From: Caldifarciminota bacterium
Lineage (GTDB): Bacteria; Hydrothermota; Hydrothermia; Hydrothermales; JAJRUZ01
DNA length: 64,000 nt
Direction of reading: 5' to 3'
NCBI GenBank assembly: GCA_024277525.1
Contig: JAJRUZ010000019.1
Span: 1 to 64,000 of the forward strand
The notes under the pieces: generated by a model
Database searches by the model: none
What the model was told of the DNA's origin: nothing
Seen by the model: the letters and a program-made list of their open reading frames with translations, nothing else
Part shown: positions 1 through 64,000 of the stretch, piece after piece
How the letters are laid out: every line of letters starts with the position of its first letter
How positions within the stretch are numbered: the first letter of the stretch is position 1
Made by a program: the position numbers and the translations under genes

Positions 1-1377
1 TGATTTAAATTTTTGTCAAATATAAAATAGTTTTCTCCTTTTCTGAAAAATTTGCTGAATTTTGCAATTTTTCTTCCTGAAATATCAAAAATATCTATAA
101 ATACCCTATCATCAGAAGGAAGTAAGAGATAAAGAACAGGATTACCCGAATCGTAATAAATATAGGAATTGAAAGAATAATTTGTATCAGGCAAAAGAGT
201 ATCTGTTTTATAGACTGCTAAGAAATCCTCATGGGCGTAGATGAAATAGTTTTTATAAATAATAGGAAAACACCAAGAAGGCCAGATGGCATTACTTGAA
301 GGTAAGGCGAGTTTTAAAACCGGTTCTCCACTTGTTAAATTTTTTATAACATATATAAAATCCAGATTCGTAGCCCACAATATGCCAGATACAGTAAATA
401 AAGGGTCCCCCCCCTACCTGCTTCTGGTCTTATCGGGGTGAAATAAAAATGAATTTTTAGTTCTCCGGTAGAAACATCTCTTGCCTGAAGATGTGTAAAA
501 ATTGTGTCCCCTGTGCCGTATTCTCCATAAGAAAACCATAAATTACTTTCATAAAATCTTATAGGCATGTTAAACAAACCGGAAACTTTTTCTTTTAAAT
601 TAGGAGAACCTGAAAAAACATCTATTCCGAACAAAGTATCGGTTGAGAAAAAGAATATTTTATTATCATAAATTGATAGCCAGGCGATTCCTCCCGGTGC
701 ATCAAAAAACCATATTGAATCTCCTGTTATATAATTCCTCGCCTGCAAAAAACCTCCTCCTTTGTGAAAAATCACACCACTATAATAAGCAGGAACCCCT
801 CCCCCTGAAACAGACCACAAAGAATCCCCTCTATATGTAAAAGCAAATATTTTTGACTTTCCGTAACTCGGAACATATATAAATGTGTCAACAACAATAG
901 GCTGACTCTGAACCGATTTTAATGTCTTTGCCCATTTCAATTCTCCCGTAAAAGGGTCCAAAGCATAAAATGTTGTATCAGAATCAGGATTGAACCCTAT
1001 CCATGTCCCTACAAATAATATTGAATCTCCCTCCGATAAAACGGATGTCATCGCATTCGCCGTAAGAACCCTCTCCCAGATAATCTGTCCCGTCTCAATA
1101 TCAACCGCCATTATCTTGTTCCATTCTATATGAGCCTTGGGAATAAAAAGCATATCTTGACCGGCACAACCCGATATTTCCGCTGTCCAGGATCCCGCTC
1201 CTCCCCAGTTCCATTGCCACTTATATTCCAAAGGCGGATATAAAACAAAAGGATAATATCCCGTATGCTGTGCATTATATCCGAGCATTCGCCAGCTGTA
1301 TTTGTCAGGTCCTTGATACTGCCTGATTAATGAAGGATTTATATAATAACCTTCTTTTATTTTTATTAAATTTTCAC

Positions 1378-1401
1378 TCGCGGTTCGGAAACCGCTCCTA
1401 C
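1378..1401 (-). repeat. Palindromic repeat copy 1, GTAGGAGCGGTTTCCGAACCGCGA, inside ORF (read as RSGFRTA)
   Basis: Direct match; GCGGTT-TCCG-AACCGC stem-loop. Confidence 0.9.
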
Positions 1402-1503
1402 TGAGATTCGGGGAGCGGGAATCGGGATTCGGGTTTCGGGATGAAGATTTTTTAAAATCAAAAGGTATTAATTCCTTTCCCGATATAAAATATTCTTTCA
1501 CTT

Positions 1504-1527
1504 TCGCGGTTCGGAAACCGCTCCTAC
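1504..1527 (-). repeat. Palindromic repeat copy 2 inside ORF (read as RSGFRTA)
   Basis: Identical 24-mer to copy 1. Confidence 0.9.
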
Positions 1528-1609
1528 CATAATAAACCCTTAATTTCAAATTCGCATTTTTCCTCCATTTATCCTTTGTCACCCATAAAATCGTGTCTTT
1601 TAAAAATTT

Positions 1610-1633
1610 TCGCGGTTCGGAAACCGCTCCTAC
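1610..1633 (-). repeat. Palindromic repeat copy 3 inside ORF, in a different frame (read as VGAVSEPR)
   Basis: Identical 24-mer; translated as V-G-A-V-S-E-P-R. Confidence 0.9.
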
Positions 1634-1937
1634 ATCTGAATAAATATTTCTGTGAAAACCTACAGGATAATCCTTTCCCTTATAATTATAAATCAATTCT
1701 ATCTTTTGGACCCCTTTTCTTAAATAATACTCCACCATAATTGATGATGAATCCTTTGAAATATAACCTTTTACATAATAAGCAAAAAGAAAAACAAAAA
1801 ATTTCATATTTTTATTATAATTATTTCTGAAATCAGAATCAAAAAATAATAATTTAAACCCTTCATTTAATTTAATAAAATATACTTCTCATTTCGACGA
1901 TAACTTTCTGACTTCAATGGCAAACATGAGTTATTCT

Positions 1938-2666
1938 TTATTTTTGGTATGCTCTTTTCATTAAAATCTCTACATATTCTTTTACAATATTCTGAATTCC
2001 GGCTAATACACTGTCCGCAATGATTGCAAAACCGATGGATACTTCTTCAATTTCCTCAATTTCAAGCAGAGGAATTATATTTTGTCTTGTCAATCCGTGC
2101 CCTGCTCTTACTTTTAAACCTAAGGAACTTGCAAATTTTGCTGCACTTTTTAATCTTTTAATTTCCTTCTCTCTTTTTTTTCCTTTTGAAATTACATAAG
2201 AATTCGTGTTTAATTCAACAGCATCAGCACCTATTTGTTTTGCAATTTTTATCATCTCGTTATCGGGCTCTATAAATATACTGACCTTGATTCCTTTTTT
2301 CTTTAATTTTTTAATCGCTTTTTCCGCATCTTCTTTTGTCTTTACAAGATCAAGCCCTCCCTCGGTTGTAACCTCTCCCTCCCTTTCCGGCACGAGTGTT
2401 ACCCAATCCGGTTTTACTTTACACGCAAAATCAACAAATTCCGTACACATTTCAAGATTTAACTCTCCTGTTATATGTTTTTTTAATTTTTTTACATCTT
2501 CTTCCTTTATATGTCTTCTATCAAGTCTTATATGACAAGTAATACCCGAAGCACCTGCCTGTTCCGCCAAAATTGCAGCAACAAGAGGATCAGGAAATTT
2601 CTCCTTCCTTGCTTCTCTTAAAGTTGCAATATGATCAACATTTACACTTAATCTGATCGGTTTCAT
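1938..2666 (-). CDS. pdxJ: Pyridoxine 5'-phosphate synthase
   Basis: MKPIRLSVNVDHIATLREARK...DPLVAAILAEQAGASGITCHIRLDRRHI is typical of PdxJ. Confidence 0.95.
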   Translation of the reverse strand: MKPIRLSVNVDHIATLREARKEKFPDPLVAAILAEQAGASGITCHIRLDRRHIKEEDVKKLKKHITGELNLEMCTEFVDFACKVKPDWVTLVPEREGEVTTEGGLDLVKTKEDAEKAIKKLKKKGIKVSIFIEPDNEMIKIAKQIGADAVELNTNSYVISKGKKREKEIKRLKSAAKFASSLGLKVRAGHGLTRQNIIPLLEIEEIEEVSIGFAIIADSVLAGIQNIVKEYVEILMKRAYQK

Positions 2667-3058
2667 ATTTCCATTATAGGTTTGAAAATTTCAAATATTT
2701 TTCTCGTTTTTTTTAATGAATTTTCCGCGGTCTCACAATCATAAACTTTTTCACCGTAAAAAGCAGGAAGTCTTTTTTCGGATAAATACCTTGAAACAAA
2801 AATAACTTCTTCAATTTTTTCTTTATCCATAAGAATTTTCTTTTCCTTTAAAATCTTTCCGACTAAACTTCCCACATCATGAACTTTCGGAAAATCAATC
2901 CCTAAGGATTTCAGAAAAGCTTTATATAACAACTCAATTGCCTCCTGACATCTCCTTATAGTGGAATTCCACTTTTTATTTCTAAATGAATACTCTGCCA
3001 GTTCAAGATGCCATTTTGCCTCCTCATAAAGAAGTCTGGATTGTTCTTTATTTTTCAT
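2663..3058 (-). CDS. HEPN domain protein
   Basis: EEAKWHLELAEYSFRNKKWNSTIRRCQEAIELLYKAFLKSLGI...KVHDVGSLV; overlaps an MNT gene by 4 bp. Confidence 0.8.
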   Translation of the reverse strand: MKNKEQSRLLYEEAKWHLELAEYSFRNKKWNSTIRRCQEAIELLYKAFLKSLGIDFPKVHDVGSLVGKILKEKKILMDKEKIEEVIFVSRYLSEKRLPAFYGEKVYDCETAENSLKKTRKIFEIFKPIMEI

Positions 3059-3567
3059 ATCCTTATTTCCAATTCTTCTCCCGGCTTTAAATCCGGCTTT
3101 AAAATCCAGTAATACCCATGTTCATTTATGTATTCTTTTCTGGTTCCATGACTCTTCATCCATCTTTTAAAGTCATTTATGATTTTTTCCAATTTACCTT
3201 CTTTATCAAAAATAATGATTCCTTGCTCCTGAATATCAAGTAATATAACAGGATTTTCTCTCAGTTCCTTTTCTTTATAATATAGAGACATCGGAGTATA
3301 AGGAAGATTTCTTCTCATAAATTCTTCATGGTCAATTTTTTGAATATAATCTTTAAATCTTTTTGCCATTTCTTCTATCGGGTCATGCTCATAGGAATCA
3401 TCCAGCAGAACCAGAAAATCAATGTCACTATCCTTTGTTGCCTTTCCTTTTGCAACAGAACCAAATATTAACACTCCCGATAATTTATCCCCGAAACATT
3501 TTTTTAATATATCGAGATAACTTCTGATTGCTTTTTCTAACAACTCAGGAAATCTTTTTCTGAGCAT
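3055..3567 (-). CDS. MNT-family nucleotidyltransferase domain protein
   Basis: [25 protein letters not shown] contains the GSx10DxD motif. Confidence 0.85.
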
Positions 3568-5797
3568 CCCTCACCACTATTGCTGTCATGTTTACAATAT
3601 CCTGTACATCATCGCCTTTTTGCAGAACATGAACAGCCATCTTTGTTCCTAAGAGAATGGGACCTATTACCTGAGCATTCCCTAAGCGTTGCAATATTTT
3701 ATATGAAATGTTTGCTGCGTCAAGATTCGGGAAAATTAAAACATTTGCCCTCTCTTTTAATTCGGAGAAGGGATAAAATTCTTTGATTATCTGCGGAACA
3801 AGGGCGGTATCCGCCTGCATTTCACCATCAGCAATAACATTCGGTGCCTTCTGTTTAAATATCCGAACAGCCTTTCTTATTTTTTCCGTTTCTTTTGATT
3901 TTACACTTCCGAAATTTGAAAAGGATAAAAATGCAACCTTGGGTGTGATTCCCATTTCTTTTGCTAAATTTGCAGCAAGTAACGCAATTTCGGCAAGGGT
4001 TTCGGAATCAGGATTTATATTTATTGTGGCATCCGCAAAAAAGAAAACCTCATCTTCAACAATCACAATGTAAAGACCCGCTGCATGAGATACATTTTCT
4101 TTTGTCTTTATTATCTGTAATACAGGTCTCACTGCATCAGCATAATCAAGTGTTAAACCTGTCAAAAGTCCATCAGCATCTCCTTCATGAACCATCATGC
4201 TTCCGAAAACAGTAGGATTTGTAAGCATGTAGTATGCCCATTGTCTCGTTATTCCCTTTCTTTGCCTCATATTGAAAAGTTTTTCCGCATAAATCTCCCT
4301 TTTCGGTGAAATCACAGGATCAACTATTTCGTATTCAAATGATAGTTTTAACCTCTCGATTTTTTGCTTAATTATATCTTCTCTTCCGAGTAACACAACC
4401 CTTGCAATTCCTTCATTTGCAACAATGTTTGCAGCCCTTATGATTTTTTCATGTTCTCCCTCCGCATATACAATTTTCATGGGTTTCCTTTTCGCTTCCT
4501 GAATAACAATGTGCATAACCCTTCCGCCTTTGAGTGCCTTGGCTTTCAATCTTTCTTTGTATTCCTCTATATCAATCTTTACCCTTGCAACTCCTGTCTC
4601 AATTGCCGCCTTAGCAACCGCAGGAGCTTCCCAGAAAACAACCCTGGGATCAAGTGGTTTCGGAATTATGTAATCCGGTCCGAATTCAATCCTGTCCACT
4701 CCGTATGCTCTTGCAACGGAATCAGGAACATCTTCCCTTGCAAGTGCTGCAAGAGCTTTTGCTGCTGCAAGTTTCATTTCATCATTGATTTTTCTCGCCC
4801 TTACATCAAGAGCACCCCTGAAAATAAAGGGAAATCCCAGAACATTATTCACCTGATTCGGGTAATCACTTCTTCCTGTTGCAACTATTGCATCGGGTCG
4901 TGCGGATTTTGCATCTTCATAAGGAATTTCGGGATCAGGATTCGCCATTGCAAATATTATGGGTTTGTCAGCCATTCTCTTAACCATTTCTTTTGTTACC
5001 ACATTTCCTATGGATAGACCTACAAAAACATCTGCACCCTCAAGTGCTTCTGCAAGTGTTCTCTTATCTGTCTCAACCGCAAATTCTTCTTTAAACCTGT
5101 TCATACCTTCCTTTCTACCCTTATAAATGACTCCTCTGGAATCACACATTATCAAATTTTCCTTTTTTACCCCGAGTAATAAATAAAATCTTGCACACGC
5201 AATAGCAGATGCACCCGCACCGTTAAATACCACTTTGACCTCGTCAATCTTTTTACCGACAAGTTCAAGTGCATTTAAAAGCCCTGCTCCTGAAATTATC
5301 GCTGTGCCGTGCTGATCATCATGAAATACCGGAATATCAAGTTCTTCTTTTAATCTTTCTTCAATTTCAAAGCATTCGGGAGCCTTAATATCCTCAAGAT
5401 TTATTCCGCCGAAAGTGGGAGAAATCAATTTGACGGTCTTAATAAATTCTTCAATATCCTCGGTGTCTATCTCAATATCAATTGCATCAACATCTGCAAA
5501 TCTTTTGAAAAGAACACATTTTCCCTCCATAACCGGCTTTCCAGCAAGTGCTCCTATATTTCCAAGTCCGAGAACAGCAGTTCCGTTTGAAATAACAGCA
5601 ACCAAGTTCCCTTTTGCTGTATATTCAAAAACAGTTAAAGGATCTTTTGCTATCTCCCTGCACGGTTCCGCAACTCCGGGTGTATAAGCAAGGGATAAAT
5701 CTCTCTGTGTCTCACAAGGCTTTGTTAATTTGATCTCTATTTTTCCTTTCCTTCCTTTGGAATGATAATCAAGGGCTTCTTCACGTGTTATTTTCAT
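3545..5797 (-). CDS. maeB: NADP-dependent malic enzyme with C-terminal phosphotransacetylase-like domain
   Basis: [45 protein letters not shown], plus a C-terminal PTA-like domain (750 aa). Confidence 0.93.
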
Positions 5798-5839
5798 AAT
5801 TAAATCTCCTTTTAAAAATATTCCGGGATTTCAACCCTT

Positions 5840-6247
5840 TCAGTGCCCTCCTTTTCGCCTTTTCTCATTATATTTAAAATCAAGATAATTTTGCAATAAG
5901 TAAGCAGCAGATATTGCATGAATATTCTCTTTTTTGTGCCTTTCCGCCAGTTTTGAAGTAAATCTTTCATCCCAATAAATTACTTTTATTTTAAATTTTT
6001 TTTCAATTTCTCTCCCTTTTTTTCTTATTTTTTGCGATAACTCAAGCCTTTTTCCGGAAAGGGAAAGAGGCTCACCCATCACAATTTGATAAGGATTATA
6101 TTCATCAATTATTTTTTCCAATGTCTCAAAAAAATTACCCTTTTTTAAATCAATTTGAAAGAGCGGAGAAGCAATTAATTCTTTCTCATCCGAAATTGCA
6201 AATCCTATGTACCTTTCACCGTAATCTATACCCAAAATTCTCGACAT
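5840..6247 (-). CDS. ruvX: YqgF/RuvX family Holliday junction resolvase-like nuclease
   Basis: RILGIDYGERYIGFAISDEKELIASPL; VMGEPLSLSG; YWDERFTSKLAE. Confidence 0.9.
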   Translation of the reverse strand: MSRILGIDYGERYIGFAISDEKELIASPLFQIDLKKGNFFETLEKIIDEYNPYQIVMGEPLSLSGKRLELSQKIRKKGREIEKKFKIKVIYWDERFTSKLAERHKKENIHAISAAYLLQNYLDFKYNEKRRKGGH

Positions 6248-8457
<2,210 letters not shown>

Positions 8458-8528
8458 TCATTTTTTTTAAAAGCCGGGGGTAGAACCCTTCAAAATTTCC
8501 CTCGTACACAATGAGATTTTTAAAAACC

Positions 8529-8557
8529 TTGACAAATTCGGTAATATATTATATAAT
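8529..8557 (+). promoter_or_regulatory. Consensus sigma70 promoter of fbp (TTGACA-N17-TATAAT)
   Basis: TTGACA 8529-8534, 17-nt spacer, TATAAT 8552-8557. Confidence 0.85.
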
Positions 8558-8623
8558 AAAAATTACAAAAAATCAAAACAGGAGGGTTCGATTCCCGATA
8601 AAAGAACATTTAAGGAGGCATTC

Positions 8624-9718
8624 ATGAAAACAACCATAAGTGTTATAAAGGCGGATATCGGTGGGTATGTCGGGCATTCGGGTATGCACCCCGCTTTAAT
8701 GGCATTGGCGGAGGATGAATTGGAGGAAGCGAAGAAGCAGGGAAAAATAATAGATTTTTTTGTTGCACACGCAGGAGATGACCTTGAGTTGATAATGACA
8801 CATACAAAAGGAGTGGATAATGCAGAGATTCATGAACTCGCATGGAATATATTTAAAAAAGGAGCAGATAAGGCAAAAGAGATGGGTTTATACGGAGCGG
8901 GTCAGGATATTTTATCCGATGCTTTTTCCGGAAATGTGAAGGGTATGGGACCCGGAGTAGCAGAGATGGAGATAGAGGAGAGACCTTCCGAGCCTATTGT
9001 TGTTTTCATGGCGGATAAAACATCACCCGGAGCATGGAATTATCCTTTATTTAAGATTTTCGGAGACCCTTTTAATACAGCGGGTCTAATAATAGACCCC
9101 AAATTGCATGATGGTTTCATTTTTGAAGTTTTGGATATGAAGGAAGGAAAGGCGATAAAAATGAGGTGTCCCGAGGAAATGTATGACTTGCTTGCTTTAA
9201 TCGGAGCTGTTGAACATTATGCTATTAAAAATGTTTACAGAAAAGATGGGATAATAGCAGCAACCGCATCAACCCAGCGTCTTTCTTATATTGCGGGGAA
9301 ATATGTAGGAAAAGATGACCCTGTAATGATTGTGAGGGCTCAGAGTGGATTTCCCGCTGTGGGTGAGATTCTTGAAGCATTTTCACTTGCCCATATGGTG
9401 GCGGGATGGATGAGGGGTTCACACTGGGGACCCTTAATGCCTGTTTCAATGAAGGATGCCAACTGTACAAGATTTGATGGACCACCAAGGGTTGTAGCAT
9501 TGGGATTTCAAGTAAAAGACGGAAAGCTTATAGGACCCAAGGACATGTTTGATGACCCTGCTTTTGATCTGACAAGAAAAAGGGCTCAGGATATAACCGA
9601 TTATATAAGAAGAATGGGACCGTTTGAACCCCATCGTCTCGGTCTCGAGGAAATGGAATATACAACACTACCCTCTGTTCTTGAAAAATTAAAGGACAGG
9701 TTCTTCAAGGTTGATTGA
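8624..9718 (+). CDS. fbp: Fructose-1,6-bisphosphate aldolase/phosphatase (type V, bifunctional)
   Basis: MKTTISVIKADIGGYVGHSGMHPALM; GQDILSDAFSGNVKGMGPGVAEMEIEERPSEP; SD AAGGAGG just upstream. Confidence 0.95.
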   Translation: MKTTISVIKADIGGYVGHSGMHPALMALAEDELEEAKKQGKIIDFFVAHAGDDLELIMTHTKGVDNAEIHELAWNIFKKGADKAKEMGLYGAGQDILSDAFSGNVKGMGPGVAEMEIEERPSEPIVVFMADKTSPGAWNYPLFKIFGDPFNTAGLIIDPKLHDGFIFEVLDMKEGKAIKMRCPEEMYDLLALIGAVEHYAIKNVYRKDGIIAATASTQRLSYIAGKYVGKDDPVMIVRAQSGFPAVGEILEAFSLAHMVAGWMRGSHWGPLMPVSMKDANCTRFDGPPRVVALGFQVKDGKLIGPKDMFDDPAFDLTRKRAQDITDYIRRMGPFEPHRLGLEEMEYTTLPSVLEKLKDRFFKVD

Positions 9719-9977
9719 AAAAGAAGTAATAGTTCCGAATACCCTCGGAATCCATGCAAGACCTGCGACACAATTTGTTAAGATTGCTTCACAGTTTAAA
9801 TGTGATGTCAAGGTGATAAAAGACGGGGTTGAGGCAAACGGAAAAAGTATCATGAATCTTTTAATCTTGACAGCAACAAAAGGAAGCAGAATAATAATAA
9901 GATGTGATGGACCCGATGAAAAAGAAGCACTTGAGAAACTTGTAAAACTTGTGGAGGACGGTTTCGGTGAAAAATAA
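9711..9977 (+). CDS. ptsH: Phosphocarrier protein HPr
   Basis: TTG start; NTLGIHARPATQFVKIA (active His) and GKSIMNLL (Ser46-like). Confidence 0.92.
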   Translation: MIEKEVIVPNTLGIHARPATQFVKIASQFKCDVKVIKDGVEANGKSIMNLLILTATKGSRIIIRCDGPDEKEALEKLVKLVEDGFGEK

Positions 9978-11706
9978 AATAAAAGGATCTTTGAAACAGA
10001 TTTTTCAAGGCTTACCCGCATCAAAGGGAGTTATTATAGGAAAAGTTAAAAAATATGATTTCGGTTCATTCACTTATTCTAAAAAAGAAGCGGAGAATAA
10101 AAGGGAAGAGCTTTTGAAATTTGAAAGGGCAAAGAAAAAAGTAATAAGGGAATTGGAATCTGTAATTGAGCATTTCAGGGGAGGATACAGGAAAATAATT
10201 GAAAGTGAAATTCTTATAATAAATGACCCTGTAATTGAGGAAGAAGTAAGAAGGTTAATTGAGGAGGGTTCCACCGCGGAATATTCTTTTATTGAGTCAA
10301 TGAGAAAATATATAAAAAAGATGGAAGAAAGCGACAGTACGGTTTTCAGGGAAAGAGCGAGGGAAATAAATCATCTTGTAAGAAAAATAATCGAGATTTT
10401 GCAGGGAAGACCGAGTCTTGTTGATATAAAAGAGGGAACGGTCGTAGTATCTGCGGATATAGCTCCGATTGATGTGTTCTCGATTTCACAGTTGAACAAT
10501 GTAGGTATTGTGATTGAACACGGTGGTCCTACTTCTCATTCTGTGATCATAGCCAGGAACTTGAAAGTTCCGATGGTATGTGCGGTCAGAGGGTTAATGG
10601 ATAAGGTAAATGACGGTGATGAAATTATTATAGACGGATGGGCGGGCAAGGTTATAATTAATCCTTCGGAGGAGACAAAAAGGGAATTCGAAAGAAAACC
10701 GCTTTTATATACCGAGGCAATTAAAAAGATTATAAAAGGACCTAAAAAAGGGAAAGGTAAAGAGAGGAAAAGGGTTACAATAATGGGAAACATCGCGGGA
10801 ATAGAGGAAGTAGAAGAGGTAGTCAAAAACGGAGCAATGGGAGTGGGTCTTTTCAGGACAGAACTTTTGATGTGGGACCCTGCCATTTGGAAAGATGAAG
10901 AAACACTTGCAGGAGTGTTTGAAAAGGGATCAAAAGCAGTATTTCCTGATCCTTTGATTGTAAGGTTAATAGATATTGCGGGTGAGCCGGCGATTCCCGG
11001 ATTCAGGGAAAGCAACCCTTTTCTCGGAATGCGGGGAATAAGGTTTCTACTTTTTGAAAAAGAAATTTTGAAGATGATGTACAGGGCAATCCTCAGAGCA
11101 TCAAATTTAGGAAATATAAGAATCCTTCTTCCCATGGTAACCACATTAAAGGAGGTAGAAGAAGCAAAAAGGATACTTGAAAAAGCAAAAAGGGAACTAA
11201 CAAGGGAGGATATTCCTTATGATAATTACATCCCCATCGGGATAATGATTGAAACTCCTGCTGCTGCTCTCATGACCAAAGAATTTACCTCATCGGTTGA
11301 TTTTTTCTCAATAGGGACAAATGATTTGACTCAGTATACCCTTGCTGTTGATAGGTCACATCCTATTCTTGCTCCACTTTACAGTGAATTCCACCCTTCT
11401 GTTTTAAATCTGATTCACCATGTAGTTAAAAGTGCACATCCTTACAGAAGAAAAGTTGCAGTATGCGGTGAAATGGCTGCTGATCCTCTGGGAGCATTGA
11501 TTTTAATGGGACTGGGTGTTGACGAACTTTCCGTTCATACCGATGCCATTAAACTTTTATACGGAATTTTCAGATGGGTTGAATATAAAAAAGTTAAAGA
11601 ATTTGCGAGAAAAACACTTGAAATGCCTGATGCAAAAACTGTTAAAGAAAAAACAATAGAGTTCATACGGAAAAATATCCCTCCTCTGGCTGTTTTTTAT
11701 GAATAA
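9949..11706 (+). CDS. ptsI: PTS enzyme I (phosphoenolpyruvate-protein phosphotransferase)
   Basis: QGLPASKGVIIGKV, GGPTSHSVIIARNLKVPMV, MGVGLFRTELLM, FFSIGTNDLTQYTLAVDR. True start may be GTG at 9967. Confidence 0.95.
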   Translation: MWRTVSVKNKIKGSLKQIFQGLPASKGVIIGKVKKYDFGSFTYSKKEAENKREELLKFERAKKKVIRELESVIEHFRGGYRKIIESEILIINDPVIEEEVRRLIEEGSTAEYSFIESMRKYIKKMEESDSTVFRERAREINHLVRKIIEILQGRPSLVDIKEGTVVVSADIAPIDVFSISQLNNVGIVIEHGGPTSHSVIIARNLKVPMVCAVRGLMDKVNDGDEIIIDGWAGKVIINPSEETKREFERKPLLYTEAIKKIIKGPKKGKGKERKRVTIMGNIAGIEEVEEVVKNGAMGVGLFRTELLMWDPAIWKDEETLAGVFEKGSKAVFPDPLIVRLIDIAGEPAIPGFRESNPFLGMRGIRFLLFEKEILKMMYRAILRASNLGNIRILLPMVTTLKEVEEAKRILEKAKRELTREDIPYDNYIPIGIMIETPAAALMTKEFTSSVDFFSIGTNDLTQYTLAVDRSHPILAPLYSEFHPSVLNLIHHVVKSAHPYRRKVAVCGEMAADPLGALILMGLGVDELSVHTDAIKLLYGIFRWVEYKKVKEFARKTLEMPDAKTVKEKTIEFIRKNIPPLAVFYE

Positions 11707-11811
11707 CACAAATAATTCACGATTTATGAAATTGATCTTATAATCACTCTTCCTCCCTTTCAGCGAAACATATGAGAGGAAGTCTCTTGAATCACTTTCC
11801 CTAAGGCATTT

Positions 11812-14013
11812 TTATTTTATAAAAATTATTTTGCAAATCTTTGATCTTTTTCTTTCCAACTCAACTTTTATAAAGTATGTTCCCGGTTTAAGCCCACTGG
11901 AAGTAAAAGAGATTGCATAAGCACCCTCTTTTTTTCTCCCTTTGAATAAAGTTTTCACCAGTCTTCCTGTAACATCAAACATACAGATTTTAGCCTCTCC
12001 TGCCTCGGGTATTGTGTAAAAAACAGTGACTTTTCCGAGTCCCGCAATAGAAGGAGCCTTTATTGATAAATTTAAATTTGCAGGCTTAGGAATTTCGATA
12101 ACACTTGTCGTATTATATCCGAAGAAGTTGAGTATTCTCTTAGTTAATTCAGTCAGCCTTTTGCTATCAAATACATAATAACTCACATTCCCTGTTGCAT
12201 CATACTCAACGGAGTCCACGAGATATTGATAATTCCAATAAAAAAGAACGAGTTTATAAGGATCTCCATAAAGAGGCCCATCATACCAATAAGCAGAGGG
12301 TGTTCCAATTTCTCTATCCCATACTCCTTTTTCATAGAAAAAGCAAGGAAATAGGGTATCGTAAATACCATCTCCTAAATCATCCGGAAATACATAACCG
12401 GCAAAGTTATAACCCAAGAATCCATAATAAAGCAGAGAATCTCCGATTCCCCAAAGGTTAGAAATAGTATCACCGGGAAAACCGTAAAAAGCATTTACAG
12501 TATCATAGTTAGAAGAGCGAACCCCGCCTATAAAATCGTCAAGTACATTGCCCATTTTTAAATAGGTATGAAGAAAATGATTCGGATAATCATTTTTTAT
12601 GTTAATTTCGGTGGTCCAGTCTCCTATACCGAAGCCCCCGACTACCAAATCTTGAGAAGAGATGAGCAATTTACCACCAGAATCAAGATAATTTTTTATA
12701 TTCACCGTGTCTGAAGCGAAAATTTCTCCTTGCCAGGCAGTCCAAAAGACTGCTTTAAATTTATTCACATCAAGCACCGTTGAATCAGGTAAACCTAAGG
12801 TTTTTGTATCCCAGAAGAAAACAGAAGGCACTCCATCAGCAACACTGTCAGTATAGTCCGCCAATGTATTAAAAATTTCATAAGCATATTGAGCCCATGC
12901 GGATTGGTCTTCGTCAATGAAGAGGAATTGGTCTTGAGGATTGTATTCAAGGATTATAAATTTCTTATATGTGGTTTCGCCTGTTACTTCACCTGAATAA
13001 TCATAAGCAGAGTAGACTCTGTAATACACGGTGTCATTCGGATTAAATGTTCCGAGTGTGAATTCCCATATCCCATCAGTTGAATCACCCGAAACAAGGA
13101 CCCCGGGAATGTATTGAGGGGTAGGTGAGCTCGGAATCGCATAAACTTCAAGGGTGCATGCTCTTACTCCTTGATTCTCTGATGGGACTCCGAAAGCATC
13201 TTTAATTTGTGCTTGTATTTTGAAAGGACCTGTTGAAAAAGTTGTATTTTTTTCTTCAACCCATACTATTGAAGGAGGAGGATCTTCATAAATCCATACA
13301 AATGCATCCATCCAGAATCCATTAAGACTGGGACTCCAAAGATCATGGAGATAAGAAAAAAGCCAAGAATGCTCATTTCCGTAACCTGCAGTAATCAGCA
13401 TATAAAGTGAATAATCTACTGCAGTCCATCCTGTCCAAAATTTTGCAGCCGTTACATTATCTATAACTCCGCTATCAGGATAAAAAACATAAGAGCTCAC
13501 AGTCTGTCCGGGTATGCTTATTACAGTAGGAGAAGTTATATAAGAATAAGGTTGATAGTCAATACCCGGTATGAACCAAGTAGCAAAATATTGAAGAAAA
13601 TGAGTAGAACTATCTGAATTATAACAATAAAGTCCGAAAGCAACTATGGTACATGCCGCCGGTGGTTGAAAGTAAGATGCAGCTGTATCTAATGGGTCAA
13701 TACCTGTTAGATAAATAGTCTGTGAGGGGTCGTAATTATTCCACACATTATAATATATTTCACCAGAATACCCTAATACTGTTCCCCAATCAATTCCGGG
13801 AGTGTCTGCGGGACCTAAAACTGCTGCTATACCCGCTCCCTGCCCCCATCTTTGCAGAACAGGATTATCGTAAATTAACTGCATTTTTTTCTTTATTTTC
13901 TGAAGAGGAATAAAAGAGGCTTTATTTAGAGATTTTTTGTTAAGATTCACCACGAAGAATTCCCCGGCTATTAGAACTCCAGAAAGACACATTATTAAAA
14001 TTTTACGCCACAT
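11812..14013 (-). CDS. Large secreted protein with FlgD/T9SS-like C-terminal sorting domain
   Basis: C-terminus AKICMFDVTGRLVKTLFKGRKKEGAYAISFTSSGLKPGTYFIKVE; hydrophobic N-terminus. Confidence 0.75.
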   Translation of the reverse strand: MWRKILIMCLSGVLIAGEFFVVNLNKKSLNKASFIPLQKIKKKMQLIYDNPVLQRWGQGAGIAAVLGPADTPGIDWGTVLGYSGEIYYNVWNNYDPSQTIYLTGIDPLDTAASYFQPPAACTIVAFGLYCYNSDSSTHFLQYFATWFIPGIDYQPYSYITSPTVISIPGQTVSSYVFYPDSGVIDNVTAAKFWTGWTAVDYSLYMLITAGYGNEHSWLFSYLHDLWSPSLNGFWMDAFVWIYEDPPPSIVWVEEKNTTFSTGPFKIQAQIKDAFGVPSENQGVRACTLEVYAIPSSPTPQYIPGVLVSGDSTDGIWEFTLGTFNPNDTVYYRVYSAYDYSGEVTGETTYKKFIILEYNPQDQFLFIDEDQSAWAQYAYEIFNTLADYTDSVADGVPSVFFWDTKTLGLPDSTVLDVNKFKAVFWTAWQGEIFASDTVNIKNYLDSGGKLLISSQDLVVGGFGIGDWTTEINIKNDYPNHFLHTYLKMGNVLDDFIGGVRSSNYDTVNAFYGFPGDTISNLWGIGDSLLYYGFLGYNFAGYVFPDDLGDGIYDTLFPCFFYEKGVWDREIGTPSAYWYDGPLYGDPYKLVLFYWNYQYLVDSVEYDATGNVSYYVFDSKRLTELTKRILNFFGYNTTSVIEIPKPANLNLSIKAPSIAGLGKVTVFYTIPEAGEAKICMFDVTGRLVKTLFKGRKKEGAYAISFTSSGLKPGTYFIKVELERKRSKICKIIFIK

Positions 14014-14067
14014 AAAAAACCTCCCTTTATTTTATGGGAATCGGACCCTATTTATTCCCATATTTTT

Positions 14068-14096
14068 ATTTTAAAGGATTTTTTACTATTTTTCAA
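14068..14096 (-). promoter_or_regulatory. Sigma70-like promoter for the 11812..14013 gene (TTGAAA-N17-TAAAAT)
   Basis: Reverse complement of TTTCAA (14091-14096) and ATTTTA (14068-14073), 17-nt spacer. Confidence 0.65.
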
Positions 14097-14114
14097 GAAA
14101 TTTTCAAAAAAAAC

Positions 14115-14144
14115 TTGATAGATAAGAAAAAATTTTAGTAAAAT
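14115..14144 (+). promoter_or_regulatory. Sigma70-like promoter for ald (TTGATA-N18-TAAAAT)
   Basis: TTGATA 14115-14120 and TAAAAT 14139-14144. Confidence 0.6.
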
Positions 14145-14191
14145 AAAACCTCATTTCCGGGTTCAATCCCTTAAAAATACAAATTTAAAAA

Positions 14192-15301
14192 ATGGCAATA
14201 TCTATCGGGATTCCGCGTGCCGAAAGGGAAGGAAAGTTATACGAAAAAAGAGTCACACTCTCTCCTTCTGCTTGCAAAGAGTTAATAGAGGCAGGAGCAA
14301 ATATTTATATAGAAAGCAGAGCAGGTGAGGGAGCAGGTTTTTCTGATGAAGAATACAGGGAGAAGGGTGTTAAGGTGGTATATTCAAGAGAGGAGGTCTT
14401 TTTAAGATCTGATATAATAGCGGGAATAAATTATCCTTATGAAAATGAATTTCCTTATCTTAAAGAAAATCATATTTTTTTCGGTTTTCTTCATCTTGCA
14501 GTAAGACCGCGTTCACTTTATGATGTTTTTGTAGAAAAAAAAATTACTTCTATCGGGTATGAAATAATACAGGAAGAAGACGGAACTTTACCCATATTGA
14601 GGGTTTCAAGTGAAATTGCAGGGAAGCTCGCACCTCAGATTGCAGGAAGATTACTTGAAACAGAAAGAGGAGGAATCGGAGTTTTACTCGGAGGAATACC
14701 CGGTATCCCTCCTGCAGATGTGGTAATAATAGGAGCAGGAACACTCGGAACATATGCTGCCAGGTCTTTTTTAGGGCTCGGTGCAAGTGTTTATATGCTT
14801 GATATTTCCAAAAAGAAACTCGAAAAAATTGACGAAATTTTCAAAGGAAAGGTTGTTACCGCAATGGCAACAAAGGAAAATATAGAAAAATTTGTGCAAT
14901 TTGCGGATGTGCTTATCCTTTCCATTCTTGTTCCTGGAGAAAAAACACCCAAAATTATCACAAGAAAAATGGTAAAATCGATGAGAAAGGGTTCTGTTAT
15001 TATCGATTTTTCAATTGATCAAGGAGGGGCAAGTGAAACATCAAGATTGACTCCGACCGAAAGTTTTATTTATTCAGAGTACGGTGTTATTCATTTCTGT
15101 GTTCCTAATGTTCCGACTTTTGTTGCAAGAACTGCTTCTCATGCTCTCTCGAATGCAATATTACCGTATCTTATAGAAATTGTTAAGAAAGGTATTGACG
15201 CAGTTAAAGAAAATTATGCTTTGTGGAAAGGCTGTTACACATTTAAAGGTAAGTTTACAAAAAAACATCCCTGGTGCGAAGGCTACCCTGTTATTGAATA
15301 A
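14192..15301 (+). CDS. ald: Alanine dehydrogenase
   Basis: IGIPRAEREGKLYEKRVTLSPSACKELIEAGANIYIESRAGEGAGFSDEEY; NAD motif VVIIGAGTLGTYAARSFLGLGASVYMLD. Confidence 0.88.
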   Translation: MAISIGIPRAEREGKLYEKRVTLSPSACKELIEAGANIYIESRAGEGAGFSDEEYREKGVKVVYSREEVFLRSDIIAGINYPYENEFPYLKENHIFFGFLHLAVRPRSLYDVFVEKKITSIGYEIIQEEDGTLPILRVSSEIAGKLAPQIAGRLLETERGGIGVLLGGIPGIPPADVVIIGAGTLGTYAARSFLGLGASVYMLDISKKKLEKIDEIFKGKVVTAMATKENIEKFVQFADVLILSILVPGEKTPKIITRKMVKSMRKGSVIIDFSIDQGGASETSRLTPTESFIYSEYGVIHFCVPNVPTFVARTASHALSNAILPYLIEIVKKGIDAVKENYALWKGCYTFKGKFTKKHPWCEGYPVIE

Positions 15302-15312
15302 AGGAGGATAAA

Positions 15313-16641
15313 GTGAGCTTTATAAAAATTTACCATGAAAAAAGGAAATCTCCCGAGGAAGTGGTCTCTTATGTAAAATCAGGGGATGCTGTTTTTATCT
15401 CCGGCAATGCAGCTACTCCTACTTTTTTGCTTGATTATTTAGCAAGAAGAAAAGACCTGGAAAATGTAAAATTGTATCACCTTTTGCAGATGGGAGATGA
15501 CCCTTTCAGAAAATACGGAACTTACGAGAAAATTATTCATAAAGCACTTTTTGTAGGACCTGCTGATAGACCTTCCGTAAATGAAGGAACTGCGGAATAT
15601 ATCCCATGTCATTTACATGAAATTCCGGGCTTAATAAATTCTGGGAAAATAAAGATAGATGTTGCAATAATACATACTTCACCGCCTGACGAGCACGGAT
15701 TTTTAAGTCTTGGAGTTGAAGTAATTGCGACGAAAACAGCAATTCAAAATGCAAGGGTTATTCTTGCTCAGGTTAACAGAAGGATGCCGAGAACACTCGG
15801 AGATTGCTTTATTCATATTTCCCAGATAACTGCTCTCTGTGAAGTTGATGAACCCCTTTATGAACTTGAAAAGATTGAACCCACAGAGATTGAAGAAAAA
15901 ATTGCAAAATATGTGGTTGAATTAATTGATGATGGAGCAACTTTACAACTCGGAATAGGAGGTATTCCTAATGCTATTTTAAAGTTCATCAAAGGCAAAA
16001 AAGACTTGGGAATTCACACAGAGATGATATCCGACGGAATAATGGAAAGAATAATTGACGGCACAATAACCGGTGCAAAGAAAACATTGCACCCGGGAAA
16101 AGTAATCGGGACATTCATTTTGGGCTCAAAAAGTCTCTATGATTTTGCAGATAATAATCCTATTTTTGAACTTCACCCCTGCGATTATACAAACCATCCT
16201 TTTGTAATAGCCAAAAATGACAATATGGTAGCTGTGAATTCTGCAATTGAAATTGACTTAACCGGACAAGTATGTTCTGATTCCATAGGAACTTATATTT
16301 ATTCGGGTTTCGGCGGACAGGTTGATTTCATAAAAGGAGCGGGTTGGAGTAAAAACGGAAAACCTATAATTGCAATTCCTTCAACTGCAAAAGGAGGACA
16401 AATTTCAAAAATTGTTCCTGAACTTAAAAGGGGTGCTGGTGTTGTAACCACGAGGGCGGATGTGAAATATGTTGTCACAGAATACGGGATAGCCGACCTT
16501 TGGGGCAAATCATTGCAGGAAAGAGCAAAGGCTTTAATTGAAATTGCACATCCTGCCTTCAGAGAAGAGTTAGAAAAAGCAGCATGGCAAAGAAAATTGT
16601 TGAAGAAAACTATATATATTCGCTGGCAGAATTCTAATTGA
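15313..16641 (+). CDS. Acetyl-CoA hydrolase/transferase family, 4-hydroxybutyrate CoA-transferase-like
   Basis: GTG start; LQLGIGGIPNAILKFI, GLHTEMISDG-like IHTEMISDGIMERI, YSGFGGQVDFIKGAGWSKNGKPIIAIPSTAKGG. Confidence 0.88.
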   Translation: MSFIKIYHEKRKSPEEVVSYVKSGDAVFISGNAATPTFLLDYLARRKDLENVKLYHLLQMGDDPFRKYGTYEKIIHKALFVGPADRPSVNEGTAEYIPCHLHEIPGLINSGKIKIDVAIIHTSPPDEHGFLSLGVEVIATKTAIQNARVILAQVNRRMPRTLGDCFIHISQITALCEVDEPLYELEKIEPTEIEEKIAKYVVELIDDGATLQLGIGGIPNAILKFIKGKKDLGIHTEMISDGIMERIIDGTITGAKKTLHPGKVIGTFILGSKSLYDFADNNPIFELHPCDYTNHPFVIAKNDNMVAVNSAIEIDLTGQVCSDSIGTYIYSGFGGQVDFIKGAGWSKNGKPIIAIPSTAKGGQISKIVPELKRGAGVVTTRADVKYVVTEYGIADLWGKSLQERAKALIEIAHPAFREELEKAAWQRKLLKKTIYIRWQNSN

Positions 16642-16656
16642 AAAAGAGAATAAGAA

Positions 16657-16680
16657 TTGGGGGACACAAAGTCCCCCCTG
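16657..16680 (+). terminator. GC hairpin after the CoA-transferase gene (GGGGGACACAAAGTCCCCCC)
   Basis: Perfect short inverted repeat just downstream of the stop codon; no strong T-run, so termination is unproven. Confidence 0.5.
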
Positions 16681-16690
16681 GGAGTATATG

Positions 16691-17440
16691 CTATCTGACT
16701 ATGACAACAGATTTTGTTTCTTGAAATTTATTGGTTATGAGTTTTATGAAGTATTTTCCAGGTTTCAGACCGTTCTTAAGAGTATATGTATATGTTCCTC
16801 TGTCCAGATTCGAATTAATAAATGTGACTATTCTTCGTCCCTCAGAAGTGTAAATGTTAAGTAGAACATTTGAAGCAGTGGACAATGTGAAAGAAAGCTT
16901 AATGTTTCCTCTGGATAAGAAAGTTTTCAACATATAAGGATTATCTACTTCCGCTGAGGCATATTTTTCTTATAAGATTTATTACTTTATTGTAGTCCCC
17001 ATTATTCCAGTAGTTTTCTGCTGTTTTTATTTTATAGAATAATTCACTTTCATCGGCATTGTTTTGTATTTTTACACTTTTTACTTTCAGCCCTTCTCCA
17101 TAAGAACTCTGACAAGAAAATCACCCGATTTTTTAAAATTTTCCATTTTTAAGTAATCCCTGTTTTTTATTCTATTAAAAACTGTTCGGGCTTTTTAAAA
17201 TATTTTTTACCTCTTAATATCTTTTCTTCAGAATTAAAAACTCGTTGCTTTAATTCTTTAAATATTTCTATTGCCGTCTTAAAATAATTCTCCGACTCTT
17301 TGTATTTCCGCCCATAACCCAAAAATTCTCGCGCAAATAAAGAAACTTGTCTTGAAATGTCTTGAGTTTAATTCTTAACAAGTTTTAAATCTTCTCTCAT
17401 AAGTTCATTGTCTGATCATAAAACCTTGCAATTTATATTA
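16691..17440 (-). pseudogene. Decayed TPR-like protein with surviving sorting-like C-terminus (ORF 16691..16933)
   Basis: 80-aa remnant NVLLNIYTSEGRRIVTFINSNLDRGTYTYTLKNGLKPGKYFIKLI. Upstream minus strand reads AREFLGYGRKYKESENYFKTAIEIFKELKQRVFNSEEKILRGKKYFKKPEQFLIE and FYKIKTAENYWNNGDYNKVINLIRKICLSG in broken frames. Confidence 0.6.
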
Positions 17441-17457
17441 ACTAACCGTCGGCTGAT

Positions 17458-19905
17458 TCAAGGAAAAGCAATTTCCTCAAAATCAGTATAATTTTTGTTC
17501 CATAAAAACATTCCCAGCCCCGCAAATCCCTTTGTCCTTAAATCCTTTGAATTCTTTACGAAAATCCCGTCAGGCATTCCGAGACCCGAAGCAAAAAGAG
17601 AGATTTTAAAAGCATCCCTTATCTGATTTTTGTCCGAATAAATTATAAATAGATTCATATTTTTATAAGAAAAAGGATAGGAAGGATAGACAAATATTAA
17701 AAGGTCATCATAAATTCCGTATTTTTTAAAAATTTTTTGAGGCAATTTTTTAATAACTTCTTTCACTTCACCCTTAAAAGAATTCTTCTGCCCTATGAAT
17801 ATAACATTGTATTCTGATAACATTTTTTTATTAAATAAAGTATCAGGCAAAATTTTGACATTCATATTTCCTCTGAAAAGCAAGGAAAAGGAGAGAATCC
17901 GAGCAAGATGATAATTCCAGTTTATAATTCCTTCTGTCCCGGTTCGGAAACCGCTCCTGCTGCCTTTATCTTCTTGTGTACTGTAAATAATCAAAATTTT
18001 ATTCCTCAATATATTCTTTATAAGACCGGGATTTGATGGAAATTTTGAGGGCATTTTTCTGTTGAAATTTTTAATTTTTTTCCATTTTTTGTTTTTAATG
18101 AAAACGAATTTACCCGCATTCTTCAAATCAAAATTCTGACCATCAAGATTTAAAAATATTTTCTCAATTCCTAAGGAAGCAAGGTTTAATTCAAAGACAT
18201 TTATATTTTCGGTTTTAATAAAGATACTGTCTTTTTTTCTTTTAAATTTTAAAAATCCGGGATAAAAATATTTTTCGGGTTCCAGAATTTTAACATAATA
18301 AAATCTATTATTTACGCCCAGATCCGAAAAATGAAACTCAAAAGAATCTGGAACCCTCCTTTTATGTTTTTTGAAAAATTTTATTATTGTATCCGCATCA
18401 ACACAATCAACTCCCTCTGTTTCTTTTATGTTCCACCAGTGCTTCATTTCGGGTACTTCCCATAGATGAACTTTAATGCCGTTTTTCTTTAAAAGATTCA
18501 GCATAAACCTCGGATGAAAGGCAGGAACGGATTCATCTTCCCTGCCCTGAACTATCAGAAAGGGAACATTTAAGGCATTTCTTACAAACCTCTGAATGTC
18601 CTCTGTATATAAAACTCTCTCCCTTATACGAATCTGTTGAGGATTTCCGAAAAGACTTATTCCTTGAAGAAAATAGGGCACGTATGTTCTGAAAGATACC
18701 CACCCTGCAGAAGGAACAATTGCAGCAAACCTGTCCGCAAAATGAATTCCGTTAAAATAGGTTCCGTGTCCTCCCATTGAATGCCCTGTTAGATAAAACC
18801 TTTCTGTATCAACATTGAAGTTTTTCTTAACATAATCAATAACTTCCCATAAATCAAGCATTCCTAAATCCTGCCAGTCAAATCCGAAAGGTCTTCTGTT
18901 TGTGGGAGCAACAACGAACAGGGAATCCTTTTGTCTGTAAGCCCTTACCTGTCCGTATGCCTCAACACCTGCACCGTGAAGGGTAAATATGACGCCTTTT
19001 AAATAATTTCCTTTAACCTTAGGATACCTTAAACCGAAATACTGAACAGAGGAATCTATATTTGACAAAAATGTAATTTTCAGGGGTTCATCCTTTGATT
19101 TTACTTCAAGATAAAATTGAGCAAGAGTGTCAAAGTTTTCTCCTTCAATTCTTAAACTGAGATTTATTTTATCTCCTTTCTTTAATTTTTTTCTGAGCAA
19201 ACATTTGACTTTTGAATATTTTATTTCAAACGGCATTAAATAGTTAATCCTCCTTTCCTCTGTTTCCAGTTCACCGGCAAATGCCTTTATTTTTAAATCT
19301 TTGTATATTTTTTTTGTCGGATTTATAACCCAGAAACCTATATAAAATTCATAAATTGTATCCTCCAATATATCGGGAATTAAACTCCATCTTTTATTTT
19401 CATAAATAAACGGATATAAAGGAGCTTTTTCGAATCTCAATCTTATTTTTCCGCCCTCTCTGCCTGTAATTATTAAAATCCTGTGCCTTCCTTTGCTTAT
19501 ATATAAAGGAACAGGAACATCTTTATACTGATAAGGGTTTCCGGGATAGGGAATTGAATCTATGTAAAATTTAGATACCCTTTCGGGATAGGCAAGATAA
19601 AATCCTCCATCAAATATTGTATCAATATAGATATAAGAGACAGTGCTAAAGCTCCATCCGTGATAGGAATATTCCCTTTCCAGTTCTTTTTCATTTATCT
19701 TTATTTCAAAATACCCTTGAGAATCAACTTTTATTTCCTTCCACAAGAGAATCCCGTTTTCTGACAAGGTTGAATAAAAGGTGTCGTTTAATGAAATTAT
19801 ATATTTTTCTTCCCCGGGTGGATAAAGGAAATCCCTGCCTACATCCCTCATTCCTGATTGAAAAGGACCGAGAAAATAAATTTTTGATAATAATATAAGT
19901 ATCAT
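17458..19905 (-). CDS. Secreted alpha/beta-hydrolase (esterase/prolyl-oligopeptidase-like)
   Basis: GVIFTLHGAGVEAYGQ; FYLTGHSMGGHGTYFNGIHFADRFAAIVPSAG; VPFLIVQGREDESVP; LWEVPEMKHWW. Confidence 0.8.
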   Translation of the reverse strand: MILILLSKIYFLGPFQSGMRDVGRDFLYPPGEEKYIISLNDTFYSTLSENGILLWKEIKVDSQGYFEIKINEKELEREYSYHGWSFSTVSYIYIDTIFDGGFYLAYPERVSKFYIDSIPYPGNPYQYKDVPVPLYISKGRHRILIITGREGGKIRLRFEKAPLYPFIYENKRWSLIPDILEDTIYEFYIGFWVINPTKKIYKDLKIKAFAGELETEERRINYLMPFEIKYSKVKCLLRKKLKKGDKINLSLRIEGENFDTLAQFYLEVKSKDEPLKITFLSNIDSSVQYFGLRYPKVKGNYLKGVIFTLHGAGVEAYGQVRAYRQKDSLFVVAPTNRRPFGFDWQDLGMLDLWEVIDYVKKNFNVDTERFYLTGHSMGGHGTYFNGIHFADRFAAIVPSAGWVSFRTYVPYFLQGISLFGNPQQIRIRERVLYTEDIQRFVRNALNVPFLIVQGREDESVPAFHPRFMLNLLKKNGIKVHLWEVPEMKHWWNIKETEGVDCVDADTIIKFFKKHKRRVPDSFEFHFSDLGVNNRFYYVKILEPEKYFYPGFLKFKRKKDSIFIKTENINVFELNLASLGIEKIFLNLDGQNFDLKNAGKFVFIKNKKWKKIKNFNRKMPSKFPSNPGLIKNILRNKILIIYSTQEDKGSRSGFRTGTEGIINWNYHLARILSFSLLFRGNMNVKILPDTLFNKKMLSEYNVIFIGQKNSFKGEVKEVIKKLPQKIFKKYGIYDDLLIFVYPSYPFSYKNMNLFIIYSDKNQIRDAFKISLFASGLGMPDGIFVKNSKDLRTKGFAGLGMFLWNKNYTDFEEIAFP
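17938..17960 (-). repeat. Palindromic repeat copy 4 inside the hydrolase ORF (SRSGFRTG)
   Basis: GCAGGAGCGGTTTCCGAACCGGG, near-identical to copies 1-3. Confidence 0.85.
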
Positions 19906-19976
19906 AACAAAAATTTTATTTTCCTTTATTATTCGAATTCAAAAAATTTCATAGTCTAATAAATTCAAAGACATTT

Positions 19977-20201
19977 TTACTCTTTATAGATCCTTTTTAT
20001 TTTATAAATTTTTTCCTTAATTTTTTCCTTATAAATAAAAACATTTTCATCCATTTTATACTCCTTATCCGGTATTATAAGAGTCACTCTTATTGACCGA
20101 GAAATATCTCTTTCACCGATACTCCTCCCCCTGCCCGCGAAAAGCATTCCTAAAAAAACCGCTAAAATTATTAATTTTTTCATCCATAATAATTTCAGCA
20201 A
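19977..20201 (-). CDS. Small hypothetical protein with signal-like N-terminus
   Basis: MKKLIILAVFLGMLFAGRGRS start within the ORF. Confidence 0.4.
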   Translation of the reverse strand: MLKLLWMKKLIILAVFLGMLFAGRGRSIGERDISRSIRVTLIIPDKEYKMDENVFIYKEKIKEKIYKIKRIYKE

Positions 20202-20258
20202 TTATCATTCCTGTTCAAAAATCTTACTGCGGTAGAGAAGTTTTTTAATAAAACAAAG

Positions 20259-20303
20259 TTGACGATATGTAAAAAAAATTTGACAATTTAAAGAAAAATT
20301 GAC
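20259..20303 (+). repeat. Three TTGAC direct repeats at exact 20-nt spacing
   Basis: ttgac at 20259, 20279 and 20299 in the intergenic region. Confidence 0.6.
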
Positions 20304-20362
20304 AAACTGATTTGAAAATTAAAAAATTATGTTATTTACACCTCCGGGGTATTGAAGAAATT

Positions 20363-21331
20363 TCAGCCCATTATTTGTTTCATCTTTTTTCTTATTATGT
20401 CCAGCCTCTTCTTTAATTCCTCCTGTTCCATCTTTTGGCTCAGAAGCTTTTGCCTTACTTCTTCCTCTTCTTTTTTTAATCTTTCAATTTCTTCCTCAAG
20501 TTGAGTCTTCCTTTGTTCTAACTCTTTAACTATTTTTCCTATGTCCGTTTCCTCAACTTTTTTTCTCTTTTCTTGAATTTCCGCATTCAACTTTTCGATC
20601 TCTTCCTGCAATTCCCTCTTTTTATCTTCAAGTTTGCTCACATTTTCTTTTGCCTCTTTTTCTGCTTTTTTCAGCGATTCATAAGTGAGGTATCTTTTCT
20701 GCCTGGATTCCAGAGCCTCCAATTTTTTACCCACAGGAGCAAAGATTAAAACCTGCGCCAGGATAAAAGCAAAAATTATCAACCCGATTAACAGACCTAC
20801 ATAAGGAAAAAGATTAAAGGAAGCAGTTGTAGCAGGAGAAAAAAGGTCTTTTATCAAGTTTGCACTGACACCAACCACAAGATTTCCGACCACCTTCTCT
20901 TTTCCTGCTGCCTCAAATTTTATAGGAGTCCTTATATAATAAAGTCCAAAATCTTCTTTATAATTTATCTGAGGAAACTTTCCCAAATTAACATCAATTC
21001 CGATTATATTTTTTAGCGGTTTTCCCTCCTCCTGCGGTTTTATGGAAGATATTATTTTACCATCCGAACCGCATATGGAAGCGTATTCAATTCCTTCAAC
21101 CTTTCTTAATTCTGCAACTATTTTCCCCAAGGTGGGTTTTTCATCCAAAATTATAGGATCAACAAGATTTTGGGCAAGAGTAAGAAGGACTCCTCCGAGT
21201 TGCTTTGACAAGAAGTAGTTGGTTTTATCAACCTTACTTGTTTTCTGGACATTCAAAAATCTCGGAGCTATCACAAAAGGAATACCAAAGATTAACAAAA
21301 TAATTATCAAAAATATTTTATATTTTCCCAT
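20363..21331 (-). CDS. Membrane-anchored sensor-like protein with long cytoplasmic coiled coil
   Basis: N-terminal TM, extracytoplasmic region with VEGIEYASICGSDGKIISSI (dCACHE-like), second TM, then heptad-rich coiled coil. Confidence 0.6.
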   Translation of the reverse strand: MGKYKIFLIIILLIFGIPFVIAPRFLNVQKTSKVDKTNYFLSKQLGGVLLTLAQNLVDPIILDEKPTLGKIVAELRKVEGIEYASICGSDGKIISSIKPQEEGKPLKNIIGIDVNLGKFPQINYKEDFGLYYIRTPIKFEAAGKEKVVGNLVVGVSANLIKDLFSPATTASFNLFPYVGLLIGLIIFAFILAQVLIFAPVGKKLEALESRQKRYLTYESLKKAEKEAKENVSKLEDKKRELQEEIEKLNAEIQEKRKKVEETDIGKIVKELEQRKTQLEEEIERLKKEEEEVRQKLLSQKMEQEELKKRLDIIRKKMKQIMG

Positions 21332-21380
21332 ATCTATAATTTTATGGAAAAAAAATTTTTAAGTCAAGTAAAATATAAAT

Positions 21381-22898
21381 ATGAAAATACTTGTTGTAGA
21401 TGACGAAAAAGATGTTTTGTTTGCGGTATCCGCCCTTCTTAATTCCTTGGGATATTCAGTGGATACTGCAAGTTCAGGCAAGGAAGGGCTCGAAAAAATG
21501 AGAATGAATAACTTTGATGTGGTTTTTCTTGATATAAAAATGCCTGAAATGGACGGAATCGAAGTTCTTAAAAAAATTAAGGACAGAAATATAGATGTCA
21601 TACCGATTATTTTAACCGCATACGGAGAACTTCATACTGCAATAGAGGCGGTCAAATACGGTGCCTATGATTTTCTTGAGAAACCCGTTACCAGGGAAAT
21701 GCTCAAATTTGCGGTTGAAAGAGCGAAAAAAAGAAAAGAAATCGAAGAAAAAATACTCAGATACCGTGAGTATGAATATTTTTACAATATATGGCACAGT
21801 TTAATAAAAATACATGAATTCAAACCTTTACTTGAAGAAATCCCGAAGGTCCTGTATGATGCCTTTGAAAATAAGTTTAAAATATACCTTATACTGCTTT
21901 TGCCTTTTGAGGAAATTTTTTCTTTTCCGCCCGAAACAGAATATGACATAGGAAGTCTGAAGGAAATTCTTGAAGAACCGAAAAAAATAGGAGAGGAAGG
22001 GATAACAAAAATCTCAAAGATAGAAAACAAACAAATTCTGACACGTTATTACAAACCAGAAGATAATTTATTTTTTATATTTGCTCTGGAAAATGAAGAA
22101 AAAATTAAAGAAGACATAATAAAAAAATTTGAATTCTTATCAGATGAAATTTCTACACTTGTAACAAAGAATTATCTTTCTCATAGATTAAATGAAGCCC
22201 TTACAAAATTAAGGAATATTCACCTTCATTCAATCAAAACAGGTACATTGAGTTTGCTTGTTGAACTGGGTTCTGAATTTTTCAAAAATATCATTTCTCC
22301 GCTTGAAATGGCTGAAAAGGAAATGGAAATCCTGAAAGAAAGAACTAAGGATGTACCTGTTTCCTCCTTAATTGCATCCATAGAAAGCAAACTCAACGAG
22401 TTAAAAAATACTTTTGAAATACTCAGAAGCATAACCGGGCTCGAGAAATTTCAGACCGAAAAAGTAAATGTTGATGAGATTATCCAGATTGCCTATTCTG
22501 TTGTCTCGGACAGAATGAAAAGTTTGGACATCACTTTTGAAAGAATAGGAGAAGAGAATTTAAAAATAATTGCAAATCCCTCTGCTATTGAATCGGCACT
22601 TGTGCATATTCTTTTAAATTCCATAGACGCAATGCCTCTTGGAGGAAAAATTATAATTGAAACAGAGAAAAAAGACGATAATGTGATAATAAGGGTTATT
22701 GATAACGGAGAGGGAATTGATTCAGACATTATGGAAAGAATCTTTGAACCCTTCTTTACCACAAAAAGAGAAAAAGGCGGAACAGGTCTGGGTCTAACAA
22801 GTGCAAAATGGCTTGTGGAAAAAATGGGAGGTAAAATAGAAATTGAAAGTAAGAAGGGATTGGGGACAAAAGTAAGTATATATCTTAAATCTGCATGA
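21381..22898 (+). CDS. REC domain fused to histidine-kinase-like ATPase; phospho-acceptor His apparently missing
   Basis: REC: VVDDEKDVLFAVSALLNSLG...VVFLDIKMPEMDGIEVL. HATPase: LLNSIDAM, VIDNGEGID, FFTTKREKGGTGLGLTSAKWLVEKMGG. Confidence 0.85.
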   Translation: MKILVVDDEKDVLFAVSALLNSLGYSVDTASSGKEGLEKMRMNNFDVVFLDIKMPEMDGIEVLKKIKDRNIDVIPIILTAYGELHTAIEAVKYGAYDFLEKPVTREMLKFAVERAKKRKEIEEKILRYREYEYFYNIWHSLIKIHEFKPLLEEIPKVLYDAFENKFKIYLILLLPFEEIFSFPPETEYDIGSLKEILEEPKKIGEEGITKISKIENKQILTRYYKPEDNLFFIFALENEEKIKEDIIKKFEFLSDEISTLVTKNYLSHRLNEALTKLRNIHLHSIKTGTLSLLVELGSEFFKNIISPLEMAEKEMEILKERTKDVPVSSLIASIESKLNELKNTFEILRSITGLEKFQTEKVNVDEIIQIAYSVVSDRMKSLDITFERIGEENLKIIANPSAIESALVHILLNSIDAMPLGGKIIIETEKKDDNVIIRVIDNGEGIDSDIMERIFEPFFTTKREKGGTGLGLTSAKWLVEKMGGKIEIESKKGLGTKVSIYLKSA

Positions 22899-24250
22899 AA
22901 AAGGTCGTATGTATTGAAGATGATAAAAATGTCTTGTTCTTTCTCGAAAGTTTTTTAAAAAGTGAAGGATATGAACCTGTATGTTTTGATGATCCTGTGG
23001 TTGCACTTAAGCATTTAAAAAATCATGAAGAAGAATATCCTTTAATTATAACAGATGTCAAAATGCCGGTAATTGATGGAATAAAACTTCTGGAAGAAAT
23101 AAGAAAGGAAGGGATAAAATCGAGTGTAATAGTAATAACAGCCTACGGAGAGATTGAGGATGCCGTTAGAGCAATGAGATTGGGAGCAACATCTTATCTT
23201 CAAAAACCCCTGAAAGCAGAGGAACTTGTTGTGCATATAGAAAAAGCATTTCAGGAATATAATAATAAACTTGAACTCGAAAACCTGAAAGAAAGAGTTG
23301 AGGAGATTGAGGAAAGAAATTTTTTAAGTATAAGGTCTTTAAAAATGAGGAAAATTCTTACCCTTGCCAGGAAGGCGGCAAAATCTGATGCTCCTATATA
23401 TATTACCGGTGAAAGCGGAGTGGGAAAAGAGGTAATAGCCAGATTCATACACAGAAACTCATTCAGAAATAAGGGACCGTTTATAACTTTGGATTGCGGA
23501 GCAATTCCGGAAACATTACTTGAAAATGAACTCTTCGGACATGTAAAAGGAGCATTTACCGGTGCAACATCTTACAAAAAAGGCTTATTTGAGTTGGCTG
23601 ATAAAGGTACGCTCTTTCTTGATGAGTTAACAAATGCTCCGCTCAATATTCAGGCAAAATTACTCAGAGCAATTGAGACAAAGACATTCATGCCCTTGGG
23701 CTCAACCGAATATAAAACTTCTGATGTCAGAATAATAGCAGCCTCTCTCTTACCTCCTGAAGAAGCACTTAAGAGAGGTAAATTAAGGGAAGACCTTTAT
23801 TATCGTCTGAAGGTTTTTTTAATAGAAATACCCCCTTTAAGGGAAAGAAGGGAAGATATTTTGCCCCTTGCAAGACATTTTATAAATGAATTAGAGAAAA
23901 AATATAAAAAAGGGATCAAAAGTATAACAAGGGAAGCAATAGAAATACTCGTCAATCACTCCTGGCCCGGAAATGTGAGAGAATTGAAAAATGTAATAGA
24001 ATACGCGTATATAATGGCTGAAAAAAACAAAATAGAAGCAAAACATATCCCTTTGCAGATAATATTAAATGAAACAAAAAATCTTGATGTGAATTATAAA
24101 AAGGCAAAAGAACAATTTGAGAAAATTTACTTTTTAAAACTACTCGAAAATTCGGGTTATAATATTAACAGGGCATCCAAATTGTCCGGTCTTTCAAGAC
24201 AACTTATTTACAATAAATTGAAAAAATATAAATTACCCTTCAAAAAATAA
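22895..24250 (+). CDS. NtrC-family sigma54-dependent response regulator
   Basis: REC (LIITDVKMPVIDGI), AAA+ (GESGVGKEVIARFIH, GAFTGAT, GTLFLDE), Fis-like HTH (NINRASKLSGLSRQLIYNKLKKY). Confidence 0.95.
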   Translation: MKKVVCIEDDKNVLFFLESFLKSEGYEPVCFDDPVVALKHLKNHEEEYPLIITDVKMPVIDGIKLLEEIRKEGIKSSVIVITAYGEIEDAVRAMRLGATSYLQKPLKAEELVVHIEKAFQEYNNKLELENLKERVEEIEERNFLSIRSLKMRKILTLARKAAKSDAPIYITGESGVGKEVIARFIHRNSFRNKGPFITLDCGAIPETLLENELFGHVKGAFTGATSYKKGLFELADKGTLFLDELTNAPLNIQAKLLRAIETKTFMPLGSTEYKTSDVRIIAASLLPPEEALKRGKLREDLYYRLKVFLIEIPPLRERREDILPLARHFINELEKKYKKGIKSITREAIEILVNHSWPGNVRELKNVIEYAYIMAEKNKIEAKHIPLQIILNETKNLDVNYKKAKEQFEKIYFLKLLENSGYNINRASKLSGLSRQLIYNKLKKYKLPFKK

Positions 24251-24745
24251 TGCCCTATCTTTATATAGCAGGCGGAAAATTGAAAGGCAAAAGAATCTAC
24301 ACACCATCATTTATAAGACCCACACAAAAAAAAGTGAAGAAAGCAATTTTTGACATACTCGGATACAAAATTTTAAATTCTTTGTTTCTTGATTTATTTG
24401 CGGGTTCCGGAAATATAGGAATAGAAGCAATTTCAAGGGGATGTAAATCATGTTTTTTTGTGGAAAAAAATGAAAAATGTGTAAGTATAATAAAAAAAAA
24501 TTTAAATGATTTGAAAATCTCCGATTCTTTTAAAATAGTGAGAAGAGATGCTTCAAAGTTTGTAAATTCCGTTAAATCAAAATTTGATATAATTTTTGCT
24601 GATCCGCCTTATAATTACAAATTGAAAAGAAGATTCGTAGAGGATGTAATTAAAATATTGAGTAGAAACGGAATTTTTATTTTGGAGATTTCGAAAAGAG
24701 AAAAAACAAATGAATTTGATGATTTAATTAAAAGGGAGGAAATGT

Positions 24746-26200
<1,455 letters not shown>

Positions 26201-26208
<8 letters not shown>

Positions 26209-26656
26209 AATTATAAGAACAATTGAAGAAATAAAAAAACTGGAGGAAAAAAGGGAGCCTGAAAAGATACTTCCCTATTTATCCCATCCGAGTTTTCTTG
26301 TAAGGGAGAGAGCGGCAAAAGCGATTTCAAAAACAGGAAAACACCTGAGGGAAAAAATTGTGGAAATACTCGAAAACGGTTTCTGGTATGAAAAAGCAGC
26401 AACACTTGAAATTCTGGGTGAATGGGCTAATGAAAAAGATATAAATCTATTTGTAAGGTTTTTAAATGATAAAAACAGTTTAATAAGAGAAAAAGCTGCC
26501 CTTTCTTTGTTTAGCACAATTAAAAGATTACCCGCTCTTCCGCAGGATTTTAATCCGAATATATTGAAAAAAGTAAGGGAGATATTTTTATCTGTCCAGA
26601 AAAAAGAAATGGCTGATGAAATTTTAGCATTGTATAGAGAATTTTTCAACAAATGA
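26201..26656 (+). CDS. HEAT-repeat-like protein
   Basis: LSHPSFLVRERAAKAISKTG...NDKNSLIREKAALSLF. Confidence 0.65.
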
Positions 26657-27657
26657 AGTTGGAAGAAATAGTTGCTTTAACTTTTGAGAGATTTAAAAAT
26701 GATGAGATAAAGAGAATGGTCAAAGAAAAAAGAATTGAAAAAGAGCCAAAAAAAGAGAATATATTAAAAGCACAAAGAATTCTTGAAGAATGTGAGAAGA
26801 AAAAAATTAAGATTTTGACCTTTATGGATAAGGAGTATCCTGTTGAATTTACAATTCCTTATTATCCGCCTTTGGTTTTATATTACAGGGGTCAGCCTTC
26901 GGTTTTAAAAAAGAGAAGGAAAATAGCAATAATCGGGACGAGAAAACCTACAAAATACGGAAGAGATGTTGCTTATATTTTTTCAAAAAAATTATCTTTA
27001 AACGGAGTTGTAATTGTGAGCGGTGGGGCAAGGGGTATTGACACGATGGCACATAAAGGAGCAATTGATGGAACAGGTGAAACGGTGTGTATATTGGGAT
27101 CAGGAATTGATGTTCCCTATCCGCCGGAAAATAAGAGAGTTTTCAGACAGATAGAAGAAAAGGGGATATTAATTTCGGAGTATCCTCCGGGTACAAAGCC
27201 ATTTGCTTATCATTTTCCGATGAGAAACAGATTGATTGCTTCCTTATCCGAGGGGGTGGTGGTGGTTGAAGCAGGGGAAAAATCAGGGACTTTCATAACC
27301 GTGAAATGGGCGCTTGATATAGGAAGGGACATCTTTGCGATACCAGGTGATATATTTTCAAAAAAGAGCAAAGGTCCCAATTTTCTTATAAGGGAAGGAG
27401 CAAGGTTAATATCAACTCCAGAGGAACTTCTTTATGATATGGGAATAGAAATACTTAAAGAAGAAAAAAAAGAAATAGAATTAAAAGGAATCGAAAAAGA
27501 AATATATGAATTTTTAAAAGAAAAGGGAAGAAAGAGTGTGGATGAAATTAAATCATATGTTAATAAAAATACCGGGGAGGTTTTATCCGCTCTTTTAAAT
27601 CTTGAAATTAAAGGAATTGTAAGAAACGAGGGTTTCGGAATATATTCTTTAAAATGA
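26653..27657 (+). CDS. dprA: DNA processing protein DprA/Smf
   Basis: KIAIIGTRKPTKYGRDVAYIFSKKLSLNGVVIVSGGARGIDTMAHKGAIDGTGETVCILGSGIDVPYPPENK. Confidence 0.94.
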   Translation: MKLEEIVALTFERFKNDEIKRMVKEKRIEKEPKKENILKAQRILEECEKKKIKILTFMDKEYPVEFTIPYYPPLVLYYRGQPSVLKKRRKIAIIGTRKPTKYGRDVAYIFSKKLSLNGVVIVSGGARGIDTMAHKGAIDGTGETVCILGSGIDVPYPPENKRVFRQIEEKGILISEYPPGTKPFAYHFPMRNRLIASLSEGVVVVEAGEKSGTFITVKWALDIGRDIFAIPGDIFSKKSKGPNFLIREGARLISTPEELLYDMGIEILKEEKKEIELKGIEKEIYEFLKEKGRKSVDEIKSYVNKNTGEVLSALLNLEIKGIVRNEGFGIYSLK

Positions 27658-27810
27658 ATAATTTAAGTCGCATGAATGCAATTGCTACAAAAACCATAAA
27701 CCCAACAAAGTCAATCTCCGAATGCCGAAAATTGTAGGGGTAGTCTCTAACCGTAAATATTTACCGTGACAAAACATACTGCTATATACTTATCACAATA
27801 ATATGATTCA

Positions 27811-28821
27811 TTACTCTATTTTTATATTTTCCGTTTCAAGCCATTTCTTCAACTCTTTGTTGATTAATTCCCTTATGTTATGATAAAACTCTCTTTCTCT
27901 TTTTCCTATCTCAATCTCAATAACCTTTATCTCTCCTTCTCTTTCTATCTCAATATTCACTTTTGTGCCCGGGGGAGTGCTTTTTACTTTCTCTACAAAA
28001 TCAATAATGCCCTCCGGCTTTTCTCCACCGAATTTCAAAATATAATCTCCCTCCCTGAGTCCCCCTTCATCTGCCGGTTAATTTTTAAGCACTTTTCTTA
28101 TATAAATTCCCTTACCTTCTTTATAATCAATCACTATCCCGAGAAATCCGGGATAAACTTTACCCCGTTCTTTCATCAAATTTACCCTCTTCAGGATACA
28201 AGAATAGGTATAACCTTTTATTTTGTAAGAAATATCATAAAGATAAAAAAAAGGCTCAAAATTTCTGAGTTTCTTATTAAAAAATTGTTCAAAATTTTCA
28301 AAAGCAAATGCTTTCCCCCTCAATATCCCTATGATTTTTCCTTTTGTATCCACAATAGGTGCCCCTGAAAAACCCGGCGGAAATACACCATCAAGATATA
28401 ATTTCCCGCTTTTCTCATCATAAATTGAAAAAAATAAAAAATTCCCTTTACCTTTTAACGAAAAGCAAAGAGCAAGCTGAGGAAATTTTCTTTCAAATTT
28501 CTCAAAATCAGGAACAGGCAGGTCCTCATTTACTTCAATTATTGCAATATGAGTCAATTCATCCCAACCTTTGATTTTCCCTTTAATTTTCTTTTCATTA
28601 TTAATAAGCAATACCTCCTCACCCGTATCAACTTCTGGAAGAATTGTTATAACTACATTTTTTTCAAAAACAAAACCCGTCGAGTAAAATCTGTTAAATT
28701 TAATTTCAAAAATTGAATTGGAAATTTTTTTATATATACTTCTTATCTCTTTTTCTATTTTCTCAAGCTCCTGAGCGGAAATTAAATTGAAAGAAATAAG
28801 CAAAAATAAAAAAATCCTCAT
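27811..28821 (-). CDS. DegP/HtrA-like protein with PDZ domain, interrupted by one in-frame TAA (28078-28080); trypsin His and Asp replaced
   Basis: ORFs 28078..28821 and 27811..28038 share a frame: GIYIRKVLKN-TAA-PADEGGLREGDYILKFGGEKPEGIIDFVEKVKSTPPGTKVNIEIEREG is a continuous PDZ. Ser-loop PPGFSGAPIVDTKGKIIGI retained. Confidence 0.82.
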
Positions 28822-29234
28822 GGTACAGTCTGTTCATAAGAAACTTCATAACTCATATCAGTGTAATATATCTTTACAGGAAAAGGACGAACTTTTCTTT
28901 TCAAAACAACTTCTTTTTTCCTCTCTTTTCTTACAACCTCTATTTTTTTAACTCTGTGAATTTCATTAAAAACCAAGGAAAATATAAGCAAAAGAAGCAT
29001 AAAAAGAGAGGCAAATTTTAAAATTTTCTTTCTTTTCTGTCTCCTTCTTAATGTATTTGAATTATACCTGTATTCAAGAGAAGGAGCGAGAATTTTTATT
29101 GTTAAAATATCCTCATAAATTTTTTTGCAGTAATCACATTTCTCCATATGAGCCTCAATCTCTTCCCTTTCAGCCTCACTTAAATATCCGTCAATATAAA
29201 GTGAAATTTTTTTTATAAATTCTTCACAGAACAT
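28818..29234 (-). CDS. Zinc-finger anti-sigma factor
   Basis: EEIEAHMEKCDYCKKIYED (Hx3Cx2C) then one TM; overlaps the ECF sigma gene. Confidence 0.82.
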   Translation of the reverse strand: MFCEEFIKKISLYIDGYLSEAEREEIEAHMEKCDYCKKIYEDILTIKILAPSLEYRYNSNTLRRRQKRKKILKFASLFMLLLLIFSLVFNEIHRVKKIEVVRKERKKEVVLKRKVRPFPVKIYYTDMSYEVSYEQTVP

Positions 29235-29706
29235 TTTTCAACCTCTCTCTTAAATGAAGACGAGCCCTTGAAATTCTTGACTTCACTGTACCGAGAGGAA
29301 TCGAAAGTATTCTTGAAATTTCCTCATACGAATATCCCTCTATATCCCTGAGAATAAAAACCTCCCTCAAAGCATCGGGCAATTTCTCTATTTCTTCTTC
29401 AAGTCTTTTTCTTATCAAAAATAACTTTATCGGGTCCTTATTCACATAAAGAGAATGCTTTTCTTCATCAAATTCTACCCTCTTTTCTCTTTTCTTCTTT
29501 CTCAAATAATCAATACTTCTGTTTTTAAGGGCTTTGTATAAAAAACCTTCGGGATTTCTGATTTTATCAATATTATTATAAAATTTTATAAAAGTCTCCT
29601 GAACAATATCCTCTGAGATATCCCGATCTTTCACAATATTTTCAACATACCTTATCCATTTATCTTTCGTCTGTAAATAAAATTTTTCAAAGTCCTCCTT
29701 TTTCAT
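29224..29706 (-). CDS. ECF-type RNA polymerase sigma factor
   Basis: DISEDIVQETFIKFYNNIDKI; LPDALREVFILRDIEGYSYEEISRILSIPLGTVKSRISRARLHLRERL. Confidence 0.93.
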   Translation of the reverse strand: MKKEDFEKFYLQTKDKWIRYVENIVKDRDISEDIVQETFIKFYNNIDKIRNPEGFLYKALKNRSIDYLRKKKREKRVEFDEEKHSLYVNKDPIKLFLIRKRLEEEIEKLPDALREVFILRDIEGYSYEEISRILSIPLGTVKSRISRARLHLRERLKNVL

Positions 29707-29738
29707 ATATTAAATGACGAATAAACTTTCAAAAAGTT

Positions 29739-30503
29739 TCAATCTTTTATTTTTATAAAACCCACCCCATCTTTTATTAATTCCGTGTAAAAAATTTTGC
29801 CGTCATAAGGAAACAAATCAACGGGATAAATAAGATTTTCTTTTATTATCTTAATTTTCTTTTCTTTTAAATTAAAAGCAATTATTCTAACGTTTCTTGA
29901 ACTTGTTAAGAAAACAATATCTCCTTTAATAAGAATTCTCCCTCCTGTTTTTATTTCACCGGAAATTAATTCCGTCTTTATTTCACCATTTTTTAAAGAA
30001 AATATTTTTCCGGGAAATGTTGCTGTTAATACATAAAGATTTCCATCTTTGTAAAAAAGGGATACAGGTTTCATTATCTTGTCCGTCAGAACTTCAATTT
30101 TTTTATCTTTTATGGAAATTTTATATATTTTATTGTCTTCTTTATCACATACATAAAAATATTTTCCGTCGGTTGTAATGTCTGTTAAAAATGAAGGTTT
30201 TATTTCAAAATCACCGGGTTTCAGAAACAGCCGTTTTTTTCCTTTTAAGTCAACTTCCCATATTCTGTCCATATCCGCAACATAAAATTTATTTTTAAAG
30301 AATACAAAACCCTGAGGGTCAATGAGACCTTTCAACACCCTTTTATAATCTCTTTTTCCTCGTATAAAATCCTTACAGGAAATTTTCCATATTGAACCGT
30401 CAGGAAGTCCCACTTCTCCTATTTCAGCAATATAAACCGTATCATTTATTACATAAATACTGCTCGGAAGATTTAAAGTAAAAAAAAGTAGAAATTTTAT
30501 CAT
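29739..30503 (-). CDS. Secreted beta-propeller (SMP30/NHL-like) protein
   Basis: Repeated GKYFYVCDKEDNKIYKIS / GNLYVLTATFPGKIFSL-type blades. Confidence 0.6.
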   Translation of the reverse strand: MIKFLLFFTLNLPSSIYVINDTVYIAEIGEVGLPDGSIWKISCKDFIRGKRDYKRVLKGLIDPQGFVFFKNKFYVADMDRIWEVDLKGKKRLFLKPGDFEIKPSFLTDITTDGKYFYVCDKEDNKIYKISIKDKKIEVLTDKIMKPVSLFYKDGNLYVLTATFPGKIFSLKNGEIKTELISGEIKTGGRILIKGDIVFLTSSRNVRIIAFNLKEKKIKIIKENLIYPVDLFPYDGKIFYTELIKDGVGFIKIKD

Positions 30504-30505
30504 CT

Positions 30506-31873
30506 TTAATTATATGTCTCCTTACCGAATTTTTTCCATACAAAATAAGAGGTCAAAATCACCCTTAGATTCGTAATAATTGCAATAATTATAAAAAGTT
30601 CTTTTAACAATCCGAAAATCGAAAAAAGGAATATAATAAATATTCTTTCGTCCCTCTTTCCGATTAAACATTTCATCTGAGGAATTACTTCATATATATC
30701 CCTTTTGTAAGCACCTTTAAATCTTTCGGACACATAGCTCACCATTAATGAACCGAAAATTGCAAGCAAACATATAAAAAGGAAATAATTTTGAGGATTT
30801 AATTTAAGCGTTAAAACGGTCAGAAACAGAAAATCAACAACCCTATCCAATACCGAGTCCATCCATCCTCCAAATCTGCTTCTCCTCATTGAAACCCTTG
30901 CTATCTCACCATCTATTCCGTCAAGCACGGATGAAACCTGATATAAAATCGCCCCCCAGGGGATATTAAAGATACAAATAAAGGATGCCAAAATTCCTGT
31001 TAAAAAGGAAAAAATTGTTGCCTGATTAGGGGTAATTCTATCAACAAGAAATTCACTTATCTTTGTTGAAAGTTTTCTGTTCAAGAATCTTGAAATAAAT
31101 CCGTCTCCTTGTGTCTTAACCGAGTTTTTAATTAAGAATTTTCTTGCTTTTTTCAAATCATAAAAAGTATCAACATCCATCCAGAAATAACCGGAAACCG
31201 GAGTGCATTCGAGATTTGCTCTTTTAACTATTTCACTCATTTTTATTTTGTTCTTTTCATTTTCAAGTTCTTCCGCATATTTAAATATACTACCGTCAAG
31301 AATAAAAAATCCTGTATCAAATCCGTTAAATTCCTCAATGCTTTTACCTATATCAACTATTCTCCCGTCTTCATGATAAACCTTTGTTGCCTCTTTTTTA
31401 TCTATATACTTTCCTTCTTCATCAATTATTAAACCCCTTCCCTGAATTGCCTCATAGAAAAAATCCTCTTCGTAAATATGGTCACCCATAAGTAAGATAA
31501 ATTCCTCATCTTCCTGTATATAATCTTTTAAAATATAAACCGAATAACCGTTCTCCCTTTCGGGAAAAGGATTTATTATAATTTTTGCATTTATATTATT
31601 TTTGTTTAAAAATTCCCTTATCTTTTTTTCGTACTTAGGGTTTGTAACTATTACAAATTCATTAATACCCAATTTTTGCAAATTTTTTATGTTTCTGTAA
31701 AGGATTTCCCTTCCGCCGACTTTAAGGAGTGTTTTCGGAATTTCTTCGGAATAAGGTCTTAATCTTTTGCCGATACCCGCAGCAAGGATCACTGCCTTTG
31801 ATAATCTTTTTTCTTCTTCAATTTCTTCATAAGGAAAAATTTTATATTCAAGTTCATAATTTTTTTCCCTCAT
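30506..31873 (-). CDS. Fused NTP-transferase and CDP-alcohol phosphatidyltransferase, IPCT/DIPPS-like
   Basis: AVILAAGIGKRLRPYSEEIPKTLLKVGG (N-term) and DGIDGEIARVSMRRSRFGGWMDSVLD (DGx2ARx8Gx3Dx3D) C-term. Confidence 0.85.
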   Translation of the reverse strand: MREKNYELEYKIFPYEEIEEEKRLSKAVILAAGIGKRLRPYSEEIPKTLLKVGGREILYRNIKNLQKLGINEFVIVTNPKYEKKIREFLNKNNINAKIIINPFPERENGYSVYILKDYIQEDEEFILLMGDHIYEEDFFYEAIQGRGLIIDEEGKYIDKKEATKVYHEDGRIVDIGKSIEEFNGFDTGFFILDGSIFKYAEELENEKNKIKMSEIVKRANLECTPVSGYFWMDVDTFYDLKKARKFLIKNSVKTQGDGFISRFLNRKLSTKISEFLVDRITPNQATIFSFLTGILASFICIFNIPWGAILYQVSSVLDGIDGEIARVSMRRSRFGGWMDSVLDRVVDFLFLTVLTLKLNPQNYFLFICLLAIFGSLMVSYVSERFKGAYKRDIYEVIPQMKCLIGKRDERIFIIFLFSIFGLLKELFIIIAIITNLRVILTSYFVWKKFGKETYN

Positions 31874-32065
31874 TTTCTTCCTCCTTTTTAAATTCTTAAA
31901 TCAATCTTTATTCAATTTCTATTTAAGAGCAAAATTTAAATTTCGAAAATAAGAAAATTATATAATAAAATAACATCTTTTTTTGAAAATTTCAAGTTTA
32001 TGGAATATTTTATGATTCTTTAAATTTTTCTTATTAAGGGCAATTTTCTGTTACGATTATTTTCC

Positions 32066-32764
32066 TCAAGGAGACAGAAGAAAATCAAAAACCCTTTTGG
32101 AATAATTTTTAAAATTGGATTCATCGGATAATGAATATTCGATCATTGCCTGGTATATCGGAAATAAGGTTAAAAATCTCAGAACAATGCCCGCACTTAC
32201 TTCTTCCCTCGGACGGGTTATCTCAACAGGACCGTAAAAAACAACCTCTTCAGCCTCTGTAAAATACTCATCAAGAAAATTTATTATCTTCTCGGTTGAA
32301 GTTAAATCAACCTGTTTATCAAGAATTTTAGCATATATAAAAGCATTTTGTATCACAGAAACTACATTTTCCGAAAACTGATGAAAAAGAAAAGCAAATC
32401 TTGATTTCTCATATCTCCCTTTAATTCCCAAATACACCCCGGACTCTTCGGGTGAGTGTATTTCAAATCTCAGATAAATCTTTAAAATATCACTCTCTTT
32501 TTGATAATTTTCATTTTTCCTCGGCTCAATTCCGTAGCCCACAAAATCTGCTTTTTCTTCATGAAGCGACGGAATCACCGAAATCTTGGAATGCCAAAAT
32601 ATATCAACTTCCAAAATTTCTTCCAGTGTATTCAAAATAGGAGTAACTAAATCCTGAATCTTGGGCCTTAACTCTTCATAAAATGCCTTCACTCTATCTT
32701 CTCTTTTAAATATTTCCTCAAGTTTTTCAAGTGGCACATAAGGTTTTAAAATTATTTTGTCCAT
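32066..32764 (-). CDS. Conserved-looking hypothetical protein
   Basis: 232-aa ORF overlapping the hflX start; no recognised motif. Confidence 0.55.
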   Translation of the reverse strand: MDKIILKPYVPLEKLEEIFKREDRVKAFYEELRPKIQDLVTPILNTLEEILEVDIFWHSKISVIPSLHEEKADFVGYGIEPRKNENYQKESDILKIYLRFEIHSPEESGVYLGIKGRYEKSRFAFLFHQFSENVVSVIQNAFIYAKILDKQVDLTSTEKIINFLDEYFTEAEEVVFYGPVEITRPREEVSAGIVLRFLTLFPIYQAMIEYSLSDESNFKNYSKRVFDFLLSP

Positions 32765-33861
32765 TTTTTCACCTCAATTTCACTTTTCCATTTTAAAGCA
32801 AACTCACCTATTTTGTCAATAAGTTTGTTCAAATTTTCACCGGTTTTTGCTGAGACAAAAAATGAAGGAAAATATTTATTTTTAAGATAAAACTTTTCCT
32901 CTTCATCCAGAAGTAAATCACTTTTGTTAAAAACATATAAAACTTCTTTTACTCCCAGTAAACCCATTTCATATAAAACTTCATTAACGGATTCTATTTG
33001 CGCCTCTTTACGCGGATTCGAAACATCTACTATGTGAAGCAAAAGATCAGCATCCTCAATTACCTTTAATGTTGATTTAAAGGTATGAATAAGATGCAAA
33101 GGCAAATTTTCAATAAATCCGACCGTATCACTCAGCAATACCTGAATGCCGTTTACAAAAAACCTTTTTGTAAGAGCATCCAGGGTTACGAAAAGGGCAT
33201 CTTCTGTCTTTGCGCCTGCTTTTGTTAAAGCATTCAAAATGGATGTTTTACCTGCATTTGTATATCCTACAAGACAAACTTTAAAAAAGTTTTTTCTTCT
33301 TTTACTCTGTATTTTTCTCTGAGTTTCAATTTTTTTCAATTCTCTTTTTAAATTCTTAATTCTTTCCATAATATTTCTCCTTTTTACTTCCAGAATTTTC
33401 TCACCAGGACCCCTTGTTCCTATACCACCGCCTAATCTTGAAAGCAATTTTCCCATACCCCTTAATTTGGATAACCTGTAAAGAAGTTGAGCTAACTCAA
33501 CCTGAATTTTGGCTTCCTTTGAGGTTGCGTGCTGTGCAAAAATATCCATTATCAACTCGGTTCTGTCAATTACCTTTATATTCAAATATTCTTCCAAATT
33601 TTTTGTATGTCTCGGAAAAAGATCCGTGCCGAAAATCACAAGGTCTGCGTTGTATTCTTCAACTTTTTTCTTAATTTCTTCAAGTTTACCTTCTCCTATC
33701 AAATATTTAGGATTTGCTTCTTCCCTGAACTGAATAACCTCGGAGACAACCGTTGCTCCTGCTGTTTCGGCAAGACTCTCAAGTTCTTGCAATTTGTGTT
33801 CCGCATCCTGCCTTTTCTCTCCGCTTTTGAAAACATAAACAAGAATTGCCTTTTCCTTCAA
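32752..33861 (-). CDS. hflX: GTPase HflX
   Basis: NPKYLIGEGKLEEIKK; FGTDLFPRHTKNLEEYLNIKVIDRTELIMDIFAQHATSKEAKIQVELAQLLYRL; GYTNAGKTSILNALTKA. Confidence 0.95.
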   Translation of the reverse strand: MKEKAILVYVFKSGEKRQDAEHKLQELESLAETAGATVVSEVIQFREEANPKYLIGEGKLEEIKKKVEEYNADLVIFGTDLFPRHTKNLEEYLNIKVIDRTELIMDIFAQHATSKEAKIQVELAQLLYRLSKLRGMGKLLSRLGGGIGTRGPGEKILEVKRRNIMERIKNLKRELKKIETQRKIQSKRRKNFFKVCLVGYTNAGKTSILNALTKAGAKTEDALFVTLDALTKRFFVNGIQVLLSDTVGFIENLPLHLIHTFKSTLKVIEDADLLLHIVDVSNPRKEAQIESVNEVLYEMGLLGVKEVLYVFNKSDLLLDEEEKFYLKNKYFPSFFVSAKTGENLNKLIDKIGEFALKWKSEIEVKKWTK

Positions 33862-36209
33862 GATTTAAGTGGTGTTAAATGCGAAAAAGTTTCTGTTTTT
33901 ATTTTTTTATGAAAAAGTTCGGGATAAATCAGGTTAATTGCCTCATTTATGTTCTTTACAAAATAAAAATTCAGTCCTTTTTTGAGTTCTTTTCTCAGTT
34001 TTTTAATATCACTTCTTGATTCTTCTGGTAAGATAATTCTTTTTATTCCTCCCCTTTTTGCAGCATTCACCTTTTCTTCAATCCCTCCGATCCTCAGCAC
34101 ATCTCCTGTTAAAGTTATCTCTCCTGTAAAAGCAACATCAGAGGGTAATTCCTTCTTTTTAAGTGCGGATAAAATTGCAAATAAAATGGCAAGCCCGGCT
34201 GAGGGACCATCCTTAGGTATTGCACCTTCAGGGATATGGAGATGTAAATCATATTTTTTATGAAAATCTTTGGGTAAGCCGAGCAATTTTCCCATTGATC
34301 TTAAATAACTTAAAGCAGCATAAACCGACTCTTTGAGTATATCTCCGAGTTGCCCTGTCAAGGTGAGTTCTCCTTTTCCCTCCATTAATAAAACTTCGAT
34401 TTTCATTATCTCTCCCCCGTATTCGGTCCAGGCAAGTCCGTAAGCAACACCCGGTTTTAACTTTTTCTCACTTTCCACCATTGTATAAGGCGGAGGACCC
34501 AGTATCTTATTGAGATTCCTCAGATCAACTTCTGTTTTTTCCTTTTTCTCCACATATTGTTTTACAACATATCTTATAATTCTTGACAATTTTCTTTCTA
34601 ATTCCCTTACCCCTGCCTCCCTTGTGTATCTTCTTATTATTTCAAGAATTGCTCTGTCCGTTATTTTGAAATATTCTGGTTTCAAATTTACTTCTTTTAA
34701 AATTCTTTTAATCAAATGTTTTTTGGCGATCATCAGTTTTTCATCTTCGGAATAGCCCGCAAGGGAGATTATTTCCATCCTGTCCCTTAAAGCAAGCGGG
34801 ATGGAATGCAAATTGTTTGCGGTTGTTATAAAAAGAACCTCCGAAAGGTCAAACTCAACTTCCAGATAATGATCAACAAAGTGTTTATTGACATCAGGGT
34901 CAAGAACCTCCATCAATGCGGCATAAGGGTCCCCCCTGAAATCCATTCCCACTTTATCAATTTCATCAAGGAGAAAAACCGGGTTTTTTGAGCCTGCTTT
35001 TCTTATTCCTTGAATTATCCTTCCGGGTAATGCCCCTACATATGTTCTTCTGTGTCCTCTTATCTCTGCCTCATCTCTTATTCCTCCGAGTGACATCCTT
35101 ACAAATTTCCTGCCGAGCGCCCTTGCTATGGATTTTGCAAGTGAGGTCTTACCCGAACCCGGGGGACCCACAAAACACAAAATCTGCCCCGTTATCTTTC
35201 CCTTTAATTTCAAAACAGATAGATATTCAAGAATTCTTTTCTTGGGTTCAAAAAGACCATGGTGGTCTTCATCAAGTATTCTTTTCGCCTCTTTTAAATC
35301 AAGTCTGTCTTTTGTTCTTTTGTCCCATGGCATTGCTAACAGCCAATCAAGATAGTTTCTTATAACAGATGCTTCCGGAGAAATCGGAGGAGTCATCTCA
35401 AGTTTTCTCAATTCATTTAAAGCATGTTTTTTCACATCTTCCGGCATACCGGATTTTTCTATCTTTTCCCTCAGTCCGAACAATTCATCTCCTTCTTTAT
35501 AACCCAATTCCTTTTGAATTTGTCTCATCTGCTCATGTAAAAAAATCTGTTTCTGTCCTTTCTGCAATTCCTCCCTTGCCCTTTCTTCTATTTTTGCCTT
35601 CAACTTTCTGAACTCTATTTCCTCCAGAATCTTCTTGTTTAATGTCTCCAGATACTTAACCGTATCGTTAATTTCAAGTAAAGATTGTTTTATATCTGCT
35701 TTCATGGGTAAATGCGCACTCACAAAATCCGCAATTTCAAGCGGTCTCTTTCTTGCAAAAAGATGAGCCAAAAGGTCCTCCGGGAAACCGGAAAGATATG
35801 TTGTAAGTGTTCTGAAATTTTCCATTATTATTCTTGAAAGAGCATAGGTCTTTTCATTTTCAACTTCTTCCCTTTCATAAATTTCAAATTCTGCTTCATA
35901 AAAACTGCCGTTAAATTTAACATCCAGAAGACGAACCCTTGAGATTCCTTCAACGATTATCCTGTATGTGCCCTCCGGTGTCTGAAATTCAGTGATCACA
36001 AAACCGACTGTTCCGACTTTATAAAGATGTGTTTTTGATGGCTCAATAATTGAGGGGTCTTTCTGGGTTACAAAAAGAACCTCCTTTTCTCTTGTGGACA
36101 ATGCTTTTTCAAGTGCCTTTTTTGAAAAATCCCTGCCTACAACCAGCGGATAAATTGAATGCGGAAAAAGCACTACTTCTCTTAAAGGTATTAAAGGCAA
36201 TTTTCTCAT
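33858..36209 (-). CDS. lon: ATP-dependent protease Lon (copy 1)
   Basis: GPPGSGKTSLAKSIARALGRKFVRMSLGGIRDEAEIRGHRRTYVGALPGRIIQ; PKDGPSAGLA; RIGGIEEKVNAAKRGGIK. Confidence 0.96.
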   Translation of the reverse strand: MRKLPLIPLREVVLFPHSIYPLVVGRDFSKKALEKALSTREKEVLFVTQKDPSIIEPSKTHLYKVGTVGFVITEFQTPEGTYRIIVEGISRVRLLDVKFNGSFYEAEFEIYEREEVENEKTYALSRIIMENFRTLTTYLSGFPEDLLAHLFARKRPLEIADFVSAHLPMKADIKQSLLEINDTVKYLETLNKKILEEIEFRKLKAKIEERAREELQKGQKQIFLHEQMRQIQKELGYKEGDELFGLREKIEKSGMPEDVKKHALNELRKLEMTPPISPEASVIRNYLDWLLAMPWDKRTKDRLDLKEAKRILDEDHHGLFEPKKRILEYLSVLKLKGKITGQILCFVGPPGSGKTSLAKSIARALGRKFVRMSLGGIRDEAEIRGHRRTYVGALPGRIIQGIRKAGSKNPVFLLDEIDKVGMDFRGDPYAALMEVLDPDVNKHFVDHYLEVEFDLSEVLFITTANNLHSIPLALRDRMEIISLAGYSEDEKLMIAKKHLIKRILKEVNLKPEYFKITDRAILEIIRRYTREAGVRELERKLSRIIRYVVKQYVEKKEKTEVDLRNLNKILGPPPYTMVESEKKLKPGVAYGLAWTEYGGEIMKIEVLLMEGKGELTLTGQLGDILKESVYAALSYLRSMGKLLGLPKDFHKKYDLHLHIPEGAIPKDGPSAGLAILFAILSALKKKELPSDVAFTGEITLTGDVLRIGGIEEKVNAAKRGGIKRIILPEESRSDIKKLRKELKKGLNFYFVKNINEAINLIYPELFHKKIKTETFSHLTPLKS

Positions 36210-36270
36210 ATTTTAAATTTTACCTTTTTAATTTGATTTTTTCAAGTTCGTTTTTTTAAAATAAAGACTT

Positions 36271-37392
36271 ATGTTATTTCTTTATTTTATTTTTTTACTC
36301 TCCCCTCCGGGTAATGTAAAAGCCCGGGATGTTCCAAATGATGCAGGGGGTAAAATTGAAGTCACATGGAAGCTTTCACCCGATGATTCCTTACTTGATT
36401 TTTACATTATTTTCAGACAAACTCAAACGGAAGCAGGATGGAGCACCCCTGAGACTTTAATGATTGTTAAAAGGGGATTATCAAAAATAACGGATACGGA
36501 TTGCAAGGATGGAGTTAAATATAGGTATATTGTGAGGGCGGTGAAGGGAGAAGAATGGGTGGATAGTTCCCCTTCAAATATTGCAATCTCGTCCGCACAG
36601 TGGTTTCATAAAAAAAGAGCAAGTGCCCTCATTCTTCTCATAATTATTGTGGGTTTGCTTCTGTTTTTTATTCAAAAGGCAAGGAAGGGAGAGGAGCTTT
36701 TTATAAGAAAAATTACAGGACTTGATGCAATTGATGAGGCGGTGGGAAGGTCGACCGAGATGGGTAAACCGCTTTTATTTACTCTGGGTCTGGGAACAAT
36801 AGCAGACATTCCCACGATAGCGGGTCTTTCAATCCTGAAAAGAGTTTCCAAGAAAGCAGCGGAATACGAAACGGATTTGATTGTTCCCTGTTTTGATCCT
36901 GTTGTTTATGTCGCAGCACAGGAAACTGTGAAGGAAGGATATATGGAAGCAGGGAGACCCGACCTTTATAAGGAAGGTAATGTATTCTTCCTTTCTTATG
37001 ACCAGTTCGGATACGCAGCAGGTGTTGATGGAATCATGGTAAGGGAAAAACCCGGAGCAATATTTCTTCAGGGGTATTTTTATGCGGAATCCCTTATCCT
37101 TGCAGAAACAGGGAACTCCATAGGTGCAATACAGATTTCCGGAACAACCGCAGTTACACAGCTTCCTTTTTTCATTGCAGCAACCGATTATACACTTATA
37201 GGAGAGGAAATGTATGCTGCAAGTGCCTATCTCACCAAAGATCCACTTTTCCTTGCGACAATAAAAGGAGAGGACTGGGTAAAAATTCTTCTCATTGCGG
37301 TAATAGTACTCGGAATTGCTCTCGAAACAATCGCATATTTCTTAAAAATACCTCTGCTTCATTTTTTAAAACAATTTTTTACCATAATTTAA
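36271..37392 (+). CDS. FN3-containing membrane protein of unknown function (gene 1 of membrane cluster)
   Basis: N-terminal FN3-like region, TM, then domain GLDAIDEAVGRSTEMGKPLLFTLGLGTIADIPTIAGLSIL, C-terminal TM. Confidence 0.6.
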   Translation: MLFLYFIFLLSPPGNVKARDVPNDAGGKIEVTWKLSPDDSLLDFYIIFRQTQTEAGWSTPETLMIVKRGLSKITDTDCKDGVKYRYIVRAVKGEEWVDSSPSNIAISSAQWFHKKRASALILLIIIVGLLLFFIQKARKGEELFIRKITGLDAIDEAVGRSTEMGKPLLFTLGLGTIADIPTIAGLSILKRVSKKAAEYETDLIVPCFDPVVYVAAQETVKEGYMEAGRPDLYKEGNVFFLSYDQFGYAAGVDGIMVREKPGAIFLQGYFYAESLILAETGNSIGAIQISGTTAVTQLPFFIAATDYTLIGEEMYAASAYLTKDPLFLATIKGEDWVKILLIAVIVLGIALETIAYFLKIPLLHFLKQFFTII

Positions 37393-37393
37393 A

Positions 37394-38179
37394 ATGAAAA
37401 AAGAGGTCCCTTTAATTATAACCTTTATTTCGGGCTTTCTTCTTATAGTTGCTTTATTTATTCCCCATGAACCTTTCGGAAGTCTTCAGGAAAGATTTAA
37501 TGACTGGTATATAATTGTTTCGGGTTTCACGCTTATTCTCGGGGTTGATTCTCTTCTTCTTTATCACTGGAGAAAGATAAAAACAAAAGATAAAGATGCA
37601 CCCTACTCAATAATTCTCATTATCACCTTCATAACCGTTCTTTTATGGGGAATATATTCCGGAGTAAAACACGGAAATCCTTTTGCTCCTGCCTCAACCT
37701 TTCTGAGATATTTCTATACTTATATGTTTGTTCCGCTGCAGGCAACAATGTTTGCCCTTCTTGCTTTCTTTATTGCCTCGGCTGCTTACAGGGCATTCAG
37801 AGCAAGGGGATTAAATGCGACCCTTCTCCTTGTTTCAGCAGGACTCGTTATGCTGGGAAGGGTTCCGAAAGGAGAGATTGTTGTTCCTTTCTTTATTGCA
37901 ATAACTCTTATTTTGATTGCAATTATTTTCGTTCTCGAAGCGGTTGCAAGGGTGAGTCTTTATGAAAGACTTTTATATTTTGCCCTGGCTTTGATTTCGC
38001 TTATTGCAATAATACCTTTATCAATTCTCCTGAGAGAGTATCTTCCTGCTCTTGCTGACTGGATAATGAATGTTCCGCAATTAGGTGCAAAAAGGGGACT
38101 TTTCATAGGAATATGGCTGGGTGCCATTGCAATGGCAATAAGAATTATCCTCGGAATTGAAAGGACTTATCTGAAATGA
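37394..38179 (+). CDS. Polytopic membrane protein of unknown function (gene 2)
   Basis: Multiple TM segments; 1-nt gap to previous gene, 4-nt overlap with next. Confidence 0.6.
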   Translation: MKKEVPLIITFISGFLLIVALFIPHEPFGSLQERFNDWYIIVSGFTLILGVDSLLLYHWRKIKTKDKDAPYSIILIITFITVLLWGIYSGVKHGNPFAPASTFLRYFYTYMFVPLQATMFALLAFFIASAAYRAFRARGLNATLLLVSAGLVMLGRVPKGEIVVPFFIAITLILIAIIFVLEAVARVSLYERLLYFALALISLIAIIPLSILLREYLPALADWIMNVPQLGAKRGLFIGIWLGAIAMAIRIILGIERTYLK

Positions 38180-38997
38180 GAGAATTTTTTGAAAGAATTT
38201 CAAAAATTGATAGAAGAATAATATATTTGATTGTTCTTGTAGGAGTTACAATTCCGCTTCTTACGAGGAAAGGGTTTGAATTCAAACCGCTTCCCGAAGT
38301 TAAAAATGCTTACAATTTCATAGAGAATTTGCCGGAAGGTTCAAATGTTTTGATTTCAATTGATTATGATGCTGCAAGCATGCCCGAACTTCAGCCTCTT
38401 CTTGAAGTCATGCTCAGGCATCTTTTCAGGAATAATTTGAAGGTCATCATGATGGGACACTGGCCTCTGGGTCTTCCTCTCGGACAGATAGCCCTTGAAA
38501 AAATTGCAAAGGAGATGGATAAGAAGTACGGATATGATTATGTCTTTCTGGGGTACAGACCCGGTATTGCTGCTGTGATGTTGAATATGGGGAAAGAAAT
38601 CAGAATGGTATTTGATGTGGATTATAAAGGAGTACCACTTGACTCTCTTCCCATGATGAGGGAGGTTCATAATTATGACGACATTGCTCTTCTCATAGGA
38701 TTTGAGGCAGGCTCGGTCGGAGATTTCTGGGTTCAGTTTGCCCAGGCAAGATTCGGGCAGAAGATAATTCTTACTTCCACCGCGGTTGTAACTCCCGATC
38801 TTTATCCCTATTACCAAGCAGGGCAGATTGTCGGTCTTATAGGAGGGTTGAGAGGAGCAGCTGATTATGAAATTCTCGTTAAAAGAAAGGGATTTGCTTA
38901 CACAGGAATGACTGCCCAGACTGTCATTCATGTTATCATAATCGCACTTATACTTCTCGGAAATATAGGATATTTCGCTTTAAGGAGGATGAGATAA
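38176..38997 (+). CDS. Membrane-flanked soluble domain protein of unknown function (gene 3)
   Basis: TM at both ends; central domain NVLISIDYDAASMPELQPLLEVMLRHLFRNNLKVIMMGHWPLG. Confidence 0.6.
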   Translation: MREFFERISKIDRRIIYLIVLVGVTIPLLTRKGFEFKPLPEVKNAYNFIENLPEGSNVLISIDYDAASMPELQPLLEVMLRHLFRNNLKVIMMGHWPLGLPLGQIALEKIAKEMDKKYGYDYVFLGYRPGIAAVMLNMGKEIRMVFDVDYKGVPLDSLPMMREVHNYDDIALLIGFEAGSVGDFWVQFAQARFGQKIILTSTAVVTPDLYPYYQAGQIVGLIGGLRGAADYEILVKRKGFAYTGMTAQTVIHVIIIALILLGNIGYFALRRMR

Positions 38998-39665
38998 TGG
39001 TTGAGGTAATTTTTATATGGATTGCAGCCGGTTTAACCCTTGCAATTTTTTCCTTTTTATATAAAGATAACCCTTTTTACAAAGTTGCGGAACATATTTA
39101 TGTGGGCTCTGCTGCTGCTTTCTGGTTTCTTTATCTCTGGTTCTTTGATGTTGAACCCAAAATTCTGGGGCCTTTTAAAGAAGTTTTCCATAAATACGGC
39201 TTCTCTGGAATGTGGGCACATTTCGGAGCAGAACAATGGATACTTTTTATTCCGATATTCCTTTCAATATGCATGCTTTTAAGATTTATTCCTCCGACCG
39301 CTTGGCTTTCAAGATGGGCAATAGCATTTACCGTGGGAATGGCAGCAGGACTCGGTGTAACGGGTGCACTTCAGGGATACATAATTCCTCAAACACAAGC
39401 CACCCTTCTCCCCCTCTGGACAGGTAATCCCCTTACAAGTTTCAATAATCTCATAATAGTGATTGCAACCCTCGCCACTCTTTTTTACTTTTTTTTCTCA
39501 AAAGAACACAAAGGTGTTTTAGGGGTCTTTTCGAGAATAGGTATAACCTTTATAATGATTGCTTTCGGTGCATCCTTCGGTTACACCGTAATGGCTCGTG
39601 TTTCCCTTTTAATAGGGAGAATCCATTTTCTATTGTTTGAGTGGTTATCCTCCTTCTTTCACTGA
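38997..39665 (+). CDS. Polytopic membrane protein of unknown function (gene 4)
   Basis: 222 aa, mostly hydrophobic; overlaps gene 3 by one base. Confidence 0.6.
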   Translation: MVEVIFIWIAAGLTLAIFSFLYKDNPFYKVAEHIYVGSAAAFWFLYLWFFDVEPKILGPFKEVFHKYGFSGMWAHFGAEQWILFIPIFLSICMLLRFIPPTAWLSRWAIAFTVGMAAGLGVTGALQGYIIPQTQATLLPLWTGNPLTSFNNLIIVIATLATLFYFFFSKEHKGVLGVFSRIGITFIMIAFGASFGYTVMARVSLLIGRIHFLLFEWLSSFFH

Positions 39666-41106
39666 TTTTATTTAAATTTCAAACACAAAATTATCTTGAA
39701 ATAAGAAAAAAACTTATTAAAGAAAAAAATTTTAAAAAACTTTCCGAAATTTCTTATGAAAATTTAAAAAAGGAACCCTATAAATTTATCTATATTTCGG
39801 ATTATCTGCTCTCACTCGCAGGATTAAATGATAAAGAAAGGTTCGCTGTCTTTATTGATTCATTATTTAAAAAACATCCTTCTCCTTCTTTCATTCTCCC
39901 TGTTGTTAAAAGCCTTGAAAGAAATAAATTCTATGAATTCACAATCCTTCTCATTGAGAAAGCGAGGAAAAAATTTAAAAATAAAAGTTTGTTCAAAAAG
40001 ACCTTTTATTTTGTCTTTTAAGATTAAAAAAATATGAAGAATTTTATAAAGAATTCAGGAATATAAGATTTAGACGCGGATACCCCGGATATTCGGGATA
40101 TATTGATATATTTAAGGATTTCCTCTCAAAGATTGATAAAAATTTTCTGCTGAGAGTCTTTAAAAAAGAATTTAGAAATAAAAGCAATAAAATGTTTTTA
40201 AAAATTTTCGAATCAGAATTTTTAAAAAGAAAAATGTATTCAAATTTATTCACATTGTACAAACTTATGAACAAAAAAGAGACGAGGGATTCCATTTTGA
40301 GTGTGCTGTACAAGGAAGACAGGAAAAAATTTGAAGAAATAATTGAGAAAGAAATGAATGATTGTGAAAAGGGTGAAATTTATTTTAAATTAAGTGATTT
40401 TGATAAATCTTTTTTTTATTTAAAAAAGTGCAAAGATAAAAAATTCAAAAATATAAAAATTTTATCCGAAATTCAATATTATCTGGCAAGGAATGATGTT
40501 TTTAAAGGAGAATCAATGGTAAAAAATATAAATATCTCTGAATTTAGGGGATATGAAAGATACATAGGAGAAATTTTTTACAAATTAAGGAATTTCAAAA
40601 TGTGTGATTCTTTGTTAAAAAACAGGGAAGATTTTTATTCTTTGTTATTGAGAGCAAAGTCAAATATATTTCTTAATAAAATCGAAAGGGCGGATTCTTT
40701 GATTTCAAAAGCAATTTTAAGGTATCCTGATAATGATACAGTATATAAAGCACTTTTTATCTATTTTCTTATTAAAATGGAGGAAAAAGAAAATATTTCT
40801 TTAATTATCAAACTTGATGAAAGATTGGAAAAAGGTGAAGATTTAGGGAGTGAAATAGAAAAACTCGGTGATAAATGGAAAAAGTTTTTCATTTTAAAAA
40901 AGAAAATTCAAGAAGGAGAGTTTGTTGAAATTGAAGAAGAATTTATAAATAAAAATTTGATAGCTTCTGTATATTTCGAAGGCTATGAGATGAGTTTAAA
41001 AAAAGGAGATAAGGAAAAAGCGATAAAATTTTTGGATTATATTATTAAAAATTTCAAAGATACCCCTTATTTTATAATTGCTCAAAGAAGGAAAATTAAC
41101 TTATAA
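39641..41106 (+). pseudogene. TPR-like protein in two ORFs (39641..40021 and 40192..41106), with a -1 shift restoring one reading frame near 39994-40000
   Basis: Frame of 40192 is open upstream and reads QKDLLFCLLRLKKYEEFYKEFRNIRFRRGYPGYSGYIDIFKDFLSKIDKNFLL, joining KARKKFKNKSLFKK at C-AAA-AAG. Confidence 0.7.
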
Positions 41107-42558
41107 ATATTTGGGAGGCTCGTAGTTAGGTGCTTCTTTCGTGATTACTATATCGTGAGGATGGCTCTCTTTCAAACCGAAAGAGCTTATAACAATGAAT
41201 TTTGCTTTTTTTCTCAATTCTTTTATATCCTTTGCTCCTACATATCCCATTCCTGCCCTTACACCGCCTGCAAGTTGAAACAATACCTCTTTCACGGGTC
41301 CTCTGTAAGGAACCATTCCCTCCACTCCTTCGGGAACAAACTTTGTCATTTTTTCCTGAAAATATCTATCCTTTGAACCTTTTTTCATTGCAGAGATTGA
41401 ACCCATTGCCCTGTATGTTTTAAATCTTTTCCCTTCATAAAGCACAGTCTCACCCGGACTTTCATCCGTTCCGGCGAGTAAATTACCCATCATTACACAA
41501 TCCGCACCTGCTGCAAGTGCCTTTACAATATCTCCGGAATACCTTATTCCTCCATCCGCAATTAAGGGGATTTTATATTTTTTTGAAATTTTATAACATT
41601 CCATTATAGCAGTCAATTGCGGTACCTCGATTCCTGCCACAATTCTTGTAGTACATATCGAACCCGGTCCGACTCCTACTTTTATTCCGTCAACTCCTAT
41701 CTTCACAAGTTCTTCACATGCTTCATCCGTAGCAACATTACCCACAATTAACTCTACCTCCGGATGTTTTCTTTTAATGATCTTTGAAACATCAAGCACC
41801 CTTTTTGAATGTGCATGTGCCGTATCAATCACAACCGCATCAACTTCTGCTTCAATTAATTTATAAAATCTCTCTTCCCAATCATCTCCTGTCCCTATTG
41901 CACCCGCTACCCTCAATCTCCCTTTTTCATCCAATGTTGCATTCGGGTGTTCAATTTTTTTTGATAAATCCTTCAATGTAATAAGTCCCCTGAGCCTTCC
42001 CTTCTTATCAATTACCGGTAATTTCTCAATCTTATTTTTTATCAAAAGCTTGTGTGCCTCCTCAACGGTAATTCCTTCTTTACCTGTTATAATATTCGTT
42101 TTCATAACCTTTTTAAGTTTTATATCTTCCCTTTCTATATAATTTAAGTCCCTCTTTGTAATAAGACCCACAAGATAGCCTCCATCTTTAATAATGGGAA
42201 TACCCGATATATTCATTTCTTTCATTATTTCCTTTGCTCTTTTTACCGTATCTTCCGGAGTCAGGGTAATCGGGTCTTTTATAATCCAGCTTTCATATCT
42301 TTTAACTTTCATCACCTCTTCCTTTTGCTCATCGGGTGTTAAATTTCTGTGAACCACCCCTATCCCCCCTTCCTGTGCTATAGCAATTGCCATTTTGGAT
42401 TCCGTTACAGTATCCATCGCAGCAGACACAAAGGGCAGTTTTAATTTAATATTTCTTGAAAAAAAAGTCTGTAAATCAGTCTCAGAAGGCAAAATATTGC
42501 TTTTTCCTGGCAAAATTAAAACATCATCAAAAGTTAAACCTTTTTGGAAGTTTTTCAT
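41101..42558 (-). CDS. guaB: Inosine-5'-monophosphate dehydrogenase
   Basis: [30 protein letters not shown]; two CBS domains; [18 protein letters not shown] extends to 42594 but the ATG at 42558 fits the family better. Confidence 0.96.
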
Positions 42559-42583
42559 TTTGAATTTATAATATAAAGATAAC

Positions 42584-45500
42584 ATGAAAATCAAACAATT
42601 ATTAATTTGTTTTTTAATCCTCGGTTTTTTGGGGGCGATAGCCTTTTCTGCTTATCGCTATGCATTGTGGAAAGCAAGAAAGGATATAATAAAAGAAATA
42701 AATAAAAATTTGAAAAGTAAAGCAGATTACAAAGATTTTTCTCTGTCTTTATCAAATATTGAAATTAAAGAGTTTAAAACCAAAGGCATTTTACTTAACA
42801 ACTTAAGATTGAATTATAATCTGTTGGATGTTATTACTTTTAAAAATTTCGGTTTTCTTTATGTTGACAAATTGGAGATAAATATAGATTCATTGATAAG
42901 AAATTTAAAATTAAAAAAAGAAAAAAAGAAAAAAATTGTCAGTCCTTTAAAATCTTTTCTTGTTCTTAATAGAGGAAAAGTAAATCGGTTAATACTTCAT
43001 TATAAAAATAAAATTTTTGTGTTTAAAAATATAATTTTTTCCTTAAATTTGAAAGGGGATGAACTTCACGCACAAATTAATTTCGGCTCTTCTTTTTATA
43101 ATTTAAGAGGTTCATTAAATATATACAAAAGAAAGAACACGCTCAAAATTTTCACGAAAAATTTTAAATCCGATTTATTTGATTTAAATTTTAATGCAGA
43201 ATTAAAAAGAAAGGATTTTGAATTTATAATCTTTAATTCAAAATTCAAGGAATATTCTTTTAAAAATATAGATGCAAAGGGTAAAATAGAGGGAAATGTA
43301 ATCAACTTCGAAAAGTTTAATATTGAATCAAACATTGTTAAGTTAAATTCCTCTTTCATTTATAAAAATCTCACCTTATCAGGCAAAAGTAAAGGATTTT
43401 TAAATTATAAAGAATTTAAAGGCAAATTTTTGACCGATTTTAATATTGATTTAAAAAAAGAAAAATTTTACGGCAAAATAATTCTGTCAAATTTTAACTA
43501 TAAGGACATAAATTTTGAAAGAATTTATTTTTCAGGAAAGATGGATAAGAAGAAAATATACCCTGACTCTCTTTATGTTACATCAGACTTAATAAAATTA
43601 AACGGAAAAAGAAGAGACTCTGTTTTTGTATTTAACATTAAAAAATTGGACAGTGATTTGATAAAAAAATTTTTTGTTCTTGAAAAAGACTTACATTTTG
43701 TTATGAGGAGTAAAGGGCAGATTCAATTAAAAGAAAATGACTTTGACATTTTAATGCAGGGAGTCCTTGAAAAGTTTGTTTTTAAAGATTTGAAAATCGA
43801 TTTCATAAATTTTACATTCAGAAGAGAGAATTATTTAAATGAGTTAAATTTATCCGTTCCGGAGTTTTATTTTAGGAATTTAAAATCAAATATTGACCTT
43901 TTGACCATCAGATTCAGGAAAAAAGACAGTATAAACTTTAAAATTAAAGCCCTTTTACCCTTTACAGGAGATTTTGAGGAGGAGGGTTATTTTATAAACA
44001 AAAAGGATAAAAAAGTTTTAATTGCAAAATCGGGTAGAATAGATATCTATCCGAAGATTAAGATAAACATTGATTCTTTGAGATTTATGAGGGGTCGTCT
44101 CAGAATAAAAGAAAAAGGTGGAGAATATGAAATTTCTTTAGAAAAAGGAGATTTAAGTTTTTTACCTTATATCAATATATTGGGAGAAGTTAACATAAAC
44201 GGTAAGTTTTCAATGGATTTCCCGAAAATCAGAAATGTGAATCTTTCAATAAATATAAAAGATTTCCTTTATAAATATTTTTCTCTTAATGAGATTAATA
44301 TGAATTTATCAGGAGATGAAAAAGGATATGAACTGACGGGAGAATTTGAAAAGGAAAAAGGGAAAGGCAGAATAAATATTTCTTTGAGTTCTCCTGAGAA
44401 TATCTATTTTGAAATATACGGAAATGATTTTGATGTTGGGGAATTTAACATTCCTTTAAAGGATTTATTCAGTTTTAAGAAAGGAGATTATGATTTTAAT
44501 ATTGAGGGTTATTATAAAAACAAAAAATTAACTTATGAAGCGGAATTCAATTTTGAAAGGGTCGGAGGAATTTTTTATCCTATCGGGGTCAGTTTTCATG
44601 ATGTGCATGTTATACTCAATTCAAAAAATGATACCTTTACTTATGATTTTACAGGACTGAGTGAAGGTGGTAAAATAAGGGGGAGCGGGTGGGGAGCTGT
44701 TGAATGGGGTAAAGATATTGTTACAGGAGGGAAAATACGCGTTTTCAATACCGATTTATATGTAACACCCGAGATAGAGGCAAATGTAAACGGAGAAATT
44801 GAGTATAAAAAGGATGCAGCAGGTTTAGAGGTAAACGGCAATCTTTTTATAAATAAGTGTTTTATAACTCCCAAATTTGAAAATAAAGGAACGGTTTTTT
44901 CCAAGACCAAAATAAATTTGGATTTTGAGGGTGATAACATTTTTATAATAAGTGATTATTTTAATGCAGAGCTTTCGGGGAATCTGAGTATTAAAAGTCC
45001 TGATTATGTAAGAAGGCTTTATAACGGAAAGTTCAGGGTAAAAAGGGGAAATGTTTTCTACCTGGGTAAAATTTTTGATATAAGCGAAAATTCGTATTTG
45101 TTGTTGAAAGGGGTATCTTCTTTTGAGCCGGATTTAAATTTGGAGGCAGAGACATATGTTTATTCACCGCAAAATAAGGAGAAGGTAAGAATCATTATTT
45201 CGGTTAAGGGAAGTCTGTCATCGCCGAGGTTCATTTTAAAGAGTGAGCCTCCCGTTTACAGTTCATCGGAGATAATAAAGATGCTTGCAATGGGGGGTGA
45301 ATTACCGGGTGCAGAAATAATAGAAGGAACCATATCTCAGGAAATAAGGAAAAGGTTGAAATTAAAAGAATTAATGATAACCGGGTTATTGCACGGAGAC
45401 CCCACTTTTACGGTAGGAACGTATGTTTCCGAAAACATTTACATTAAATATTTACAGGGAATTGTGGATAAATCCAAGAATCTTTATCTTATAAGATATT

Positions 45501-45586
45501 TCATTTTGCCGGGTATTTCCATCTATGCTGAAAAGGATGAAAAGGGAAGTGCACAGGGAGGGGTTGAGATAGAAATCAGGTTTTAG
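42584..45586 (+). CDS. TamB/AsmA-like translocation/assembly module protein
   Basis: 1000 aa, N-terminal TM, C-terminal DUF490-like region (FEPDLNLEAETYVYSPQNKEKVRIIISVKGSLSSPRFILKSEPPVYSSSEIIKMLAMG). Confidence 0.8.
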   Translation: MKIKQLLICFLILGFLGAIAFSAYRYALWKARKDIIKEINKNLKSKADYKDFSLSLSNIEIKEFKTKGILLNNLRLNYNLLDVITFKNFGFLYVDKLEINIDSLIRNLKLKKEKKKKIVSPLKSFLVLNRGKVNRLILHYKNKIFVFKNIIFSLNLKGDELHAQINFGSSFYNLRGSLNIYKRKNTLKIFTKNFKSDLFDLNFNAELKRKDFEFIIFNSKFKEYSFKNIDAKGKIEGNVINFEKFNIESNIVKLNSSFIYKNLTLSGKSKGFLNYKEFKGKFLTDFNIDLKKEKFYGKIILSNFNYKDINFERIYFSGKMDKKKIYPDSLYVTSDLIKLNGKRRDSVFVFNIKKLDSDLIKKFFVLEKDLHFVMRSKGQIQLKENDFDILMQGVLEKFVFKDLKIDFINFTFRRENYLNELNLSVPEFYFRNLKSNIDLLTIRFRKKDSINFKIKALLPFTGDFEEEGYFINKKDKKVLIAKSGRIDIYPKIKINIDSLRFMRGRLRIKEKGGEYEISLEKGDLSFLPYINILGEVNINGKFSMDFPKIRNVNLSINIKDFLYKYFSLNEINMNLSGDEKGYELTGEFEKEKGKGRINISLSSPENIYFEIYGNDFDVGEFNIPLKDLFSFKKGDYDFNIEGYYKNKKLTYEAEFNFERVGGIFYPIGVSFHDVHVILNSKNDTFTYDFTGLSEGGKIRGSGWGAVEWGKDIVTGGKIRVFNTDLYVTPEIEANVNGEIEYKKDAAGLEVNGNLFINKCFITPKFENKGTVFSKTKINLDFEGDNIFIISDYFNAELSGNLSIKSPDYVRRLYNGKFRVKRGNVFYLGKIFDISENSYLLLKGVSSFEPDLNLEAETYVYSPQNKEKVRIIISVKGSLSSPRFILKSEPPVYSSSEIIKMLAMGGELPGAEIIEGTISQEIRKRLKLKELMITGLLHGDPTFTVGTYVSENIYIKYLQGIVDKSKNLYLIRYFILPGISIYAEKDEKGSAQGGVEIEIRF

Positions 45587-46769
45587 TTCTTTTAAAATCA
45601 GAACTAATGGTTTCAAAGAAGTCTCTAAGTGATTTCATATTTTCATCCTTTTGAAGACGATCAATGAATTCCATCACATAAATGATGAGAATTGAGAAAA
45701 ATAAAGAAAGAATAAGACCGCCAACTAATACTACACTTCTCTTAGGCACTTTTTCCCTTTTTTTATAATCGGGCTCTGACACAACACTGAAAAAGGGAAT
45801 TGACTTAGAAGCTTCTATTCTCGTTTTTTCCAACTCTTCTAAAATTAAAGAATACAAATCACTTAAAACTCTCTGTCTTCTCCAAAGTCTCATTAATGTA
45901 ATACTTGCTTCCGGTACTTTTTCCAAAGGGAGTCCGAAGCCGGCTCCGTATCCTTTTGATTTTCCTCCTTTCTCAATTTCTCTTAATTTCTTCTTTAATT
46001 CTTTCCACTTTTTCTTTGCCCTTTTAACCTCAATATTCAATGTATCTCCTATGGTGGAAAGTAAAGTCTTATAATATATCTCTGCTTCTATTTCTTCTTT
46101 TTTCAATTGTGCATAGTTTTCAAATATAAAGCGATACTCCCCGTAATCTCCCTCTAAACTATGCACCTTATATTTTTCCTGCATGAATCTGAAGGAATCT
46201 TCCACAGCGGTTAACTCATTCTTTATTTCGGTAAATCTTTCGTTGAGTAACTTCATCCTTTGCTCATAAAATTGGGTATAAATTTTTCTTATAAAATTGT
46301 CCAGATTTTCTATTACTTTATTGAGTATTTTGATTCCGGTTTGAGGATGGGAGTACAAGAAGATCAAATTCACCATCCCTTCCGGTCCTGTCTTCACTTT
46401 ATAAAATTCCTCAAACTTGGAGAGTGCCTGTTCTATATCTCCGACACGGAATGTATCCATAAGATTTAATTTTTTTATGACCGGCTCGATTACATCTCTA
46501 TTTTTTGCAAAGGCAGACAAAATATCCGAAGGTGTGATGATTCCTCCGAATCCTTTTGGAAGCCCTTCCATCAATCTTATGTATTCCGCAGGTAAAACTT
46601 CTCCCTCTCCCACTATTTTTGTTCGATAAGGAATTAGAGAAGCTTTTATTATATATCTTCTCGGAACAAGAAAAGTGACAATTACAACAAGAATAACTGA
46701 TATAATCACAAATTTATAAAAAATTTTTATCCATTTTAAAAAAACTTTTAAAATAACATCAAAATTCAT
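45576..46769 (-). CDS. Wzz-type chain-length determinant protein
   Basis: N-terminal TM VILVVIVTFLVPRRYIIKASLIPY, coiled coil, C-terminal KREKVPKRSVVLVGGLILSLFFSILIIYVMEF. Confidence 0.8.
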   Translation of the reverse strand: MNFDVILKVFLKWIKIFYKFVIISVILVVIVTFLVPRRYIIKASLIPYRTKIVGEGEVLPAEYIRLMEGLPKGFGGIITPSDILSAFAKNRDVIEPVIKKLNLMDTFRVGDIEQALSKFEEFYKVKTGPEGMVNLIFLYSHPQTGIKILNKVIENLDNFIRKIYTQFYEQRMKLLNERFTEIKNELTAVEDSFRFMQEKYKVHSLEGDYGEYRFIFENYAQLKKEEIEAEIYYKTLLSTIGDTLNIEVKRAKKKWKELKKKLREIEKGGKSKGYGAGFGLPLEKVPEASITLMRLWRRQRVLSDLYSLILEELEKTRIEASKSIPFFSVVSEPDYKKREKVPKRSVVLVGGLILSLFFSILIIYVMEFIDRLQKDENMKSLRDFFETISSDFKRTKT

Positions 46770-47434
46770 GGCACAATTATTATATCTTTATCTTCAAGAT
46801 AGGGATTCTGTTGCATGTCTCCTTCTTTTAAATATTTCCATATATAAATCGTGTCTTTTTTATTTTCTCTGTATAAAACCACTTTTTTAATTTCATTTTT
46901 AACACCCGCAGATTTTAAAGCATCATACACTCTTGATAACCTTCTCAATCTTAAAGTTCCCGGATTATTAACATTTCCGACCACTTGAACTTCAATTTCT
47001 CCGAGTTCTGCGAGATATACCCGCAGTGTTATGCCAGCAAATTTCTTCTTTAATTCTTCACTTATTTCTCTTTCAATTTCTTTCAATGTTTTCCCCTCGA
47101 CTTTAAAAAATCCCAAATTCGGACCTTTGATCTCGGATGATGGTTCTGTTTCAAACGGAGAACTCAAAGAAAATGATTTTATAGAGGTCGGAGAAGTTAT
47201 AATCCATATTTCTCCGGAATTTGTTACCTGTTGCATATAAATTTGATTAAAAGTTCCGTAAAAAACGAATAATAGAATGTCTCCTTTATTCACTTTATAA
47301 TTAGCGGGAACACTATATGCATTTGTGGAAGAAATATAAGGAATAAAAGAAGAAGGAACATAGTAGTAAATATTCCTTTCTGGTTTCGCATTCTGAATAT
47401 GCGGAGTTTGAAAAATCAAAAATATTAAAAGCAT
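46766..47434 (-). CDS. Wza-like polysaccharide export protein (SLBB)
   Basis: YKVNKGDILLFVFYGTFNQIYMQQVTNSGEIWI; EVQVVGNVNNPGTLRLRRLSRVYDALKSAGV. Confidence 0.8.
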   Translation of the reverse strand: MLLIFLIFQTPHIQNAKPERNIYYYVPSSFIPYISSTNAYSVPANYKVNKGDILLFVFYGTFNQIYMQQVTNSGEIWIITSPTSIKSFSLSSPFETEPSSEIKGPNLGFFKVEGKTLKEIEREISEELKKKFAGITLRVYLAELGEIEVQVVGNVNNPGTLRLRRLSRVYDALKSAGVKNEIKKVVLYRENKKDTIYIWKYLKEGDMQQNPYLEDKDIIIVP

Positions 47435-47478
47435 AGTTTTGATTTTAATGGATTTATTATTTTAAAATCAATTTTATA

Positions 47479-48498
47479 ATGAAAAGAATCCCTGAGCCTT
47501 TAATTTTCACCGGTAAGGTATTAAAAATTTTGGATCAAAGGAAACTTCCATTTAAAGAGACATATTACGAGGCAAAGACATATTCTGATGTCAAGAACGC
47601 CATAAAAAAAATGGTATTAAGGGGTGCACCTTTAATAGGAATAGCAGGAGCGTATGCGGTCATTTTGGGATTGAGGAAAAAGTTTAACCTTCAAAACTTC
47701 TATCAGATGAAAAATGAACTGTTATCTTTAAGAAAAACAGCATACAATCTGCATTATTCACTTTTAAGAATAGAAAATCTTATAAAAAACGGAGCAGAAT
47801 TTGATGAAATTCTTAGAGAAATAAGTAAGATTTTTGAGGAGGAAAAAAGAAGGTGTGAACTCATTGGAACAAACGGAAAAAAACTGTTTTCTCGTTTTAA
47901 AAGGATATTAACGCATTGCAATACAGGAAAATTGGCAACAGGAGGAATAGGAACCGCTTTGGGAGTAATATATAAAACAAGGAAAAATATTGAGCATGTT
48001 TTTGTGACCGAAACAAGACCTTATTTTCAAGGTGCAAGATTAACTGCTTATGAGCTTTCAAAAACAAAAATCCCTTTTACTATTATTCTTGACAGTGAAT
48101 CTGCTTTTTTAATGCAACAGGGAGAAATTGACGCGGTAATAGTAGGTGCTGATAGGATAACAAATGACGGATATGTTGCAAATAAAATCGGGACACTTTC
48201 TCTTGCAATCTGTGCAAAGGAATTTAACATTCCCTTTTATGTCGCTGCTCCGATTTCGACCTTTGATTTTAACTTGATAAATTATCATAATATTCCTATA
48301 GAACAGAGGGAAAGTAAAGAAATGAAAGGATGGGGGAAAACGAAGTGGATTCCGGAAAATTATAAATCTTTGTATTTTTCCTTTGATATAACTCCTCCTG
48401 ATTTGATAAGATATTTTATAACAGATGTCGGAAATTTTAAACCGAATGAAATAGAGAAAATAAAAAGGTTCGATTCCTTGGAGAAAAAAAACAAATAA
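47479..48498 (+). CDS. mtnA: S-methyl-5-thioribose-1-phosphate isomerase (aIF2B-like family)
   Basis: RGAPLIGIAGAYAVILGLRK; THCNTGKLATGGIGTALGVIY; TRPYFQGARLTAYEL; GADRITNDGYVANKIGT. Confidence 0.92.
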   Translation: MKRIPEPLIFTGKVLKILDQRKLPFKETYYEAKTYSDVKNAIKKMVLRGAPLIGIAGAYAVILGLRKKFNLQNFYQMKNELLSLRKTAYNLHYSLLRIENLIKNGAEFDEILREISKIFEEEKRRCELIGTNGKKLFSRFKRILTHCNTGKLATGGIGTALGVIYKTRKNIEHVFVTETRPYFQGARLTAYELSKTKIPFTIILDSESAFLMQQGEIDAVIVGADRITNDGYVANKIGTLSLAICAKEFNIPFYVAAPISTFDFNLINYHNIPIEQRESKEMKGWGKTKWIPENYKSLYFSFDITPPDLIRYFITDVGNFKPNEIEKIKRFDSLEKKNK

Positions 48499-48500
48499 AA

Positions 48501-48761
48501 ATGCCTAACAAACATTATGCTTTTGTTTTGATAAAGGTTCAAGTAGGTAAAGTTCCTTCGGTTGTTCAAAAACTTTACAATATAAGGGAGGTAAGGGAAA
48601 TTTTTATGATAACCGGTCCATTTGATATATTGGTAATAATTGAGACTGACACATATGACAGGCTCGGTGAAATTCTCGCTGAAGAGATCCAATAAATAGG
48701 CGGAATTGAAGACACCCAAACAATGATGGCTTTTAAAACTTATAAATACTTGGAGAGATAA
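48501..48761 (+). CDS. Stand-alone Lrp/AsnC ligand-binding (RAM) domain protein with one in-frame TAA (48693-48695)
   Basis: HYAFVLIKVQVGKVPSVVQKLYNIREVREIFMITGPFDILVIIETDTYDRLGEILAEEIQ-TAA-IGGIEDTQTMMAFKTYKYLER-TAA. Confidence 0.82.
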
Positions 48762-48776
48762 GGTTAGCCAGATAAT

Positions 48777-49475
48777 GTGAAATCACCCTCCCTGATAGCT
48801 GCTTTTATCGGTGGTCTTTTTTCCTTTATATCCCCCTGTATATTGCCCCTTATCCCTGCATATCTTTCATATATAACAGGAACCTCAATTGAAGAATTAA
48901 GGAAAGAAAAAAAATTATCATTTTCCATTTTTCTCCATTCCTTACTTTTTGTTCTGGGGTTTTCCACAATTTTTATTTTTCTGGGTTTTTCTGCTTCTTT
49001 TATCGGCTCATTTTTTATAAACAAAAAAGCAATAATTGAGAAAATTGCAGGCATATTTATAATCATTCTTTCATTCCATTTAACAGGGATCTTCAGATTA
49101 AAATTTCTGGACATAGAAAAAAAACCGAATCCTGCTCAAATTGCGGTTCCCTTTTTAAGGTCATATCTTGTCGGTTTGGCGTTCGGGCTCGGCTGGACTC
49201 CATGCATCGGACCCATTCTCTCTGCAATCCTTGCAATTGCAGCAACTTACGGCTCACCTTTAAAAGGAATTATACTTCTCTCCTTTTACTCACTCGGGCT
49301 TGCAGTTCCTTTTATAATATCCGGACTCTTTATTAATCTCTTTTTTGTTTTCTTTTCGGGTATCAAGAAACATTTAAGGAAAATTGAAATTATTGCAGGT
49401 ATTTTTCTTCTTATACTCGGAATTTTACTCTTAACCGGTGTTTTTTCAAACATTTCTTTTGCACTCGGAGTATAA
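48777..49475 (+). CDS. ccdA: Cytochrome c biogenesis CcdA-family membrane protein
   Basis: GTG start; FIGGLFSFISPCILPLIPAYLSYITG; GLGWTPCIGPILSAILAIA. Confidence 0.9.
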   Translation: MKSPSLIAAFIGGLFSFISPCILPLIPAYLSYITGTSIEELRKEKKLSFSIFLHSLLFVLGFSTIFIFLGFSASFIGSFFINKKAIIEKIAGIFIIILSFHLTGIFRLKFLDIEKKPNPAQIAVPFLRSYLVGLAFGLGWTPCIGPILSAILAIAATYGSPLKGIILLSFYSLGLAVPFIISGLFINLFFVFFSGIKKHLRKIEIIAGIFLLILGILLLTGVFSNISFALGV

Positions 49476-49526
49476 AAAAATTTAAAATTTAATAGGTTCA
49501 AATCCGCAAAAAATAAAAAAAATATC

Positions 49527-49883
49527 ATGGATATTTACGAAAGTGCATCCAAAGGGTCGGGATGGATTAAATTTTTCGGAATAATAAACATAATAATGGG
49601 CGGACTTCAAGCTTTAACGATAGTCGGGATCTTATGGGCATGGATTCCGATATGGGTCGGAGTGGTTGCATTGCAAACAGCATCCGCAGGTGAAAAGGCG
49701 AGTATAAATAAAAATGAAACAGACCTCATTCAATACCATTTCAAAATTAAGTTTCTCTTCCAACTCATAGGAATATTCATAATCATAGGTCTTGTCATAG
49801 GAATAATAATTCTGATATTTTCGCTGATCTTCTCTGCATTTATAGCAAATTACTTTTCTCAATTCGGAGGAAGTGGGTGGTAA
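49527..49883 (+). CDS. Small membrane protein, DUF5362-like
   Basis: GWIKFFGIINIIMGGLQALTIVGILWAWIPIWVGVVALQTA; C-terminal TM. Confidence 0.6.
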   Translation: MDIYESASKGSGWIKFFGIINIIMGGLQALTIVGILWAWIPIWVGVVALQTASAGEKASINKNETDLIQYHFKIKFLFQLIGIFIIIGLVIGIIILIFSLIFSAFIANYFSQFGGSGW

Positions 49884-51038
49884 ATGTTAAGTATTTATAG
49901 TCTTTTTTTTCTTTTTTTTACCAACTATATATATGTTGATACCCTGAATGTTTATATTTTCAAAAAAGTATTTGATAAAGGGGATTCTCTATTGCTCGGT
50001 ATTAAAATTTCTCCTTATATTATGGTATTCAAGAAAACCGAAGAGGGTTTTTCGGGGGGAATAAGTATAGACTTTAATGCCGAATTAATGAACGGAAAGA
50101 AAAGTTTTGTAAGATTTATCAAGAGAATTGACTTTGAAACATATGAAGAAACAAGAGAAAAGGAGAAGAAAATTGATTTTGAAAAATGGATTGTGCTTAA
50201 AGAAAAAGTAAAAAATGTCCATATAGTCTTAAAAGATATTAATTCAGGGAAAAGGTGGGAATATAAAAGAAAATTTATTTTACAGAAGAATTTTGAACCA
50301 GGGGATCCTATTTTCTTTAAGGAAACCGACGACAAAAAAAAGTTTATTATTCCACCTTTAAAAGATACTCTTATATCTATCCTCTTAACTTTTTATGCAG
50401 AAACAAACGGAAAAGCAAAATTTCAAATCTTTGAGAATAAAAAAATTTACACCGAGGAAGAATTTGAATTCAGGCAGGGATTGAACAAAAAGACCTTTAT
50501 TATAAACCCTCCAGAATTTGAGGAAAAAATAGGTTTTAAAATCACATATATTATGAATAACAAAACTTATAGATACCATAAAGAATTTTTTATAAAACCG
50601 GTTGATATTTTCACCGTATATGAGTGGGAGGATCTTTTAAATGCAATGAATATAATTTTTCAAAGGAGGGAACTTGAAAAACTTTATAAAGCAAAGAAGG
50701 AAGAAAGAAAGAAATTATGGAAAGAATTTTGGAAAAAGTATGATTCTGATCCAACCACTCCTCATAATGAAACAGAGATCGAATTTTTGAAAAGGTTTCA
50801 ATATGTAATGAAAAACTTCAGTGGACCCTTAAAAGGTTACAGAACTGATAGAGGAAGAATTTACTTAAAATACGGTCCACCCGATTTTATAGAAGACCAT
50901 CCTTATGAATGGGGTACTTATCCATACCAAATATGGTATTACAATAAATACGGTCTTAAATTTTTGTTTGTTGACAAGACAGGGTTCGGGGATTATGAAC
51001 TTGAGACCGACATAAGGGAAATTTATCCTCAATATTGA
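49884..51038 (+). CDS. GWxTD domain protein
   Basis: LWKEFWKKYDSDPTTPHNETEIEFLKRFQYVMKNFSGPLKGYRTDRGRIYLKYGPPDFIE. Confidence 0.85.
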   Translation: MLSIYSLFFLFFTNYIYVDTLNVYIFKKVFDKGDSLLLGIKISPYIMVFKKTEEGFSGGISIDFNAELMNGKKSFVRFIKRIDFETYEETREKEKKIDFEKWIVLKEKVKNVHIVLKDINSGKRWEYKRKFILQKNFEPGDPIFFKETDDKKKFIIPPLKDTLISILLTFYAETNGKAKFQIFENKKIYTEEEFEFRQGLNKKTFIINPPEFEEKIGFKITYIMNNKTYRYHKEFFIKPVDIFTVYEWEDLLNAMNIIFQRRELEKLYKAKKEERKKLWKEFWKKYDSDPTTPHNETEIEFLKRFQYVMKNFSGPLKGYRTDRGRIYLKYGPPDFIEDHPYEWGTYPYQIWYYNKYGLKFLFVDKTGFGDYELETDIREIYPQY

Positions 51039-51039
51039 T

Positions 51040-52308
51040 ATGATAAATCTATTTTTGTTTCTGAGTATTTATACATCAAAAGGAAACTTTGATTTTTATT
51101 TATTCCCCTATGTAGTTTACAGAGGGAAAGGAGTCTTCACGATCGAAATATGGTACTCTTTCAATGTAAAGAATACTGCTCTCAAAAAAAAGGGAGGAGT
51201 TGAGGAAGCAAGTTTTGATATTGAAGTGAAATGGAAAGAAATATCCAAGGGTAAACAAAAAAGCGAAAGATGGACTAAAAAGTTTAAAATAGGCGGACAT
51301 TCAGGAGAGACAAAGATTTATGATGTATTTTCCATTAACCTTGAAAAGGGAAATTACGAAATTGCTGTTATATTTGAAACAAAGTCAAGATCCGGTGAAG
51401 TGAAATTTAACAAGAATTTAAATTCTGATTTTCCTTTTATTTCTGACATTTTTATTTCACCTTCCATGGGAAAGGAAGAAAAATATTTTTTTAAAAGACA
51501 AAATATCGGTTTTGAGATAAAATTTCCCTTTGAATTCGTGTATCCTGATACTGTTTTTTATTATTATTATGAACTTTATGGATTTAAGGGAAACGAAAGT
51601 GTCATTTATGAAATTATAAAAAACAACAAAGTGATATACTCTCAGGAAGAAAAAGCACCCGAAGTTAAAAGTGGATTTACATACGGTAGAATTCCCATAT
51701 ATAAGTTCGGTTCAGGAGATTTTGTTTTCAAAGTAAAAATTATAAGAAATGAGCAATTATTATTTGAGAGAGAGGAAAAAGTTAAGTATATCTCACAAAA
51801 GGAATTACAAGAGATGAGAGTTCATCAATTTTATGAGAAATATTTATTTTTTATCGATTACTTCGCATTACCCAGTGAACTTTCCGAATTCAGAAAATTA
51901 AAAAATTTTGAAGCAAAGAAAATGTTTGTTCAAAAATTCTGGAAAAGATTTGACCCTGATCCACAAACTCCTGTAAATGAATTTATTTATGAATTGATTG
52001 AGAGAATAAAGTTTGCCGATCAGAATTTTTCGCTCGGGCTCAAAAGATTGGGTAGATATACGGATAGGGGAAGAATTTACATTAAATACGGGAAGCCTGC
52101 TGAGGTTGAAAATTCTTATTATCCTGAAGCAGAAAGAGCATGGGAATCCTGGATTTACAACGAACCGAGAAGAATGCAATTCATTTTTTCCGATATCAAT
52201 CAGGATGGTAATTACATTCTGATATACTCCTCCATTCCCGAGGAACAGCCCAGCAGGGCTGACTGGGAGAAATGGGTTCCCCAAGAAGCAATCCAGGTAA
52301 GACAATAA
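51040..52308 (+). CDS. GWxTD domain protein (tandem paralogue)
   Basis: FVQKFWKRFDPDPQTPVNEFIYELIERIKFADQNFSLGLKRLGRYTDRGRIYIKYGKPAEVE. Confidence 0.85.
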   Translation: MINLFLFLSIYTSKGNFDFYLFPYVVYRGKGVFTIEIWYSFNVKNTALKKKGGVEEASFDIEVKWKEISKGKQKSERWTKKFKIGGHSGETKIYDVFSINLEKGNYEIAVIFETKSRSGEVKFNKNLNSDFPFISDIFISPSMGKEEKYFFKRQNIGFEIKFPFEFVYPDTVFYYYYELYGFKGNESVIYEIIKNNKVIYSQEEKAPEVKSGFTYGRIPIYKFGSGDFVFKVKIIRNEQLLFEREEKVKYISQKELQEMRVHQFYEKYLFFIDYFALPSELSEFRKLKNFEAKKMFVQKFWKRFDPDPQTPVNEFIYELIERIKFADQNFSLGLKRLGRYTDRGRIYIKYGKPAEVENSYYPEAERAWESWIYNEPRRMQFIFSDINQDGNYILIYSSIPEEQPSRADWEKWVPQEAIQVRQ

Positions 52309-53759
52309 GAAAAAAAACCTTTAAAAACCTTTTAATATTTGCTTCAGGGACTTTAATATCACGGATATTCGGATTTTTAAGGGAAATTTTTCTTGCTTAT
52401 TCTCTTGGCGCTTCACACTTATCCGATGTATTTTACGCATGTTTCAGGATTGTAAATTTCTTGAGAGTCTTTCTCGGTGAGTCACTGATGCAAGTGTCCC
52501 TTGTGCCTTTACTTGTATCAATGAAAAATGACAAAAAGAAACTGAAAAAATTTATAGGAGCAACTTTCTCACTCTTTTTTATTATTTCACTTATTCTATC
52601 AATCTTGGGAATTATCTTTTCTCCTTTTCTCATCTCAATTTTTGCTCCTGGATTTAAAAAAATATCTTTTAAATTTATTTATGCACAGAATACACTCAAA
52701 ATCATGTTTCCTTTTGTTTTCTTTATTGTGATATCAGCCTATTTCGGAGCACTCTTAAATTCCGAAAAAAAATTCTTTGTGCCTTCCTTTTCTCCCTTTT
52801 TTTTTAATTTCTTCTTTTTGGTTGTGGGTATCTTTTCTTTATTTTTTTTAAAGCTTAAAGGAAATTTTTTCCTCTATTCGCTTTCGGTCGCAATTGTAAT
52901 AGGAGGTTTTTTTCAGGCATTCTTTCAATTTCCGTTCATTTTAAAAAGGTTTAAAATTTATCTAACAAAGAATATCTTTATACCTGAACTCCGAGACTTC
53001 TTTAAACTGATTATCCCTGCGATTATGGGTGTTATCACAAATGAAGTCATAATCATCTTTACAACCTTTCTTGCTTCTTTTTTACCCGAAGGAGAGCTTT
53101 CTTATCTTTCTTATTCTTTCAGATTAAGACATTTTCCTGTTGCAATACTTGGAATAGGACTTGCAACCGTATCCCTTACTTATATGAGTGAAAATAAAGA
53201 CAAGCTTTTTTATCTTCAAAAAATTTACAAACTTTCAATTTCGGTTCTTTTTCCTCTTGTTCTTTTATTAATCATTCATTCGGATTTTATTGTTAAATTA
53301 TTTTTTGAAAGGGGAAATTTTACTCATGTTGATACCTTAAAAACTTCTGTTGCTTTTATTTTGTTTTGCGTAGGAATTTTACCTTCTTCGCTTTTTAATG
53401 TTCATTTGAATTACTTTTATTCCAGAAAAAAAATAATTCCGGCGAATATTTCTTACTTAAACATGCTTACTTCATTTCTTGTTTTTTCTCCTATTTTATT
53501 AAAAACAATGGGATATGCAGGACTTGCTCTTTCTTCATCAATAGCAAACTTTTTTGCCCTCCTTACCCTTAATTTTTATACGCCTGAATTTATTGATAAA
53601 AAAGAATTCTTAAAATTTATAATAATTTCTTTAATTTTTTCGCTTATTGTTTTAAAAAAGTTTTTTATTAATAATTTTATTGAATTTTCATTTGATTCTT
53701 TTTTATCCTTAATATTCTTTTTTTATTTCAGGAAAAAATGGAAACTCCAAGAAATTTAA
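52272..53759 (+). CDS. murJ: MurJ/MviN-family lipid II flippase
   Basis: GTLISRIFGFLREIFLAYSLGASHLSDVFYACFRIVNFLRVFLGE; many TM segments. Confidence 0.92.
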   Translation: MGSPRSNPGKTIRKKTFKNLLIFASGTLISRIFGFLREIFLAYSLGASHLSDVFYACFRIVNFLRVFLGESLMQVSLVPLLVSMKNDKKKLKKFIGATFSLFFIISLILSILGIIFSPFLISIFAPGFKKISFKFIYAQNTLKIMFPFVFFIVISAYFGALLNSEKKFFVPSFSPFFFNFFFLVVGIFSLFFLKLKGNFFLYSLSVAIVIGGFFQAFFQFPFILKRFKIYLTKNIFIPELRDFFKLIIPAIMGVITNEVIIIFTTFLASFLPEGELSYLSYSFRLRHFPVAILGIGLATVSLTYMSENKDKLFYLQKIYKLSISVLFPLVLLLIIHSDFIVKLFFERGNFTHVDTLKTSVAFILFCVGILPSSLFNVHLNYFYSRKKIIPANISYLNMLTSFLVFSPILLKTMGYAGLALSSSIANFFALLTLNFYTPEFIDKKEFLKFIIISLIFSLIVLKKFFINNFIEFSFDSFLSLIFFFYFRKKWKLQEI

Positions 53760-54262
53760 AAAAAATAATTGAGGCGCTTTTATTTGCGTCATCAAAGCCT
53801 TTGTCTTTGAAAAAGTTATCCAAAATTACAGGGTTCCCGATTCAGAAAGTAAAAGAAGAAATTGAAAAATTAAAAGAAGAATATTATAGAGAGGATAGGG
53901 CATTCGGAATATTTGAAGTTGCCGGAGGTTATGTTATGTATTCAAGGGAGGAATATGCTGATTATATAAGAAAATTAAGAGGAGACAGTGCTATAAGAAT
54001 TTCAAAGGCAATGTTAGAGACACTTGCAATAATTGCTTACAAACAGCCGATAACAAAGGCTGAAATGGAGATATTGAGGGGAACTTCGGTTGATTGGACT
54101 TTAAAGGGACTTTTGGAAAGAGGGCTTGTTAAGGTTGTCGGAAGAAAAAAAGTGAGGGGAGCACCCCTTTTATACGGTACAACTGATAAATTTTTAAAAC
54201 TTTTCGGTTTAAAATCCTTAGACGAGCTCCCGAGAATGGATTCGTCTTCGGAGAATTTTTAA
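53738..54262 (+). CDS. scpB: Segregation and condensation protein B
   Basis: LKKIIEALLFASSKPLSLKKLSKI; AMLETLAIIAYKQPITKAEMEILRGTSVDWTLKGLLERGLVKVVGRK. Confidence 0.94.
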   Translation: METPRNLKKIIEALLFASSKPLSLKKLSKITGFPIQKVKEEIEKLKEEYYREDRAFGIFEVAGGYVMYSREEYADYIRKLRGDSAIRISKAMLETLAIIAYKQPITKAEMEILRGTSVDWTLKGLLERGLVKVVGRKKVRGAPLLYGTTDKFLKLFGLKSLDELPRMDSSSENF

Positions 54263-54603
54263 ACTCTAACTCCGAATTTTTTAAGTAATAGGGAAGGTGG
54301 GGGCTGGGAATTTTCTGTGGTGAGTTTGCGGATGGTATAACCCAAATCATTAAATAAAGTCAAAAATTTATGAAGATTTTCAAAAAAATTAATGAGAAAA
54401 GAAAAAGATTTGAATCCGGTTTTGATTTTCACCCCTCTCGGTTTGTTTAAAATTCTGAAAAATTACTGAAAAAACCTGATATTCTTAAAGCATCTTCAAA
54501 AATTCTCCACCACTTTTTACTCCACACGATAACCTTTAATACCTTCTGCCTTGCATGATTCACTGTATAACCCACCGCTAAAAACATATAATACCTGAAC
54601 TTT

Positions 54604-54887
54604 GAGGGACTTTTGTCCCCTAACGTTGAGGGGCTTTACCCCTCAAACTCCCCGAAATTCTAATTTTTATTCAAAAAGGAGACAGCTCCGCTGTCTCGGG
54701 CTTTGCCCCTCAAACTCCCCGAAAATAAATTTGAAAAAAATTAAAAATTAAAAACAGGGGGTTTGGGGGACTTTGTCCCCTAACGTTGAGGGGTTTCACC
54801 CCTCAAACTCCCCGAAAATTTTTATTTTTGATAAAAAATTCAGAGACAGCTCCGCTGTCTCGGGCTTTGCCCCTAATTCACCCGAAA
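54604..54887. repeat. ABAB array of hairpin-rich modules
   Basis: A at 54604-54656 and 54765-54818 (GGGAC..GTCCCCTAACGTTGAGGGG..CCCCTCAAACTCCCCGAAA); B at 54679-54724 and 54843-54887 (GAGACAGCTCCGCTGTCTCGGGCTTTGCCCC). Confidence 0.9.
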
Positions 54888-55061
54888 GGTGAAAAATTTT
54901 TATTCCATTTACTTGATTTTTTTCTTTAAATTTATGAGATAATTAATAATATGGAAAAATTTTATTTAAAGATTTGGGATATAATATATGCAAAGAATTA
55001 ATAATTCAATTTTCTGATCACAATTTGTTGGGATATACTGAATATATACTTTATGCAGAGA

Positions 55062-57434
55062 TTATTTTTTTGTATTTATTTTTTCTGTTTCCATGTCAGG
55101 GAAAAGAATTTTTACAACTTCATTTATGTTATCCACAAAGATAAACTCCATTCCCTTAATGATATACGGTGGAAGTTCTTTTACATCCTTTTCATTCCAT
55201 TTGGGTAATATTACTTTTTTAATTCCTGCTCTTTTTGCAGCAAGAACTTTCTCTTTTATTCCTCCCACAGGCATCACCTTTCCTCTTAATGTTATTTCAC
55301 CTGTCATTGCAACTTCAGGGTCAATGGGCTTTTCCGTAAATAAAGAAAGTAAGGAGGCAAAAATCGCAACACCTGCAGATGGTCCATCCTTTGGAATCGC
55401 ACCCTCCGGAACATGAATATGAATATCACTTTTTTCAATCTCTGAATGGTTAATTCTCCACACATTTGAATTTGCTCTTATAAGAGTTAAAGCTGCCTGA
55501 CATGACTCCCTCATCACTTCTCCGAGTTTTCCGGTCAAGATAAGCGCACCCTTCCCCGGCATTTTCGCAGATTCAATAAAAAGAATTTCCCCACCAGCCA
55601 TTGTCCAAGCGAGACCCGTCGCTACCCCTATTGTTCCTTTTCTTGCTTTTGTTTCAGAATAAAAAATCGGAGCACCGAGATATTTTTCCACTGTCTTAGG
55701 TGTTATTCTGAATTTTGTTTTACCATCTTTTGATTTCAACGCATCTATCGCAATTTTCCTCATAATGGCACCGATCTTTCTTTCAAGTTGTCTGACTCCT
55801 GCCTCACGGGTGTATTGAGAAATAATTTTTTGTAAGGCTTTTTTACTGAATTTTATATCCATTCCATCGAGTCCGTTTTCCTTTTTTTGTTTCGGAATTA
55901 AATACTTTGTCGCTATATAAAGTTTCTCCTCATCTACATAACCCGGAATTTCAATAACCTCCATTCTGTCAAGAAGGGGAGGAGGGATTGTATGAGTCGT
56001 GTTTGCGGTGGCTATAAAAAATACCTGAGATAAATCAAAAGCAACTTCAATATAGTGGTCTCTGAATGTATGATTCTGCTCAGGGTCAAGGACTTCAAGG
56101 AGAGCAGAAGAAGGATCACCTCTGAAATCAATCCCTATTTTATCAACCTCATCCAGCATAAAAACAGGATTTTTTGTTCCTACCTGTCTTATTCCCTGAA
56201 TTATCCTTCCGGGCAACGCACCCACATACGTCCTCCTGTGCCCCCTTATTTCTGCCTCATCTCTTATTCCTCCCAGAGCCATTCTTATGAATTTCCTTCC
56301 GAGCGCTCTTGCAATACTTCTTCCCAGAGATGTCTTTCCCACTCCGGGCGGTCCGACAAAACATACAATAGGACCCTTGACTTTTCCCTTTTTTATAATT
56401 CGCACAGCAAGAAATTCAAGAATTCTCTCCTTAACTTTTTCCAGATCATAATGGTCTTCATCCAAAACCCTCTTAGCCCTTTTAATATCAAGAATATCCT
56501 CTGTCTCCTCTGACCACGGAAGAGCCAGAAGCCAGTCAATATAATTCCTTGAAACGGAATATTCAGGGGAAGCAGGATGTAAACGGGCAAGTTTATCAAC
56601 TTCTCTTAAAGCAACTTCCCTTGCCTCTTCAGGCATTTTCTTTTCTTCAATCTTTTTCTTTAATTCCTGTATCTCCTTCTCTGTTTCATCAAGTTCTCCC
56701 AGTTCTTTCTGAATAGCCTTTAACTGTTCCCTTAAAATATGCTCTCTTCTTGCTTTTTCCAAGGATTCATCCACCTCTTCCCTTATTTTAGCAGAAAGTG
56801 CCACAACCTCTTTTTCCGCACTTAAAAGTGAAAGAACTTTTCTCATCCTTTCTTCCACATTCAGTGTTTCAAGTATTTTTTGTTTTTCCTTAGGATCAAA
56901 ATTCATAGAAGAGGCAACCATATCGGTAAAAATTGAATAATCCTCAATGCTTGATAAAAATAAAAGAGCCTCTTCAGGAAAATAAGGAGCAGCCTGAATT
57001 ATTTCTTTTAATGTGGAGAGTATACTTTGCTTTAATGCTTCAAGTATCTTTTTATCCTCGGGAATTTCATCTTTTAATATTTCAATTTTTGCGTATAATC
57101 CTTTTTCTTTCTTCTCAAATTCAACTCCTTTTATTCTTTTCAAACCCTGAACAAAAAGGTGCATCGTTCCGTCAGGTACTCTCATCATTCTGTGGATGTA
57201 AACCGCGGTACCTATTTTATGTATATCCCCGGGCTCAATTTCCTTTTTATCTCCCTCTTTTTGCAAAAATGCACCGAATATTTTATCTCCTTTTAAAGCT
57301 TCGTCAATGAGAATCTGATATTTTTCTTCCTTAACAGTAAATGGAATTGCCATACCGGGGAAAATGATCCCTCCTTTAACAGGAATAACAGGCAATAATT
57401 CCGGAATTTGAGGCCCAAATTCCTTTTCCTGCAT
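55062..57434 (-). CDS. lon: ATP-dependent protease Lon (copy 2)
   Basis: GPPGVGKTSLGRSIARALG; IPKDGPSAGVAIFASLLSLF; PVGGIKEKVLAAKRAGIKKVILP. Confidence 0.96.
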   Translation of the reverse strand: MQEKEFGPQIPELLPVIPVKGGIIFPGMAIPFTVKEEKYQILIDEALKGDKIFGAFLQKEGDKKEIEPGDIHKIGTAVYIHRMMRVPDGTMHLFVQGLKRIKGVEFEKKEKGLYAKIEILKDEIPEDKKILEALKQSILSTLKEIIQAAPYFPEEALLFLSSIEDYSIFTDMVASSMNFDPKEKQKILETLNVEERMRKVLSLLSAEKEVVALSAKIREEVDESLEKARREHILREQLKAIQKELGELDETEKEIQELKKKIEEKKMPEEAREVALREVDKLARLHPASPEYSVSRNYIDWLLALPWSEETEDILDIKRAKRVLDEDHYDLEKVKERILEFLAVRIIKKGKVKGPIVCFVGPPGVGKTSLGRSIARALGRKFIRMALGGIRDEAEIRGHRRTYVGALPGRIIQGIRQVGTKNPVFMLDEVDKIGIDFRGDPSSALLEVLDPEQNHTFRDHYIEVAFDLSQVFFIATANTTHTIPPPLLDRMEVIEIPGYVDEEKLYIATKYLIPKQKKENGLDGMDIKFSKKALQKIISQYTREAGVRQLERKIGAIMRKIAIDALKSKDGKTKFRITPKTVEKYLGAPIFYSETKARKGTIGVATGLAWTMAGGEILFIESAKMPGKGALILTGKLGEVMRESCQAALTLIRANSNVWRINHSEIEKSDIHIHVPEGAIPKDGPSAGVAIFASLLSLFTEKPIDPEVAMTGEITLRGKVMPVGGIKEKVLAAKRAGIKKVILPKWNEKDVKELPPYIIKGMEFIFVDNINEVVKILFPDMETEKINTKK

Positions 57435-57435
57435 G

Positions 57436-57825
57436 TTATTCCTCCTTTACTTCAATCTCAATTATTTTTTTAACCCTTTTGGGAACTCTGATTTTAAGAA
57501 TTCCGTTTCTATAAATAGTAGAAATTTGCGAACTATCAATTTCCTTGGGCAATTCAATGATTCTTTTATATCTGCTGTAAGGCCATTCATAGCAATGATG
57601 GGATACGGCTTCTTCCTCCATTTTTTCCCTTTTTGCCTCTACCTGAATACGGTTTTCTTGAAGAACAACTTTTAAAGAATCCTTTTCAACACCCGGCAAA
57701 ATCATCTCAATTATCCACTCATTTTCGGTCTCATAAACATTTGCAGGAGGAGCAAGGAATCTTGCGGGAGTTTCCTCCCGCGCTGTCCTTACAATTTTAA
57801 AAATAAATCCTTCTTCAAATTTCAT
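57436..57825 (-). CDS. Hsp20/alpha-crystallin small heat shock protein
   Basis: PPANVYETENEWIIEMILPGVEKDSLKVVLQENRIQVEAKRE; YRNGILKIRVPK. Confidence 0.92.
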   Translation of the reverse strand: MKFEEGFIFKIVRTAREETPARFLAPPANVYETENEWIIEMILPGVEKDSLKVVLQENRIQVEAKREKMEEEAVSHHCYEWPYSRYKRIIELPKEIDSSQISTIYRNGILKIRVPKRVKKIIEIEVKEE

Positions 57826-57845
57826 ACTTAATTATACCACTAAAC

Positions 57846-59663
57846 TTATTTTCTTTCCAGAAATTTTACCCTTTCAAGAATGTTTATTAAATAAAAAACA
57901 TCCTTTGGGTCAAACTCTCCGATTTCTATCTTTAAATTGTTCAAAATATCCGAAATTTCCCTTCTTCCGTCCGAAAGATAAGATAAAAGGTCAATTATTA
58001 AACCTGCTTTTTTTATTTTTTTAACTTTTTCATTAAATTCTTTTCTCTCCTCAACTTTCAGGCGCCTTGTAATGAAAAAGGGAACCGTTTTATATCTTTT
58101 CCTCAAAATAAATTTCTTTTTAATTTTGAACCTTTCATTTAATTCTTTCGGAATGTTTTCCGATTTACAAAATTCATTAATCTCTCTTATATCATCCTCC
58201 ACAGAGAGGGTATTATCCAATTTTTTTAAAGAATAAAGAGCATTAATAAATCCTTTATACTCATTAATGAATTTTTCTTCTTTTTCCTCTTTTATTTTTA
58301 AATCATAAATTTTTCTCTTAAAAATCTGTTTCATTTTTTCCTTTATGAAGTTTAAATCTTTTTTTGAAATGTCTGAAAGAAAAGTTAAATAAGTTAAAGT
58401 GAAAGTACCTGATAAATGAAGGGATTCCTTTGATACTTTATCAATCGTATCCGCGGTTGTATGATAAAACTTATCAGGCCAATAATTTATCATGATTGAA
58501 GGTATTCCTATGTCAGGTGAAATCAGTATATAATGGTCGGAACCCCCCGAATATTCGGAGATTACTTTGCGAAAAACAGGAAGTTCGGTTGATCCATGAA
58601 AATTTTTTGCCTTTTCAGGGAAAATGGTAAGAATATATTCTCCTATATAACACGCAAAACTCCTGATGAAAAAGGGCTCTCTTTCTACCTGCATCACGCT
58701 TAAACATTTATTCTGGTCCTCCCCCACCATATCAAGATTTATTGAAGCAATTACTTTTTTAACCAATTCGGGATTACTTTTTAAAAAAGCAACCGTTCCG
58801 GTCATTTCAGGAAGAAGTAAAATTCTTATGTTTCTTTTTAATTTTAAATTTCCTCTTTTGATTTCCTCATTTAAATATTTTGCAATTCCGAGAGAAACAG
58901 CACAACCCGATGCATTGTCATTTGCAAATGGAGCAGGGTGGCATAAATGTGAAATACACCATAGTTCATTATTTTCTTCTCCTTTAAAAAGGATATCAAT
59001 TACCTCAATTTCTCTTTCTCCGAATTCTGTCTCAATGAGGACTTCTGCTTTTAATTTCTTATGCTTTTTTAATAAATTTTTAATTTTTCTACCTTTTGCA
59101 GGGGATACCGCAAATCCGAAAAATCCTTTTTCCCAAAAGGAAACATAATGTATAGCATCCTCAATTTCACCCTCTTCCCTTATTCCCTCCAATTTCGGCA
59201 TTCCATAATACAGAATCCCGGTATCCTTCTTGTAAATATCATACATTCGCTTTCTGAAATCCGTGGTCAAAAGAATTTTTTTGTTTATATTTCCCCTAAA
59301 TTTTTCGGAATCAACTATTTCATAAACTCCTTGCACACTTCTACTTCTCGGAATTACAGAAAGCGGAGTTTCATTATAATCACATATTACCCCTGTAAAA
59401 GGCTCAATTATCTTTAAATATCCTTTTTTGATCTTCCAATATGGAAAAAATTTAAGAAAAAAATATTTAGAATTTTCGGTAAAAGGAAACTTATGAACTT
59501 TAAATTTTATTTTCTCATTTTTTAATATATATGAAATTTCTTTTATTGCCTTTTTATATCCTTCGGAGACTTGAATCCTGTGGAATCTGGATATCTCATA
59601 ATTTATTCCTTTTACCCATGCGGAAGGAAAATCCTTATAAAATTTATCAAATATTTCTTTCAA
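57846..59663 (-). CDS. M28/DUF4910-like aminopeptidase family protein
   Basis: NNELWCISHLCHPAPFANDNASGCAVSLGIAKYL; LLPEMTGTVAFL; SGGSDHYILISPDIGIPSIMINYWPDKFYHTTADTIDKV. Confidence 0.8.
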   Translation of the reverse strand: MKEIFDKFYKDFPSAWVKGINYEISRFHRIQVSEGYKKAIKEISYILKNEKIKFKVHKFPFTENSKYFFLKFFPYWKIKKGYLKIIEPFTGVICDYNETPLSVIPRSRSVQGVYEIVDSEKFRGNINKKILLTTDFRKRMYDIYKKDTGILYYGMPKLEGIREEGEIEDAIHYVSFWEKGFFGFAVSPAKGRKIKNLLKKHKKLKAEVLIETEFGEREIEVIDILFKGEENNELWCISHLCHPAPFANDNASGCAVSLGIAKYLNEEIKRGNLKLKRNIRILLLPEMTGTVAFLKSNPELVKKVIASINLDMVGEDQNKCLSVMQVEREPFFIRSFACYIGEYILTIFPEKAKNFHGSTELPVFRKVISEYSGGSDHYILISPDIGIPSIMINYWPDKFYHTTADTIDKVSKESLHLSGTFTLTYLTFLSDISKKDLNFIKEKMKQIFKRKIYDLKIKEEKEEKFINEYKGFINALYSLKKLDNTLSVEDDIREINEFCKSENIPKELNERFKIKKKFILRKRYKTVPFFITRRLKVEERKEFNEKVKKIKKAGLIIDLLSYLSDGRREISDILNNLKIEIGEFDPKDVFYLINILERVKFLERK

Positions 59664-59669
59664 ATTTTA

Positions 59670-60659
59670 TCAAATCCAGAATGAAGGAAATATGAGTTTA
59701 TCCATGGTTATAATCCCGGGGGGCAATTTTTCTACTTTATTTATCCAATTCAACACAACATTTGCAGTTGCTTCATCACCCGGCGTCCCTTTTTCTATTT
59801 TCAATCTCAATTCAGGTTCTCCTTTAATGAAAATTTCGTCTCTTGTATCTTCTGCATCAAGGCTCATTTCAAGAAATAAACTTATTTCTATGCCCTCTTG
59901 CGTTTCAATTTTCACATTATGAAGTATTCCACAACATTCTCCGGCTTTAACATCAAAATATTCTGTTTTTATATTCTCTTTCGCGATTTTCGGGTTACAC
60001 TTTTCCTCAAATTTTTCAATTTTCAATCCGAGACATTTGCATAAAATACTTCCTGATTCAGCGAGTCCGACATGTCCTATTTCTCCTTTTTTCCATCTTT
60101 CATAAAATTCCTCACTTTTGAGGCCTGAACCTATCTTTTTTTGTAAAGGGTATCTCCTTTTACTTGCATTGTTAATTCTTATAATCTCTATTTTTTCAAT
60201 TTTTTTGAAAACACCTGAAAAAAAAGCAGGCAGAAAATCCATCAGATAACCCGGATTAATTCCGCAGGGCAATATTGTAACATTATTATCCTTACACTTT
60301 CTATCAATTTCTTCTGCATCTTCAGGATGTTTCAAATAAGGATCGGTCATCTCTTCAGAGGTGGTTATTATGGGTCTTTTAAAATCAATAAGTGACAAAA
60401 GGTCTTTTTTAATATCAGGAATGCGGGATTTAGTCATGTGAATCAAGATCGCGTCTTTTTCATCGTTTACAACTTCTGGAAGTTCTTTTTTTACTATGAT
60501 ATTCTCATATCCATTTATTCCAGTTATCTCTGTTAATGTTCTTCCGATTTTTTTATCGTCAATATCAACCGCGCCTTTTATTTTCAAGGATTTTTTATAC
60601 TTTGTGCCTTCAATTACTCTTTTGGCAATTTCTCCTATTCCTATCAGGACTACATTCAT
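59670..60659 (-). CDS. DapB-like dehydrogenase, resembling 2,4-diaminopentanoate dehydrogenase
   Basis: VVLIGIGEIAKRVIEGTKYKKSLKIKGAVDIDDKKIG; ILPCGINPGYLMDFLPAFFSGVFKKIEKIEIIRINNASKRRYPLQKKIGSGL. Confidence 0.7.
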   Translation of the reverse strand: MNVVLIGIGEIAKRVIEGTKYKKSLKIKGAVDIDDKKIGRTLTEITGINGYENIIVKKELPEVVNDEKDAILIHMTKSRIPDIKKDLLSLIDFKRPIITTSEEMTDPYLKHPEDAEEIDRKCKDNNVTILPCGINPGYLMDFLPAFFSGVFKKIEKIEIIRINNASKRRYPLQKKIGSGLKSEEFYERWKKGEIGHVGLAESGSILCKCLGLKIEKFEEKCNPKIAKENIKTEYFDVKAGECCGILHNVKIETQEGIEISLFLEMSLDAEDTRDEIFIKGEPELRLKIEKGTPGDEATANVVLNWINKVEKLPPGIITMDKLIFPSFWI

Positions 60660-60691
60660 TGTGATTCCTCCTTTTTTAATATTTTAACACG

Positions 60692-61015
60692 TTATCGCCA
60701 ATGCCCCGGGACCCACTTCCAGCCATGCGGGGTTTTTACCCATTTTCCCGGCACCCATATTGCTCCCCTTCTGGGTGCTTTTACCCATTTCCCGGGAACC
60801 CAAATCCATTCTCCGTTTCTGTAAATCCAGTGCCCCGGAATCCAGACATACCTTTTTCCCGGTCTCGGAGGTCTTATTTCTATTTTCGGAGCAGGGGGAG
60901 CCTCTTTAACGATTACAACATCAGCGCCCGGTCCTTCTTTTACAACTATCACCCTTCTTTGAACACATGAAAATAAAACTCCTACAATAATTATTAATCC
61001 TAAAATTTTTTTCAT
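60692..61015 (-). CDS. YXWGXW-like repeat lipoprotein
   Basis: Lipobox-like GVLFSC; repeated VWIPGHWIYRNGEWIWVPGKWVKAPRRGAIWVPGKWVKTPHGWKWVPGHW. Confidence 0.75.
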   Translation of the reverse strand: MKKILGLIIIVGVLFSCVQRRVIVVKEGPGADVVIVKEAPPAPKIEIRPPRPGKRYVWIPGHWIYRNGEWIWVPGKWVKAPRRGAIWVPGKWVKTPHGWKWVPGHWR

Positions 61016-61087
61016 TTTTTCCCTCCTTATTTTAATTTTATTTTTAAGTCTTGAAATTTTTCAATCCGGACTTTAAAATTTTAGACA

Positions 61088-62389
61088 ATGGAAAATAAAA
61101 AAAGGTTTTCAATAATTACTTTCGGTTGTCAGATGAATGTCAGAGATTCAGAAACAATGAGAAGTATTTTAATAAATAAAGGATATGAAGAAAAAGAACC
61201 GGAAGATGCTGACATAATCGTCATAAATTCATGTTCGGTAAGGGAAAAAGCAGCAAACAGAGCAAAGACTTATGTAAGAGAGTTTAAAAGAAAGGGTAAA
61301 AAAATAATCTTTGCGGGTTGTGTTGCGGAAAATGAGAAGGATAGAATTTTTGAAATCGGAGCGGATGCGGTACTCGGAACGAGAAAAATACATAAAATAG
61401 ATAGAATTATAGAAGATTTATACAAAGATAAAAAAATAATTGAAGTCGGACTGGATGAAGTACCAGAATTTGATTTTGTCCCTGAACCTACTCATCCTGT
61501 TACTTCTTATGTTAATATTTCAATCGGATGCGACAACTTCTGTTCTTTTTGTATTGTCCCTTATACAAGGGGAAGAGAAATTACAAGAAGTTATTATTCT
61601 ATTTTAAAAGAAGCAAAGGAGTTAATAGAAAAGGGTTCAAAGGAGATATTTTTGCTCGGACAGAATGTCAATTCATATTTTGACAATGTGACAGGATTTG
61701 ATTTTGCGGATTTAATTTATCATTTGGATAAAGATTTAAAGGGAAATTATTGGATTAAATACCTATCGCCGAATCCCAGGGATTTTTCATATAAAGTTTT
61801 CAATGCCATAAAAAATTCCGAACATATTTCACATTGGTTCCATTTACCTTTACAATCGGGTTCAACAAAAATATTGAAAAGAATGAAGAGAGACTATACG
61901 AAAGAGGAATTCCTTGATTTGTGTTATTATATAAGGGAAGAATTTCCTGATGCAACAATTACGACAGACATTATAGTAGGATTTCCGGGTGAAGACGAGA
62001 AAGACTTTGAGGATACACTTGATGTGGTTGAGAAAGTGAGGTTTGAAATGGCTTTCATGTTCAAATATTCGGAAAGACCGAATACTTCTGCGAGAAAATA
62101 TAAAGATAAGATTCCCGAGGAAGAAAAGAACAGGAGGCTCCAGATTCTGATAGAGAAAGTCAATAATATAATCGAAGAAAGAAGAAAAGAAATGCTCGGA
62201 AGAAGATTTACTCTTTTGATTGAGGGTAAAAGCGAAAAATTTGAAGGTTGTTCAGGGTGCAAAACAAGGGAGAATATAAAAGGGGTAATTAAAGGTATAT
62301 ACGAACCGGGTAAATTCTTAATAGGGAGAGTGGTTGAGATAAAAGGTCATACTCCTATTTTTGAGTTTGAAAGATTTACAAATTTTTAA
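61088..62389 (+). CDS. miaB: tRNA-2-methylthio-N6-dimethylallyladenosine synthase
   Basis: ITFGCQMNVRDSETM; GCDNFCSFCIVPYTRGREITR; HLPLQSGSTKILKRMKRDYT. Confidence 0.95.
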   Translation: MENKKRFSIITFGCQMNVRDSETMRSILINKGYEEKEPEDADIIVINSCSVREKAANRAKTYVREFKRKGKKIIFAGCVAENEKDRIFEIGADAVLGTRKIHKIDRIIEDLYKDKKIIEVGLDEVPEFDFVPEPTHPVTSYVNISIGCDNFCSFCIVPYTRGREITRSYYSILKEAKELIEKGSKEIFLLGQNVNSYFDNVTGFDFADLIYHLDKDLKGNYWIKYLSPNPRDFSYKVFNAIKNSEHISHWFHLPLQSGSTKILKRMKRDYTKEEFLDLCYYIREEFPDATITTDIIVGFPGEDEKDFEDTLDVVEKVRFEMAFMFKYSERPNTSARKYKDKIPEEEKNRRLQILIEKVNNIIEERRKEMLGRRFTLLIEGKSEKFEGCSGCKTRENIKGVIKGIYEPGKFLIGRVVEIKGHTPIFEFERFTNF

Positions 62390-62408
62390 CACAATTTAAT
62401 AGTATATT

Positions 62409-62433
62409 TGTGCGATAAATCGCACCGCTACGA
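62409..62433 (-). repeat. Divergent REP-like palindrome (GTAGCGGTGCGATTTATCGCACA)
   Basis: Inverted repeat TGCGAT..ATCGCA with GTAGCGG head, architecture like the intragenic GTAGGAGCGG repeat. Confidence 0.5.
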
Positions 62434-62505
62434 TTCTGTATTTATCGGATTTGTTGCGTTTCGGGTTTTCGGGTTTATTGAGGGTCTGAATTACTCACTG
62501 TAATT

Positions 62506-63177
62506 TTAAATAAGTCCTTTTTCTTTAAAACTGAAATATTCATTTTTTGTAACTATCACATGGTCTTCAACTTCTATTCCGAGTATTCTGCCTGCCTCTA
62601 TCAGTCTATTTGTTATCTCAATATCTTCCCTTGACGGTTCAGGGTTACCGGAAGGATGATTATGGGCAATTATAACACTTGCAGCAAAGTTTCTTATTGC
62701 GGGTTCAAAGACTTCTCTTGGATGGACCAAACTTGCTGTTAATGTTCCCACAGAGATGATTTCTCTTTTTATTTCCTGTTTTCTTGTATTAAGATAGAAA
62801 ACAACAAAATGCTCTTTTTTATTATCTCTTACATCCTTTAGTTCTTTCCATATATCTTCAGGGTTCAAGTATATTTTGACTTTTTTATCCTTTAACAATC
62901 TCCTCCCGAGTTCAAAACATGCAACAATTTGACATGCTTTTGCCGGTCCGAGTCCTTTGAAATTCTTTAAATCTTCATAAGTTAAATCAGGCAGGTTCTC
63001 TGCCCCGAATTTTTTCAAAATTTTATTGGCCAGTTCAATTACATTCTCTCCTTTTTTACCCGTTCTTAAAATAACAGCAAGCAACTCAGAGTTTGAAAGT
63101 TTATCAGGCCCTTCCTTTATTAATTTTTCTCTGGGTCTGAGTGATTTCGGAATATCATGAATTTTATTTTTATACAT
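62506..63177 (-). CDS. radC: RadC family (JAB/MPN domain) protein
   Basis: KLSNSELLAVILRTGKKGENVIELA; FKGLGPAKACQIVACFELGRR; ASVIIAHNHPSGNPEPSREDIEIT. Confidence 0.95.
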   Translation of the reverse strand: MYKNKIHDIPKSLRPREKLIKEGPDKLSNSELLAVILRTGKKGENVIELANKILKKFGAENLPDLTYEDLKNFKGLGPAKACQIVACFELGRRLLKDKKVKIYLNPEDIWKELKDVRDNKKEHFVVFYLNTRKQEIKREIISVGTLTASLVHPREVFEPAIRNFAASVIIAHNHPSGNPEPSREDIEITNRLIEAGRILGIEVEDHVIVTKNEYFSFKEKGLI

Positions 63178-63260
63178 AAAGTAAATTTTAAAATTTCGGA
63201 AAAAAAGTTTTCAAAAAATAAATTGAATTACCTTTATTTTTTTATTTATCATCTAAAATC

Positions 63261-63608
63261 ATGAAAAAGAAAGATTTTAAAAATAAAAAATGGATCAAAA
63301 AGAATGCCTTGAAATGCAAAGAGAAACATACAGAATTATTTTCGAAATATGCAATTAATACGAAAACAGGGATAGTATATCTTAAAAAAGATGAAGAGGT
63401 TAAAATGCACAGTACGGAAAACGGTGAAGAGATATTAATAATTCTTTCGGGTAAAGGCTCTGCTTTTACAGAGGATAGAAAAATTATAATTGAAAAAGGG
63501 GACATTGTTTATTTCGGTCCGTATACAAATCACAGTATCAAAGCGGATAAAGAAAGTGAATTATGTTATGTATATGTATATTCTGAAATCAAAAAAAAAA
63601 ATTTTTAA
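63261..63608 (+). CDS. Cupin-domain protein
   Basis: EVKMHSTENGEEILIILSGKGSAFTEDRKIIIEKGDIVYFGPYTNHSIKADKESELCYVYVY. Confidence 0.8.
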   Translation: MKKKDFKNKKWIKKNALKCKEKHTELFSKYAINTKTGIVYLKKDEEVKMHSTENGEEILIILSGKGSAFTEDRKIIIEKGDIVYFGPYTNHSIKADKESELCYVYVYSEIKKKNF

Positions 63609-64000
63609 ACAAAATTACGGAGAGTAGATTAAGACCGCATTTGCCATTTGAATTCAGAAATCATTGTGCAACAGGGATTTTTATTTTCAATTTTTTTAAA
63701 TAATTAAGAATTTTTATTCCCGCCGATTATTTATATAAATAATCAAACTTGCATTTTTTATTTTTTGATGGTATTATATAATGCAAAACCGAATCAGGCG
63801 GACAAAAAAGGAGTAGTTTTGATGAAATTTTTTATTTTGTATTTTCAATTTGCAAAAACTGGAAAAAGGGAGGTATTATTCAAATATGAGAGTTCTCTCT
63901 CTCTCGGTGAAATTTATTCAATTTTTCCTTTCGGATTTTTACATCCATGGTTGACGCATCTTCCTCCGCCATCCGGTAAATTTTGAGAAAAGGCTTGCGG

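Follow-up and report, generated by a model that had tools for sequence, protein, structure and literature searches.

The stretch of 64,000 nucleotides analysed here (the window) carries near its start, on the minus strand, an ORF of 487 aa (1807..344) for the first part of a PQQ/BamB-like beta-propeller protein (344..1807; Pfam PF13360, E 2.4e-9). Within this ORF the 24-mer GTAGGAGCGGTTTCCGAACCGCGA occurs three times as an exact match, always on the minus strand and in frame, at 1610..1633 (copy 1), 1504..1527 (copy 2) and 1378..1401 (copy 3), so that the three copies span about 90 codons of the host gene. Translation bore out the original prediction that one copy, copy 1 (codons 59-66 of the gene), adds the peptide VGAVSEPR and the other two RSGFRTA. 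Copy 3 is adjoined by a tract of CCCGAAT/CCCGATT heptamers (1405..1440, minus strand) that is translated in frame as RNPNPDSRSPN, and a fourth copy with two mismatches lies at 17937..17960, also on the minus strand, where it is read in frame as RSGFRTG in an S9-peptidase/esterase-like ORF (17458-19905). Chance or low complexity was ruled out as the origin of the 24-mers, since shuffles gave an expectation of zero occurrences in the window even when three mismatches were allowed. The window also holds, at 54612-54883, two near-identical copies each of a 66-nt and a 41-nt repeat (GAGACAGCTCCGCTGTCTCGGGCTTTGCCCC...), spaced about 160 nt apart.

The reading frame of the host gene is lost at a homopolymer at 407-414 (C8 on the plus strand, G8 on the minus strand), at which its paralogue on contig C22 is intact. 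Past the frameshift the gene continues at 3..380 (minus strand) as a C-terminal part with a sorting-tail-like sequence, and this continuation matches the end of the C22 gene with 96% DNA identity over 269 nt. The loss of frame may represent decay to a pseudogene, phase variation or an assembly error, and the window gene (C7) may not be translated at full length.

Are the three segments insertions, or are they old parts of the protein? The original prediction had proposed a comparison with a repeat-free orthologue, and a sister genus has one (L081, 47% identity, with a weak Por_Secre_tail match of its own). All three segments are absent from it, which rules out that they are ancient conserved protein segments, and because of this absence we conclude from the aligned sequences that they are true in-frame insertions. 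At the site of copy 1, L081 reads HKNQY-PYKELKDE versus HRNIYSDVGAVSEPRKFLKDT in the window gene, a net gain of exactly eight codons. At the site of copy 2, RSGFRTA is absent from L081 but the net gain is only about five codons. At the site of copy 3 the whole stretch RNPNPDSRSPNLSRSGFRTA is absent, heptamer tract included, for a net gain of about 18 codons, and this third insert is composite, the CCCGAAT/CCCGATT tract being followed by the 24-mer. Heptamer arrays of this type (CCCGAAT/CCCGATT/CCCTAAT) are found at about a dozen loci in all, many of them directly beside copies of the repeat, examples being window 1405-1440, C85:174-267, C66:22177-22207 and C58:4241-4299.

The genome to which the window belongs (G000) is a draft of 2.34 Mb in 102 contigs, 96.5% complete, and a search of it for the 24-mer, as the original prediction had called for, revealed a dispersed family with about 60 members: allowing up to one mismatch, 60 sites match the pattern GTAGGAGCNNNNTCCNNNNNGCGA and none its reversed control. 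Each 24-nt unit consists of GTAGGA, a stem of GCGGTT and AACCGC around the loop TCCN, and a final GA. Foot (GTAGGA) and loop are almost fixed among the 67 copies fetched; the unpaired 5′ foot has its G in 67/67, T in 55/67, A in 65/67 and G in 65/67, so that it reads GTAG or GCAG in nearly every copy. The stem has undergone compensatory changes at four of its six pairs (9-20 GC/CG, 10-19 GC/AT, 11-18 TA/CG and 12-17 TA/AT), and the RNA is predicted to fold into a 6-bp hairpin with a four-base loop at -8.2 kcal/mol. GTAG comes directly after a T in 48 of 62 copies, which is consistent with a Y1-type site preference; the TnpA-REP of E. coli cleaves at CT (PMC8266576). About three quarters of the roughly 60 copies are intergenic and most copies are singlets, with inverted pairs at C37, C65, C69, C6 and C85. 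By a hand count, 23 of 68 copies (about a third) lie within 500 bp of a contig end, versus about 4% expected.

That the three copies in the window gene are base-identical, despite the many variants in the family, might be taken to mean that a single unit was inserted and then copied locally by ectopic gene conversion or duplication. We regard this as improbable, because the flanks of the three copies are unrelated past one to three bases, their reading frames differ, and the exact window variant is found at the unrelated loci C8, C32 and C69 as well.

The family is a GTAG-type REP. GTAG repeats have been reported from Proteobacteria, Cyanobacteria, Chloroflexi and the PVC phyla in 24 named families (PMC3733652), and in-gene GTAG REPs that add in-frame peptides, with even two insertions per gene, were published in 2013 (Di Nocera et al., PMC3733652). 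The units described here share with that superfamily the GTAG foot, short stem, small loop, dispersal, inverted dimers, units in frame within ORFs and a frequent position between genes or near gene 3′ ends. Superfamily members have stem-loops of 6-13 bp that compensatory changes maintain; such a stem-loop is present here with a 6-bp stem, as are the unpaired foot and the dispersed, mostly extragenic copies. What differs is the WOR-3-like lineage, one gene holding three single units, and the lack of a RAYT in the draft. Likewise, the REPIN-RAYT/BIME systems of Pseudomonas and E. coli (PMC3116915, PMC8266576) resemble our family in having a foot plus hairpin, some inverted pairs, a T before the foot and, in other repeat-bearing genomes, RAYT genes (one of them with this REP type), and it is unlike them in consisting mainly of singlets, in having in-gene copies and in that no RAYT was detected in the genome. 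REPs within tnpA-REP genes that do not disrupt the frame were described in 2018 for TnpA-Y1 subclass 2.4 (PMC6006769); the frame is also kept here, and the RAYT ORF of B36_G15 ends in a REP (VGAASQPR), whereas the hosts in our genome are ordinary cellular genes. The original prediction had likened the repeat both to REP units and to the Rickettsia palindromic elements, and the first comparison holds, as this is a coding palindromic element of REP type. The second is an analogy only: Rickettsia elements are also palindromic mobile units that add in-frame peptides to unrelated proteins, but they are CGTC-tagged or about 150 bp (PMC10969869, PMC3733652) while the window units are 24 nt and GTAG-tagged, and membership was ruled out by the foot (GTAG/GCAG, not CGTC).

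Other GTAG-foot palindrome families, such as GTAGCGGTGCGATTTATCGCAC and GTAGCCGCAGGCTTTAGCCTGCGA, occupy the same intergenic sites (REP flanks in L052, L056, L040, L038, L058 and L046). In addition, several contig ends (L057, L046, L062 and L040) share a longer repeat, TTTATCTTTATTATTTTAAAGG...TTTTCCCT, after which comes the REP variant GACTTCCGAGTCGCGA; the two together are a candidate for a larger mobile unit.

What spread these units through the genome? The search for a RAYT gene that the original prediction had suggested had a divided outcome. In the 96.5% complete draft there were no matches to PF01797 or NF047646, a search with the RAYT of L143 as query (run without a positive control) gave no match, and three genomes of the same family have neither REPs nor PF01797. 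Among other genomes found to carry the same 24-mer, all ten have PF01797 (Y1-type) genes, nine above the cut-off and one weak, versus 5 of 41 for our genome together with its relatives, a contrast that is to be read as an association because the two sets were picked differently. One of the repeat-bearing genomes, that of WOR-3 bacterium B36_G15 (L143), encodes a RAYT (NF047646, 132 bits vs a cut-off of 80) whose ORF includes GTAGGAGCGGCTTCCCAGCCGCGA at its 3′ end (1933-1956), translated in frame as VGAASQPR. The REPs that flank a RAYT in CG08_40_26 (Candidatus Stahlbacteria) have a different stem. The host lineage itself appears, from the organisms that share the repeat, to lie near WOR-3/Stahlbacteria.

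We infer that the RAYT has been lost from this genome or was left unassembled; the draft may have missed it, given that about one REP in three sits so close to a contig end. With no RAYT found in the draft, the REPs may no longer be mobile. Did the units instead spread independently of a RAYT, for instance by another transposase or by template switching at hairpins? No Y1 transposase of any kind was detected in a 96%-complete draft and singlets predominate, as such a process might lead one to expect, but we consider it unlikely given the Y1 genes in every one of the ten other genomes with the 24-mer, the REP within the 3′ end of one RAYT, and the ease with which a REP-flanked RAYT is missed at contig ends.

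Single copies and clusters are found in frame in several other genes of the draft, encoding KdsB (C21), a TauE/SafE permease (C47), a LUD/4Fe-4S protein that contains a three-REP cluster (C69), an FG-GAP protein (C55), a short aspartyl-protease-like ORF (C32) and a 190-aa ORF (C92), and the stop codon of a BadF/BadG gene is supplied by a REP at C32:6290. In the TauE/SafE gene the REP directly follows another repeat that is translated in frame, CCCCCCTTCACCAAGGGGGA (L053, about 5325-5356; NPPAPLHQGGK + VGAVSKPR). The in-gene copies are read in the two open sense frames, in agreement with the original prediction, which had correctly stated that the remaining sense frame stops at TAG but had left aside that the antisense strand is open in all three frames, such that five of the six frames of the hairpin are stop-free. 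A clean REP insertion never shifts the frame because 24 nt is eight codons. The KdsB copy is not such a clean insertion. At its site a non-REP segment of equal length is present in REP-free sister genomes, whereas the proteins of order- and class-level relatives, like solved structures, are shorter there by about seven residues. The REP therefore replaced existing sequence or landed in a loop that was already extended, if it did not arise otherwise.

The in-gene copies are also biased in orientation. Excluding the mixed-orientation clusters of C69 and C55, single in-gene copies are in sense orientation in 8 of 8 cases, for which the probability at random orientation, with two sense versus three antisense open frames, is about 0.4^8, or roughly 0.0007. 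Intergenic copies between co-directional genes are also more often sense (14 vs 5 antisense), and allowing for this background raises the probability to about 0.03. Numbers are small and the three copies of one gene may be non-independent, making this bias a lead only; GC skew tracks local gene direction in these fragments, and replication and transcription are not separable as the cause of the bias. Fragments of other genomes also have candidate in-gene REP ORFs, several of which are overlapping antisense frames.

The history of the insertions in the beta-propeller gene is recorded in its paralogues. The intact paralogue on C22 (at least 600 aa) has copies 2 and 3, and its copy 1 is reduced by a 9-nt in-frame deletion with no other damage. 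Copy 2 is common to C22 and a truncated paralogue on C84, and copy 3 is common to C22. The paralogue on C84 retains the gene only up to copy 2 and that on C83 only up to copy 1, and past their breakpoints both continue into one common downstream sequence; from their positions, these breakpoints fit a deletion between two direct REPs. The host family has a fifth 5′ fragment (L099, C68:46574-46756), which contains no REP and whose homology stops 7 bp short of the REP1 position. The window and C22 genes are 90.6% identical over the 170 nt to the left of copy 1 versus 97.6-99.0% to the right, and their synonymous divergence is 0.42 in codons 1-57, 0.06 in codons 58-170 and 0.68 in codons 171-466. 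This pattern would be read most simply as gene conversion, one edge of which lies at copy 1 or close to it. That REP1 and REP2 lie at truncation and gene-conversion boundaries suggests recombination at the repeats. The overall dN/dS between the two genes is 0.31, which indicates that the REP-bearing versions have been maintained as proteins.

Although this constraint, the identity of two REPs between C7 and C22 and the packing of three copies into so few codons could suggest recruitment of, and selection for, the REP peptides or mRNA hairpins, for instance as a stem-loop with a role in processing or regulation in the N-terminal region of a surface protein, we think this very unlikely because two frames yielding unrelated peptides are used, 9 nt of the first REP on C22 have gone without further damage, L081 manages without the segments, the host proteins are unrelated, and the identical C7/C22 block covers non-REP DNA, so that gene conversion explains the identity. 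A wider proposal combines the boundaries and the orientation bias, namely that in-gene REPs act as recombination joints that reshuffle secreted beta-propeller genes (deletion between REP1 and REP2, truncation at REP1 or REP2, conversion from REP1) and that REPs preferentially enter genes in sense orientation, as if inserted into the transcription-exposed coding strand. Taken jointly, these two ideas are possible but doubtful.

The explanation that we favor, and consider very probable as a whole, is that the segments are GTAG-type REP units, non-autonomous mobile hairpins that were inserted in frame before the host gene was duplicated. On this explanation, 24-nt hairpin units would have entered the secreted beta-propeller gene in frame, ahead of the duplication, presumably spread by a RAYT (TnpA-REP, an HUH/Y1 single-strand nuclease recognising GTAG plus hairpin) that was later lost or is absent from the assembly. 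They could have persisted within genes by virtue of a length of exactly eight codons, a stop in only one of six frames, and the placement of their peptides in tolerant stretches; the peptides that they add are probably without a selected function. Copies within the same gene may then have served as short homologies for deletion and for gene conversion between paralogues.

Among open papers we found no earlier one on palindromic elements in candidate division WOR-3. The kind of repeat has been known since 2013; what is apparently undescribed in the open literature is its occurrence in this lineage, a gene into which single units were inserted three times, and paralogues with boundaries at REPs. 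Our analysis puts coding REP elements on record for an uncultured lineage and illustrates how coding DNA can take up a 24-nt mobile unit neutrally, the unit adding eight codons and having five open frames. The paralogues provide deletion and conversion boundaries that are marked by REPs, and a REP-rich genome with no detectable RAYT, beside sister genera that are REP-free, is a useful case for the study of REP spread and transposase loss.
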